From assembly GCA_945881865.1 (NCBI GenBank), contig CAMCVK010000017.1:1-53528 (forward strand): a DNA stretch of 53,528 nt, given 5' to 3'. Both the position numbers and the translations under genes were made by a program. The stretch is from Fimbriimonas ginsengisoli Gsoil 348 (GTDB taxonomy: Bacteria > Armatimonadota > Fimbriimonadia > Fimbriimonadales > Fimbriimonadaceae). Below, piece after piece: positions 1 to 53,528 of the stretch. Under the pieces are notes generated by a model, which was not told the origin of the DNA, made no database searches, and saw only the letters and a list, made by a program, of their open reading frames with translations. Numbering within the stretch: position 1 is the first letter of the stretch; every line of letters begins with the position of its first letter.

Positions 1-219
1 GTTGTGGCCTTCGCCCGGGATGTAGGCGCTAACTTCGATGCCGTTAGTGAGTCGGACACGGGCCGTCTTCCGAAGTGCCGAGTTCGGCTTCTTCGGGGTC
101 ATCGTTCGAACGACGGTGCAAACGCCGCGCTTGAACGGATTACTTTTGAGAGCCGGTGACTTCGACTTCGTTTTCGGGGCCGAGCGGCCCTTACGCACTA
201 ACTGATTAACGGTTGGCAT
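1..219 (-). CDS. rpsL: 30S ribosomal protein S12, N-terminal 73 residues (runs off the window)
   Basis: Reading the minus strand from the ATG at 219 gives 73 residues that begin [12 protein letters not shown] and contain RGVCTVV and [15 protein letters not shown], the universally conserved S12 decoding-site region. The lysines in PKKPNSA are the classical streptomycin-resistance positions. S12 sits at the A-site of the small subunit and monitors codon-anticodon pairing. The C-terminal part lies beyond base 1. The nearest Shine-Dalgarno-like string is AAGGA about 12 bases before the start, which is far. The gene is preceded by a strong promoter and a leader with an intrinsic terminator (separate entries). 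It is probably the first gene of a str operon, but rpsG, fusA and tuf cannot be seen. Confidence 0.97.
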
Positions 220-263
220 CGATGCTTATATTCCTTAGTTCATTTTCCCGGACCACATAAAAA

Positions 264-291
264 GGCCCCTCCACATTCACGCAGAGGGGCC
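264..291 (-). terminator. Intrinsic terminator in the rpsL leader (probable attenuator)
   Basis: On the minus strand an 8-bp perfect stem (arms at 284-291 and 264-271, loop of 12) is followed at once by five T residues (263-259). It lies between the promoter at 387-416 and the rpsL start at 219, so it would terminate rpsL transcription early unless overridden. A competing 6-bp pairing between 367-372 and 289-294 would use three bases of the terminator's 5' arm, which is what an antiterminator would do. Confidence 0.75.
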
Positions 292-386
292 CTGGAGCTT
301 GGTGATCGCTTGTTTTGCTCTCTAATCCGAAGCCGGCGCCTCTCGCGTCAATGGTCCACAAACCCGCAGGGCGTAGACAACAAGAA

Positions 387-416
387 ATTATGCCCAATTC
401 CGGGCCAGGGTGTCAA
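387..416 (-). promoter_or_regulatory. Sigma70-type promoter for rpsL
   Basis: Minus strand TTGACA (411-416), an 18-base spacer, then CATAAT (387-392). The -35 is a perfect consensus and the -10 matches 5 of 6. Transcription would start near 380, giving a leader of about 160 bases before rpsL. Confidence 0.85.
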
Positions 417-688
417 GGGGAGCGGAAAAGCGAGGGGAATCGAGAATCGTGGAGGCTAGGTTGAGGATTATTGCGGGAGACCGTCCGACCGGTCGACGCC
501 TCTTCCAGTGCCTCAGTCGCCTCTGCTCTCCACAACCTGTCTTCAATCAGCCTCGACGATCCTCGCTTCCCAACCCTCTCCGCAGCCCGGTCCAGAAAAA
601 GTCATCATCTTATGATGAATCGGGAGCGTTTTCCATCAGCATTGCGTAGTTCTTCGTGAAAGGCGGATTAACCGCCATTGAGAAAACC
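417..688. other. Intergenic region between rpsL promoter and fasciclin gene, with a 7-bp inverted repeat
   Basis: No convincing gene is present in about 270 bases. The short open frames here have no recognisable protein. The one clear structure is TCATCAT-CTT-ATGATGA at 602-618, a perfect 7-bp inverted repeat with a 3-base centre, about 70 bases before the fasciclin start. It could be an operator. No clear -35/-10 pair for the fasciclin gene was found. Confidence 0.5.
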
Positions 689-1198
689 ATGAAGAAATTT
701 GCGATCCTTAGCGTTGCCACCCTGGCACTTTCCGTCTCCGCGTTTGCGAAGGCACCTCAAGAGAAGGACATCGTCGACACCGCCGTAGGAAACGGCAAGT
801 TCACCACGCTGGTCAAACTCGTCCAGGCTGCTGGCCTCGTCGACACCCTTAAGAGCGCTGGTCCGTTCACCGTTCTGGCCCCGACCGACGCCGCTTTCGC
901 CAAGCTGCCGAAGGCACTCGTCGACAAGATCGTCGGCGACAAGAAGCTTCTGACTTCGATCCTCACTTATCACGTAATCTCGGGCAAGGTCCTCTCGACC
1001 GACCTCAAGGGCGGCATGAGCGCCAAGACCGTTCAGGGCGAATCCGTAAAGGTTAACCTCAAGAAGGGCGTGAAGTTCAACAAGTCCACCGTCGTGATCG
1101 CCGACGTCATGACGACCAACGGCGTCATCCACGCCATCGACACCGTTCTTCTCCCGCCGAGCATCGCCAAGGCGATGGCGATGAAGAAGAAGCTTTGA
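689..1198 (+). CDS. Secreted fasciclin (FAS1) domain protein
   Basis: The 169-residue product starts with a signal peptide (MKKFAILSVATLALSVSAFA, cleavage before KAP). One FAS1 domain follows, with the H1 motif FTVLAPTDAAFA, a central YHV and the H2-type end NGVIHAIDTVLLP. FAS1 domains act outside the cell in adhesion or ligand binding; the exact role here is unknown. An upstream GTG at 656 would add 11 residues ahead of the signal peptide, so the ATG at 689 is preferred. The ribosome site is weak. A strong terminator follows directly, so the gene is probably monocistronic. Confidence 0.9.
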   Translation: MKKFAILSVATLALSVSAFAKAPQEKDIVDTAVGNGKFTTLVKLVQAAGLVDTLKSAGPFTVLAPTDAAFAKLPKALVDKIVGDKKLLTSILTYHVISGKVLSTDLKGGMSAKTVQGESVKVNLKKGVKFNKSTVVIADVMTTNGVIHAIDTVLLPPSIAKAMAMKKKL

Positions 1199-1221
1199 TC
1201 TAAAGAAACCCACTCTCCAGG

Positions 1222-1257
1222 TGCCTGCCGCCGATTCGCTCGGCGGCGGGCATTTTT
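1222..1257 (+). terminator. Intrinsic terminator after the fasciclin gene
   Basis: A 13-bp GC-rich stem with one G-T pair (1222-1234 with 1240-1252, loop TTCGC) is followed by five T residues. It ends the fasciclin transcript and lies at the 3' end of the convergent lacI-type gene. Confidence 0.9.
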
Positions 1258-1268
1258 GTGCCTGGATT

Positions 1269-2327
1269 CTATGCCGCTGGTGGCGGGCCGGTCGAGTTTC
1301 GGATCACCAACGTGCCGGGAACCTTCAAATGGAGCGGCTCAACCGGCTGATCGTTGATGAGCGACACGAGACGACGCAAGCTCAGGCGTCCCATCTCGTT
1401 CAGCGGTTGACCGAGGCTCGTGAGCGGCGGATTCGTCAAGCTCGCCCCGGGGTGGTCGTCGAAGCCTACGACCGACATTTCGGCAGGAACTTGAACGCCA
1501 AGATGGATGGCTAGCTTCAGCAGCTCGCCGGCGATGTGGTCGTTCGCACACAGCACGGCGGTAGGTCGCCCGGGCATCGTGAGCAGGTCCCGAGCCGATT
1601 CAAGCAGCGTCTGATGCGCGGTGATCGCGCTCGAGAATGAACCCTCGCGCACGAAGTTCGCTGGAACCTCAAGGCCAAACTCTTCCATGGCGGCCAGAAA
1701 CGCGGCCCGGCGGTCGATGCTCGCCTGATGGCCGGGCTCGCCGGTAATGTGCGCGATCCGACGGTGACCAAGCTCCACCAGATGCTGCACTCCAACCCGA
1801 ATCGTGCCCGCATTGTCCACGTCGATCGTCGGGCATTGAAGATCCCGGCCATCGAGGAACGGCGCGATCTCAACGTAGCGCTCGCCCGGAAGCTGCTCAA
1901 AAAGGGCTGACGTTGGGTCGTTCGCCAGCGGCGCGATCAGAATCGTTCCGTCCGTCCGGCCATTGCCAACAAAAGGGGTGAGGTCTCGCTCCCAGTCACC
2001 AAAGCCGCGGATGATCAGGATTCCGAGCCCAAGATCGTAACCTGCGTCGAGAATCCCATCTAGCAATCCGCCGGCGTATGGGTTTGCCACAAGGCGGTGA
2101 CCGAAGTTGGAAAAGACTACGCCAATCTGGTTCGCCTGCCGCGAGGCAAGGTTTCGGGCCATCGCGTTCGGTCGAAAGCCAAGCTCTCGAATCGCCGCGA
2201 GGATCTTTTCTCGCGCAGTGACGCTCACGGGCCGAGGTCCGCCGCTGAGCACGAAGCTGACGGTTGTCACCGAAACCCCGGCAACGCGGGCTACGTCTCG
2301 AATCGTCGGCGGCTTATTGGCTCGCAT
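1269..2327 (-). CDS. LacI-family transcriptional regulator
   Basis: The 352-residue protein has an N-terminal LacI helix-turn-helix (about residues 8-30, TIRDVARVAGVSVTTVSFVL), a hinge-helix region (about 54-64, NAMARNLASRQ) and a periplasmic-binding-protein-like sensor domain that starts at QIGVVFSNF. Such proteins repress sugar-use operons until an effector sugar binds. The start has GGAG just upstream. The gene diverges from a secreted redoxin gene. The effector is not readable from sequence. The GH10, GH28-like and GHL10 genes elsewhere in the window make a plant-polysaccharide sugar plausible, which is inference only. Confidence 0.93.
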   Translation of the reverse strand: MRANKPPTIRDVARVAGVSVTTVSFVLSGGPRPVSVTAREKILAAIRELGFRPNAMARNLASRQANQIGVVFSNFGHRLVANPYAGGLLDGILDAGYDLGLGILIIRGFGDWERDLTPFVGNGRTDGTILIAPLANDPTSALFEQLPGERYVEIAPFLDGRDLQCPTIDVDNAGTIRVGVQHLVELGHRRIAHITGEPGHQASIDRRAAFLAAMEEFGLEVPANFVREGSFSSAITAHQTLLESARDLLTMPGRPTAVLCANDHIAGELLKLAIHLGVQVPAEMSVVGFDDHPGASLTNPPLTSLGQPLNEMGRLSLRRLVSLINDQPVEPLHLKVPGTLVIRNSTGPPPAA

Positions 2328-2383
2328 CGCTCCATCCAGAACCCACCGAACTTTTCGCAGATTCGGACATCATAAAAACAGAC

Positions 2384-2917
2384 GTGTTAACTTTCATTGT
2401 TGGAGCACTTGCCCTCTACGCGCCGAAATCATATACGGATATCGACGGTGGGAAGCACCGTTTCGCGGGCGACCCCACCGTAAAGGCGACGGTTCTCTTC
2501 TTGGTGTTGGCCGAATGTCCCATCGCGCGGAAGTACGCCCCGGAAGTGAATCGATTGACGCTGACTTACTCGCCCAAGGGCGTTAGGTTCTTTCTGGTTC
2601 ATGTTGACCCAACGACGACGATTGCGTTGGCCAAGACCAATCGGCAAGAGTTTGGCTACAAGATGCCGGTTCTTCTGGATCGGGACAAAACGCTCGTGCG
2701 GCTCGCCAAGGTTGTCGCGGTCCCGACGGCCGCCGTTCTCTCCCAAACCGGCAAGTTGCTCTACTCGGGTCGCATCGACGACCGATATCCGGCCCTGGGG
2801 ATTCAACGCGCGAAGCCGACCCGTAACGACCTTCGAATCGCGCTTGACCAGGTGCTGGCCGGGGAGAAGGTCGAGCCTTCTTCAACCAAGGTCATCGGTT
2901 GCCTTCTCCCCAAGTAG
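2384..2917 (+). CDS. Secreted thioredoxin-fold (redoxin) protein
   Basis: From the GTG at 2384 the product has 177 residues: a short signal-like segment (LTFIVGALALYA), then a redoxin core with the peroxidatic-type motif ECPIARKY (Cys45), the strand FFLVHVD, the cis-proline region VAVPTAAVL and a second cysteine near the end (IGCLLPK, Cys173). This pattern fits the AhpC/TSA-redoxin superfamily with a distant resolving-type cysteine. The frame continues upstream into the divergent lacI gene, but those residues look non-coding. A -10-like CATAAA lies 7 bases before the GTG. It is convergent with secDF, with a gap of 3 bases. Substrate unknown. Confidence 0.75.
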   Translation: MLTFIVGALALYAPKSYTDIDGGKHRFAGDPTVKATVLFLVLAECPIARKYAPEVNRLTLTYSPKGVRFFLVHVDPTTTIALAKTNRQEFGYKMPVLLDRDKTLVRLAKVVAVPTAAVLSQTGKLLYSGRIDDRYPALGIQRAKPTRNDLRIALDQVLAGEKVEPSSTKVIGCLLPK

Positions 2918-2920
2918 CGG

Positions 2921-5494
2921 TTACAGTTCCTCAATATCTGGATTCTTCTTCTCGCCCGCCGAGTTTGCCCGGCGTCGAACCTGACCGTAGCTCCGCGTGG
3001 GGGCGGCCGTGCCGTCGACCGGCGTTCCGGTGCTCACCACGGTTGCCCGGGTGGAAACGACGTCGTTTCGGCTTGCCTCGGCTCGGGCCAACCCGATGAG
3101 GGTCGCTCCCTGACCTTTGCGCTTGCCAACGGCCTTGTCCCACAGCCACAGAATCGGCGAGGCGTTGTAGATCGACGAGTAAGTTCCGGAGATGATTCCG
3201 GCGAGCATCGTCGCGCAGAACAGTTTGAGGTCTGGCGTGGTGGTGCCAAACGCCAGCATGATGATCAGCGTGACGATGACCGTCATAGACGTGTTGATCG
3301 ACCGCGCAAACGACTGCGAAATCGACCGGTTGACCAAGTGGCCAAAGTCTTCGCCCGCTTGCGGCCGGTGCAGGTTCTCGCGGATTCGGTCGAAGATAAC
3401 GATCGTATCGTGGACCGAGAAGCCAATGACGGTGAGCATCGAGGTGATGAACAGCGTGCTGATTTCCCAGCCGGCGTAGAAGCCGACGATGGCCGTGACA
3501 CCAAGCACGAACAGGACGTCGTGGAGCAGAGCGCCAATCGCTGAGAAACCGAATCGAAGACCGGCCGCGAACCCTCCAAGACCGAAACCGAATCGGAAGG
3601 CGAGGTACAGGATGATCAGACCCGAGGAAAGGATGACGCCAAGGACGGCGTTTCGAATCGTTTCGGCCTGAATTGCCGGCCCGACGGAGTCGATTCCGCG
3701 TGAATCAGCCGCCTTGAATCCCGACGCTTCCGTGATTTTCGCAACCGCGTCAGCCTCGGAAAGTCCCTTCAGCGGGCCTTCCTTCGGTACGGTGAGGATG
3801 GCGACTCGGGTTGGGCCCTCGCCACCAAACTTGACGTTCGTGCCCTTGATGCCGGCCTGCTCCAGCTTTCGGGTGATTTCCCCGCTGGTCACGTTGTTCG
3901 AGCTGATGCTGTACTCGGCTTGGTATCCACCGCGGAACTCGACGTTCCCTTTTAGGCCGCCGCCGATGACAAAGGGGAGTCCGATGACGATGCTGACGGC
4001 CGAAATCCAGAACCACTTCGCGGTCTTTTGAACCACCGGCAGCGGATTCGTCTCGGCAGTCGCCTCAAACTTCTCGCCGAACCAGTTTCGACCGAGCGCG
4101 TACAGGTTCGGGTTCGACCCGATTCCGGTGCCCACAAGGAATGTGAGCAGGGAGCGGGTTACGAAGACAGCGGTGAAGAGGGAGATCAGAACGCCGATGA
4201 TCAACGTCGTGGCAAATCCCTTGACCGCTCCAGTTCCGAGCGAAGCCAGAACAAGCGACGTAAGGATCGTACAGGCGTTGGAGTCAACGATTGCCGGCAG
4301 GGCGCGCCCGAATCCTAACTGGATGGCGCTGGATAGCGTCCGACCAGACTTCATTTCTTCTTTGAATCGCTCAAAGACAAGGATGTTGGCGTCTACCGCC
4401 ATGCCGACGGACAAGATGAGACCCGCGATCGCCGCCAAGGAGAATGTGGCACCAATCACCTTCAGAACGGCAAGCGTGAAGAGGATGTAGAGGAGAAGCG
4501 CGATGAGCGCGACGAACCCCGGAAAGGCATAGTAGACGATCAGGAAGAGCGCGATGAGGCCGAAAGCAATTGCACCGGCAAGGATGATCTTGTCGAGGGC
4601 TTGCTGACCGATGCTTGGGTCAACTTGCTCGCTGCTCTGCTCTTTCAGGTCCACCGGCAATGCGCCGGCGTTCAAGAGGTCGACCAAGGAACGGACATAT
4701 TCGTTCGTAAACGTTCCGGTGATTACCGCGTTGTCGCGTAGGATCGTGTCTTGATTCACGGCCGCAACGCTGAGAACTTTGCCGTCTAGGACGCAGGCGA
4801 TGTTTTCCCGTTTGTTGTAGAACTTTCGCGTCCAGGCCTCCATTTTCTCGGCGCCTTTCGGGGAAAAGACCATCAACGGCTCATAGCTGGAACCTCGCGG
4901 CTGGGCTACGGCACGGGCAAGTTCGTCGCCGGCGAGAATCAGCGTCCAGCCCTTGATCACATCGGCGTACTCCTTCGTACCGGGCTTAATGTCCTGGGCG
5001 CCGTCTTTGGTTCGGAACGCTACGCTTGGATTGCCAGAATCGCCTTCCTCTCGGGAGGTAACAAACTTTCGGCTAAAGCCGTTATCTTGCTCGGTCACAA
5101 GGGTGGTGGCGTGATAGAACTCAAGGCGGGCGCTGTTACCGATGGCTCCGCGGGCAAGCTCTTTGTTTGTGTAGCCCGGCAGCTCGATGATGAAGCCAGT
5201 TTCGCCCTTCGGTGTGATCACCGGTTCCGAAACGCCACCCAAACCAGAAGCGCGATTAACGAGAATCGTTTGCATTCGCTCTCGAATCTCGGCGACGTTT
5301 GCCTTCTCCTCCGGAGGGAGCTTGCTCAGATCCATCTCGTAGATGAATTGAACGCCGCCCTTAACGTCTAGACCGTACTTCGGTTGGATTTTAGCGTTAA
5401 TGAACCCGGCAAGTATGCCGAGAACAAGAACCATGGCAAGAAATAGATAGCCTTTTGACCGCAATGTTCTCTTCGCGCCTCCTGAGGCGGTCAT
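2921..5494 (-). CDS. secDF: Protein translocase SecD-SecF fusion
   Basis: At 857 residues this is a natural fusion of SecD and SecF, the proton-driven membrane partners of SecYEG that pull preproteins across the membrane. TM1 is at about 16-33, the SecD periplasmic region at about 40-300 (GLDVKGGVQFIYEMD at the start, DLLNAGALPVDL near 272-283), and the membrane helices about 303-455 include the conserved GMAVDANILVFER (364-376). SecF starts near 490 and has its own periplasmic domain (EFRGGYQAEYS) and the motif VHDTIVIFDRIREN. The C-terminal tail is hydrophilic. pafA ends 52 bases upstream on the same strand, so the two may be cotranscribed. Confidence 0.96.
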   Translation of the reverse strand: MTASGGAKRTLRSKGYLFLAMVLVLGILAGFINAKIQPKYGLDVKGGVQFIYEMDLSKLPPEEKANVAEIRERMQTILVNRASGLGGVSEPVITPKGETGFIIELPGYTNKELARGAIGNSARLEFYHATTLVTEQDNGFSRKFVTSREEGDSGNPSVAFRTKDGAQDIKPGTKEYADVIKGWTLILAGDELARAVAQPRGSSYEPLMVFSPKGAEKMEAWTRKFYNKRENIACVLDGKVLSVAAVNQDTILRDNAVITGTFTNEYVRSLVDLLNAGALPVDLKEQSSEQVDPSIGQQALDKIILAGAIAFGLIALFLIVYYAFPGFVALIALLLYILFTLAVLKVIGATFSLAAIAGLILSVGMAVDANILVFERFKEEMKSGRTLSSAIQLGFGRALPAIVDSNACTILTSLVLASLGTGAVKGFATTLIIGVLISLFTAVFVTRSLLTFLVGTGIGSNPNLYALGRNWFGEKFEATAETNPLPVVQKTAKWFWISAVSIVIGLPFVIGGGLKGNVEFRGGYQAEYSISSNNVTSGEITRKLEQAGIKGTNVKFGGEGPTRVAILTVPKEGPLKGLSEADAVAKITEASGFKAADSRGIDSVGPAIQAETIRNAVLGVILSSGLIILYLAFRFGFGLGGFAAGLRFGFSAIGALLHDVLFVLGVTAIVGFYAGWEISTLFITSMLTVIGFSVHDTIVIFDRIRENLHRPQAGEDFGHLVNRSISQSFARSINTSMTVIVTLIIMLAFGTTTPDLKLFCATMLAGIISGTYSSIYNASPILWLWDKAVGKRKGQGATLIGLARAEASRNDVVSTRATVVSTGTPVDGTAAPTRSYGQVRRRANSAGEKKNPDIEEL

Positions 5495-5546
5495 CGCCTT
5501 TCGGGACGATAACCGGAAGAGTATACCGGCCCCAGGCTAAGCGAAC

Positions 5547-7016
5547 CTACGCGACGTTAACGTCATCGTAGACCTCGAACGGATCGGATAGGTCGACGTG
5601 ACGGTGGCGGTCCACGCTGACGCCATTCCAATCGATCAGATAAAAGCGTGACTTCTTCTTCACGAGTTGCTCGATAATGCGGGCCCGGGCCTTGGCGCGG
5701 GTGTTTTGGGGCGGGTCCGTCATGGCGGTGACGATGTCGAGGTTCGAGACCATGCGCCGCGTGAGGCCCATCTCCTGGTAGCCGTGGAAGAGCGATACCG
5801 CCGGATCGATGTTGTGATACTCAAGATCAACCGAGTGCAGTGCCGGGTCGTCCCATTCCAGGCCCTCCTCGGCACGATACTGCTCGACGATTTGTCGCTT
5901 GGCGACCCAGTCAATGCGGTCGCCCATCGCCAGCGGGTCTTTCTCGAGGTCGTCCAGGGTTTGTTCCCACTCGCGAAGCACCCAATCGGTCTGCTCTGAG
6001 CTTCCCCGGTAATGAGACGCCAACTCGATGTACTCGCGCTGAAGGTCGATTGCGCTCAGCTCGGTGCCGTCTTCCAGCGTCACCGGCCACTTGTACGACG
6101 GATCGCGCGAAACTTCCCGGAGCAGAGCCAAAGGTCGCACGACGTTCAGCCGCTCGGGAATCAGATCGTCTTCGAGCAATCGGAGCACCAAGGCCGTCGT
6201 GCCGACCTTCAGGGCGTAGGCGTACTCGTTCTGGTTGCTCTCGCCGAACAGCAGGTGGAGCCGCGTCATTCCGTTGTGCGAGTAGTAATTCTCCCACTTG
6301 GGGTTGATAAGAGCACGGTTGAATCGCACCCGCGAGGCGATCGTCTTGATGATGTGATCGGCCCGCTGGCTCAACTGGAACTGCACCGAGTCGTCCGGAA
6401 TCGCGTCGTACATCTGCGAAACCCAAATGTAATCCACCGGGTGCTGCATCACTTCTTCGTAACTGGGTTGCTTGGCGGAAACCAACCGGTGGCCCCCAAC
6501 GCGCCCAACTCCGGCGAAAATCTGCCGCGTCACGAGGAAGGGATAGAACAGGTTGATCGAGTTGTTGAGTACGTCGTCATCGGCCCGGATGAGATAGTTC
6601 TCGTGGCAACCGAAGGTGTGCCCGCCGAAGTGATCGACGCTGTTGTTGTAGATGGAAATGGCGTCGTCGAGGCCAAGCTCCCGCAAGGCGCGGACGATTT
6701 GCCGCTGCCCCGCGCGGTCGTTCGCCACAAGGTCCGTTAGGTTCATGCATTCGGCGGTGGCGTACTCCAGGTGAGAGCCAACGGCGTCGATGTAGAGGCG
6801 CGCGCCGTTCATGAGGAACCCGCCGGAGCCTGCCGGTTCGAACACGTCATCGCGAGAGTGCAGGTCGATGGCGCCGAGCTTTAGCTCCGCAAACAGATAG
6901 TCCTTAATTGTCTCGACCGCCGTTTCGGCATCCCCTAGGTTGTCATCGGCCACCAGACACCCAAATTCCGTTTCGACGCCGAAAATGCGCTCCGGTAAAC
7001 CACCCGTCATGTCCAT
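5547..7016 (-). CDS. pafA: Pup ligase (proteasome accessory factor A) homologue
   Basis: The 489-residue protein belongs to the PafA/Dop carboxylate-amine ligase family. The start RIFGVETEFG, then NGARLYIDAVGSHLEYAT, FGCHENYL, PFLVTRQI, FQLSQRADHI, LHLLFGESNQNEYAYALKVGT, IDWVAKRQ and DPPQNTRA follow the PafA order. The first motif and the C-terminal IDWV-KR and DPF motifs fit the ligase PafA better than the deamidase Dop, which begins with a GTEVEYG type. PafA joins Pup to lysines of proteins bound for the proteasome. The usual family string around NTRDEPHAD is replaced by NPKWENYYSH. No pup, dop, mpa or proteasome subunit gene is visible nearby. It diverges from accD across 63 bases and leads into secDF. 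Confidence 0.88.
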   Translation of the reverse strand: MDMTGGLPERIFGVETEFGCLVADDNLGDAETAVETIKDYLFAELKLGAIDLHSRDDVFEPAGSGGFLMNGARLYIDAVGSHLEYATAECMNLTDLVANDRAGQRQIVRALRELGLDDAISIYNNSVDHFGGHTFGCHENYLIRADDDVLNNSINLFYPFLVTRQIFAGVGRVGGHRLVSAKQPSYEEVMQHPVDYIWVSQMYDAIPDDSVQFQLSQRADHIIKTIASRVRFNRALINPKWENYYSHNGMTRLHLLFGESNQNEYAYALKVGTTALVLRLLEDDLIPERLNVVRPLALLREVSRDPSYKWPVTLEDGTELSAIDLQREYIELASHYRGSSEQTDWVLREWEQTLDDLEKDPLAMGDRIDWVAKRQIVEQYRAEEGLEWDDPALHSVDLEYHNIDPAVSLFHGYQEMGLTRRMVSNLDIVTAMTDPPQNTRAKARARIIEQLVKKKSRFYLIDWNGVSVDRHRHVDLSDPFEVYDDVNVA

Positions 7017-7079
7017 ACTCTACGTCGTAACTCGCCCCGTCGTTGAGATGGATTCAACGGCCTATGCGTCGTTGCGGCC

Positions 7080-7946
7080 GTGGCTCGCTGGGTATCATTT
7101 GAGGTCTTGAGTAAGGTTGACGCCTCCGCAAAAGGGGATTTCCTGCAGTGCCAGAATTGCAAGAAAATTATCTTCTCGGCCGATTTTGAACTTGGACAGA
7201 GGGTCTGCCCCTACTGCAATCATCATCACCGGATCTCCGCCCGAACCCGCATCGAATGGACGTTCGACCCGGGCTCGTTCCTTGAAGCCGATCTTGAGCT
7301 TTCGAGCGTCGACACGCTCGGATTTCCCGGCTACCAGGCAAAGCTGGATCAACTGCGCGAAAAAGGCGAACTCGCTGACTCAGTGGTAACCGGCACCGCG
7401 CGGCTAGAAGGGCGACCTGTCAGCGTTGGCGCTGCCGACTTTTCCTTTATCGGCGGTTCGATGGGCTCGGTCAACGGCGAAAAAATCACCCGCGCGCTGG
7501 AGCGAGCGGTGGATTCGCGCATGCCGGCCATCCTCTTTTGCACCTCCGGCGGAGCCCGAATGCAGGAAGGCATCCTGTCCTTAATGCAAATGGCAAAGAC
7601 GACCGCGGCCGTGGAGCGCTGCCGCGCGAACGGTGTGCCGTACATCGCCGTTTTCACCGACCCGACGATGGCCGGCGTGCTTGCCAGCTACGCCAGCGTG
7701 GCCGACGTCATTCTTGCTGAGCCCAAGGCACTCGTCGGTTTTGCCGGTCTGCGGGTGAGCAAGCAAGCGGGAGTCGGCAAGGTTCCCGATGATTTCCAAA
7801 CCGCCGAGTTCGTGCATGCGCACGGGATGGTCGACAAGATCGTTGCCCGCAAGGACCTTCGCCGAACATTGTCTGGTCTGGTTGCGACCCTCGGAGGCCA
7901 CCTTGCTTCGACCGATTCCGCTGAGCCGATTGGAGGAGAAGCGTAG
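7080..7946 (+). CDS. accD: Acetyl-CoA carboxylase carboxyltransferase, beta subunit
   Basis: The protein of about 288 residues carries the AccD zinc ribbon (Cys24, Cys27, Cys43, Cys46: CQNC and CPYC) followed by a crotonase-fold carboxyltransferase domain with ADFSFIGGSMGSVNGEKI, TSGGARMQEG and AEPKALVGFAG. With AccA it transfers the carboxyl group from biotin to acetyl-CoA to make malonyl-CoA. The GTG at 7080 gives 23 residues before the first cysteine, normal for the family. A TTG at 7107 is an alternative start. accA follows after 2 bases, clearly one operon. Confidence 0.95.
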   Translation: MARWVSFEVLSKVDASAKGDFLQCQNCKKIIFSADFELGQRVCPYCNHHHRISARTRIEWTFDPGSFLEADLELSSVDTLGFPGYQAKLDQLREKGELADSVVTGTARLEGRPVSVGAADFSFIGGSMGSVNGEKITRALERAVDSRMPAILFCTSGGARMQEGILSLMQMAKTTAAVERCRANGVPYIAVFTDPTMAGVLASYASVADVILAEPKALVGFAGLRVSKQAGVGKVPDDFQTAEFVHAHGMVDKIVARKDLRRTLSGLVATLGGHLASTDSAEPIGGEA

Positions 7947-7948
7947 CC

Positions 7949-8938
7949 ATGGCACGAGAATATGCAAAAACCCACAAAGAGTGGGAAAAACCTCTCACCG
8001 AGCTTGAGGACAACATCGCGAAGCTTCGCGAGCTTGCCCGGCGAGAGAACGACCCCATCAAGCGAAACGACTTGAATGAAAAGGCGGCGCGATACCAGGA
8101 GCAGTGTGATCGGTTCTTGAACCTGATGTACCGAAACCTTGGCGACTGGGAGAAGGTGCTCATCGCCCGGGCCGAGCGACGCCCCTATTCGTTGGATTAC
8201 ATCCAGGCGATATCTAGCGGGTTCATCGAGCTGGACGGTGATCGACTTGGGTTCTCGGACCACGCGATCATCGGCGGTCCTGCGTTGCTGGAAGGTCGCC
8301 CGGTCATGATCGTGGGCCACCAAAAGGGCCGAAACATTCAGGAGCGGCAGTTCCGAAACTTTGGCATGGCCAAGCCCGAAGGCTACCGAAAGGCGATCCG
8401 GCTTTTCGAGATGGCGGAGCGGTTCTCGATGCCCGTGATCTGTTTGGTTGACACGCCGGCGGCTGACCCCGGAGTCGAAAGCGAGTCGCGCGGCATCAGC
8501 GAAGCCATCGCGGCCGCGATGCTAAAGATGTTTGAACTCACCGTTCCCAGCGTCGCTGTCGTCATCGGCGAAGGCGGCAGCGGCGGAGCGATCGGAATTG
8601 CCGTCGCCGACCGGGTTTTGATGCAGGAATACGCCGTGTATTCGGTCATCCCGCCGGAAGGCTGCGCGGCGATTCTTTGGCGCGCGCCTGAGCGTGCCCC
8701 GGAAGCCGCCGAGGCCCTGCGGGTAACCGCGCCGTCGGCCCTGGAGTACGGCGTGATCGACGGAATCATCGAAGAGCCGCCGGGAGCCGCCCACCGGGAC
8801 CCGATTAGCGCGGCAGCCAACCTGAAGGAAGCCATCCTGAATGCGCTGACCGAACTTGACGGCATCGGACCGGAAACGCGAAAAGCGGCCCGGTACGAAA
8901 AGTTTCGCCAGATGGGCCGCTTCGCGACGCTTCGCTAG
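7949..8938 (+). CDS. accA: Acetyl-CoA carboxylase carboxyltransferase, alpha subunit
   Basis: The 329-residue product matches AccA throughout: an N-terminal helical segment, RPYSLDYIQAISSGFIELDGDR, GGPALLEGRPVMIVGHQKGR, FGMAKPEGYRKA, VDTPAADPGVESESRGISEAIA, EGGSGGAIGIAVADRVLM and the oxyanion-type end YSVIPPEGCAAILWR. It pairs with AccD in malonyl-CoA synthesis. GGAGGA precedes the ATG at a good distance, inside the end of accD. Its TAG stop shares the sequence CTAG with the stop of the convergent GH10 gene. Confidence 0.96.
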   Translation: MAREYAKTHKEWEKPLTELEDNIAKLRELARRENDPIKRNDLNEKAARYQEQCDRFLNLMYRNLGDWEKVLIARAERRPYSLDYIQAISSGFIELDGDRLGFSDHAIIGGPALLEGRPVMIVGHQKGRNIQERQFRNFGMAKPEGYRKAIRLFEMAERFSMPVICLVDTPAADPGVESESRGISEAIAAAMLKMFELTVPSVAVVIGEGGSGGAIGIAVADRVLMQEYAVYSVIPPEGCAAILWRAPERAPEAAEALRVTAPSALEYGVIDGIIEEPPGAAHRDPISAAANLKEAILNALTELDGIGPETRKAARYEKFRQMGRFATLR

Positions 8939-11094
8939 TTCAGCTTCACCGTCAACACGGTCGTCTTCCCTTTTTGGTGCGAGCCAACGACCGTGGCCTT
9001 GCGGCTGCCCTTTGTGGCTTGAACCGTGTACCCGCCGTAGAACGCCGAAACTCCCAACGAGCCGGCTTTGCCGGTCTTCAACGTCGTGTTCGTTCGCCAG
9101 GTTCGGTTCACAAGCCGGTCAAACGCCTCGGCGGCGGGACGTGGGCTCCAGTCGCGCCGGATGATCGCGCCGCCTTCGTTGGCGCGCCAGTGCGCGCCTT
9201 CCCAGAATCCCCAGATGATGAAGGCATCTACGGACGGATGGCTAAAGGAGACCGTCATGAAGTCGTTCAAGTGCTTTCCGTTCACCCGGTCGTCCTGAAC
9301 GCCGAGGTCGTATTCGGTGATCTCAAGCCGCTTCTTGTAGGCGGCCATCTCGTCCAGGATGCGATAAACCGTCGGCATCGGCGTGATCGGGACCCCGACG
9401 TGAGCCTGAATTCCGATGATGTCAAACGGAGCTTTTCCGTCGATGAGCTTTTGGATCCTGTCTTTCACCAAGGTTCGGTAGCCGGTGCCGACTTGGGCTT
9501 CCTCGGTGATGTCGTAGTCGTTGTAGGCAAGGAGCGCTCCGGGGTTTGCCTTGCGCGCGGTCTCGTAGACTTTCGGGAACTGGTCCCAGCCGATCTTGTC
9601 CCACAGGGCCGTGTTCGATCCGGCCTCGTTCACGACATCCCAAAGCTTGATCTGATTCTTGTATCGTGAGACGACTTCGGTCGCACGCGAGGTGAGCGTT
9701 GCTCGAAGCTGATCCGCGGGCAGGTCGAAGATTCCGTCCGGCAGATACTGCCGACCGCCCCAAACAACGTTGTGCCCTCGCACCGTGAACCGATTCTTGA
9801 CCAACCAGTCAATGGCCGCATCCGGCGGTCCATAGCCAGCCCGGGCTGTGTCCGTCCACTTGAGGTCGTTCTCCAGCGTGACCGTATTGAAGAGCCGCTT
9901 GAGAGTCGCCCGGAACTTGTCGCCGGTCGGCGTCTGGTCAAGGATGAGGGCCGCCGGGGCGGCGCTTCCGAACCGGAAGGCATGGGAATCCTGCCGGATC
10001 GTGACGCTTGCTCCGCTGACCGGACGTCCGCGACGGTCGACGACGCGGACGGTGAGGTTCCCTTTCCGAATCTTCTCAATCCGAGCCAGGGCATCTTTCC
10101 GCCAAGCGTCAGAGGGCGTTTCGCCACCGTAAAAATCGACGGTGGTTGGAAGTTTTGCGGGATCGGTCGAGCCGTAGTTAAGCAACGCGACATCCTTGAT
10201 CTCAACTTCCCCTTTTCCGTAGCCCAGGAACATCGTGAATTGCCCGCCACCCGCCGCAAGCGATTGACCGACTCTTCCGGCAAATCGTTGCTCCTTCCAT
10301 TCGGGGGTTAGGCGCACCGCCCCGGTGACGAACTTGGTGTGTGGCGGCGTGCTGAGCTCGAAGAACAGCGTCGCGCGGGAGCGCGTTTTGGATCGAACCT
10401 TTGCCTTCACCATTACGGTATCGCCAACCGTGATTTCGCCGGTCAGCGGCAGCCCAACAAGGTGGTCCCACGGATTTGCGCCTTCTTTTGCCGCGAAAGT
10501 CGCCCGGAGGCCGCCCGGAATTTCGGTCGTCTCCACCCCGGCTTTCCGCCAGGAATCCAACGTATAGCTGCCGAGAATATCGACCGGCTCGAACCGGCCA
10601 TCCGGGTCCGGTATGACGACCGCAGTTGGCCCCAGCTCAACCTGCCCGGCCCCGTAGTTCATCTGGAGGGCGATGTTCGCGGCCCCGGGCGCTAGGTCCT
10701 CACCGATGACTCCCGAAGCCCGGTACTCCTTCCAGTCCGGCGTCAGCACTTCCTCGCGTCGAACGAACTCTGGGTAGGGAGCAGATCCACGCTGAAGCAG
10801 GGCGTTCAGCTTGTTGCCGGTTGGACTTTTCGCCCAGAACCGAAGTTCCACCGCTTGCCCGTTTTTAAGCGCTTTCGGAATCGGTCGGTAGAGTCCGATC
10901 GCCCAGTTGGGCTGACCGCCCGGGTCAGGCAGCGTCACCCTCGCGGCTCGTCCAACCTGCGCATTGCCGGAATCGAACGTTTCGAAGCGGGTTCCGGCGA
11001 TTTCGCCCTTGTTCCAGTCCGCGAAGTCGGCCTTGAAATCCGCGCGGAAAAGCTCCAGCGGGGGAAGAAGCAACGCTGCTACCAGGATAACCAT
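8935..11094 (-). CDS. Multidomain endo-1,4-beta-xylanase, GH10, with two N-terminal beta-sandwich modules
   Basis: The 719-residue protein begins with a short hydrophobic segment (MVILVAALLLPP) that may be a minimal signal sequence. Two similar beta-sandwich modules follow at about 15-160 and 165-305, each of the carbohydrate-binding CBM4/9 style (F--DF-DW openings; repeated TP-WKE and NYGAG-VE / GYGKGEVE strings). A small linker domain (about 345-370, LTVRVVDRRGRPVSGA) precedes the GH10 barrel (about 375-665). The acid/base is Glu490 in LWDVVNEAG and the nucleophile Glu594 in LEITEYDL, with GHNVVWG at 440-446. GH10 enzymes cut xylan outside the cell. The two internal modules look like a duplication. 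Confidence 0.93.
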   Translation of the reverse strand: MVILVAALLLPPLELFRADFKADFADWNKGEIAGTRFETFDSGNAQVGRAARVTLPDPGGQPNWAIGLYRPIPKALKNGQAVELRFWAKSPTGNKLNALLQRGSAPYPEFVRREEVLTPDWKEYRASGVIGEDLAPGAANIALQMNYGAGQVELGPTAVVIPDPDGRFEPVDILGSYTLDSWRKAGVETTEIPGGLRATFAAKEGANPWDHLVGLPLTGEITVGDTVMVKAKVRSKTRSRATLFFELSTPPHTKFVTGAVRLTPEWKEQRFAGRVGQSLAAGGGQFTMFLGYGKGEVEIKDVALLNYGSTDPAKLPTTVDFYGGETPSDAWRKDALARIEKIRKGNLTVRVVDRRGRPVSGASVTIRQDSHAFRFGSAAPAALILDQTPTGDKFRATLKRLFNTVTLENDLKWTDTARAGYGPPDAAIDWLVKNRFTVRGHNVVWGGRQYLPDGIFDLPADQLRATLTSRATEVVSRYKNQIKLWDVVNEAGSNTALWDKIGWDQFPKVYETARKANPGALLAYNDYDITEEAQVGTGYRTLVKDRIQKLIDGKAPFDIIGIQAHVGVPITPMPTVYRILDEMAAYKKRLEITEYDLGVQDDRVNGKHLNDFMTVSFSHPSVDAFIIWGFWEGAHWRANEGGAIIRRDWSPRPAAEAFDRLVNRTWRTNTTLKTGKAGSLGVSAFYGGYTVQATKGSRKATVVGSHQKGKTTVLTVKLN

Positions 11095-11169
11095 CGCTTC
11101 AGTTTAAGCCGTCGGAGCAAGATCGCGCCATGTCGCCGACGGCCCGGGCCGGTATCCTCAAGTGGCTCC

Positions 11170-12984
11170 ATGTCATTCCAAAAGCGATCGCACGTCTGCG
11201 GAGAACTCCGCCCCCACCACGCCGAGTTAACGATACATCTCACCGGCTGGGCCCACAAGGTGCGCGACCTTGGTGGCGTGCTGTTTGTGGATATCCGGGA
11301 CCGAAGCGGGCTGGTGCAGATGGTGATCGATCCGGCGGTGATCCCCGCCGACCTCGACCTTCGAACCGAGGCGTGCATCGCCGCGACCGGGAAGGTCGTC
11401 TTGCGGTCTGAGTCTCTGAAGAATCCGAAGCTACCGACCGGTGAAGTTGAAGTCATCGTCTCGGAAATCCAGGTTCTGAGCCCCAGCAAAACGCTGCCGT
11501 TCGCGCTGAGCGATGAAGAGCACATGGGCAACGTCAACGAAGAGCTTCGCGTTAAGTACCGCTACCTGGACCTGCGGCGGCCGACAATGTACCGAAACCT
11601 CGCGGTTCGCGCTTCTACGGTTCGCCGGTTCCGCGAGTATTTGAATCACCAAGGCTTTTTGGAGGTCGAGACGCCGATCATCACGAAGTCAACGCCAGAA
11701 GGCGCGCGCGACTACCTGGTTCCCTACCGCGAGGAGACCGGCCTCTGGTACGCGTTGCCGCAGAGCCCGCAGCAGTACAAGCAGTTGCTCATGGTGGCGG
11801 GAGTCGAGCGGTATTACCAAGTCGCCCGTTGCTTCCGCGACGAAAGCAGCCGCGCCGACCGCCAGCCGGAGTTCACCCAGCTCGACATGGAAATGTCGTT
11901 CGTGGATCAGGAAGAGATCCTGACGCTCGTCGAGGACATGACGCGCACGGTCGTTAACGGCGTCATCGAAGAGTTCGGATTGGCCAAGGAACCGGTCGCC
12001 GACTTCCCGCGCATGACCTACGACGAGGCGATGCGCGACTACGGCTGCGACAAGCCGGACATCCGGTTTGGTTTGCCGCTTTTTGAGATCACGGACCTAG
12101 TGGCCGACACCGAGTTTGCGGTTTTCAAGAACACCATCGAAACCGGCGGCGTGGTTCGGGCGGTGAGATACCCCTCCGGCTCGAAGCTCAGCCGAAAGGA
12201 TGTCGGCGCTCTGGAAGAATTCACCAAGGGCTTCGGTGCAAAAGGAATGGCGTCCATCGCCCTCGGGACCACCGAAGACTTTCCGGAAGGCGTCGCCTTG
12301 CCGGGCGGCCTGGTGGCGAGGACTTCCCTCTCCCGATTCTTCTCGGCCGAGCAACTTCAAGCCATCGCCGACCGAGCGGCGGCAGAGTCTGGCGATTTGC
12401 TTTGCATCATCGCCGATCAGCTGTCCACGACCAACGACGTGCTGTACCGGCTTCGGCTGGAGATCGGAGATCGCTTGGCCCTCCGCGACCCAAAAAAACT
12501 CGCTTACCTGTGGGTCGTGGACTTTCCGCTTGTGGAGTGGAGCGATGCCGACGGCCGGTGGTCTTCGATGCACCATCCGTTCACGAAGCCGAAAGACTCG
12601 GACCTCGACTTTCTGGAGTCTGACCCGGCCCGCGTGCGGGCCGATGCGTACGACCTTGTTTGCAACGGCAGCGAGGTCGCGGGCGGTTCGATTCGAATCC
12701 ATCGGCCGGACGTTCAGCAGCGAATCTTCAACCTCCTCGGCATCGACGAGGCCACGCAGAAGGATCGGTTTGGACACCTGCTGGAGGCGTTCAGCTTTGG
12801 GGCACCACCGCACGGTGGCATCGCGCCGGGAATCGACCGGTTGATCATGATCCTCACGGATACCGACAACATTCGCGAGGTCATCGCCTTCCCCAAGACC
12901 GGCGGCGGTGCCGACCCGATGATGGGCGCGCCAAGCACGATCGACCCGCAGCAGTGGGCCGAGCTTGGCTTGCGCAAGGCGTAG
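11170..12984 (+). CDS. aspS: Aspartyl-tRNA synthetase
   Basis: The 604-residue class II synthetase has an N-terminal OB-fold anticodon domain (TGWAHKVRDLGGVLFVDIRDRSG), motif 2 (FRDESSRADRQPEFTQLDME), the bacterial GAD insertion and motif 3 (GGIAPGIDRLIMIL). It charges tRNA-Asp, and possibly tRNA-Asn if the organism lacks AsnRS. The open frame reaches back to 10855, but family homology starts at the ATG at 11170, outside the divergent GH10 gene. No Shine-Dalgarno is evident. A TATCCT lies 11 bases before the start codon. The length is normal for bacterial AspRS. Confidence 0.97.
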   Translation: MSFQKRSHVCGELRPHHAELTIHLTGWAHKVRDLGGVLFVDIRDRSGLVQMVIDPAVIPADLDLRTEACIAATGKVVLRSESLKNPKLPTGEVEVIVSEIQVLSPSKTLPFALSDEEHMGNVNEELRVKYRYLDLRRPTMYRNLAVRASTVRRFREYLNHQGFLEVETPIITKSTPEGARDYLVPYREETGLWYALPQSPQQYKQLLMVAGVERYYQVARCFRDESSRADRQPEFTQLDMEMSFVDQEEILTLVEDMTRTVVNGVIEEFGLAKEPVADFPRMTYDEAMRDYGCDKPDIRFGLPLFEITDLVADTEFAVFKNTIETGGVVRAVRYPSGSKLSRKDVGALEEFTKGFGAKGMASIALGTTEDFPEGVALPGGLVARTSLSRFFSAEQLQAIADRAAAESGDLLCIIADQLSTTNDVLYRLRLEIGDRLALRDPKKLAYLWVVDFPLVEWSDADGRWSSMHHPFTKPKDSDLDFLESDPARVRADAYDLVCNGSEVAGGSIRIHRPDVQQRIFNLLGIDEATQKDRFGHLLEAFSFGAPPHGGIAPGIDRLIMILTDTDNIREVIAFPKTGGGADPMMGAPSTIDPQQWAELGLRKA

Positions 12985-13043
12985 TCGCTCGGCTCGGCTT
13001 TGGTGAATGCCATACAAAACTTAGTTAAGGAATACTGAGCGAT

Positions 13044-13583
13044 ATGAAGTCGACGGAACTATCGGATCCAGAAGCTTGGAAAGCCGTCGTTCACCCGCTG
13101 CGGCTTGGCATTCTCCGGGTTCTCGGCAAAAACGAGCTGACGAACGAGGAGCTTGCCACTGAACTCGGCGTCGCCTCCGGGAAGCTGCACTTCCACACCA
13201 TGAAGTTGCTGAAGGCCGGCCTAATTGAGCCCGCAGGAACCCGCAAGAAGGGGCCGATTACGGAGAAGATGTACCGACGGACGGCGCACCAATTCACCGT
13301 ACCGATGTTCACCGACGGCGAGCGTTCTCCGCTGGGCCACTTTGTTTCGAACGCGCTGGCTCTCTACGAAAAGTCTTGGGAGGGCGATAATCTCACCCTT
13401 GCCCAACAGTTCGGCTTTCACCAGATGTTCTACGTGACCGAAGAAACCCGACAGCGCGTTTTCCAGCAATTTCGTGAGATCATGGCGGACTTAGAAGCGA
13501 GCTCCGTGGACTCGGAGACGCCAACCGCCGTCTTGTTCTCTGTAGCCGGCCTCGCTCACGAGGTCCCTGGCGAGCAAGCTTAG
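13044..13583 (+). CDS. ArsR-like winged-helix transcriptional regulator
   Basis: The 179-residue protein has an N-terminal winged helix (about residues 15-75) in the ArsR style: HPLRLGILRVL, ELTNEELATELGVASGKLHFH (recognition helix) and LLKAGLIEPAG with a basic wing TRKKGPITEK. The C-terminal half (about 80-179) is helical, has no known metal-binding cysteines and may serve as dimerisation or ligand domain. It lies 59 bases after aspS and overlaps the 3' end of carB-C by 4 bases tail to tail. AAGGA sits about 12 bases before the ATG. Target genes unknown. Confidence 0.85.
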   Translation: MKSTELSDPEAWKAVVHPLRLGILRVLGKNELTNEELATELGVASGKLHFHTMKLLKAGLIEPAGTRKKGPITEKMYRRTAHQFTVPMFTDGERSPLGHFVSNALALYEKSWEGDNLTLAQQFGFHQMFYVTEETRQRVFQQFREIMADLEASSVDSETPTAVLFSVAGLAHEVPGEQA

Positions 13584-15196
13584 ACGGCGAAATACTCTTC
13601 GAGCCGCAGGCAACTGGCCAATTGTGGATTCTCGAAGACCGCCAACGCGCGAACCAAAGCCTCTGCGGTGTCGATGGTGGTTACGCACGGCACGCCGGTC
13701 TCAATGCAAGCCCGCCGGATACGCGCGGCTTCCGACTCGGCCGTCTCGTTCAGCGACGGGGTGTTGATCATCAGGCTGATCTCCCCGGACATCAGGGCAT
13801 CCAGGATGTGGGGCGAGCCGGTCTGGATTTTCTGCAAGACCTGGCAGTAGATTCCGCTTTTGTGCAGGAAATCGGCCGTGCCCGGCGTAGCGGCGACTCG
13901 CTTCCCGCTGGCGACCAACCGCTCGGCGATTTTCCGAGCCGTCTCCTTGTCCTCATCTCGCACCGTGATGCAAACCAGCCCATCACCCTTGAACTGGATC
14001 GAACTGCCGACCATCGCCTTGTACAGCGCGCCTTCAAACGTAGGATCGATGCCAAGGATTTCGCCGGTCGATTTCATCTCTGGCCCGAGCGATGGCTCGA
14101 CTCGACCCAGCTTTTGGAAACTGAAGACCGGCGCTTTGATGGCATAAAACCGCGGCTTAGGAAGTTCGAAATTGCCTTCCTCGAACGTGGATTCGTCGAC
14201 TATGCCGCCGCCCAAGCTCCAAAGGCCGCTCCGGTAACCCATGTCCGCCAGCTTTTCGCCCATCATGCACCGGGTGGCAAGGTCCACCATCGGCACGCCG
14301 GTGACTTTGCTGAGGTAGGGCACGGTTCGGCTGGCGCGCGGATTCACCTCGAGCACGTAGGCGATGCCCTCGCGGATCACAAATTGGATGTTCATCAGCC
14401 CATGAACTCTGAGGGCTCGGGCGATTTTGCATGCGGCCAGAACCATTTGCGACTGAACATCGGCGGAGAGACTCACCGGCGGATAGACGGCCATCGAGTC
14501 GCCGCTATGGATTCCAGCCCGTTCGATGTGCTCCATGATTCCGGGCACCAGCGTTGCTTCGCCGTCGCTGATCACGTCGACTTCGGCTTCCTGACCCAGC
14601 AAATACTTGTCCACGAGGACCGGCTGCTCGGGGTTCGCCGCGGCGGCTTCGGCATAGAAGTGCCGCATTTGCGAAGGGCTGAAAACGATCTCCATCGCCC
14701 GGCCACCGAGTACGAAGCTGGGTCGAACCAAAACCGGATAACCGACTTCTTCCGCCGCCGAGAGGGCGGCTTCAACCGAGCGCACGGCTCGTCCTCGCGG
14801 CCTCGGGATGTTCAATTCCTCAAGAAGCGCCTCAAACTGCGCACGATCTTCCGCCATGGCGATCGCCTTCGGGGAGGTTCCAAGAACTGGCACGCCGTTG
14901 GCTTCCAACCCTTCGGCAAGGTTGATCGCGGTTTGCCCGCCAAACTGACACACAACGCCGATGGGGTTTTCATGCCGCACGATGTCCAGCACATCCTCCA
15001 GGGTCACCGGCTCAAAGTACAGGCCGTCGCCGGTGTCGAAGTCGGTGCTAACCGTCTCTGGGTTGTTGTTCACCAGGATCGCGCGGTAGCCGTGGCGGCG
15101 GAGGGACCACACGCAATGCACGCAGGAGTAATCGAACTCAATTCCTTGGCCGATGCGGATGGGGCCAGAGCCAAGGACGAGGACCGTTCGATTCAT
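13580..15196 (-). CDS. carB: Carbamoyl phosphate synthetase large subunit, C-terminal half (split gene)
   Basis: The 538 residues match the second half of CarB. They start exactly at the second ATP-grasp domain (TVLVLGSGPIRIGQGIEFDY), followed by VLVRPSFVLGGRAMEIV, EVDVISDG, IHSGDSMAVYP, the substrate-binding ending VLEVNPRASRTVPY and a C-terminal MGS-like allosteric domain (about 400-538, RVAATPGTADFLHKSG). This half phosphorylates carbamate to carbamoyl phosphate for pyrimidines and arginine. The first half is a separate gene at 17366-19021. The ATG start agrees with the domain border, so this is a real split, not a frameshift. carA is not in the window. Confidence 0.95.
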   Translation of the reverse strand: MNRTVLVLGSGPIRIGQGIEFDYSCVHCVWSLRRHGYRAILVNNNPETVSTDFDTGDGLYFEPVTLEDVLDIVRHENPIGVVCQFGGQTAINLAEGLEANGVPVLGTSPKAIAMAEDRAQFEALLEELNIPRPRGRAVRSVEAALSAAEEVGYPVLVRPSFVLGGRAMEIVFSPSQMRHFYAEAAAANPEQPVLVDKYLLGQEAEVDVISDGEATLVPGIMEHIERAGIHSGDSMAVYPPVSLSADVQSQMVLAACKIARALRVHGLMNIQFVIREGIAYVLEVNPRASRTVPYLSKVTGVPMVDLATRCMMGEKLADMGYRSGLWSLGGGIVDESTFEEGNFELPKPRFYAIKAPVFSFQKLGRVEPSLGPEMKSTGEILGIDPTFEGALYKAMVGSSIQFKGDGLVCITVRDEDKETARKIAERLVASGKRVAATPGTADFLHKSGIYCQVLQKIQTGSPHILDALMSGEISLMINTPSLNETAESEAARIRRACIETGVPCVTTIDTAEALVRALAVFENPQLASCLRLEEYFAV

Positions 15197-15248
15197 TAAA
15201 AAGAGAGATTACCTTCGGCGAGCCGTCCAGCTTCTAAAATAGATCGCA

Positions 15249-15845
15249 GTGGAACCGCCCGAGAATTCCGTTCAGTGCGAAAGCCAGGCCGCCTGGCGCA
15301 ATTGGTTGTCAGAGAATCATCAACGGCCAAACGGGATTTGGCTCGTCACGTTTAAGAAGGCGTTTCTCGACCGATACTTGTCGTACGACGCCGCCGTGGA
15401 AGAAGCTCTTTGCTTCGGCTGGGTGGACAGCAAGCCGGGAAAGGTAGATGAAGCGCGAACGATGCTGTGGTTCGCGCCGCGAAAGCGAGGTTCGCTGTGG
15501 AGTCGGCCGAACAAAATTCGCGTGGAACGATGCATAGCCGACGGCCGGATGACCGAAGCTGGCCTGCGAAAGATCGAAGCCTCCCAGGCAGACGGCACGT
15601 GGACGAAACTGGACGATGTCGAAAACTTGGTGATTCCGGATGACCTTGCCGCCGCGCTCGACTCGCTACCTGACGCCGCGGCAAACTTTGAGGCTTTCCC
15701 ACGTTCGGCAAAACGTGGGATCCTAGAATGGATCCTTCAGGCCAAGCGGCCTGATAGCCGCGCAGCCAGAATTGCCGAGACGGCCCGCCTGGCAACCGAA
15801 AACCGCCGGGCGAACCAGTGGTCGCGGCCTAAGCCTAACCCTTAA
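15249..15845 (+). CDS. YdeI/OmpD-associated family protein
   Basis: The 198-residue product fits the YdeI/OmdA family: WRNWLSENHQRPNGIWLVTF, VEEALCFGWVDSKPGKVDE, FAPRKRGSLWSRPNKIRVE, AGLRKIEASQADGTW and a C-terminal helical part with GILEWILQAKRPDSRAARI. The family is linked in other bacteria to envelope protection, but its biochemistry is unclear. It starts with GTG at 15249, preceded by a -10-like TAAAAT at 15235-15240, 8 bases away, and no Shine-Dalgarno. It is the only plus-strand gene between the two carB halves and overlaps the 5'-nucleotidase gene by 11 bases tail to tail. Confidence 0.85.
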   Translation: MEPPENSVQCESQAAWRNWLSENHQRPNGIWLVTFKKAFLDRYLSYDAAVEEALCFGWVDSKPGKVDEARTMLWFAPRKRGSLWSRPNKIRVERCIADGRMTEAGLRKIEASQADGTWTKLDDVENLVIPDDLAAALDSLPDAAANFEAFPRSAKRGILEWILQAKRPDSRAARIAETARLATENRRANQWSRPKPNP

Positions 15846-17355
15846 CCCGGTTTTCCGGCTTTAGATCCAGCGGTGATTTCGCCTTGATGAATTCAATCAT
15901 GGCTTCGATGTCGACGATCCCCGTGTCCGTTCGCTTGGCGATGCCCTTCAACACTTCGTGGCCGTCACCGCCGCCGGCGGTAAAGCTGTTGAAGCAGATA
16001 TTGTAGGTTGCCTTGGGGTCGATTGGTTTGCCCGCGATCACGACCTCGGACACGCCCCCGCTTCCGCGCCGATAGCTTGTTCCCACTGATGGCAACAACG
16101 TTCCGCCTTCCGTCACGCCGTGCTTGAGTGCCGCAAGAAGCTGCTCACCGGTGATGTCGAGGATGACCAGGGTGTTACTAAACGGCGTCACGGAGATGAC
16201 TTCGCCGTAGGTAATCACGCCGGCATCAATGCCGGACCGCACGCCGCCGCCGTTCGTGAAGGCGGCGACCACGCCTTGCTTCTCGGTTGCAAGGAGCATC
16301 GCGTCGGCAATGAGTTGGGCGGCCGTGCTGTCTTTACCGGACCGTAGAATTTCCGACTTTGTCTCGCCAACTGCCTTGTCCTGAAGCTCAGCGATTGGGC
16401 GGCGAAGGGCTTCTACCATCGACCGGACGGTTGGATCTTCGGCGATCGACTCGTCCACCACGATCGGCGCGTTGTCGTAGAGACGGACGATTTGACCTTT
16501 CTCATCGAAATCCACCTTGAAGCGCCCGAGAACCTTGCCCCACTCCCAAGTTTGGAAGACTGGCACGTCGCGGCCGGTGGCGTCCTTTGCAATTGTTGGG
16601 AACGGGCCACGCGCCTTTGGCCAACCCGGCAGGTCCGGCGTTCCGAGCGGCGTGTGGCTATGCCCGCCAATGATGAGATCGACATTGCGCAGCTGCTTCG
16701 CGAGTGCCAGATCTTCCTCCATGCCGCAATGGCTAAGGAGGACGATTTTGCTGATTCCTTTGCTTGTCAGAGCGTCGACTTCCTTCTGAATGCTGTTGAG
16801 CAAAGGGTTCAGCGTGACGGTCGGGCCGGTGACGGCAATCGTAAGAAGCGAGTCCGTTGTTGCCCCAACGATTCCAAGCTTTTCTCCCGCGACATCAATC
16901 ACGGTCGACTTCTTCACGAGATCCTTCAGCGAAGGCTCGGCGTCGAGATTGATGTTCGAGGAGATGAGCGGGAAGGTGGCGTTCTTACCGAATGTGGCCA
17001 GCGGAAGCGGTCCTCGGTCGAACTCGTGGTTCCCCACTGCCATCGCCTGCACACCCATATAGTTCAAGATCGAGAGATCGGCAAGACCCTCATAAACATT
17101 GAAATAGAGGGTTCCTTGGAACACGTCGCCGGCGTTCAGGAACACCGGATTCGGGTCGCTGGCCCGGTATTGCTTGATCAACGTCGCGATCCGCGCGTAG
17201 CCGCCGTACTTCTTGCGCGCGATCGTCACCGGCTCGATGTGGGCGTGAAGATCGTTGTTGTGCAGGAACGTAATCGTTACCGGACGGTCGGCGAGCACGA
17301 GGCTCGGAACCGACGCCAGCAGGAGCAACGAACCGAAAAATAGCTTGCCGCGCAT
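15835..17355 (-). CDS. Secreted 5'-nucleotidase / UDP-sugar hydrolase family protein
   Basis: The 506-residue protein has a signal peptide (MRGKLFFGSLLLLASVPSLVLA), then a metallophosphoesterase domain with all metal-ligand motifs: HNNDLHAH (32-39), NAGDVFQG, GNHEFDRG, LLSHCGMEEDL and GGHSHTPLG. The C-terminal 5'-nucleotidase domain follows with TNGGGVRSGID and ITYGEVISVTPFSN. It hydrolyses extracellular or periplasmic nucleotides. The ATG at 17355 starts the signal peptide; an earlier in-frame start at 17424 would lie inside carB-N. The gene begins 10 bases after the carB-N stop, so it shares that transcript, an apt partner for nucleotide salvage beside a pyrimidine gene. Confidence 0.94.
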   Translation of the reverse strand: MRGKLFFGSLLLLASVPSLVLADRPVTITFLHNNDLHAHIEPVTIARKKYGGYARIATLIKQYRASDPNPVFLNAGDVFQGTLYFNVYEGLADLSILNYMGVQAMAVGNHEFDRGPLPLATFGKNATFPLISSNINLDAEPSLKDLVKKSTVIDVAGEKLGIVGATTDSLLTIAVTGPTVTLNPLLNSIQKEVDALTSKGISKIVLLSHCGMEEDLALAKQLRNVDLIIGGHSHTPLGTPDLPGWPKARGPFPTIAKDATGRDVPVFQTWEWGKVLGRFKVDFDEKGQIVRLYDNAPIVVDESIAEDPTVRSMVEALRRPIAELQDKAVGETKSEILRSGKDSTAAQLIADAMLLATEKQGVVAAFTNGGGVRSGIDAGVITYGEVISVTPFSNTLVILDITGEQLLAALKHGVTEGGTLLPSVGTSYRRGSGGVSEVVIAGKPIDPKATYNICFNSFTAGGGDGHEVLKGIAKRTDTGIVDIEAMIEFIKAKSPLDLKPENRVKG

Positions 17356-17365
17356 TGCGGTTAGT

Positions 17366-19021
<1,656 letters not shown>

Positions 19022-19089
19022 TAAAAATCCATTGTGACAGAGTTGAGCCCCGGATTCTGCCCCGCCGCGAAGCGCGACATAATCTCCCC

Positions 19090-19671
19090 ATGGAACCCAC
19101 CTCGCAACCAAATCACGTGAAGCTTGGCGACGAGCTGGTAGGGACCATCATTAAGCCGATTGGCGGCCGCCGATTCGCATTGAAATGCAGCGGAGCGCCG
19201 AAAGATTGGACGGTGGAGTTGCAGTCGCGGCGCCCCGAAATGGTGGAGCCCGGCAGCCAGGGCATGTTCTGGGTTACCAAGATAACGCCGCTTCACATGA
19301 AGCTTTTGGTGAGTGATGACGACTTTGGTCGGCTGCCGATCAGCGACTCGATGGCCCCCCGCTATCTGGCCGCCCTGAAAGCTCTGTTGGGTACGGGCGC
19401 ACTCGACGGCGACCGGTTGGCAGATGCCCGCAGCATGATTTCTCGCGTTGAGAAGCGCGACCAAGCGGACTGGCTGAGCGTTTGGAAGCTGTTCAGCGAG
19501 CCCACCGCCGGCGATACGCAGGAATTCTCGCAGGCGCTAAACGCCATTCGCAACGCCCGCAAGGAACGCCCGACCGAGTTTGACGGCATGTTGGTCGAGT
19601 TCCGAGAGCGTTACGGCGAGGTGATCGACCTTGCGATCGTCCGCCTAAGCCGAAAGTCCAGCGCTGGCTAA
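19090..19671 (+). CDS. Conserved-looking protein of unknown function
   Basis: The 193-residue cytoplasmic protein is not recognised. The first 80 residues ([20 protein letters not shown], then [11 protein letters not shown]) look like a small beta-barrel of the S1/OB type, ending in [15 protein letters not shown]. The rest is helical and charged. There is no signal peptide or membrane segment. A nucleic-acid-binding role is a guess from the barrel-like start. The ATG at 19090 is preceded by CATAAT at 19078-19083, 6 bases away, and no Shine-Dalgarno, so the mRNA may be leaderless. It diverges from carB-N and precedes the GH28-like gene by 17 bases. Confidence 0.7.
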
Positions 19672-19688
19672 GCCGGTATTGTGTAGTG

Positions 19689-20990
19689 ATGCCGGTCCGC
19701 GCCTACCGATTCGCCGCCGAAGCCGCCCGGGCCCCGGGTTGGCGGCTGTTCGCCAACGAGTCTTCGGTTGATGTCTTGCTTTCGGATAGCCATCCGTTCG
19801 CGACTTTTGAGTCTGAAGGTGCGGTCGAAGTTTCAGTGACGACCGGCGAGGCGATTCCGAGCGGTTGCACCGTAGAGCCCCGTCGGCACTGCATCGTTCC
19901 CTCGGTGAGTGGCGAGGCGATCGTTTTTCAGGTTCCGGGACCCGGCCACTACGTTCTGAACGTGCCCGGCAGGCTGAGCTTGTACATTTGGGTGAATCCA
20001 GTTGAGGTCGTCCCTGATCAGCCGAATACACGGCGCTTTGCCGAAGGGACGATTACCGATGTCGGCCAGCTTCGGCTTTCGCCCGGAGAGAATTTGTATT
20101 TGGAGGGCGGCGCCATCCTGCGCGGAGCCATCCGCGCAACTTCGACCGACGGCCTTCGGATTGGCGGTTACGGCATTCTGGACGGCCCGGGCGCCTCTCT
20201 TGCCGATGTTTGGCGTCGACTGATGGTGATCGAAGGCAGCCGCGACGTCGTGGTCGAGAACATCATCATGATTCGACCACGCGGCTGGATGCTGACGCTG
20301 GGCGACTGCGAGAACGTCGTCGTCCGCAACATCAAGCAGATTGGTAGCGTGCTTTCTAGCGATGGTATCGATATTGTGGGTTCGCGCCACGTCCACGTTC
20401 ACGATTGCTTCTTGCGAAACGGGGACGACTGCGTCGTGATCAAGTCGCTGGATCTCCGACGCGAAGACGACATCTTGCTGGACCACACCCGGCCGGTGCA
20501 CGACGTGCTGGTTGAGCGCTGCGAATTGTTGAGCTACTTGGGCGGCAACGGCATCGAGATCGGTTTCGAGCTCTGCTGCGACACCGTCCGAGATATCACG
20601 TTTTCCGATTGCGATATCTTGGCGGTGAACCAGTACGGAGCGGCGATAAGCATCCACAACTCGGACCGAGCCACCGTCGAAAACATCACCTATCGGAACA
20701 TTCGCGTGGAACACTGCTATGACAAGTTGTTTGACCTTCGGGTCGTTCGCAGCCGTTGGTCGCATGACTCCGAGCGCGGGCACATCCGCAACATTCGGTT
20801 CGAGAACATCGACGTTCGCGTTTCTGTATTCAACGAGGGATACACCTCTTCACTAATTGGCGGATTCGATGAGGAGCACCGCGTTAGCGACGTTCACTTT
20901 CAAAACGTTCGGATGAACGGCGAACTAGCCACGAACGGTGACGACATTTGGCTGTTCACTAAGCATGCCGACGCGATCCATTTTCAATAA
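19689..20990 (+). CDS. GH28-like right-handed beta-helix protein (polygalacturonase fold)
   Basis: The 433-residue protein is a pectin-lyase-fold beta-helix: repeated strands such as VVVENI, VVVRNI, VHVHDC, VLVERC, ITFSDCDIL, VENITYRNI and IRNIRFENI. It keeps two GH28 signatures, SSDGID (Asp225, Asp228) and NGDDCVVIKS (Asp246, Asp247). The usual GHG is GNG (GGNGIEIG), so the catalytic-site histidine is missing, and no RIK motif is seen. The substrate may be pectin-like or another glycan. No signal peptide is visible, odd for this family. A GTG at 19686 directly before the ATG is an alternative start. Confidence 0.82.
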   Translation: MPVRAYRFAAEAARAPGWRLFANESSVDVLLSDSHPFATFESEGAVEVSVTTGEAIPSGCTVEPRRHCIVPSVSGEAIVFQVPGPGHYVLNVPGRLSLYIWVNPVEVVPDQPNTRRFAEGTITDVGQLRLSPGENLYLEGGAILRGAIRATSTDGLRIGGYGILDGPGASLADVWRRLMVIEGSRDVVVENIIMIRPRGWMLTLGDCENVVVRNIKQIGSVLSSDGIDIVGSRHVHVHDCFLRNGDDCVVIKSLDLRREDDILLDHTRPVHDVLVERCELLSYLGGNGIEIGFELCCDTVRDITFSDCDILAVNQYGAAISIHNSDRATVENITYRNIRVEHCYDKLFDLRVVRSRWSHDSERGHIRNIRFENIDVRVSVFNEGYTSSLIGGFDEEHRVSDVHFQNVRMNGELATNGDDIWLFTKHADAIHFQ

Positions 20991-20998
20991 CTCACCCC

Positions 20999-21532
20999 AT
21001 GCCAAAAAACCCTGACACCATAACCCCTGCCCAACGCGTTGACCGCTGGAAAAAGATGTGGGGTTCCCTGCGCGTTCTGTCTACCGAAGAAACCGAACTT
21101 GCCTTCGAGGAGTTCTGCGAAGCGCTCGTTCCGCGGCACATGCACAAGAAGTTTTTGCAGCTTTTTGGGGTGCCAAAGGCTCCGTTCGGCAACCGATTTT
21201 TTGCAGAGGAGTCGTCTTACCGCGACTGGGATACCCGGCTATCAACCTTTTTCACCTCCGGCACGGACCACGCGGAGGCGATCGTCATCTACGGCTCGCC
21301 CGATGCCCTCGAGGCGCACTACCTGCGCGGCCAGGTTCGGCGAACCTTGCGCGATATCATCATCGACGACTGGTTCGCCGCCTGCGCGATTGTGCGGGCG
21401 GCCGGAACCGTGCTCTATGTGTTTGTAGAGCCGAAAATGCGGGGCGTCATCGTCCTCTCCCAGAAGGATCCCAACTGGGAAGGCGACGAGCCGGAGGCAT
21501 TGGAACCGGCTCCGGATGAAAACCCAGACTAA
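20999..21532 (+). CDS. Hypothetical protein, 177 residues
   Basis: Not recognised. The protein is soluble and mixed alpha/beta, with aromatic-rich helices near the N-terminus (VDRWKKMWGSL, AFEEFCEALVPRHMHKKF), a middle strand (EAIVIYGSPDALEAHYLRG), hydrophobic strands (IIIDDWFAACAIV, TVLYVFVEP) and an acidic tail rich in Glu and Pro. No cysteine or histidine cluster or nucleotide motif is seen. It begins 8 bases after the GH28-like gene. Its stop overlaps the stop of the convergent trypsin-nuclease gene by 4 bases, so the two share a terminator region. Confidence 0.7.
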   Translation: MPKNPDTITPAQRVDRWKKMWGSLRVLSTEETELAFEEFCEALVPRHMHKKFLQLFGVPKAPFGNRFFAEESSYRDWDTRLSTFFTSGTDHAEAIVIYGSPDALEAHYLRGQVRRTLRDIIIDDWFAACAIVRAAGTVLYVFVEPKMRGVIVLSQKDPNWEGDEPEALEPAPDENPD

Positions 21533-23616
21533 CGAGCTTCCGCCGCCAAAAGCACCTCATCGAATACGACGCCGGTTAGTTCGGTGATTCGCGGCAAAGG
21601 AGTTCGGAACTTGAGGAACTTTGGATCCTCGAAGAGCTCCTTCACCAAGCCGAAGCGGGCAATCACGTCCTCTTGGCTAAACACGAACCCATAGGCTCGG
21701 AGCGCCCCTTCCTGAACGACAACCACTACTTTCCAGAATGAGTTCGGATATTGGATTCGCCCTCGGCTGAAGACCGTATAGGGATCGCTGGCGGCAAGAA
21801 CTGGCCCGGAAAGAATGCTCGCGCGGTTGTTGGCTTTGGCGAGCTCCTTCTTAACGTAGTCCTCGAAGTCGCCCCACACGCCGCGGACGCCAGCCGGTCC
21901 GCCGGAGTCACCGCCGGAGGCTTTATTGAAGGCTTCATGCTGCGGCGTGCAATTGGTCCAGTGGTACGAGTCACCGATCGCAAACTCAATCTCAAGATCG
22001 GTACGGCCCCAGCTATTGTCCTCCCGCTTGACAATGTGGCCTCGATCTACGCGGGTGGCCGGGCGATAGAAGTCGGCATCGGCAATCTCAAGACCGGCCG
22101 GGAGCCGAGGATCTCCCCTCCAGTTCCCGTCGCCAAACGAGCCGCTGCTTCGGCCGCCACGCATTGCCGGTGAGTAGTCCACGTTACTAGCTGCCCAATG
22201 CATCAACCGGCGCATCTTGTTAAACACCAACGAAAAGTGGTGATACTTGAGAACGACGGGCGTTCCGTTCTCGGCAAACAGTTCGGAAGTCCGATCGGCA
22301 GATACGGTCGGCAGTGGAACGCGAAACGCCTCGCCCAGGAAGTTCTCGTCGAAGCCCGGGCGGTTTGCGTAGTCGGGGTCGAATCTGACCGACTTCTCCG
22401 CCGCCGTAACCGGCGCCTCCTCAACCGGGGCCGACGCGGACACAACCGAACCGGCATAGAAGTTGAACGTTGCCGGACCGTTCACCACGATCTGCTGCAC
22501 CACGGTTCCGCCGGTTGCTAACGCGGCGGGCGGCGCTATCGATCGAGCGGACTCGGCCGGGCGCAAAGTCGGCTGGGCGGCGGTAAACAGGTCAAGTGGG
22601 TCGGACGTCGTTTCCATAAATTCTTCTAGTCTTCGCTGGTGGTCTGGGTTGTCTAGCTTCTGCTTTGAAACAAAATTGATGATCGCGCTGATTCGGACGC
22701 CCTCGTTTCCGAGCCACTTCACGTCCTCGTCGGACTCCTCGTTCGGGTCCCAAACGTTTTCGTCGACGTTGAGGATTCGGCCCTCCGAGTCTCGAGCGGG
22801 CACGGCTGAGCGATGTAGCCCGACGAGCTCCCAGTTTTTACTGAGCAGAGGCGACCCGGAGGACCCAGGCTTGGTGTCGGTCTGATAGGTCATCGCGCCG
22901 GCATCCGCAAGCCCGGTGAGGTGATTGTTGGTAAACGCGTAGTGTTTCGGCTCACCCTTCGGGTGCTGGATAATGTTGATCGGGTCACCGACTAAAATCT
23001 TGCCCACAGCAGAGCTCGGTTGGAGCACTCCGAGAGTTGGCAAAGCCCCGGTCTTATCCGTGGTCGCATCCAGCGCAACCAGCGCGAAGTCGAGATCTTT
23101 ATCGGCCAAGAAGAAGACGTCGGGCGCAAAGTCGATGAAGATTCCGGTAGCAATTCCTTGATCCAATCGCTCGTACAAGAAGTTTGCCTGGGCATACCGC
23201 GGCTCGTCGCGCTCGCCAAAGACATGATAGTTAGTGAGGAGCAAGCCCGGATACACGATAAAGCCGGTTGCAACGCCTATCGGCACCATGCCCGCATCCG
23301 CCCTCTGGACGATCCGTGCGACGGCGCGGCCGGCAAGGTGTGCCGCCTGGTCCGGCGGTCGCATCGACCAATCGAGGGAGGGTCCGATCTGCCGCTCCAA
23401 GAGCGCGGGCATAGAACCTGTCGCCAAAGCCGTCTTCGCTGCCGCCAAAGTTGCTTCGCGCGAGTCGAAGCGCCTTCGCCGAAACGCCGATTCTACATTT
23501 GCCCCGGTCGGCTTCGAATCGGTCCCGCCCGGCACACCAAGCGTGGTCCAAGTTTGCTCGGCTGCGTTGAGCCTTTCGAGGCTTTGCTGGGCAATTTTCT
23601 CGGCAAGGGTAGGCAT
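21529..23616 (-). CDS. Trypsin-like protease fused to a DNA/RNA non-specific endonuclease
   Basis: The 695-residue protein has three parts. Residues 1-110 are helical and unassigned, with an Arg cluster (FRRRRF). Residues about 111-320 form a trypsin-like serine protease with an apparent triad: His131 (LLTNYHVF), Asp176 (DLDFALV) and Ser253 (PGSSGSP). A linker with VVQQIVVNGPATFNFYAGS (373-391) follows. Residues about 415-690 are a NUC1-type endonuclease with the DRGH motif at 524-527 (VDRGHIVKRED) and the metal-binding Asn555 in WTNCTPQHEAFN. There is no signal peptide, so it acts in the cytoplasm or exits by another route. The ATG at 23616 has TTGACG-17-TAGGGT ending 7 bases upstream. A protease-gated nuclease, perhaps for defence or programmed death, is inference. 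Confidence 0.88.
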   Translation of the reverse strand: MPTLAEKIAQQSLERLNAAEQTWTTLGVPGGTDSKPTGANVESAFRRRRFDSREATLAAAKTALATGSMPALLERQIGPSLDWSMRPPDQAAHLAGRAVARIVQRADAGMVPIGVATGFIVYPGLLLTNYHVFGERDEPRYAQANFLYERLDQGIATGIFIDFAPDVFFLADKDLDFALVALDATTDKTGALPTLGVLQPSSAVGKILVGDPINIIQHPKGEPKHYAFTNNHLTGLADAGAMTYQTDTKPGSSGSPLLSKNWELVGLHRSAVPARDSEGRILNVDENVWDPNEESDEDVKWLGNEGVRISAIINFVSKQKLDNPDHQRRLEEFMETTSDPLDLFTAAQPTLRPAESARSIAPPAALATGGTVVQQIVVNGPATFNFYAGSVVSASAPVEEAPVTAAEKSVRFDPDYANRPGFDENFLGEAFRVPLPTVSADRTSELFAENGTPVVLKYHHFSLVFNKMRRLMHWAASNVDYSPAMRGGRSSGSFGDGNWRGDPRLPAGLEIADADFYRPATRVDRGHIVKREDNSWGRTDLEIEFAIGDSYHWTNCTPQHEAFNKASGGDSGGPAGVRGVWGDFEDYVKKELAKANNRASILSGPVLAASDPYTVFSRGRIQYPNSFWKVVVVVQEGALRAYGFVFSQEDVIARFGLVKELFEDPKFLKFRTPLPRITELTGVVFDEVLLAAEAR

Positions 23617-23623
23617 GATCAAA

Positions 23624-23652
23624 ACCCTACTCCGGTGAGAAACTTTCGTCAA
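23624..23652 (-). promoter_or_regulatory. Promoter of the trypsin-nuclease gene, possibly leaderless
   Basis: Minus strand TTGACG (23647-23652), a 17-base spacer, then TAGGGT (23624-23629). Only 7 bases (TTTGATC) separate the -10 from the ATG, so transcription would begin at or next to the start codon. The -10 is weak but fits TANNNT. Confidence 0.55.
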
Positions 23653-23749
23653 GAGACTTTTTGTTAAGGTTTCTTCATATTTTGCCGGGCAAACCATAAA
23701 CGCGTTAACGTCAATCGAACCGAGGAGCGGATAGACTCGTCTGACGACG

Positions 23750-25096
23750 ATGACGTTTTTGCGCGGTTACCTAATTTGCCTTGCGACTTTTCTGTGCAGC
23801 ACAATGGGACCGGTGGCAGAGGCGAGGCAGCCGGCAATGAACAATGAACCGGGCAAAGGCATCCAGCGCACCATGCGCCTGCTGGCGACCAGCACGCCGG
23901 CTAAGCGCAACCACGTTCGAATCCTCTTCTACGGCCAGAGCATTACGGAGCAAAGTTGGTCGAAACAGGTTGCCGACAACATCCGAAAGCGTTTTCCCAA
24001 TGCTGATCTTGAGATCGAGAATCGCGCCATCGGTGGGTTTGCCTCGCAATTGCTTCGGCGGACGGCGGAGTATGACCTCTACCCGTTCAATCCCGACCTG
24101 ATGATCTTTCACGTCTACGGCAGTCACATCGACTACGAGACAATCATCCGTAACACGCGCGAACGGACGACCGCCGAAATCCTGATGCAGACCGACCACG
24201 TCACCGCTTGGCCGCCGGCGAACCCAAGCGAGAAGGACGACGAGGGCCTCTGGTGGACGGAGCTGATGAACCACACGTTTCTGCCTGAAATCGCCACGAA
24301 GCACGGCTGCGCGCTGGTCGACGTGCGGACCGGTTGGCTCCAGCATCTTCGGGAGCACAAGCTGGAGCCAAAGGCATTGCTCAAGGATGGCGTCCACCTG
24401 AACGACGCCGGGTGCGATGTGATGGCCAAGCTGGTGTCGGACTATCTGGTTTACCGGCCCGACCTAAATGAACAAAACAAGCGGGTTTCCGACGTCAGCC
24501 TTAAGAACTTGAAGTGGGTGAATAACGAAGCCAAGGTCGCCTTCACCGGTACCGGCGTTGACTTACTGCCGGATGCTAAAGGATTTAGCGGATCACTTAA
24601 TTTTTTGATTGACGGGAAACCGGTGAGCGCCTTTCCCGAAGCTTATGCGTTCACTCGCCCAGACCCGGCACCTTGGTCGCCGCATTTCATCCGCAGAATC
24701 GACCATGCTTCCCCGCTACTAGCCGAAGATTGGACGCTTACGGTAAACGAAGTTTCGAACGAAGGCAAATCTTTTCGTTACTCCGTGAAGGGGTCGGTCA
24801 CGGGTCCCGACGGTGAGGGCAGTAGCGAAGGACCGTTCCGTTCTACCTCCGGACGGCTGCTCATCGACCCCGCCGACTTCTTCAGGAATGGCGAGCTGAA
24901 GGCGGGTTACACCGTTCGCTGGCGGGCCTATCTGATGGGAACCGATCGGTTGAACTCGATCGCCCCGTTCGATCCGTCTCTCGAAAACCCCATCCGCATC
25001 GTTCACGGCCTCAAAGCAGGACCGCACACCCTGACCATCCACCGTTTCGGACCGATTTCTCTCAGCCGACTGAGAATATTTAGCCCACAAAATTAA
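23750..25096 (+). CDS. Secreted SGNH/GDSL-family hydrolase
   Basis: The 448-residue product has an N-terminal signal peptide (about 1-25, hydrophobic LICLATFLCSTMGPVAEA). The SGNH domain follows: block I YGQSIT (Ser64), block II around ENRAIGGFASQLL, block III DLMIFHVYGSHIDYE and block V DGVHLN (Asp213, His216). A C-terminal beta-rich region (about 230-448) may be a carbohydrate-binding or accessory domain (INFLIDGKP-like strands, HGLKAGPHTLTIHRFG). Such enzymes deacetylate polysaccharides or act as lipases. Nearby xylanase and pectinase-like genes suggest a carbohydrate esterase, which is inference. Confidence 0.87.
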   Translation: MTFLRGYLICLATFLCSTMGPVAEARQPAMNNEPGKGIQRTMRLLATSTPAKRNHVRILFYGQSITEQSWSKQVADNIRKRFPNADLEIENRAIGGFASQLLRRTAEYDLYPFNPDLMIFHVYGSHIDYETIIRNTRERTTAEILMQTDHVTAWPPANPSEKDDEGLWWTELMNHTFLPEIATKHGCALVDVRTGWLQHLREHKLEPKALLKDGVHLNDAGCDVMAKLVSDYLVYRPDLNEQNKRVSDVSLKNLKWVNNEAKVAFTGTGVDLLPDAKGFSGSLNFLIDGKPVSAFPEAYAFTRPDPAPWSPHFIRRIDHASPLLAEDWTLTVNEVSNEGKSFRYSVKGSVTGPDGEGSSEGPFRSTSGRLLIDPADFFRNGELKAGYTVRWRAYLMGTDRLNSIAPFDPSLENPIRIVHGLKAGPHTLTIHRFGPISLSRLRIFSPQN

Positions 25097-25144
25097 GGGT
25101 CGATTAAGGCTTTGTGCTCCCTAACTTGTCCATAACAATCCGCA

Positions 25145-25191
25145 GGGAGGCTAACTCGGGCGACGGCTCCATGTCGCCCGGAAACCCTATG
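25145..25191 (+). promoter_or_regulatory. Shine-Dalgarno, hairpin, then start codon of the pilin-like gene
   Basis: A strong GGGAGG (25145-25150) stands 38 bases before the preferred ATG (25189). Between them is a perfect 8-bp hairpin (25157-25164 with 25173-25180, loop of 8). Folding it would bring the ribosome site to roughly normal distance. An in-frame ATG at 25171 lies in the hairpin loop. Confidence 0.5.
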
Positions 25192-26067
25192 AAACGCGCC
25201 TTCACTCTCATCGAGCTGCTCGTCGTCATCGCGATTATCGCCATCCTCGCTGCCATCTTGTTCCCTGTTTTTGCTCAGGCAAAAACAGCCGCGAAGAAGT
25301 CTTCCTCCCTCTCAAACGCCAAGCAACAGGGCCTGGCGCAGTTCATGTACATGGGCGACTACGACGACGCCTTCATCTCCTCCTGGGCGCGTGGTTTTCC
25401 CGGAGACGCCAGCTTTTGGGTTCAGCCATACATGAAGAACCTGCAAATTATCATGGAACCAAACAAGACGGTAAGCACGGCATCGCTGGCCGAGCTTTGC
25501 CGCGACGACGCCTACGGTAGCTATGAAATGTGGGCCGGCGGCCGAGACAACCCAACCGGCGAAACGTACGTCTGGGGCTTTGGAATCAATAAAGGAACCG
25601 CTTGGATGGACGGTACCGGCATTCAAAACGAGAGCTTTAGTCCGCCGAACCGTGGCGAGCAGATTCAAACGACGATCGGCGGCAAGCCCGTGACGGTCAC
25701 CGTTTGGAGCGGCCACAAGGGTCGCGGCGGAAGCAGCGTCGTTAACCCGGCTGAGACGTTCTTCATGGCGAACTCGGGCGAACTTCCCCGCATGAGCATG
25801 CAGCTCGAAGCGATGGTTCCGCCGAACACCCCCGGCGCAACGAACTCGCCGTGTTTCAACGCTTCACACGCCGGCATTCCGTACGCTGGCGGCAACACGT
25901 ACCTGTTTGCCGACGGCCACGTGAAGTGGGAGCAGTATATCAAGACCCCAACCCGAGCCGGTAGCCCGGGCGGCGGACTTCCGCAGGTTTCCACGAACCC
26001 TTGCCGATACAACGCCGACCGCGACCCGAGCGAGAACTTCGAGAACTGCAAGAACGGCTGGAACTAA
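25189..26067 (+). CDS. Type II/IV pseudopilin-like protein with H-X9-DG domain (DUF1559-type)
   Basis: The 292-residue protein has a class III signal: MKRA then FTLIEL, with Glu at +5 of the mature form, and a long hydrophobic helix [20 protein letters not shown]. It is processed by prepilin peptidase. The C-terminal region holds the H-X9-DG motif ([20 protein letters not shown]). Families of such secreted proteins are very numerous in Armatimonadota and Planctomycetota; their roles are mostly unknown. The ATG at 25189 gives the shortest leader; 25171 adds six residues (MSPGNP). The stop is 8 bases from the end of the convergent RAYT-like gene. Confidence 0.92.
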
Positions 26068-26074
26068 ACTTCCA

Positions 26075-26530
26075 CTAATCAGGGGCGGCCGAAACCCACA
26101 AAAATGGGTAGTCATCGGCCGCCTCCACCAGTTCGGCGGTTACCGGCGAATCCAGAATCGCCAGGAACCGCTCTTCTAGCTCCGTTTCGTCCCGAACGAT
26201 GCGGTCGTAGCTCTCGGCGTAAAACGCCGGAGATTCAAATTTCTTTTCAGCCTTGCGCTTGGCCGCTTCCAGCGGTTTTGCAAACTCCACGGGCCGCCCT
26301 TCACGGTCGAGTCCAACCGTAAACATCATTTCGGTTTGCTCGGGCAAAACGCAGACGATGAGCACGTTCCACTGCTTCCCTTCCGGGCGCATCAATTGCC
26401 CAAGCAGGCCACCGGATTCCACATCGCTAAGCGGCCGCCGGTGGCGAAAAGTGATGTAGTAGGTCACATCGTCGGCGCGCCAATGCGGAAGTCTTCCGTG
26501 CCAGATGGCGAAGTTTTGCCAGCGACTCAA
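26075..26530 (-). CDS. RAYT-like (REP-associated tyrosine transposase) protein lacking the HUH motif
   Basis: The 151-residue protein follows the Y1/RAYT layout: RLPHWRADDVTYYITFRHRRPL at the start, a middle strand VLIVCVLPEQTEMMFTVG, then FYAESYDRIVRDETELEER and SPVTAELVEAADDYPFLW. In active family members the middle motif reads like MPNHVHLL. Here HVH is replaced by QTE, so the metal-binding histidines are gone and transposition is unlikely. It starts with TTG at 26530, two codons after the stop of glnB and in the same reading frame. A domesticated DNA- or RNA-binding role is inference. Confidence 0.8.
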   Translation of the reverse strand: MSRWQNFAIWHGRLPHWRADDVTYYITFRHRRPLSDVESGGLLGQLMRPEGKQWNVLIVCVLPEQTEMMFTVGLDREGRPVEFAKPLEAAKRKAEKKFESPAFYAESYDRIVRDETELEERFLAILDSPVTAELVEAADDYPFLWVSAAPD

Positions 26531-26536
26531 GACGCC

Positions 26537-26878
26537 CTAACGCAGGGCCGAGTCGCCGCGCTCTCCGGTCCGAATCCGAACCGCTTCCAACACTTCGCTG
26601 ATGAAAATCTTGCCGTCGCCAATCTCTCCGGTCTGGCTCGCTTCGACGATGGCCTCCACGGCTTCTTCCAGTTGATCATCGGTTACGACGACATCCACTT
26701 TCAGTTTTGGCAACAGGTTTACGGCGTAGGTACTGCCCCGATATTTATCCGTCCGGCCGAGCTGTCGGCCGTAGCCACGAACCTGCTCGCAACTCATGCC
26801 ACGAACGCCGACTTCCTCAAGCGCCAGCTTCACTTCTTCTAACTTGTTGACGCGAATGTACGCCTCGATGCGTTTCAT
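26537..26878 (-). CDS. glnB: Nitrogen regulatory protein PII
   Basis: The 113-residue product is a full-length PII trimer subunit: MKRIEAYIRVNKLEEVKLAL, GVRGMSCEQVRGYGRQ, the T-loop with Tyr51 (KYRGSTYAV, the uridylylation site), LLPKLKVDVVV and the C-terminal GDGKIFISEVLEAVRIRTGERG. PII senses ATP/ADP and 2-oxoglutarate and controls nitrogen uptake and, in some bacteria, acetyl-CoA carboxylase. An ATG at 26878 gives the exact family start. It diverges from a histidine kinase gene over 64 bases. Its amber stop (TAG) is followed two codons later, in frame, by the RAYT-like gene. No amtB or glutamine synthetase is adjacent. GlnB and GlnK cannot be told apart by sequence alone. Confidence 0.95.
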   Translation of the reverse strand: MKRIEAYIRVNKLEEVKLALEEVGVRGMSCEQVRGYGRQLGRTDKYRGSTYAVNLLPKLKVDVVVTDDQLEEAVEAIVEASQTGEIGDGKIFISEVLEAVRIRTGERGDSALR

Positions 26879-26942
26879 GTCTTTGTTCCGTAACTTTACC
26901 AGTCCGGGGAAAGTTCCGCACGTTCCGTGCGTCTTATCAGGG

Positions 26943-28202
26943 ATGCCGTCCTTCGATAGCAAAACGCTCACCGTGATTACGATCGGTGCCGGAGGCCTAT
27001 TTCTTTCTTTAGGGCTTCTGGAAGCGTTTCGCGTCGTTCAAATTGGTACGGCGGCGGCCCTCATCGCGGCCTCGGCCGTCATCGGGATCTTCGCGATCAA
27101 GTTAGCCGAGATTCGCCGAGAAGCAGAGCACAGCCTGGCGCGGCGCGAGAGTGAGCTGCGCTCAATTCGGGACCAAGCCCAGCGGCAGCAGACGAATATT
27201 GATGCGCTTTCCGACGGTTTGACTTCGGGTCTGTTTGTTTGCGACGGCAAGGGCCGAATTGAATATGCAAACAAGACCGCGCGTGAGATGTTCCGCATCG
27301 ACAACATTTCGTCGAAATCGATCGTCGCACTCACCCTTTCGCATGAGCTCGAAAAGCTGGTGATTGAAGCCGGCGCGAGCAACGAGCCCAAAACCGTCGA
27401 ACTTACCTTTAGCTACCCGTCGGATAAAGTCGGTCTCGCGAAAGCGTGGATTTCGCCGGATGGGCGGGTTTTCCTTTCACTGTATGAAATCACCGAGCTT
27501 CGAAGGCTGGAACGGGTCCGGCAGGACTTCGTAGCGAACGTGTCGCACGAGATGCGGACTCCGATGACCATCATTCGGAACTTCGCCGAGACGCTGCTCG
27601 ATGACGACGATCGTGCGCTGAAGGATCGTTATCTCAACAAGATCATCGCCGAGGTGGACCGCCTCAGCGTGATTTCCCAAGACCTTTTGATTCTGAGTGC
27701 GGCAGAGTCGGGGCCGGTTCGAAAGCAGTCCTGCGATATCGCCGACGTGTTTCGGAGCGCCGTGCACCAACTCGAAGACAAAGCTCGCGATAAGGGCTTG
27801 CTCATGGCATACCGCGGCCTGGAAGCGTTCCTCATTGAGGCGAACCTGATCCAAATGACCCAGGTCGCACTTAACCTAGTGGAGAACGCCATCAACTACA
27901 CGTCACAAGGCGGCGTTACGGTGAGCCTTGCGGCGACGGAAACGGAGGTGACGGCCACGATTGAGGACACTGGCATCGGCATCGCAAGCGAGCACCTTCC
28001 CCGCATCTTCGAGCGGTTCTACCGCGTGGACAAGGCCCGCAGCCGGGGAAGCGGTGGGACGGGCCTGGGCCTCAGCATCGTGAAGCACATCGTCGAGGCT
28101 CACGGCGGGCGCGTCGAGGTGAACAGTTCTTTGCACCGGGGCAGCACCTTCACGGTCATCCTGCCCATCGGCGACGTTCCGCCCACCGAGCCGCGCGGCT
28201 GA
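26943..28202 (+). CDS. Membrane sensor histidine kinase, PhoR-like
   Basis: The 419-residue kinase has two N-terminal hydrophobic segments (about 9-29 and 34-52) with almost no loop between them, a coiled-coil linker, a PAS-like domain (about 82-185, ALSDGLTSGLFVCDGKGRIEYAN), the HisKA H-box FVANVSHEMRTPM (His202) and a HATPase_c domain with the N box (NLVENAINYT), DTGIGI and GTGLGLSIVKHIVEAHGG. The layout is that of PhoR/WalK-type kinases. No response regulator gene is adjacent, so it is an orphan here. The stop abuts the stop of the convergent GHL10 gene with no gap. Confidence 0.93.
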   Translation: MPSFDSKTLTVITIGAGGLFLSLGLLEAFRVVQIGTAAALIAASAVIGIFAIKLAEIRREAEHSLARRESELRSIRDQAQRQQTNIDALSDGLTSGLFVCDGKGRIEYANKTAREMFRIDNISSKSIVALTLSHELEKLVIEAGASNEPKTVELTFSYPSDKVGLAKAWISPDGRVFLSLYEITELRRLERVRQDFVANVSHEMRTPMTIIRNFAETLLDDDDRALKDRYLNKIIAEVDRLSVISQDLLILSAAESGPVRKQSCDIADVFRSAVHQLEDKARDKGLLMAYRGLEAFLIEANLIQMTQVALNLVENAINYTSQGGVTVSLAATETEVTATIEDTGIGIASEHLPRIFERFYRVDKARSRGSGGTGLGLSIVKHIVEAHGGRVEVNSSLHRGSTFTVILPIGDVPPTEPRG

Positions 28203-29642
28203 TCAGCGGGACCAGGACGCGACCGACGATTGATTTCCGTTGCGATCTACCGCCGCCACGCCGACATAGTTCAGCGGTTCACCCGGCTGGGCTTTACTGA
28301 CGATGGTTTCGGAGAGTTGATTCGAAGGCAGAACCTGAGTCAGCCATCGAGTTCCGTAGCGACGCCAGACAACCCACCACATCGGTGCATCACCGCCTCC
28401 CGGCGACCAGCGAAACTCCGATCCCGTCTTCTCAAGCCGCGGCATCCTCGGGGCAGTCTCATCTAGCCAGGGGCTGGCGGGAAGAAGGACGGGCTCTGAG
28501 TAGACGCCGCCGCGGAGCGCGTCGGTGATGCCGTTATAGTTCCGCATCAGGCTCTTCATGCTGAAGTGAATGTTGCCTTCCGCACCGGCTTGCCGCGTCA
28601 GTTTGATCTGGTTGACCACTTCGCTGGCGCGCCAATTCCCGTCCGCCGGGTTCGTGCGGCTGGTGAAGTTACCGGGGATAAGATGCCGGTTGCGACGATT
28701 TTCGTCCAGCCAGTATTTCAGGAGCACCGGATAGCTTTGGGGCTTCTGGGCGATTGGCCAGTAGAGCTGCGGTGCGAAATAGTCGCACCAGCCTTCGTTC
28801 AGCCATTTCTTTGCGTCGGCGTACAGGTCGGCATACTGGTCCACCCCGGCGCGGATCCCGGCCGGAATCCCCGGTCGGTAGACGCCAAACGGGCTGATTC
28901 CGAATTGCACGGACTTCCGCTCGGTTTTGATCAAGCGGTATAGCCGCTGTACAAAGTCATCCACGTTTTTCCGCCGCCAGTCGTCTCGCGCCAAGGTGCC
29001 GCCTTGGTTTTGATATTTGGCAAAACTTGGGCCATCCGGAAAATCGAGGTTCGCCTCTTTGTAGGGATAGAAGTAGTCGTCGATGTGGATGCCGTCAATG
29101 TCGTACCGCCGAATAATGTCGCGCGTAACGGCAAGGGTGCGCGCCTGCACGTCGGGCTCGCCCGGATCCATCCAAAGGAACCTGCCGTACTTTTTCACGA
29201 GCTCGGGGCGGGTAACGCCAAGGTGATTCGCCGCCAGCGGCCCCTTCTGCGATGGATGGTTTGCCCGGTACGGGTTCAACCAGCAGTGCAACAGCAGTCC
29301 GCGCTTGTGCGCCTCTTCCACGGCAAACGCCAGCGGGTCGTAGGCAGGCGACGGCGGAGTTCCCTGCCGACCGGTGAGATATTCAGACCACGGCTCGATA
29401 GATGAAGGATAGAGAGCGTCCGCGCTCGGCCGAACCTGCAAAATCACCACGTTGAACTTGAGCTCGCGAGCTCGCTCAAAGATCCCGATGAGCTCCGCAC
29501 GCTGCTGAGCCGGGCTTACGCCGCGTGCCGAAGGCCAGTCAATGTTATCCACCGTGGCCACCCAAGCTGCCCGGAACTCGCGGCGAACCGGCGGCGGAAC
29601 CACCGTCGGCGGAAGCATTGTGGCAAGAACGGCCGTAAGCAT
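28203..29642 (-). CDS. Family 10 glycosyl hydrolase-like (GHL10, DUF187) protein
   Basis: The 479-residue protein has a short hydrophobic N-terminus and then the GHL10 TIM-barrel: FRAAWVATVDNIDWPSARG, NVVILQVRPSADALYPS, GLLLHCWLNPYRAN, DIDGIHIDDYFYPY and WCDYFAPQLYWPI. The C-terminal part (about 385-479) looks like a fibronectin-type beta domain (MPRLEKTGSEFRWSPGG and following). Members act on glycan or peptidoglycan-type substrates; the exact substrate is unknown. It diverges from the LmeA-like gene across 51 bases. Confidence 0.9.
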   Translation of the reverse strand: MLTAVLATMLPPTVVPPPVRREFRAAWVATVDNIDWPSARGVSPAQQRAELIGIFERARELKFNVVILQVRPSADALYPSSIEPWSEYLTGRQGTPPSPAYDPLAFAVEEAHKRGLLLHCWLNPYRANHPSQKGPLAANHLGVTRPELVKKYGRFLWMDPGEPDVQARTLAVTRDIIRRYDIDGIHIDDYFYPYKEANLDFPDGPSFAKYQNQGGTLARDDWRRKNVDDFVQRLYRLIKTERKSVQFGISPFGVYRPGIPAGIRAGVDQYADLYADAKKWLNEGWCDYFAPQLYWPIAQKPQSYPVLLKYWLDENRRNRHLIPGNFTSRTNPADGNWRASEVVNQIKLTRQAGAEGNIHFSMKSLMRNYNGITDALRGGVYSEPVLLPASPWLDETAPRMPRLEKTGSEFRWSPGGGDAPMWWVVWRRYGTRWLTQVLPSNQLSETIVSKAQPGEPLNYVGVAAVDRNGNQSSVASWSR

Positions 29643-29693
29643 GGGCCCATTTTACGCAAACCGGGCCACGATAACGCGGTACAACTTGGGCGG

Positions 29694-30242
29694 ATGGCAG
29701 AACCAGGACCGGTAAGCATCGGCGAGATTTCCGTGACGCTTCGGCGAGTGATGACGCCAATTGGCCTGGAAGTCGACACGGTCGTTCTCGAGGGCTCGGA
29801 CGTCACGATCCAGCCGTCGCCATTTGCCATTTCTGGCCCCACGCCCATCTCGGCCGAAGTCACGATTACCGCCGCCGCGATCCAAGCACTGCTCGCCGAG
29901 AAAGCCCCCGGCGGCCTGTCGGGCATCCAGGTCGTGATCGAAGAGGGCCAGATTATCGTGACCGGAACAAAGCGAATTCTGGTGGATATTCCGGCGACCG
30001 CGAAATGCCGGCTGCGCATCTTTGAAGGCAGTCAGATCTTCGTCGATTTGGTTTCGGTAGAGGTACTGCGCGGGGCGTCGCTGACGAATGTGATTCGCAG
30101 CCAGATCGATGCGCTGAATCCCTTGATCGATGCCGCTGACTTACCGATCGCCCTTACGTTCTCTGAGATCGTTTTGGAGGACGGGACGGTTCTCGTGCGC
30201 GGCAGTGTTTCGCCAGACTGGCAGAAGCCGCTGGTATCCTAA
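29694..30242 (+). CDS. LmeA-like (DUF2993) lipid-binding protein
   Basis: The 182-residue protein shows the DUF2993 pattern: alternating short beta strands, with ISAEVTITAAAIQALLAEK, GIQVVIEEGQIIVTGTKR and a C-terminal part LPIALTFSEIVLEDGTVLVRG. In actinobacteria the family includes LmeA, a phosphatidylinositol-binding protein of the cell envelope. No signal peptide is seen, which differs from LmeA. A -10-like TACAAC lies 8 bases before the ATG and there is no Shine-Dalgarno. tRNA-Leu begins 9 bases after the stop. Function here is inference from fold only. Confidence 0.65.
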   Translation: MAEPGPVSIGEISVTLRRVMTPIGLEVDTVVLEGSDVTIQPSPFAISGPTPISAEVTITAAAIQALLAEKAPGGLSGIQVVIEEGQIIVTGTKRILVDIPATAKCRLRIFEGSQIFVDLVSVEVLRGASLTNVIRSQIDALNPLIDAADLPIALTFSEIVLEDGTVLVRGSVSPDWQKPLVS

Positions 30243-30251
30243 CGGATCTAA

Positions 30252-30337
30252 GGGCGAGTGGCGGAATTGGTAGACGCACTGGATTTAGGTTCCAGCGGTT
30301 AATAGCCGTGAGAGTTCGAGTCTCTCCTCGCCCACCA
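30252..30337 (+). tRNA. tRNA-Leu (anticodon UAG)
   Basis: The 86-base sequence folds into a class II tRNA: a 7-bp acceptor (GGGCGAG/CTCGCCC), a D-arm with GGTAGACG, an anticodon stem CTGGA/TCCAG with loop TTTAGGT (anticodon TAG at 30286-30288), a long variable arm (CGGTTAATAGCCG) and a T-arm with GTTCGAGTC. CCA is encoded. It reads CUN leucine codons. It is convergent with the ATPase gene that ends at 30342. Confidence 0.98.
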
Positions 30338-30341
30338 CGAA

Positions 30342-31061
30342 TTATTCCGGCCCCAGGATGTCCTTGTAACGCCGCCGATTGCGGAGGAAGTCCAGCGTCA
30401 GCTGGTAAGACGGCGTGTCCTCATACTCGCGACGAAGGATTCCTTCGGGACAGAACTCGTAGATCCAGCCGGCACCAAAGCCGAGGAGCACCGGCGAGTG
30501 GGTCGCAATCACCAGCTGCGAGCCCTCGGCAATCAGCCATTTCATCCGCGCCAGCAGCTTCAGTTGGCCCTGAACCGACAACGCGGACTCCGGCTCGTCC
30601 ATGAAATAGACCCCGGGTGGCTTCAAACTTGCTAGAGCATCGTGGAAACCTTCCCCGTGTGATCGCTTGTGGATCCAACCCATGCGAGGCGCGCCCCCTG
30701 CGCTGCGAGCCTGTCGATCGACGTAGCTAGCTACGTTGTAAAACGTCTCTGCCCGGAGAAACATCGCTTCGGCGGGATACCCAGCCTTCGCGACGATAAT
30801 CTTGTCGTGAAGGTCCGAGTGCGAGTCGTAAGTCGAAAACCGGTGGTCCTTCGTCCCGCCCTCGGCGGGAAGGCCGTAGTTCACGGCGATCGCCTCTAGC
30901 ATCGTCGACTTTCCGCTGCCGTTTTCGCCGACAAAGAATGTGAGGTCGGGATGGAGCGGTAGCCGGTCGAAAGAGCGAAAGGCCGGCAAGTTGAACGGAA
31001 ACTTCGACCGATTCACTTCGATGCGAGGATGCACGATGACTTCCGACAGAAATCCGCCCAT
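30342..31061 (-). CDS. AAA/ABC-like ATPase (AAA_23/OLD-like, single domain)
   Basis: The 239-residue protein is a compact ABC-type ATPase: Walker A GENGSGKST (45-53), a middle region with KRSHGEGFHDAL in the position of the signature motif, Walker B GVYFMDEPESALS and a switch histidine in VIATHSPVLLGFG. It has no membrane or second domain. Single-domain ATPases of this sort occur in DNA-repair, toxin-antitoxin and anti-phage contexts as well as alone. Here it lies between two convergent tRNA genes and has no partner gene. The ATG at 31061 has no clear ribosome site. Confidence 0.88.
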   Translation of the reverse strand: MGGFLSEVIVHPRIEVNRSKFPFNLPAFRSFDRLPLHPDLTFFVGENGSGKSTMLEAIAVNYGLPAEGGTKDHRFSTYDSHSDLHDKIIVAKAGYPAEAMFLRAETFYNVASYVDRQARSAGGAPRMGWIHKRSHGEGFHDALASLKPPGVYFMDEPESALSVQGQLKLLARMKWLIAEGSQLVIATHSPVLLGFGAGWIYEFCPEGILRREYEDTPSYQLTLDFLRNRRRYKDILGPE

Positions 31062-31105
31062 TCGAAGGATGCAACCGCCAAGAGAATTGCTGGTCGGAGA
31101 ATCGG

Positions 31106-31133
31106 CTCCAAGTTCGAGAAAGTTAACTTGGAG
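31106..31133. repeat. 9-bp inverted repeat overlapping the tRNA-Gly 3' end
   Basis: CTCCAAGTT (31106-31114) and AACTTGGAG (31125-31133) form a perfect 9-bp hairpin with a loop of 10. The second arm contains the encoded CCA and discriminator of tRNA-Gly. It is not followed by a T-run in the tRNA direction. Confidence 0.7.
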
Positions 31134-31203
31134 CGGGCAACCAGATTCGAACTGGCGACCTATTCCTTGGCAAGGAATCGCTCTACCACTGAGCTATGCC
31201 CGC
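31129..31203 (-). tRNA. tRNA-Gly (anticodon GCC)
   Basis: The minus strand folds into a 75-base tRNA: acceptor GCGGGCA/TGCCCGC, D-arm TAGCTCAGTGGTAGAGC, anticodon stem ATTCC/GGAAT with loop TTGCCAA (anticodon GCC), T-arm GGTTCGAATC (with CCAGTTCGAATCTGG), discriminator T and encoded CCA (31129-31131). It reads GGU/GGC. Confidence 0.98.
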
Positions 31204-31215
31204 GACCGTCCAACA

Positions 31216-31244
31216 ATGATACCCAACGCAGATTCTCGCTGCAA
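31216..31244 (-). promoter_or_regulatory. Promoter of tRNA-Gly
   Basis: Minus strand TTGCAG (31239-31244), a 17-base spacer, TATCAT (31216-31221). The -10 ends 12 bases before the tRNA 5' end, a suitable distance for a tRNA transcript. Confidence 0.75.
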
Positions 31245-31304
31245 GGGCACTACGACGGGAAACCGGATCGGCATAATCTTAGGCATGACCACGGAGCCCG
31301 AACA

Positions 31305-32039
31305 ATGACCCGCGAACTAGAGCACCTCGCCGAAATCGCCCGGGCAGCCGGGAAGATCGCCCAGGGCGCCCGAAAAACGCTCAACGTCGAGAAGAAGCCG
31401 GACGGCTCGCTCGTTACCAACGGTGACCGCGACGCGGAGCTGTTCCTCCGGCGCGAACTCATCCAACTCGTTCCAGGCTCCAATGTTTCCGGCGAGGAGT
31501 TTGGCTTCGAAAACGAGGGAGAGAATGGCGTCTGGCTGGTTGACCCAATCGATGGCACCAGCAATTTCTCGTTTGGCAGCCCTCTATGGGGCAACAGCAT
31601 CGCGCTTTACGTTGGTGGTGAGTTTCGGCTGGCCACAATCGATCTGCCCGACCTGGGCGAAACCTACGTTGCCCAGCTTGGCCACGGGGCTTTTGTGAAT
31701 GAAAAGCCGCTGCCACCGATCATCGAAGGGCCAATTCTCCCGCACGAACTAGTCAGCATCGGTGAGCGGGCACTTCGCGACCTCGGGCGCTCGGCGGTTC
31801 CGGGCAACTTGCGCTACTCAGGTGCGTTCGTCATTGATGGCGCATGGGTGGCCAGCCAGCGATACCGAGGGCTCGTCGGCGGGGGCGAGCATCTTTACGA
31901 CGCGGCGGCAAGCCTGCTGATTTGCCAGGAGCTCGGCGCGGCGGCGTCCCTCACCGACTTGCCGAAGTACCTTACGACCGAGCCGCTACCGACGTGGACG
32001 CTGTTTCCCCTTGGGGCGACCTTGGCTCAGCCGCACTAA
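31305..32039 (+). CDS. Inositol-monophosphatase family phosphatase
   Basis: The 244-residue protein has the IMPase metal and catalytic motifs: KPDGSLVTNGDRDAE (32-45), GEEFG (63-67), WLVDPIDGTSNF (77-88) and a C-terminal GGGEHLYDAAASLLICQE in place of the usual WD-AAG. Family members act on inositol-phosphate, histidinol-phosphate, fructose-1,6-bisphosphate or PAP. Candidate substrates cannot be separated here. The open frame extends upstream through the antisense of tRNA-Gly, which is a shadow; the ATG at 31305 starts the homology. It overlaps the convergent redoxin gene by 68 bases. Confidence 0.9.
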   Translation: MTRELEHLAEIARAAGKIAQGARKTLNVEKKPDGSLVTNGDRDAELFLRRELIQLVPGSNVSGEEFGFENEGENGVWLVDPIDGTSNFSFGSPLWGNSIALYVGGEFRLATIDLPDLGETYVAQLGHGAFVNEKPLPPIIEGPILPHELVSIGERALRDLGRSAVPGNLRYSGAFVIDGAWVASQRYRGLVGGGEHLYDAAASLLICQELGAAASLTDLPKYLTTEPLPTWTLFPLGATLAQPH

Positions 32040-32523
32040 GGGCGGCAAGAATTTCGGCGGCGGTGGCGTTGTCGGCGGCGTTCAAAGACGGCCGGCTCCA
32101 AACAACATCGCCCTCGGCGTTCACCACAAACGAGCCGCCGAGCACGCGCGGGTCGGCGTTGGGTCGGCCCGAACGGTAGCCCGCCATCGACGCCCGGATG
32201 CCCCGGCGGAACGTTTCGAAGCTGAAGAGTTGCCCAAGCGTGCCTTCACCGAGGCCGAATTCGGCATAGAGGTTTTTGCCGGGGTCGCAAATCATTGCCT
32301 GTGGAACCTTGAGTTCCGCGCGGAATCGCTCGGCTTCGGCCGGAGTCGCCATTGCGACGAACGTCAGTTGAGACGCCGGGATGTCGCGAAGCATCCCAAC
32401 GTGCTCACGGCAAAAAATGCATCCCAGGTGACGCAGAAAAACGATCGCGTGCGGGTGCCCGTTCGCAAGGGTCGCGAGGGTTACGGCCTGGCCGTTATGA
32501 AGCTGGACAATGGGATTTGGCAC
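31972..32523 (-). CDS. PRXL2-type peroxiredoxin-like protein (AhpC/TSA_2)
   Basis: The 183-residue protein has a thioredoxin-fold core with a CxxC motif in RHLGCIFCREHVG (Cys35, Cys38), VFLRHLGC strand, FVAMATPAEAERF, QAMICDPGKNLYAEFGLG and the C-terminal strand GGSFVVNAEGDVVW. This is the PRXL2/SelU-like group, thought to reduce peroxides or disulfides. The last 20 residues or so run into the opposite-strand end of the IMPase gene. It starts 8 bases after the sigma-factor gene stops, so the two are probably cotranscribed. Confidence 0.88.
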   Translation of the reverse strand: MPNPIVQLHNGQAVTLATLANGHPHAIVFLRHLGCIFCREHVGMLRDIPASQLTFVAMATPAEAERFRAELKVPQAMICDPGKNLYAEFGLGEGTLGQLFSFETFRRGIRASMAGYRSGRPNADPRVLGGSFVVNAEGDVVWSRPSLNAADNATAAEILAALSAAEPRSPQGETASTSVAARS

Positions 32524-32531
32524 ACTCTTTC

Positions 32532-33569
32532 TTACGTCGCCAGACCCACGCCTAGAAGCTCTTGAAGCGGCTTTATCCGGCTTGGATGCTTTAATTTCTT
32601 CAAGGATTTCTGCTCAATCTGGCGGATACGCTCGCGGGTCACCTGGAAGCACCTCGCCACCTCTTCCAACGTGTGCGGCTGACCGTCGGTTAGGCCATAG
32701 CGCATCATGATCACGTCGCGTTCGCGCTCGCCCAGTGTCGAGAGGAGCGCTTCCAGTTGATGCCGAATGATCGCGCGGGACGCCGCTTCCGCGGGATTTT
32801 CACCCACGCGGTCGATGAGAAACTCGCCGAGCGATGTGTCGTCGCTGTCTCCTACCGGAGAATCCAGCGAGAGCGGCTCAACGATGGCGCGCTGAAACTC
32901 TTCGATTCTCTCCACCGGGAGGTTGAGGCCATCCGAAATCTCCTTGGTGGTCGCCTCGCGGCCCAGCGTTTGCTGGAGTTGCCCGCTCAGCTTCATCATG
33001 CGGTTCACTGCCTCCAACGTGTGGACCGGAATCCGAATCGTGCGGCCGTGGTCGCTCAGCGCTCGGGAGATTGCCTGCCGAACCCACCACGTCGCGTAGG
33101 TGCTGAAGCGGAAACCACGCTCAGGGTCAAATTTTTCTACCGCGCGGATTAGGCCCATGTTCCCCTCCTGGATGAGGTCTTGCATCGACAGGCCGCGGTT
33201 GACGAACTTCTTGGCGATGCTGACGACCAGCCGAAGGTTCGCCTCGATGAGAATCTGTTTACAGCGGCAGCATGACGTGCGGGAGCAACGGGCCAGGCGA
33301 ATCTCCTCGTCGGCCGTCAGCAGGGCGATTCGCCCGATCTTCTGAAGCCACATGCGAACCGAGTCGTCCAGAAAGTGGGTCTCTCCATCCGGTAGTTCTA
33401 CGTCGGTGAAACCTAGCTCACGGGGAGGGGCTTTGGAACGTTGGTGAAGGGTCGTTGCGAGGGAATCTGCTGGACAGCCGTCCATGAGAGACCTCACAAA
33501 ACCGACGGTTTCACCTACCTCGGCTTCGAGGTCACACGCCGGAGTGAAGTTTCCTTTCTCTGCAAGCAT
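32532..33569 (-). CDS. rpoD: RNA polymerase sigma70-family factor, primary type
   Basis: The 345-residue protein contains region 1.2 ([23 protein letters not shown], 69-90), region 2 ([58 protein letters not shown]), region 3 ([14 protein letters not shown]) and region 4.2 ([20 protein letters not shown]). The complete set and the position behind dnaG point to a primary or close-to-primary sigma. The N-terminal 68 residues replace region 1.1 and are unusual. Residues 95-103 carry four cysteines (Cys95, 100, 101, 103) where the family normally has a polar helix. A redoxin gene follows after 8 bases. dnaG lies 94 bases upstream. Confidence 0.9.
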
Positions 33570-33663
33570 CGTTAAATCACGTCTTCTACTCTGAAGCTCG
33601 GAACCGCTTTACTATATCAAAGGAACGTATCAACCGCCCGTTAATTTTCGATTCTTTTGGCAA

Positions 33664-35445
33664 TTAGTCAAACCGGTCTTCCACATCTTTCGCTTTCTCC
33701 TTCCAGTCCGGATTTTGGCGTCGCATTGCCAGCAAGATTGCTTGCTTCTCGTCTTCGGTCTTCGCTACTTCCTGCTTGCGGGTACGTTGGCGGGTCGCGG
33801 CAAGGTTGCGAAGTTTCGCTACGGAATCGGTCAAAACCTCGACGGTGACTTCCCCTCCGCGCAGGTCGAGGGTGAGGCTGGCAAGCAGATCCTGGTCTTC
33901 AGCTGTGCCGACGCGGGAGAGCCACAGCGTGGGTTCGCCGATCGGCTCACCCACCGGGAAGCTTGCCCCAACGGCCCGGGCCAGCCGCTCTCCAGCGGGG
34001 GTGGACATCAGGTCCGGATTCCGCGCAAAAACCCACGCCTGCCGCCGGAACTCTTTCTCCAACAGCGCCCGAAAAAGCACGACTTCAGCGGCATGCAAAG
34101 AGGTGGCGTGGGTTTTCGTCTCCGTACGACCACCAAATCGCGGCGGCATTACGTTTCCACCGGCCGGCACCTTCCCGCTTGGCCGCGCACGCTCAACCAT
34201 TCGGCGAAGGGCCTTCTGAGCGGCGGCGGGGTCTTTCAGGTCGGGATACTGCGGAGCCAATCGAATGAGGTGACGCTCAAGTTCCAGGTCGTCGGAAGTT
34301 GCGGATAGTAGCGTCACGGCTTCCGCCCAGAACTCGGGCTCGGCTGGCTTGAGTCGTTTCTCCATCGAGAGTAATCGGAATTCAAGCGGAGAAACATTCC
34401 GGGCCACGGCTTCTTGCACCGCCGCCGGTCCACGTTTGCCCAGCAAGGAGTCCGGGTCCTCGCCTTCGGCAAGCACGGCAACTCTGGCCCGCAGAGACTG
34501 CGCCTCAAAGATCTCGAGCGCGCGCAGGGCCGCCTTTTGCCCGGCGGCGTCCGAGTCATAAAGAATGATCGCCTGCGTGCTCCACTTTTTCAGCATTTGA
34601 GCGTGGTCCTCGGTGAGTGACGTTCCCAAGGAGGCAACTGCGTTGGTAACTCCGGCACGGAAGCAGGCAATCACGTCCAGATAGCCCTCCACGAGAACGG
34701 ACACGCCCAATTCGGCGATCTTTGCCCGCGCTCTGTTGAAGCCGTAGAGGACCTTGCTTTTTCGAAACAGCGGCGTGTCTCCGCTGTTGATGTACTTTGC
34801 GTTTCCCTGACCCAGTAGCCGCCCACCAAACGCTACTAGGGTTCCCCGCTCGTCCCGAATGGGGAACATGAGCCGTCCCCGAAACTTGTCGTAATAGCCG
34901 CCGGAAGAGTCGGCTTCGACCAAAAAGAGATCCCGGCACTCCGCCAAGTTGAATCCAGCTTTTTTCAGATGGGTCGCTAGCGCCTCCGAGACGTCGGGCG
35001 CGTAGCCAAGCTCCCACATCTCCCGGGTTTCGTGGTCGAGGCCGCGGCGTTCGCAGTAGTCGCGGGCGGCGGTAGATCGGGTGAGCTGCTCGCGAAAGAA
35101 CTTGAGCGCCTCTTCCATCGCATCCGCGTTCGATTTTCGCCGGGCGGCCTCCTCGGGATTGCGCTTAGTGAGGGTGATTCCGGCTTCGCGAGCGAGGATC
35201 TCGAGCGCCTCAGGAAAGTCGACGTGCCGTCGCTCCATCACCCAGGTGAAGACATCGCCACCGGCTCCGCAACTCCAGCACTTATATCGGCCGGTTTCGG
35301 AGTTCACCGTCATCGACGGGTTTTTGTCCGCGTGGAAGGGGCAAAGCCCCATGAAGTTTTTGCCCCGCTTTTTTAGGGGGACTTCACGTGAAACGAGCGA
35401 AACGATATCGACTCTTTGTCGAATTTCGTCTCGCTCGTCAGACAC
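33664..35445 (-). CDS. dnaG: DNA primase
   Basis: The 593-residue primase has the N-terminal CHC2 zinc finger (Cys35, His38, Cys56, Cys59: LCPFHAD and CWSCGAGGD), an RNA-polymerase/TOPRIM core (LMFPIRDERGTLVAFGGR, KYINSGDTPLFRKS, VLVEGYLDVIAC, ALRALEIFEAQ) and a C-terminal helicase-binding-like region (about 440-593). It makes RNA primers at the replication fork. It starts 17 bases after the Gly-rich secreted protein gene and precedes the sigma gene, the dnaG-rpoD part of the classical macromolecular-synthesis operon; no rpsU is seen. Confidence 0.96.
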   Translation of the reverse strand: MSDERDEIRQRVDIVSLVSREVPLKKRGKNFMGLCPFHADKNPSMTVNSETGRYKCWSCGAGGDVFTWVMERRHVDFPEALEILAREAGITLTKRNPEEAARRKSNADAMEEALKFFREQLTRSTAARDYCERRGLDHETREMWELGYAPDVSEALATHLKKAGFNLAECRDLFLVEADSSGGYYDKFRGRLMFPIRDERGTLVAFGGRLLGQGNAKYINSGDTPLFRKSKVLYGFNRARAKIAELGVSVLVEGYLDVIACFRAGVTNAVASLGTSLTEDHAQMLKKWSTQAIILYDSDAAGQKAALRALEIFEAQSLRARVAVLAEGEDPDSLLGKRGPAAVQEAVARNVSPLEFRLLSMEKRLKPAEPEFWAEAVTLLSATSDDLELERHLIRLAPQYPDLKDPAAAQKALRRMVERARPSGKVPAGGNVMPPRFGGRTETKTHATSLHAAEVVLFRALLEKEFRRQAWVFARNPDLMSTPAGERLARAVGASFPVGEPIGEPTLWLSRVGTAEDQDLLASLTLDLRGGEVTVEVLTDSVAKLRNLAATRQRTRKQEVAKTEDEKQAILLAMRRQNPDWKEKAKDVEDRFD

Positions 35446-35462
35446 GTATCAAACGATACCGC

Positions 35463-36320
35463 TTAGGACTTACCGGCGGCGACCACGATACCGGTCACGA
35501 CCTGAGGCTTCTTGGCGCCGAGTCGCGACAGTTTGAAGCCGACCTTATTTCGCACCAAATACTTGATGAAAATGTTGTCGCCGGAGATCTCGTAGCCGTC
35601 TGGGCTGTCGTACTTCATCAAGATCGTCTTGAAATCGGCTCCAAAGGAAACTCCCTTAGCCGTCTTGACGGCGGGGTCCTGGAGGCCGATGGCTTCGATC
35701 TGAACAACTCGACCCATTCGGTCGATGATGAAGGCGTACTTGGAAGCCTTTCGGTTGTAAACCCATCGCGTGAGGGTTACGCGCGTTCCGGAACCTGCGT
35801 TGGACGGAGCACCTGCTCCGCCGCCCGCTCCGCGACCCGCACCTGGGAATCCACCGGCGCCCGGATTGAACTGGCCACCAGCACCTCCAGGACCCGATCC
35901 CGGAGGAGCGAGAGCAGGAGCTGCCGACTGTCGGAACTGCTCATCGGTGAATGAAAAGTCTCCGAACGAGAAGTCTGCGTCGCCACTATTCGCCCCGCCA
36001 CCTCGGCCTGGGCCGCCAAAGCCACCCGGAGGGCCACCGAAGCCACCCGGTCCGGGTGCTCCGCCGCCGAAGCCAGGGTTGCCTCGGCCGCCTACAGGAG
36101 CACCACCACCTGCGCCGCCGCCAAACGCGGCGTTCCCGCCGAGATTGATCGGCTGAACTTCGTCAGGCGTGCCGTACTTCCGTAGAACTACCTTGCTGCT
36201 ATCAAAAATCTTGATGCCGATAAGGCCTCGCTCCGCGCTGACTTTCTGTGCGTCTGCAAGCGACACCAGCGAAAGTGCGCTCAGCAACGTGAATGCCTGA
36301 CCAATTAACCTCGTATTCAA
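35463..36320 (-). CDS. Secreted Gly/Pro-rich protein with two BamE/SmpA-like repeats
   Basis: The 285-residue product begins with a signal peptide (about 1-24, TLLSALSLVSLADA). Residues 32-55 (GLIGIKIFDSSKVVLRKYGT...) and 223-246 (GVSFGADFKTILMKYDSP...) look like two copies of one unit of the BamE/SmpA-like type. Between them, residues 61-180 are low-complexity and Gly/Pro-rich (GGFGGPPGGFGGPGRGGG). The second half has ordinary strands (TRWVYNRKASKYAFIID). It may bind the outer envelope or scaffold an assembly; function is unknown. It lies upstream of dnaG by 17 bases on the same strand. Confidence 0.8.
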   Translation of the reverse strand: MNTRLIGQAFTLLSALSLVSLADAQKVSAERGLIGIKIFDSSKVVLRKYGTPDEVQPINLGGNAAFGGGAGGGAPVGGRGNPGFGGGAPGPGGFGGPPGGFGGPGRGGGANSGDADFSFGDFSFTDEQFRQSAAPALAPPGSGPGGAGGQFNPGAGGFPGAGRGAGGGAGAPSNAGSGTRVTLTRWVYNRKASKYAFIIDRMGRVVQIEAIGLQDPAVKTAKGVSFGADFKTILMKYDSPDGYEISGDNIFIKYLVRNKVGFKLSRLGAKKPQVVTGIVVAAGKS

Positions 36321-36481
36321 CGGTTTTCCTTCCTTATCTGAAAAGGGCGAAATTATCCACCCTGGTTCCTCTACATAAGACGTAGGCCCTTCGTTGAATC
36401 GTCACAGTTACCCACGAGCTTGTCGGGTATGTTCACACCAAACACCCGTGGTTTCACAACCTAACGGATGGAGGAAAAACA

Positions 36482-36805
36482 ATGGCAGCAAACCTAGCAA
36501 TCAACAGCGCCGACTTTCAAGAGAAAGTCTTGAACTCCGACGTTCCCGTTCTCGTCGACTTTTGGGCCCCTTGGTGCGGCCCCTGCCGCGCAATCGGCCC
36601 GATCATCGAAGAGCTCTCGGCCGACTACGCCGACCGCGCCAAGGTCTTCAAGCTTGACGTTGACGTCGACGGCGACATCGCCGCTCAGTTCAACGTCACC
36701 AGCATCCCGGCCGTCAAGGTATTCAAGGGCGGCAAGGTTGTCGCCGAGCGCGTCGGCGTCGCATCGAAGAAAGACTTCGCCGCGATGATCGACTCGGCTA
36801 TCTAA
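36482..36805 (+). CDS. trxA: Thioredoxin
   Basis: The 107-residue protein is a classical thioredoxin: VPVLVDFWAPWCGPCRAIGP with the redox pair Cys32/Cys35, FKLDVDVDGDIAAQFNVTSIPAVKVF with the cis-proline in TSIPA, and GGKVVAERVGV. It reduces protein disulfides, with thioredoxin reductase elsewhere. A strong GGAGG sits just before the ATG. A clean intrinsic terminator follows, so it is transcribed alone. It diverges from the Gly-rich secreted protein gene. Confidence 0.97.
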   Translation: MAANLAINSADFQEKVLNSDVPVLVDFWAPWCGPCRAIGPIIEELSADYADRAKVFKLDVDVDGDIAAQFNVTSIPAVKVFKGGKVVAERVGVASKKDFAAMIDSAI

Positions 36806-36813
36806 ACCCCCGT

Positions 36814-36853
36814 GCCCGGCGCTACTTCTTCGGAAGTTTCGCCGGGCTTTTTT
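36814..36853 (+). terminator. Intrinsic terminator after trxA
   Basis: An 8-bp stem GCCCGGCG (36814-36821) with CGCCGGGC (36840-36847) is followed by six T residues. Confidence 0.9.
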
Positions 36854-36873
36854 GTGTCTTAATTGTTCTGGAA

Positions 36874-38499
36874 ATGGACAGCCCTACTGAGTCCGGCGTT
36901 AAGTCTTCGGACGTCGCAAAAGGCAGTGTCATTCTCCTTGTTTGCCTTTTCCTCAGCCGGGTTTTAGGTCTCGTTCGCGATACGGTTCTCGCCGCGCAAT
37001 ACGGCATCTCGGACCAAAACGACGCCTACCGCATTGCGTTTGCGGTTCCCGACCTGATCTTCATGCTTCTGGCCGGCGGCGGTCTGAGTTCGGCCTTCAT
37101 CCCGGTTTTTGCCGACTACCTTCACACGGACCGCGAGGAAGAGGCCTGGCAAGTGTTTTCCGACGTCATCTTGGCGGTCCTCGTTGTCGTCTCGCTCCTG
37201 GTGATCGTCCTGGAGTTCCTGGTGCCAACGATCCTCACAGGCTACACGGCCGGAAGGCCCGAAATCCGCGCTGATGCAATCCTCATGAGCCGGATCTTGC
37301 TGCCGGCTCAGATTGCCTTCATGGTCGGCTCGGTCTTTTTTGGCGCACTCTACGCGCAGAAGAAGTTCCTGATTCCGGCTATCGTGCCGAATGTTTATAA
37401 TGTCAGCATCATCACGGGCGCGCTCATTGGCCCGCATGTATATGGTGGTGGCATCAAAGCGGCGGCAATCGGCGCGCTGGTGGGCGCCGTCATCGGGAAT
37501 ATCATCCTTCCGCTCTTGGTGTTTCGGAAAATCGGTGGCCGCTTTCGACCTAGTTTCACGTTCAAGCACCCTGGCGTAAAACGCTTTTTCATCCTGTTGC
37601 TTCCGATCATCCTCGGGTTCTCGCTGAGCGCAGTTCTCGGGCTGGTATCGCAGTACTTTGCAACACCGTACGGTGAAGGGGCCAACACGTCGGTTTCGGC
37701 TGCGAGCACCATCATGCAGGCTCCGGTCGGAATCTTCGGTCAGTCACTTGCCCTCGCAATTTTTCCCGTGCTGGCCCAGTTCGTTGCCCAGAAGAGGATG
37801 GATCTCTACCGAGATCAAATCAGCAAGACGCTCCGCACGGCGATGTTCATTGCCATCCCGTCGGCAATCTTCATGGCGGCGATGGCCGAATTTCTTGCCC
37901 ACGCGCTCTACGGCTACGGGCAAGCCTCTGGAGAGGTTGAAAAGCTGGCGCTGATCGCGAACCTCGTCCGGGTGTATGCCGTTGGTGTGCCGTTCTGGAT
38001 CGCACAATCCATTCTCATCCGGGGCTTCTTTAGTCTGCACCAGACCCTCAAGCCGGTTGTAATGGGAACGATCGCAACGGTTGTCTTCATCGGTCTGTGC
38101 CTTGGAGTGAAATTTGCGCCGGTTGGCACGACCGCCGAGCGACTGCTCTCACTAGCTTGGGCGGCAAATATCTCTGTCGCCGTGCTGACCGCCGCCCTCT
38201 ACCTTTCTCTTGAGAAGCTGGTCGGCAAACTGGACTTCAAGGGGATCGCCATCACCACCGGAAAGTCGATGATCGCGGCCGGAGTTGCCGGCGCCCTGAT
38301 ATTCGGCGGGACCTACCTGTTCAACATTAATAGCAAGACGATGGTGTTCACGTTCGTCTTGCTCGCCGTGGCCATCGGCGGTGGCATTTTCGCCGGAATC
38401 TGCAAATCCCTCAAGATGCCCGAGACCGAGTATCTGGACCGCATGTTCGCCAAAATGGACAAAATGGCGGCCCGGTTCAAGAAGAAGCCAACGGCCTAG
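36874..38499 (+). CDS. murJ: Lipid II flippase MurJ (MOP superfamily)
   Basis: The 541-residue membrane protein has about 14 transmembrane helices and the MurJ signatures: SVILLVCLFLSRVLGLVRDT, FAVPDLIFMLLAGGGLSSAFIPVF, LMSRILLPAQIAFMVGSVFFGALYAQKKF, PIILGFSLSAVLGLVSQYFAT and STIMQAPVGIFGQSLALAIFPVLAQ. It flips lipid II for peptidoglycan synthesis. The C-terminus ends in a basic tail (RFKKKPTA). The thiolase gene starts 22 bases after the stop, probably in the same transcript. Confidence 0.95.
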   Translation: MDSPTESGVKSSDVAKGSVILLVCLFLSRVLGLVRDTVLAAQYGISDQNDAYRIAFAVPDLIFMLLAGGGLSSAFIPVFADYLHTDREEEAWQVFSDVILAVLVVVSLLVIVLEFLVPTILTGYTAGRPEIRADAILMSRILLPAQIAFMVGSVFFGALYAQKKFLIPAIVPNVYNVSIITGALIGPHVYGGGIKAAAIGALVGAVIGNIILPLLVFRKIGGRFRPSFTFKHPGVKRFFILLLPIILGFSLSAVLGLVSQYFATPYGEGANTSVSAASTIMQAPVGIFGQSLALAIFPVLAQFVAQKRMDLYRDQISKTLRTAMFIAIPSAIFMAAMAEFLAHALYGYGQASGEVEKLALIANLVRVYAVGVPFWIAQSILIRGFFSLHQTLKPVVMGTIATVVFIGLCLGVKFAPVGTTAERLLSLAWAANISVAVLTAALYLSLEKLVGKLDFKGIAITTGKSMIAAGVAGALIFGGTYLFNINSKTMVFTFVLLAVAIGGGIFAGICKSLKMPETEYLDRMFAKMDKMAARFKKKPTA

Positions 38500-38521
38500 A
38501 CCCGCGCGGTACCCTAGCCAA

Positions 38522-39700
38522 ATGGAACAAGCCGTCATCGTGGCCGGTTGCCGAACCCCCATCGGGGCATTCGGCGGAGCCCTTTCTTCCCTTTCCGCTC
38601 CGCAACTTGGCTCGATCGCCGTTCGAGAAGCCCTGCTTCGGGCCGGAGTTGCCGCGGAAGACGTCGAAGAGGTGATTCTTGGCTGCGTCCTCACGGGAGG
38701 AATGGGCCAGGCTCCCGCCCGACAAGCCGCACTTGGCGGCGGCGTTCCGAACTCGGTTCCGTGCCTCACCATTAACAAGGTCTGCGGCTCCGGCATGAAA
38801 GCCGTGATGCTCGCCGACCGTGCCATCCGCGCCGGAGATCTTAAGATCGCCGTCGCCGGCGGAATGGAGTCGATGTCGAACGCGATGTATGCCCTGGAAA
38901 AAGCCCGCACCGGCTACCGAATGGGTAACGGCACGCTCCTCGACCTCATGATCCACGACGGCCTATGGGACCCCTACAATAACTGCCATATGGGGAACTG
39001 CGGGGACGCGACCGCCGCCGCCGAGGGATTCGAGCGCGAGGCTCTTGATGCGTTTTCGGCGGAAAGCTTGCGCCGTGCCCTTGCCGCCCAGGCGAACGGC
39101 TTCTTTGCCGAGGAGATCGTACCGGTCACGATTCCCGCCAAGAAGGGTGACCCAGTCGTGGTGGACACCGACGAACAGCCTTCCAAGGGAAATCCGTCTA
39201 AACTGCCCACGCTTCGACCTGCGTTTTCGAAAGACGGCGTGACGACCGCCGGCAACGCGAGTTCCATCAACGATGGCGCGGCCGCACTCGTCGTGATGGC
39301 GGAGTCGGAGGCAAACCGACGCGGGCTTACGATTCTAGCGAAGATTGCGGGCGCAGCCGAAGTTGCGCAGGCTCCGGAGTGGTTCACGACCGCCCCGAGC
39401 AAAGCGATCGAGAAGCTGCTTGGGCAGAAGCAACTGACCGTCGCGGACATTGATCTTTTCGAGGTGAACGAGGCGTTTGCCGTGGTTGCGATGTCCGCCG
39501 CGCAGCATCTCGCGATCCCAAGCGAGAAGCTCAATGTGAACGGTGGCGCCGTGGCAATCGGCCATCCGATCGGAATGACCGGTGCCCGCTTGATCCTCAC
39601 CGCGATCCACGAACTTCGCCGACGCGGTGGCCGATACGCAATCGCTACGCCGTGCATCGGCGGTGGTGAGGCGACCGCGATCCTCTTGGAAGCCGCCTGA
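38522..39700 (+). CDS. Acetyl-CoA acetyltransferase (thiolase)
   Basis: The 392-residue thiolase has the nucleophile Cys88 (INKVCGSGMKA), the NEAFA motif (FEVNEAFAVVAMSAAQH), His348 (AIGHPIGMTGAR) and the second cysteine Cys378 (CIGGGEATA). It condenses two acetyl-CoA to acetoacetyl-CoA or runs in the degradative direction. No other beta-oxidation or PHB gene is adjacent. The open frame reaches back into murJ in another frame; homology begins at the ATG at 38522. Confidence 0.94.
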   Translation: MEQAVIVAGCRTPIGAFGGALSSLSAPQLGSIAVREALLRAGVAAEDVEEVILGCVLTGGMGQAPARQAALGGGVPNSVPCLTINKVCGSGMKAVMLADRAIRAGDLKIAVAGGMESMSNAMYALEKARTGYRMGNGTLLDLMIHDGLWDPYNNCHMGNCGDATAAAEGFEREALDAFSAESLRRALAAQANGFFAEEIVPVTIPAKKGDPVVVDTDEQPSKGNPSKLPTLRPAFSKDGVTTAGNASSINDGAAALVVMAESEANRRGLTILAKIAGAAEVAQAPEWFTTAPSKAIEKLLGQKQLTVADIDLFEVNEAFAVVAMSAAQHLAIPSEKLNVNGGAVAIGHPIGMTGARLILTAIHELRRRGGRYAIATPCIGGGEATAILLEAA

Positions 39701-39750
39701 ACCCGGCCCGCCAACCGGCGGGCATGTCACAATTTTCATTCGCCCGCATC

Positions 39751-41229
39751 ATGAAGATCCTCTTTGCCTCCGCCGAAGTTGCCCCGTTTGCCAAGGTAGG
39801 CGGGCTTGCCGACGTGGCCGGGTCACTGCCAAAGGCACTCGCCGCGCGCGGCCACGAGGTGAAAGTGTTGCTTCCCCGGTACGGCATGATCGATGCCGAC
39901 CCGCGCTGGCGACTGACTGAGCTTGTTTCGAATTTACGGGTTCGGATGAACCCGCTTTGGGAGGAAACGGCGTCGTATGCCGAGATGACGCTCGGCGGCG
40001 TTACGTTTGGATTTATCGGTACCGACCGCTGGTATCCGCCCGCCGTCGATAGCGCATCGCTCTATCAGCCTGGCGGCGACCAACATCTTTTCTTCAGTGA
40101 GGCCGTTCTTGCCGTCTCCCGGCAAACCGGCTGGATACCGGACGTTATCCACTCGAACGACTGGCACACCGGCTTTATCCCTGTGCTGATGCGGGAGAAG
40201 TACCCGGCCAACTGGTCCCGCACGGCAGCCATCTTCACCATTCACAACCTTGCCTACCAGGGCGAATTCGGCCCCGAAGTCTTGGATCACCTTGCCTTGC
40301 CGGGCTCGCTGTTCACGCCGGACCGGTGCGAGGCCTGGGGCCGAGTCAACTTTATCAAGTCCGGTGCGGTGTACGCGGACATCACCAGCACCGTAAGCCC
40401 GACCTACGCGCGCGAGATCCAAACCCCAGCTTACGGCTGCGCGCTCGATGGGCTGATGCGGCATCTCGCGGACCATCGCCGTCTGGAGGGCATCCTGAAC
40501 GGCATCGACCTCGCGACGTTCAATCCGGCCGAAGACCCGGCTATTCCGGCGGCGTTTTCGCGCGACGACCTGAACGGAAAGGCGACTTGCCGAGCGGAGC
40601 TTTTGAAGGAGCTCGGGCTTCCACTCATCGAAGGCGCGCCTCTCATGGGGGTCGTCAGCCGGGTCAGCAGCCAAAAGGGCATGGATTTGATGCTGGCCGC
40701 CATCGATGCCTTCCCGGATGTTCCCGTGCAGTTTGTCGTTCAAGGCCTGGGCGAGCCGGACCTCGCCGCCGGATTCCGTGCCGCCGCCCACCGGCACCCG
40801 AACCACATCGCCTTCGTCGAGCGCTTCGATGCGGACCTTGCCCAGCGAATCTATGCCGGGTGTGATCTGTTCCTGATGCCGAGCTCTTTCGAGCCGTGTG
40901 GCCTCGGGCAGATGATCGCGATGCGATACGGAACGCTGCCGATCGTTCGCGCCACCGGTGGACTTGCCGACACGGTCACCGAAGGACAAGACGGCTTTGT
41001 GTTTTCCGACCGAAATCCCGGTGCGATGCTGGGCGCGATTCTTCGCGCGGTTCACCTGTACCGACGACCGGCAGAGTTTGCGCGTATTCGCGCCAACGCC
41101 ATGGCCCGCGACTTCGGCTGGAAGCAAAGCGCAGCGGAGTATGAACTGATGTACACCGACGCCGTTGCGCGCCGAACACGCTTCAACCCTCCGGTTCCGG
41201 TCGGTGCGTTCGCCGGTTCTGCAACGTAA
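39751..41229 (+). CDS. glgA: Glycogen synthase (ADP-glucose type)
   Basis: The 492-residue GT5 enzyme starts with MKILFASAEVAPFAKVGGLADV; Lys15 of KVGG binds ADP-glucose. It also has IHSNDWHTGFIPVLM, FTIHNLAYQGEFG, FIKSGAVYADITSTVSPTYA, NGIDLATFNPAEDP, GVVSRVSSQKGMDL and the C-terminal motif MPSSFEPCGLGQMIAMRYGTLPIV (split over two stretches). An earlier ATG at 39724 adds 9 residues without homology. It overlaps the 3' end of convergent queG by 47 bases. glgB and glgC are not in the window. Confidence 0.95.
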   Translation: MKILFASAEVAPFAKVGGLADVAGSLPKALAARGHEVKVLLPRYGMIDADPRWRLTELVSNLRVRMNPLWEETASYAEMTLGGVTFGFIGTDRWYPPAVDSASLYQPGGDQHLFFSEAVLAVSRQTGWIPDVIHSNDWHTGFIPVLMREKYPANWSRTAAIFTIHNLAYQGEFGPEVLDHLALPGSLFTPDRCEAWGRVNFIKSGAVYADITSTVSPTYAREIQTPAYGCALDGLMRHLADHRRLEGILNGIDLATFNPAEDPAIPAAFSRDDLNGKATCRAELLKELGLPLIEGAPLMGVVSRVSSQKGMDLMLAAIDAFPDVPVQFVVQGLGEPDLAAGFRAAAHRHPNHIAFVERFDADLAQRIYAGCDLFLMPSSFEPCGLGQMIAMRYGTLPIVRATGGLADTVTEGQDGFVFSDRNPGAMLGAILRAVHLYRRPAEFARIRANAMARDFGWKQSAAEYELMYTDAVARRTRFNPPVPVGAFAGSAT

Positions 41230-42163
41230 TCTTCGCGTTCCGGCGAATGCCTTCGAGGCCGGCCCGCCGCAACGGTGACCCGGGCGACACACGGTCCCAG
41301 TCGTCTTGGCCGATCACCGTGAGTTCGACCAGTGTCGGCCAAGAACGTTTCTTCAGGAGGTCTGGTTCGGTTGTTTCCGCCGCACGTAAAGGCTGAGACT
41401 CCCGGCGGGAGTTGAATGGGCATACATCCTGGCAGACGTCGCAACCGAAGGTCCAATCTTCCATTTTTGCTGCCAGAGTTGGATCAATCGGGCCTTCGTG
41501 CTCAATGGTGAGGTAGCTGATGCAATGCCGCGCATCGATCTGCCAGCGGTCGTCATCGAACACAATCGCCCCGGTTGGACAGGCTTCGATACAAGCACGG
41601 CAGTTGCCGCAACCTCCATGAACGGGGGCATCGGATTCGAAAGCCACGCTCGTCAGCACCAATCCAATGAAGAAATAGCTTCCCCGGCGGGAATCGATGA
41701 GCATGGTGTTCTTGCCAAACCAGCCCAAGCCCGCCAGCCAGGCAAAATCTCGCTCTAGAATCGGCGCCGAATCGACGCAAGACCGGCACTCGGCCTCGGG
41801 AAACTCGATCCGAATCCAGTCGGCAAGCCGGTCGAGCTTTGCCCGCATCACGCGGTGGTAATCCCGTCCAAGCGCATAGGTGGCGATTCTCGGATCGCCT
41901 TCAATCGGCTCGTTCGCCTGGGCGTAGTTCAGCGTTACCGCGACGACCGACTCCGCCGTGGGCAAGAGCTGTTTTGGATCGGAACGCAACTGAGCATGCC
42001 GCGACAAGTAGTCCATTGAGGCATGCCTGTCTGCGGCAATCCAGTCTTTGTACGCGGCAAAGTGGGGCGGCGGAATTGCCGGCGCGACGCCGACCGTCGC
42101 GAACCCGAGGGACCGGGCAAAAGCCTTTAGCGCGGCGGAATCAACCGGGCCAGAGTCACCCAC
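41183..42163 (-). CDS. queG: Epoxyqueuosine reductase
   Basis: The 326-residue protein matches QueG: a B12-binding N-terminal domain (FGWFGKNTMLID type string GLGWFGKNTMLI), then two 4Fe-4S motifs, CGNCRACIEACPTGAI and CDVCQDVCPFN. It performs the last step of queuosine synthesis, reducing epoxyqueuosine in the tRNA wobble base. The open frame reaches 42325, but the GTG at 42163, with GGAGGA just before it, starts the homology. It overlaps the end of ksgA by 37 bases (translational coupling) and the end of convergent glgA by 47 bases. Confidence 0.94.
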   Translation of the reverse strand: MGDSGPVDSAALKAFARSLGFATVGVAPAIPPPHFAAYKDWIAADRHASMDYLSRHAQLRSDPKQLLPTAESVVAVTLNYAQANEPIEGDPRIATYALGRDYHRVMRAKLDRLADWIRIEFPEAECRSCVDSAPILERDFAWLAGLGWFGKNTMLIDSRRGSYFFIGLVLTSVAFESDAPVHGGCGNCRACIEACPTGAIVFDDDRWQIDARHCISYLTIEHEGPIDPTLAAKMEDWTFGCDVCQDVCPFNSRRESQPLRAAETTEPDLLKKRSWPTLVELTVIGQDDWDRVSPGSPLRRAGLEGIRRNAKITLQNRRTHRPEPEG

Positions 42164-42981
42164 TGTTCCTCCGTTAGCTCCTGCGCACGCGCCATCTCGG
42201 TTAGCCCGGCCGATTCGATCCAACCTTCCGCGGTGAGTCGATCCACGCGGAGGCCGCCGGTAAAGTTGTTCACAAGGGTTTTTCGCCGCTGGGCGAATCC
42301 AAAATGCACCAGTCGGTCGAGCCACCGCTCAAACTCGGGCGACTCGTCGGAAATCCGGGGGGTGAGAACCAGCACCACCGAATCCACCTTTGGCGGCGGA
42401 TGGAACGCCTTCGCGGGAACGTCGATGAGGCGCTCAATGCTGAACTGCCGTTGCAGGACGACCGACAATGCTCCGCGCGCCGAGCCTCCCGGGCGGCTGA
42501 GAATTCGGGTCCCAACTTCGCGCTGCATCATCAAAACGGCCCGGGAGATCTCGGCGCGGGCGTCGGCGATTTTCGCCAGCAACGGACCGGTGATGTAGTA
42601 CGGCAGGTTGGAAACGATGGCCCGTGGCTGCGGAAGCGGACGCAGGATAGCGGCTAGGTCCGCCTGAAGGGCATCTTCAAAACGCACTTCTGCCGACGGC
42701 GCAGATTCCTTTAGGGCCGAGGCGACGCTTGTGTCTACTTCCAGCGCCACGTAGCGCTCGACGCGCTGCGACAGCGGGGACGTGAGAACGCCCGGCCCTG
42801 GGCCAATTTCCAGGACAGTCGCGAACGAAGCGGTGGCTTCCACGATGGATTCCACCGCGGATTCCGAAATGAGGAAGTGTTGGCCGAGAGACTTGTCGGC
42901 TTCCAAACCGTGCCGGGCCAGAAACTTTTTCAGCTGGCCCAGATCGGTGAGGTTAATTTGCTTTCCGAAGGACGTGAACAA
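42127..42981 (-). CDS. rsmA: 16S rRNA (adenine1518/1519-N6)-dimethyltransferase
   Basis: The product of about 284 residues is KsgA/RsmA: QLKKFLARHGLEADKSLGQHFL, VLEIGPGPGVLT (SAM motif I), YVALEVDTS, RFEDALQAD, IVSNLPYYITGPLL (NLPY catalytic motif) and FHPPPKVDSVVLVL. It dimethylates two adenines near the 3' end of 16S rRNA. The true start is not sharp. TTG at 42981 is used here; the upstream part of the open frame (to 43077) overlaps the 3D-domain gene and has no homology. The end overlaps queG. The 3D/G5-ksgA order recalls yabE-rnmV-ksgA of Bacillus and rpfB-ksgA of actinobacteria. Confidence 0.93.
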   Translation of the reverse strand: MFTSFGKQINLTDLGQLKKFLARHGLEADKSLGQHFLISESAVESIVEATASFATVLEIGPGPGVLTSPLSQRVERYVALEVDTSVASALKESAPSAEVRFEDALQADLAAILRPLPQPRAIVSNLPYYITGPLLAKIADARAEISRAVLMMQREVGTRILSRPGGSARGALSVVLQRQFSIERLIDVPAKAFHPPPKVDSVVLVLTPRISDESPEFERWLDRLVHFGFAQRRKTLVNNFTGGLRVDRLTAEGWIESAGLTEMARAQELTEEQWVTLARLIPPR

Positions 42982-43588
42982 CCACCTTTCGGCGACCAAA
43001 CTGTCGGGCCTGGCTCTTTGTCGGATAGCAGAGGTCGATGCGGTTGCCTTTGATCGCACCGCCGGTGTCGGAGGCAATGGCGAACCCGTATTTCTCCACG
43101 TATAGCAAGGTTCCCAGCGGAATCACTCGTCGGTCCACCGCGACGTGGCCGAAGCCTGCGCGCATCCCGTTGGCCGTGCGACCGGTGCCGCGCGACCCTC
43201 GGGGGTAAGGGTCATAGGCGCTTGCCTTCATCGTGAGCACCCTGCCACGCGTGAACGCACCACGGCTTGTCTGGAAGCCAGAACGGCTTACATAGAAGGT
43301 TGTTGGCTTGGGGGCGATTTTTTCAACCTCCACAAGCTCAGACGACGTAATTTTGCCGTCTACGATGGTGAGGTTGAACGTCGATTTTTCGACGCCATCC
43401 TTCCCGTCAGACACTTTTTTAATGCCTCCGGGTCGCACGGAACGATCAAACTCGTACCGCACCGACTTTGGAATGGACTTCGTCCGCACCTCTGTTCGGT
43501 ATTCAATTTTGCTTTCTTGACCCGGTGCACCGAATGCGGTGCCGGAACAAAAAAGGAACGTACCCACAAGTAGTGAGCAGTTGCGCAT
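42953..43588 (-). CDS. Secreted G5/3D-domain protein (YabE/RpfB-like)
   Basis: The 211-residue protein has a signal peptide (about 1-20, MRNCSLLVGTFLFCSGTAFG), a G5-like region (about 25-95, PKSVRYEFDRSVRPGGIKKVSDG, IVDGKITSSELVEVEKI) and a C-terminal 3D domain (about 110-211) with the three aspartates in ASAYDPYP, GHVAVDRRVIPLGT and ASDTGGAIKGNRIDLCY. 3D domains are lytic-transglycosylase-like and act on peptidoglycan. AGGAGG with good spacing precedes the ATG, and a strong promoter lies further up. It leads into ksgA with overlap. Confidence 0.93.
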   Translation of the reverse strand: MRNCSLLVGTFLFCSGTAFGAPGQESKIEYRTEVRTKSIPKSVRYEFDRSVRPGGIKKVSDGKDGVEKSTFNLTIVDGKITSSELVEVEKIAPKPTTFYVSRSGFQTSRGAFTRGRVLTMKASAYDPYPRGSRGTGRTANGMRAGFGHVAVDRRVIPLGTLLYVEKYGFAIASDTGGAIKGNRIDLCYPTKSQARQFGRRKVVVHVLRKAN

Positions 43589-43627
43589 TTGGAACCTCCT
43601 CTTGCCTAGCTGCTTGCTGACTCGTCT

Positions 43628-43657
43628 ATTATAGCGCGTCTTTTCCTAAGATTGCAA
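43628..43657 (-). promoter_or_regulatory. Promoter for the 3D-domain gene, ksgA and queG
   Basis: Minus strand TTGCAA (43652-43657), an 18-base spacer, TATAAT (43628-43633, perfect -10). The -10 overlaps the stop codon of the upstream lipoprotein gene, so this is an internal promoter within the long minus-strand run. Confidence 0.8.
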
Positions 43658-44518
43658 TGCGACTAACCTGGCACGGGGAAAACTCCGACGTTGTGTACAG
43701 CTCTGAGCCGTTCAAGCTATACGTTATTGCCTCTCCTTGATTGTCAAAATTTGTTCGAATCTTCCGGGGTTCCTCTTTCCACCACTCGGCACCGGCGCTT
43801 TTCACCGGAAATTCGTAGGCCCCCATGTAGGTTCGGACAACGACATGTCGGCCATCCGGCGAGAATGCGCCTCCTGTTACCCTTCGCGATTCCTTGATGA
43901 AACCGCCCACCCGAAATTTTCCTAACTGCTTCAGCGTGTACTTTCCGCCGGCTTTTGGCGAGGAGAGAACATAAACCTGCGAGTCACCGGTTGACTTCGA
44001 AATGACGTAAATGTCACCCGTTTTCGGGTGCACGATGAGGGTTTCGGCGTTTTGCGGCCCGTTCGGGTACGTCAGCTCGTAAGTGGCGTCGGCCGAAACG
44101 TCGCGCGCGGTGCCGTCTGGCTCCGGAACCCGATAAACGAAAATCGACTTTCGGCGCTTTGAGTTGTCGCCGATGTCGCCCAGGAAGACGTACGGCACGC
44201 CATTCAGCTTTGCCGTGGCCATGTCCTCCCAGTCGACGTTTTTCGCGTTCGTCACCCGATATTCGTTTTTCACCGCTCCCTTCAGGTCGAACCGGAAGAA
44301 GCGGGCCGAATCGCCGCTGTCGTTGTGCGTGAAGTAGGTCTCGGAAACGCGGTAGCTGGGGGCCAATCCAGAAGATTCGGCCACCCGCTTGTCTCCGATG
44401 TTGAAGGCCGTCTCGGCCCGGCCAAACTCTCGCGGCCCGGAACCACCGGCAAACGCCGCGACTTCCCCACATCCGGCAACCACGAACCCAGCCGCCACCA
44501 CCAGCAAGAAGACCTTCA

Positions 44519-44519
<1 letters not shown>
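43629..44519 (-). CDS. Lipoprotein with beta-propeller-like repeats, function unknown
   Basis: The 296-residue protein has a lipoprotein signal (MKVFLLVVAAGFVVAGC, lipobox VAGC with Cys17). The rest looks beta-propeller-like, with repeated motifs: ESSGLAPSYRVSETYFTHND, YVFLGDIGDN, SIFVYRVPEP, NAETLIVHPKTGDIYVISKS and GGAFSPDGRHVVVRTYMGAYEF. It is exported and anchored to a membrane. No catalytic residues are evident. Its ATG overlaps the stop of the OGG-like gene by one base (TAATG), so it is translationally coupled. Confidence 0.85.
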
Positions 44520-47885
<3,366 letters not shown>

Positions 47886-47929
47886 GCCCAATTTTAGCAC
47901 TGGGTTTGGCCCGCGGCGAGGACCGTTTT

Positions 47930-47956
47930 GGGGCAGGCAAATCTGTTGCCCGCCCC
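47930..47956. repeat. Imperfect 11-bp inverted repeat between bfn and the Gfo/Idh gene
   Basis: GGGGCAGGCAA (47930-47940) pairs with TTGCCCGCCCC (47946-47956) with one mismatch-type position (A-C or G-T depending on strand). It could be a weak minus-strand terminator for the oxidoreductase gene, but it lacks a T-run. Confidence 0.5.
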
Positions 47957-47967
47957 GGATGGCAACG

Positions 47968-49044
47968 TTAGAACGTAACGTCGACTTTCTCTTCGTTGCC
48001 CGTCACGCTGGACTTGTAGATGGCATCGAAGATTGCGTTGAGGATGAGTCCGTTCTCGCCCGGAACCGGGGTCGGCTCGCCGTTGATGATCGCGTTCACG
48101 AACGCTTTCACTTCTTCGACGTGGGCCGATTCGACGTGCGGAATGTTTGCCGGCGAGATGTCCATTAGCTGGCGATTCGTCTCGGTGAAGATGGTGATGG
48201 CATCCTTGCCTTCGTCGCCCGGTCGAATCTTCGCACCGGCCTTGGTTCCGTAAAGCTGGGTCTCCCAGACGTCCGGTCCGTTAGCCATGAACGTGCTTTC
48301 CAGTGAGATGACCGCGCCGTTGTCGAACTTGATGAGCGCGACGGCGAAGTCTTCGACGGTGAACTTCGTTCGGTCGTAGTCGCCCCACGAGTTCCAGAGG
48401 TCGGGGTTCTTGCCGAGGTCGTCCCAGGTCTTTCCGAACGCCGAAACCGGCTTGGGATAGCCCATCATGGCCAGCGTAAGGTCGAGAATGTGGACGCCAA
48501 TGTCGATGAGCGGTCCGCCGCCCTGGAGTTCCTTGTTGATGAACACGCCCCAGCCCGGAACGCCGCGTCGGCGAATGGCCTGCGCACGCGCGTAGTAAAT
48601 GTCGCCCATGCTACCGGCGTCGATGTACTGCTTCAGCCAAACCGGCGCACCGGCGAAGCGGCTCTGCAGGCCAACCTGGAGAATCTTGCCTGCGTCGCGC
48701 GCGGCGGCGCACATCTCGCGGCACTCGTCGGCGTTCATGCCGAGCGGCTTCTCGCAGAGGACGTTTACACCGGCCTTGAGGGCGGCAATCGTCGGGTCTT
48801 TGTGAAATTTGTTGGGGGTGGCAACGGATACGCCGTCCAGCTCTTCTTTGGCGAGCATCTCGTTGTAGTCCGTGTAGACCGTGGGCACGTCGAACTTGTC
48901 GGCGGCAGCCTGGGCCGTCTTCTCGTTCACGTCGCAAACGGCGACGATCTCCGCCAGTTCCGGCACGGCGGCATAGCCACGCATGTGGCAACCCTGGGCA
49001 ATTCCGCCGCTACCGATGATTCCAATTCTCAGTTTTTTAGACAT
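47968..49044 (-). CDS. Gfo/Idh/MocA-family NAD(P)-dependent oxidoreductase
   Basis: The 358-residue protein has an N-terminal Rossmann fold (KLRIGIIGSGGIAQGCH, GSGGIA at 11-16), ATPNKFHKDPTIAALKAG, the family motif CEKPLG (Glu98-Lys99-Pro100) and a C-terminal half with GVFINKELQGGGPLIDIGVHILDL (broken into two motifs here), typical of sugar or inositol dehydrogenases. The exact substrate is unknown. It fits the carbohydrate theme of the window. No clear promoter was found in the 160 bases upstream, and the adjacent minus-strand frame ends 159 bases upstream. Confidence 0.92.
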   Translation of the reverse strand: MSKKLRIGIIGSGGIAQGCHMRGYAAVPELAEIVAVCDVNEKTAQAAADKFDVPTVYTDYNEMLAKEELDGVSVATPNKFHKDPTIAALKAGVNVLCEKPLGMNADECREMCAAARDAGKILQVGLQSRFAGAPVWLKQYIDAGSMGDIYYARAQAIRRRGVPGWGVFINKELQGGGPLIDIGVHILDLTLAMMGYPKPVSAFGKTWDDLGKNPDLWNSWGDYDRTKFTVEDFAVALIKFDNGAVISLESTFMANGPDVWETQLYGTKAGAKIRPGDEGKDAITIFTETNRQLMDISPANIPHVESAHVEEVKAFVNAIINGEPTPVPGENGLILNAIFDAIYKSSVTGNEEKVDVTF

Positions 49045-49149
49045 GGTTGAGCCAAAGCCGATTACGTCGGCGTTCCGAATATGTTACTCGCGAAGGCGTC
49101 GGGTCGTTGGGGTTCCGGTAGGGATCAGGAAGCGACCAAATTTCGCTGG

Positions 49150-49192
49150 CTCTCCCTCTCCAACCTCTCCCTCTCGTAGACGAAAGGGAGAG
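49150..49192. repeat. CT-rich repeat with a 13-bp imperfect hairpin
   Basis: CTCTCCCTCTCGT (49165-49177) pairs with ACGAAAGGGAGAG (49180-49192) with one mismatch. A partial copy CTCTCCCTCTCC lies at 49150-49161. It follows the stop of the broken secreted-protein frame and may be its terminator remnant or a dispersed genomic repeat. Confidence 0.55.
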
Positions 49193-49203
49193 GCTCTTAA
49201 GGA

Positions 49204-49938
49204 CTAGTTGACGTTAAACGTTGCCGTGTGGGCGGCGTTGACGTCGTGCGTCGCGTTGGTTCGGGCGGTAACCGTCGCCGAGCCAGCCGTTGCCGTGCTC
49301 TTCACTTTGACCGTGAAGGTGGCCGACGAATCACCCGCCGGAACCGTAACCGTGCGCGGTGCGTCCTGCAGGTTCGAACTCACTGAGATGGCAAACGTGT
49401 AGCCGCCGGTCGGGGCCGGAGTGTTGAGATGAGCTTTCACCGTAACCGTGTCCCCGGCAGCGGCCGATGACGGTGTAGAAATGCCAACGAAGTACTGGGG
49501 CTCATTCCACAGGACCACGGCTTGCAGCCCAGTCGAGGTCTTACCAACCGTCCAGAACCGGTTATTGGCCGCGGGGACCACGATCGAAGTCGACAGCGTG
49601 AACGGCTGATTCAGCCCCGCCGAGTAGAGCGTCTCACCTTCCGCGTTGAACGAACTGTACATCCCTTGAACGCCGCCCACGGTAGGACCGCCGGCCAGGT
49701 AGGCGCGACCACGCGAAGAGGTGAGGCTCGCTCCCGTGTAGTAGGCAACCGGGTTACGATCGGTTATGAGCCACCAGGAGTAGAAGCCGAGATAATTGTT
49801 CCAGGGGTATCGAATCAAGAACTCCGGCTCGTTGCCTTCGATCTTTCCGTAGACCAGCCAATCGCTTCCGACCCGAGTCGCCGCGTAGTGCACAGCAGAA
49901 TAAATATCAATATTAAGCCTTTTACTTAAAAGTTTCAC
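49204..49938 (-). CDS. 3' segment of the broken secreted-protein frame
   Basis: A gene caller would report this as a 244-residue protein starting at GTG 49938 (MKLLSKRLNIDIYSAVHYAA). The first dozen residues come from AT-rich DNA. Then YAATRVGSDWLVYGKI, SWWLITDRNPVAYYTGASL and AANNRFWTVGKTSTGLQAVV resemble the propeller-like strands of the 5' segment. The last 90 residues (AAGDTVTVKAHLNTPAPTGG to the end) are an Ig-like/CARDB-type beta domain. It has no signal peptide of its own, so it is more likely a fragment than an independent gene. Confidence 0.5.
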   Translation of the reverse strand: MKLLSKRLNIDIYSAVHYAATRVGSDWLVYGKIEGNEPEFLIRYPWNNYLGFYSWWLITDRNPVAYYTGASLTSSRGRAYLAGGPTVGGVQGMYSSFNAEGETLYSAGLNQPFTLSTSIVVPAANNRFWTVGKTSTGLQAVVLWNEPQYFVGISTPSSAAAGDTVTVKAHLNTPAPTGGYTFAISVSSNLQDAPRTVTVPAGDSSATFTVKVKSTATAGSATVTARTNATHDVNAAHTATFNVN

Positions 49939-50160
49939 TTAGGCAATAGAGCCGCCGCCGCCCAGGTGCCGACTCAGAACCACCCCCTGGTCCGCTGACG
50001 TAGCAAAGCCTTCCGGCTGCTGGCCGTGACTCCCAAAGCTAGCGCCAAATCCAGGGGTGAAATATGCGCTCGTGAGGTTCACTGCGCCAGCGGTAAAGGA
50101 ACAGTTGAGAGCTAGGAAATCGGTGAAGATCTGACCGAACAGCGGGGCCGCGTTTTCCCG

Positions 50161-50922
50161 TCACAAAACAAGCCGCATTCTGGGTCGGCCCGCTGCATCC
50201 AAACTCGGGCTGACAGATTGCAAACCCACGACCGCGTAGTTTTCGTATTGCAGGCTGTCCTGGTACGCCATGCGGCCTCCCCGTGCGTCGACCGTAATCG
50301 CCGAACCGGAGACGACACCTTGGATAGAGAGAACAAACGCGCTGGAGCCTCCAGTTGCTGGATTCACGGCCGTGCACGCTAGCCCGACTTCGGCCAGAAG
50401 CACCGGTCCGTTTTGCATTTGGGCGTTTGTGACGTTGTACTTTGTCCCGGTCGAGTCGAACAGGTATCCAACGAGCGACAGGTAACCCACCGTGGCACCA
50501 GCGTCGCTGATCTTTCGCACAAGGAGGTCGTCCGTCGTGCCGCTAATCACCGGGTTGCTAGCGCGGGGGGACAGAACGTAGGTGTTACCGACGCCATCCA
50601 GCTGGATTTGGAACTCGCCGGCGGCTTGGCCGGCGGGGGCCACCGAAACCGGCGTGGTGATGCTGCTGGACCATCTGCGCACCCCGGCGGCGCTGAACTT
50701 CGTGATGACGATCTGCTGGCCGCCAGCGGTGACGTCGGCAAGTGCTGCGGTCACCAAGTTGCCGCTGGCGTCCGCCTTAGCGTCGAGAACCACCGGGCTC
50801 GTTCGCCCGGCGGGCATGAAGAAGTTGGTGGCCAGGCAAACCGGCCCGGCGAGAGAAACGGATGTAGCGAGCATCGCCATCGCCGTCGTTACTGCGATGG
50901 AAAGTCTTTTTGGAAAAACCAC
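50161..50922 (-). CDS. 5' segment of the broken secreted-protein frame
   Basis: 253 residues from the GTG at 50922: signal peptide (SIAVTTAMAMLATSVSLAG), then beta-rich repeats of the propeller or SBBP type (VVLDAKADASGNLVTAALAD, IQLDGVGNTYVLSPRAS, DDLLVRKISDAGATVGY). The frame ends at TGA 50161 in a strand (RMRLVL) and continues in frame beyond it. If expressed, the product would be a truncated secreted protein. Confidence 0.55.
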   Translation of the reverse strand: MVFPKRLSIAVTTAMAMLATSVSLAGPVCLATNFFMPAGRTSPVVLDAKADASGNLVTAALADVTAGGQQIVITKFSAAGVRRWSSSITTPVSVAPAGQAAGEFQIQLDGVGNTYVLSPRASNPVISGTTDDLLVRKISDAGATVGYLSLVGYLFDSTGTKYNVTNAQMQNGPVLLAEVGLACTAVNPATGGSSAFVLSIQGVVSGSAITVDARGGRMAYQDSLQYENYAVVGLQSVSPSLDAAGRPRMRLVL

Positions 50923-50973
50923 CGATCAAGGCAGCAGAGATAGGATCGAGGAAAAATCCAGGTCCGTTCCAGA

Positions 50974-51002
50974 AACATAATACATAACCATCGCCCTGTC
51001 AC
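50974..51002 (-). promoter_or_regulatory. Possible promoter upstream of the broken secreted-protein gene
   Basis: Minus strand GTGACA (50997-51002), 17-base spacer, TATGTT (50974-50979). It matches 5 of 6 and 4 of 6 of the consensus. It lies about 50 bases upstream of the GTG at 50922. The rest of 50923-51062 shows nothing recognisable. Confidence 0.45.
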
Positions 51003-51062
51003 GTACTACAGCCGGCGAACCCGCTCAACTCTTTCCTCGAACACCTATGTTGGCGCGAATCC

Positions 51063-51806
51063 CTACGATTCGGCGGGAGCCGTCGGCTTCCGCTTGATAT
51101 AAGCGATCGTCGTTCCAACTACCACGATCGACAACAAACCGCCCCAGAAGATCGGCTCCGTCAAGTGTGGAACCGGGAACGGAAGGTGCGTTCCGGACGC
51201 CTTCTCATAACGCTCGGCGGAGTGTAGCGCGAGCTTGATGCCGACCCATCCCACAAGGACGTACGCCATGTGGTCCAGGGCGGGAAACCTATCGAGCAGC
51301 TTCACGAAGACGCCCGCCGCAAAGCGAAGCAAGATAATGCCGAGGATGGCGCCCGTGTAGACGACCCAAAGCTTGTCCATCATCATGCCCGCGCCGGGCC
51401 GAGTGATGAAGCCGATTCCGGCCAAGACGGAGTCCAGCGCGAAGGCGATATCGGTCAGCTCGACCGCAATCACCGTCTGCCAGAAGCCGCCCCCGGTCTT
51501 CACGTCTTTCTCTGCGCTCATGCCCATCGACTTGAAGTGCTTCAGCGGAAGATAGATGAGGTAGGCCGCGCCGATTGCCTGAAGCCACCACTGCTGCAGT
51601 ACGACGCTGGCGAACATGATGGCGATGAATCGGAAGACGAATGCTCCGCCCAAGCCATAGAGGAGGGCCCGCTTTTGCTCGTCCTCCTTGAGGTGACGTA
51701 CCATCAAAGCGAGAACGAGCGCGTTATCGGCCGAAAGCAAACCTTCGAGCAGAATGAGCGAACCCACACTTCCCAGGTCCGGAAGATCAAAAGTCTGCCC
51801 AAACAT
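51063..51806 (-). CDS. TerC-family integral membrane protein
   Basis: The 247-residue protein has about seven transmembrane helices and the TerC signatures: LLEGLLSADNALVLALMVRH, FRFIAIMFASVVL, VIAVELTDIAFALDSVLAGIGF with conserved acidic residues within helices, and RFPALDHMAYVLVGWVGIKL. TerC/Alx/YceF-type proteins export manganese or metal ions during protein maturation. It diverges from the FmdB-type gene across only 33 bases. No yybP-ykoY-like riboswitch fits in this short space. Confidence 0.92.
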   Translation of the reverse strand: MFGQTFDLPDLGSVGSLILLEGLLSADNALVLALMVRHLKEDEQKRALLYGLGGAFVFRFIAIMFASVVLQQWWLQAIGAAYLIYLPLKHFKSMGMSAEKDVKTGGGFWQTVIAVELTDIAFALDSVLAGIGFITRPGAGMMMDKLWVVYTGAILGIILLRFAAGVFVKLLDRFPALDHMAYVLVGWVGIKLALHSAERYEKASGTHLPFPVPHLTEPIFWGGLLSIVVVGTTIAYIKRKPTAPAES

Positions 51807-51839
51807 GTCTAGGCATTCATTCTGTCACACTGAGTCGCC

Positions 51840-52127
51840 GTGCCGACCTACGTATATGAGTGCCAGACCTGCGAAAAGACCTTCGAAGTTGAGCAACGCA
51901 TCACCGAAGACCGACTGAACACCTGCCAGTGCGGCAAGGCCCAACCGGTCAAACGGCTGATCCAGCCGACGGCGATCATGTTTAAGGGGTCGGGGTTCTA
52001 TGTGAACGATTCCGTTGCGAAGCCAGCTCCGGCAGCCGAGGCAGCGCCGGCTGAAACCGCGGCTCCGACTCCAGAGGCACCTGCCGCCCCGGCGGCACCC
52101 GCTCCGACCGCCGAAACCACTCCTTAA
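51840..52127 (+). CDS. FmdB-type zinc ribbon protein with Ala/Pro-rich tail
   Basis: The 95-residue protein starts PTYVYECQTCEKTFEVEQ and has a CxxC (Cys8, Cys11) and a CxC (CQCG, about residues 29-31), the FmdB/CxxC zinc-ribbon regulatory family. VKRLIQPTAIMFKGSGFYVND is the family end. The last 35 residues are almost only Ala, Pro, Glu and Thr. It starts with GTG. Function in the family is poorly known; a small transcription or translation factor is proposed. Confidence 0.88.
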   Translation: MPTYVYECQTCEKTFEVEQRITEDRLNTCQCGKAQPVKRLIQPTAIMFKGSGFYVNDSVAKPAPAAEAAPAETAAPTPEAPAAPAAPAPTAETTP

Positions 52128-52131
52128 CCAG

Positions 52132-53208
52132 TTACTTGGTCTTCGCGAGGAAGGCGGCGATGTCGGCCAGTTTCTCCGGTACCACGATCTCGCCGGCTTT
52201 GATTCGGGCCGAAACGGCTTCGATTTTCGCCATATTGTCTGCGCCGATCACGTCCTTCGTGTTGGCGAAGTCGGTAAGCCCAACGCCGTTGGCCTTAAGG
52301 TCGTACCGCTTCGTTCCGCCGGAAAACTTGTCGCCCACCGTGTCTTCGATGGTCGAAAACACGGCCTCGTCCACGCGTTTCAGCATGCTCGTGAGGACCA
52401 TCCCTTTCTCGATGTCGTCCTGATTGCTATCCACGCCGATCGCGTACTTGGTGATCGGGCCGCTTCCGTTGGCTTCCTTCACTGCCGCAAACACGCCGAG
52501 CCCGGCGCGACCGGCCGCATGATAGACCACGTCTGCGCCGTCGCCGTAGAGCACCGCCGCAAGGGCCTTGCCCTTGCTAGTGTCGTCCCAGCTATCGGTG
52601 TACTTTGCCGGCAAAACCGTGATGCCGGGCTTGGCCAGCTTTGCGCCGGCCGTAAATCCGGCCTCGAACTTCTCGATGAGGTCGATCTTCTTTCCGCCAA
52701 CGAAGCCGACCTTGCCCGACTTGCTTACCAGCGCCGCCGCATAGCCCGCAAGGAACGAACCCTGCTCTTCCGAAAACAGTAGCGACCTAACGTTTGGCGC
52801 GTCCACGACCGTATCCACGATTGCGAACTTCACATCCGGAAACTTCTTCGCGGCGGCTTCGAGGGCGAGGCCCTGACCCATCCCCACGGCAAACACGAGC
52901 TTCGCGCCCTGCTCGGCTAGGCCGGTGATATTGCCCTCGTAGTCGCTGTCCTTCTTAGAGTCGATCGTTCGGACGTCGAGGCTGAACTTCTCGCTGGCGC
53001 GCTGCACGCCAGCATAGGCGCTGTCGTTGAACGACTTGTCGCCGCGTCCCCCGCTATCGAATACCACGCCGACGATCGTCTTTTCGGTCGCCTTCGGGGC
53101 ACCCTCGGCAGCAGGTTTGGAAGCGGTATCACCGCAACCCACAAGCGCAAATGCCAGCGCAGCCGCAAGCCCAAATGGACGGAAAGAGAATCTAGAAGTG
53201 TCAAGCAT
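52132..53208 (-). CDS. BMP-family (PnrA/Med-like) substrate-binding lipoprotein
   Basis: The 358-residue lipoprotein has a lipobox ALVGC (Cys25), then KTIVGVVFDSGGRGDKSFND, GLAEQGAKLVFAVGMGQG, KFAIVDTVVDAPNVRSLLFSEEQGSFLAGYAAAL, GKVGFVGGKKIDLIEKFEAGF, VVYHAAGRAGLGVF and IGVDSNQDDIEKGMVLTSML. These are the hallmarks of the BMP family that bind nucleosides for ABC uptake. No ABC permease or ATPase gene is next to it in the window. It is convergent with the FmdB-type gene with 4 bases between. Confidence 0.93.
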   Translation of the reverse strand: MLDTSRFSFRPFGLAAALAFALVGCGDTASKPAAEGAPKATEKTIVGVVFDSGGRGDKSFNDSAYAGVQRASEKFSLDVRTIDSKKDSDYEGNITGLAEQGAKLVFAVGMGQGLALEAAAKKFPDVKFAIVDTVVDAPNVRSLLFSEEQGSFLAGYAAALVSKSGKVGFVGGKKIDLIEKFEAGFTAGAKLAKPGITVLPAKYTDSWDDTSKGKALAAVLYGDGADVVYHAAGRAGLGVFAAVKEANGSGPITKYAIGVDSNQDDIEKGMVLTSMLKRVDEAVFSTIEDTVGDKFSGGTKRYDLKANGVGLTDFANTKDVIGADNMAKIEAVSARIKAGEIVVPEKLADIAAFLAKTK

Positions 53209-53220
53209 GGTGGTCTCGTT

Positions 53221-53249
53221 TTGCCGCGCCCACGCCCGGCAGGTACAAT
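53221..53249 (+). promoter_or_regulatory. Promoter of the last gene
   Basis: Plus strand TTGCCG (53221-53226), exactly 17 bases, TACAAT (53244-53249). Transcription would start near 53256, next to an ATG at 53258. Confidence 0.75.
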
Positions 53250-53259
53250 GTTAGATTAT

Positions 53260-53279
53260 GACGCAGGCTTGCCCGCGTC
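53260..53279. repeat. Imperfect 9-bp inverted repeat between divergent promoters
   Basis: GACGCAGGC and GCCCGCGTC around a TT centre form a palindrome with one mismatch. It lies between the BMP lipoprotein gene and the last gene, right after the plus-strand start point, so it may be an operator. Confidence 0.5.
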
Positions 53280-53298
53280 ACTCCCGGAGATTCTCTGC

Positions 53299-53528
53299 TT
53301 GATCACCTGCCAACTTACTAAGCTCGAAACTGCCCTGGACCAGATTAAGAAGTCCTACCCAAAGCTGGTTCCTTCGGACGCCGCCCTTTTGGCCACCGCC
53401 CTTAGCCTGACCGGTCGTCACGCCCTGGCAAATTACGAAGGCGGGCAATACGTTTGGCCCGAGGACAATGAGAAGCTTGCCGCCGCGATGGTCCCCCAGC
53501 TTCGCCTCATTCAGGAAGCGATTGAGAA
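53299..53528 (+). CDS. Unknown protein, N-terminal part (runs off the window)
   Basis: The frame from TTG at 53299 gives 76 residues without a stop to the window end: helical, no signal peptide (LETALDQIKKSYPKLVPSDA, LLATALSLTGRHALANYEGG, QYVWPEDNEKLAAAMVPQL). No family is recognised. GGAG lies 9 bases before the TTG. A 14-codon ATG frame (53258-53302) ends by overlapping the TTG (TTGA), so a short upstream frame could be coupled to it. Confidence 0.65.
   Translation, partial: MITCQLTKLETALDQIKKSYPKLVPSDAALLATALSLTGRHALANYEGGQYVWPEDNEKLAAAMVPQLRLIQEAIE

Follow-up and report, generated by a model that had tools for sequence, protein, structure and literature searches.

Fusion of a trypsin-like domain to an Endonuclease_NS domain was noted in Fusobacterium in 2008 (PMC2605481). 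Kaur et al. (2020) described NucA-trypsin proteins as a conflict system ('System 3'), defined by a trypsin-like peptidase that is fused to a NucA/Endonuclease_NS nuclease or lies in the same operon, and predicted that a proteolytic cascade deploys the nuclease (PMC7159879). These systems were reported mostly from alphaproteobacteria, with EAD1 or STAND/bDLD2 components in a subset only (PMC7159879). LypC, studied in 2026, is part of the CARD-NLR-like LypABC system of Caulobacter crescentus, which functions in the release of gene transfer agents (PMC13236601). Lysis is abolished by the LypC mutation S296A but not by the nuclease mutations H471A and N505A (PMC13236601). LypC becomes unstable when its nuclease domain is deleted, and this domain is missing from one Caulobacter homologue (PMC13236601). 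In the Hachiman (HamM/protease-HamA) and AVAST systems, a trypsin-like protease activates an MBL-fold nuclease (Tuck et al., 2025; PMC12799240).

We analysed a stretch of 53,528 nucleotides (the window) that encodes a protease-nuclease fusion, P0001, tail to tail with a second gene, P0002. The features are as follows.

20999-21532, plus strand: P0002, 177 residues, of no known family; a convergent neighbour, judged to lie outside the system
21529-23616, minus strand: gene for the protease-nuclease fusion P0001, 695 residues, from its reading frame and domain profiles
23287-23616, minus strand: N-terminal extension of P0001, residues 1-110, with two predicted helices and the E-R-x-I-G segment of the family immediately before the protease
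22816-23271, minus strand: trypsin-like peptidase domain, residues 116-267, triad H131/D176/S253 (PF13365, E 1.8e-19)
22300-22626, minus strand: variable linker, residues ~331-439, ending in a conserved D-Y-x-x-R-x-G-Y-D-x-x-F-L-G-like segment
21556-22299, minus strand: NucA/Endonuclease_NS domain, residues 440-687, with the DRGH histidine H527 and N555 (PF01223, E 1.3e-35)

The first ATG of the frame would place the gene at 21529-23697; we chose the ATG at 23616, which matches the residue numbers of an earlier note on this DNA. The end coordinate in that note, 23652, is 36 bases upstream of the start implied by its own numbering. Its positions for the protease triad and for the nuclease residues H527 and N555 were right, and all of these residues are conserved in homologues. 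Both the Trypsin_2 and the Endonuclease_NS matches were far above the Pfam cut-offs. A search of the genome identified P0001 as its sole Endonuclease_NS gene and as one of three Trypsin_2 genes, the other two lying on other contigs. No model in Pfam, NCBIfam or PADLOC matched the whole fusion or its N-terminus.

We then compared P0001 with the described systems. Like the NucA-trypsin proteins, it joins a trypsin-like peptidase and a NucA/Endonuclease_NS domain with catalytic His and Asn in one protein and, judged from its sequence, has the defining features of that family. It differs in being a single gene that has neither EAD1 or STAND genes nor further protease genes as neighbours, and in lying outside the alphaproteobacteria, the source of most reports. 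The absence of any EAD1 or STAND/bDLD2 Pfam match in its flanking genes is compatible with membership, as these components are optional. The architecture and the order of residues also agree with the published description of LypC, which has an N-terminal trypsin-like domain, a flexible linker and a C-terminal endonuclease with catalytic His and Asn; however, no LypA (CARD-protease-ATPase) or LypB (NLR) gene adjoins P0001. A search for LypB-type ATPases in the genome revealed no NB-ARC domain, one NACHT domain above cut-off on another contig and two AAA_16 domains above cut-off elsewhere. The HamM/protease-HamA and AVAST systems, where a trypsin-like protease likewise controls a nuclease, offer an analogy for how P0001 might work, but in those systems the MBL-fold nuclease has a gene of its own and the protease forms one chain with a defence enzyme such as HamA; they belong to a different family. 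As its nuclease is an Endonuclease_NS domain within the same protein, P0001 is no member of the MBL nuclease-trypsin pairs. P0001 thus belongs to a known family of fusions, which is found scattered across the plasmids of many bacteria, and the 'undescribed system' suggested earlier had in fact been noted in 2008 and 2020 and studied as LypC in 2026. Since both the architecture and the proposed logic, in which the protease deploys the nuclease, are already in print, the discovery is a modest one.

We propose that P0001 is a stand-alone, horizontally acquired NucA-trypsin (LypC-type) protein that works intracellularly in defence or cell death, as an effector whose protease controls its nuclease, and we hold this to be a little above an even chance. 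At rest, the enzyme would be silent. A trigger, perhaps acting through the conserved N-terminal extension, would activate the trypsin domain, which would then cut its own linker and/or other proteins. Cleavage would release or unleash the nuclease, and the ensuing degradation of nucleic acid would lead to cell death or growth arrest. P0001 is probably a suicide or anti-phage weapon. The NucA-trypsin prediction (PMC7159879) and the protease-activated nucleases of Hachiman and AVAST (PMC12799240) serve as precedents. LypC, however, is the one fusion of the same architecture for which we found tests, and there lysis requires the protease serine but not the nuclease residues H471 and N505 (PMC13236601). 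This raises the strongest rival to our proposal, namely that the output is the protease itself, which, as in LypC, cleaves a cellular target to cause lysis or death, the nuclease being stabilising or secondary. The LypC mutants, the instability of LypC on deletion of its nuclease domain and the Caulobacter homologue without that domain (PMC13236601) all favour this reading; for P0001, nevertheless, we consider it rather unlikely, for reasons given by the homologues.

In an alignment, none of the fusions departed from the protease triad, and the nuclease His and Asn were likewise unchanged, except in L067, whose C-terminal part did not align at that place. Retention of both active sites across distant homologues, in domains that score well over the cut-offs, argues for a nuclease under protease control. 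It counts against the protease as the output, since a purely structural nuclease domain would be expected to lose its catalytic residues. Selection points in the same direction. Between the orthologues of two sister species of the genus (G013 and G014), dN/dS was about 0.05 in the protease, 0.06 in both the nuclease and the N-terminus and 0.11 in the linker, the most relaxed region; these values are rough, as dS was high and synonymous sites were near saturation. The ratios suggest that selection maintains the protease, the nuclease and the N-terminal extension in these orthologues. Purifying selection on both domains agrees with our proposal, and that the nuclease is under the same constraint as the protease counts against a secondary role for it. 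Among the relatives, two (L065 and L066) have protease and nuclease as separate adjacent genes, which favours our proposal; the protease-only relatives (L022-L028), with an intact triad in L022 and L024, favour instead the protease as the output. A further protease-only relative in G008 (L047, 8025-9092) has its triad His and Asp replaced and is a candidate pseudo-protease; an AbiEii-like gene, recognised by eye, lies ~5 kb from it.

An N-terminal extension with the E-R-x-I-G segment is conserved across the family, and because it is common to the nuclease-less relatives, it seems to travel with the protease. An AlphaFold model of P0001 built from eight input sequences was of low confidence (mean pLDDT 42), and in it the N-terminal ~110 residues were rich in helix. 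The helical, sensor-like N-terminus (residues 1-110) of the earlier note is therefore helical in a low-confidence model only and is a conserved family extension, and nothing supported the sensor role. We could identify no protease cleavage site in P0001, and the model was too poor to show a blocked nuclease; both points weigh against our proposal. Within the linker, residues ~380-400 (window ~22420-22480) include a strand-like G-P-A/V-T-F/I-N segment common to P0001 and a Rhizobium etli protein. Several other members of the family have V-P-L-x-I-T-V-S-L-G at this position. Both segments look like short beta motifs and could mediate assembly.

We next considered the distribution of the fusion. 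Four of the 101 genomes covered by a search for relatives gave any match, as did ten of the 291 genomes of the phylum, where several matches were to a single domain only; the family is rare and patchy within the phylum. Matches were present on 119 plasmid records (44 of them conjugative), 33 of which cover at least 80% of P0001, from Rhizobium, Sinorhizobium, Mesorhizobium, Bradyrhizobium, cyanobacteria, Paenibacillus, Cupriavidus and others. No relative was detected in viral contigs, and phages gave just two weak matches, to the nuclease domain only. The closest homologue found, IE4771_RS21570 (WP_080711017.1) on the R. etli plasmid pRetIE4771a, is 39-40% identical over ~90% of the length, while identity to the congeneric G013 and G014 proteins is only 28%. 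A maximum-likelihood tree placed P0001 as sister to the R. etli protein (support 100/100), separate from its congeners, which suggests, within the limits of sampling, horizontal transfer and fits a single gene that moves in this way. The patchy distribution, and the occurrence of relatives on mobile plasmids with defence genes in their vicinity, agree with a role in defence.

The convergent neighbour P0002 had been put forward as a tail-to-tail partner, perhaps an inhibitor or cofactor of the fusion. The reading frame is real, with orthologues in 12 relatives (46-61% identity), and so is its 4-base overlap with P0001 (CTAA). Adjacency, convergence and overlap would suit a two-gene system in which P0002 inhibits or assists P0001. 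However, 12 of the 13 genomes with P0002 have no fusion gene beside it, and three of them (G008, G013 and G014) carry a P0001 relative at another site. In G013 and G014, the fusion overlaps a leuB-like gene (recognised by eye) by the same CTAA, and other convergent pairs in the window overlap by four bases at 8935-8938 and 13580-13583. The overlap is thus a common convergent one and no sign of partnership. The two genes are, moreover, on opposite strands and have no common transcript. With P0002 unlinked to the fusion in every other genome, we rejected it as a partner and give a two-gene system next to no credence. Nor did any other gene of the window lie beside the fusion in ten neighbourhoods examined; the exceptions were a short pilin-type match at one of them and generic matches to histidine kinases at another.

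The earlier note had proposed a search for conserved neighbours and defence islands around the homologues. On seven Rhizobiales plasmids, defence-type annotations (restriction, methylase, HEPN, SIR2, CHAT, patatin, phospholipase D, pYEATS, helicase or toxin-antitoxin) were carried by 16 of the 92 annotated genes around the relatives, compared to 4 of 125 genes in control regions taken from these plasmids (Fisher P 0.0004), an enrichment that is indicative only because the keywords were hand-picked after the test regions had been viewed. The R. etli homologue adjoins an integrase and a helicase/PIN/restriction cluster. In contrast to this plasmid-borne homologue, P0001 lies among housekeeping genes, and P0002 is not a conserved neighbour. 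The window otherwise encodes carB-like, 5'-nucleotidase, GH28, GDSL lipase, prepilin, P-II and histidine kinase proteins, a primase, a DNA ligase, a class II tRNA synthetase, a Pup ligase and an acetyl-CoA carboxylase, among others, and the site of P0001 itself is therefore no defence island. The strongest PADLOC matches in the window, of a primase-like protein to RT_UG29/RTasDnaG, of an adjoining gene to MzaA and of others to AAA ATPases, look like housekeeping cross-matches. A compositional island at 21-24 kb was also rejected, GC being the same as in the rest of the window; no informative repeats flanked P0001, and a promoter scan gave nothing above chance. The housekeeping surroundings, and the lack of an NLR, CARD or STAND gene beside P0001, count against our proposal.

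The location of the protein in the cell bears on two further explanations. A simple hydropathy test found neither a signal peptide-like hydrophobic N-terminus nor a transmembrane segment; the highest 19-residue Kyte-Doolittle mean was 1.1 by this crude measure, for windows starting in residues 1-60. Together with a single cysteine, this is in keeping with a cytoplasmic protein, and the description of P0001 as a cytoplasmic-looking fusion with both active sites intact holds. The lack of export signals agrees with an effector that acts inside its own cell. Many NUC1 nucleases are digestive, and P0001 could accordingly be an ordinary degradative enzyme for nutrient scavenging or nucleic acid turnover. 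However, it differs from secreted NUC1 nucleases of the Serratia NucA type in having no signal peptide by the crude hydropathy test, and its fused intact protease, the patchy, horizontally moving distribution and the defence-type neighbours of plasmid relatives make this explanation very improbable. NucA-type nucleases are also common toxin domains, and one relative (L063) lies within a plasmid type II secretion operon, as would suit an antibacterial toxin whose protease frees the nuclease inside a competitor while an immunity protein shields the producer. P0001 has, though, no signal peptide or recognisable trafficking domain, secretion genes are absent near most other relatives, and there is no candidate immunity gene, as P0002 is not co-inherited with the fusion. 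We therefore regard a delivered toxin as improbable.

Taken together, we favour an intracellular effector in which the protease controls the nuclease. If this is true, the predicted NucA-trypsin family reaches beyond the groups of most reports, and the fusion moves on its own, with no NLR switch alongside. P0001 would then offer a simple way of testing whether the protease gates the nuclease in such fusions, a point that the LypC data leave undecided. More tentatively, P0001 and similar lone fusions might be complete one-gene immune devices, combining sensing by the N-terminal extension, a proteolytic switch and a nuclease with no NLR partners; we think this possible, but not probable.

Several genes near the relatives were also observed. 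At three loci on rhizobial plasmids (L058, 6897-9746; L060, 7713-11933; L066, 6927-9922), an S1/P1-nuclease family gene adjoins the fusion or the split pair, and in Bradyrhizobium a SLOG-cluster4 protein then follows; the fusion and the S1/P1-nuclease gene may form a recurring operon. Protease-only relatives in Roseovarius and Pseudovibrio (L022, 6771-7814 with 7836-8981; likewise L023, L024 and L026) have a head-to-head neighbour of ~345 residues. These neighbours, of which the Roseovarius one has no Pfam family, are apparently alike as judged by eye and are possibly true partner genes of the protease-only relatives. In G013 and G014, an Ion_trans_2 ion-channel gene (L045, 11426-12166; L046, 5773-6513) precedes the fusion by ~50 bases, on the same strand. 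Within the window, the carbamoyl-phosphate synthase large chain at 17366-19111 (minus strand) is only 581 residues long, with D1-D3 corresponding to the N-terminal half, and carB may be split, with its C-terminal half encoded elsewhere.
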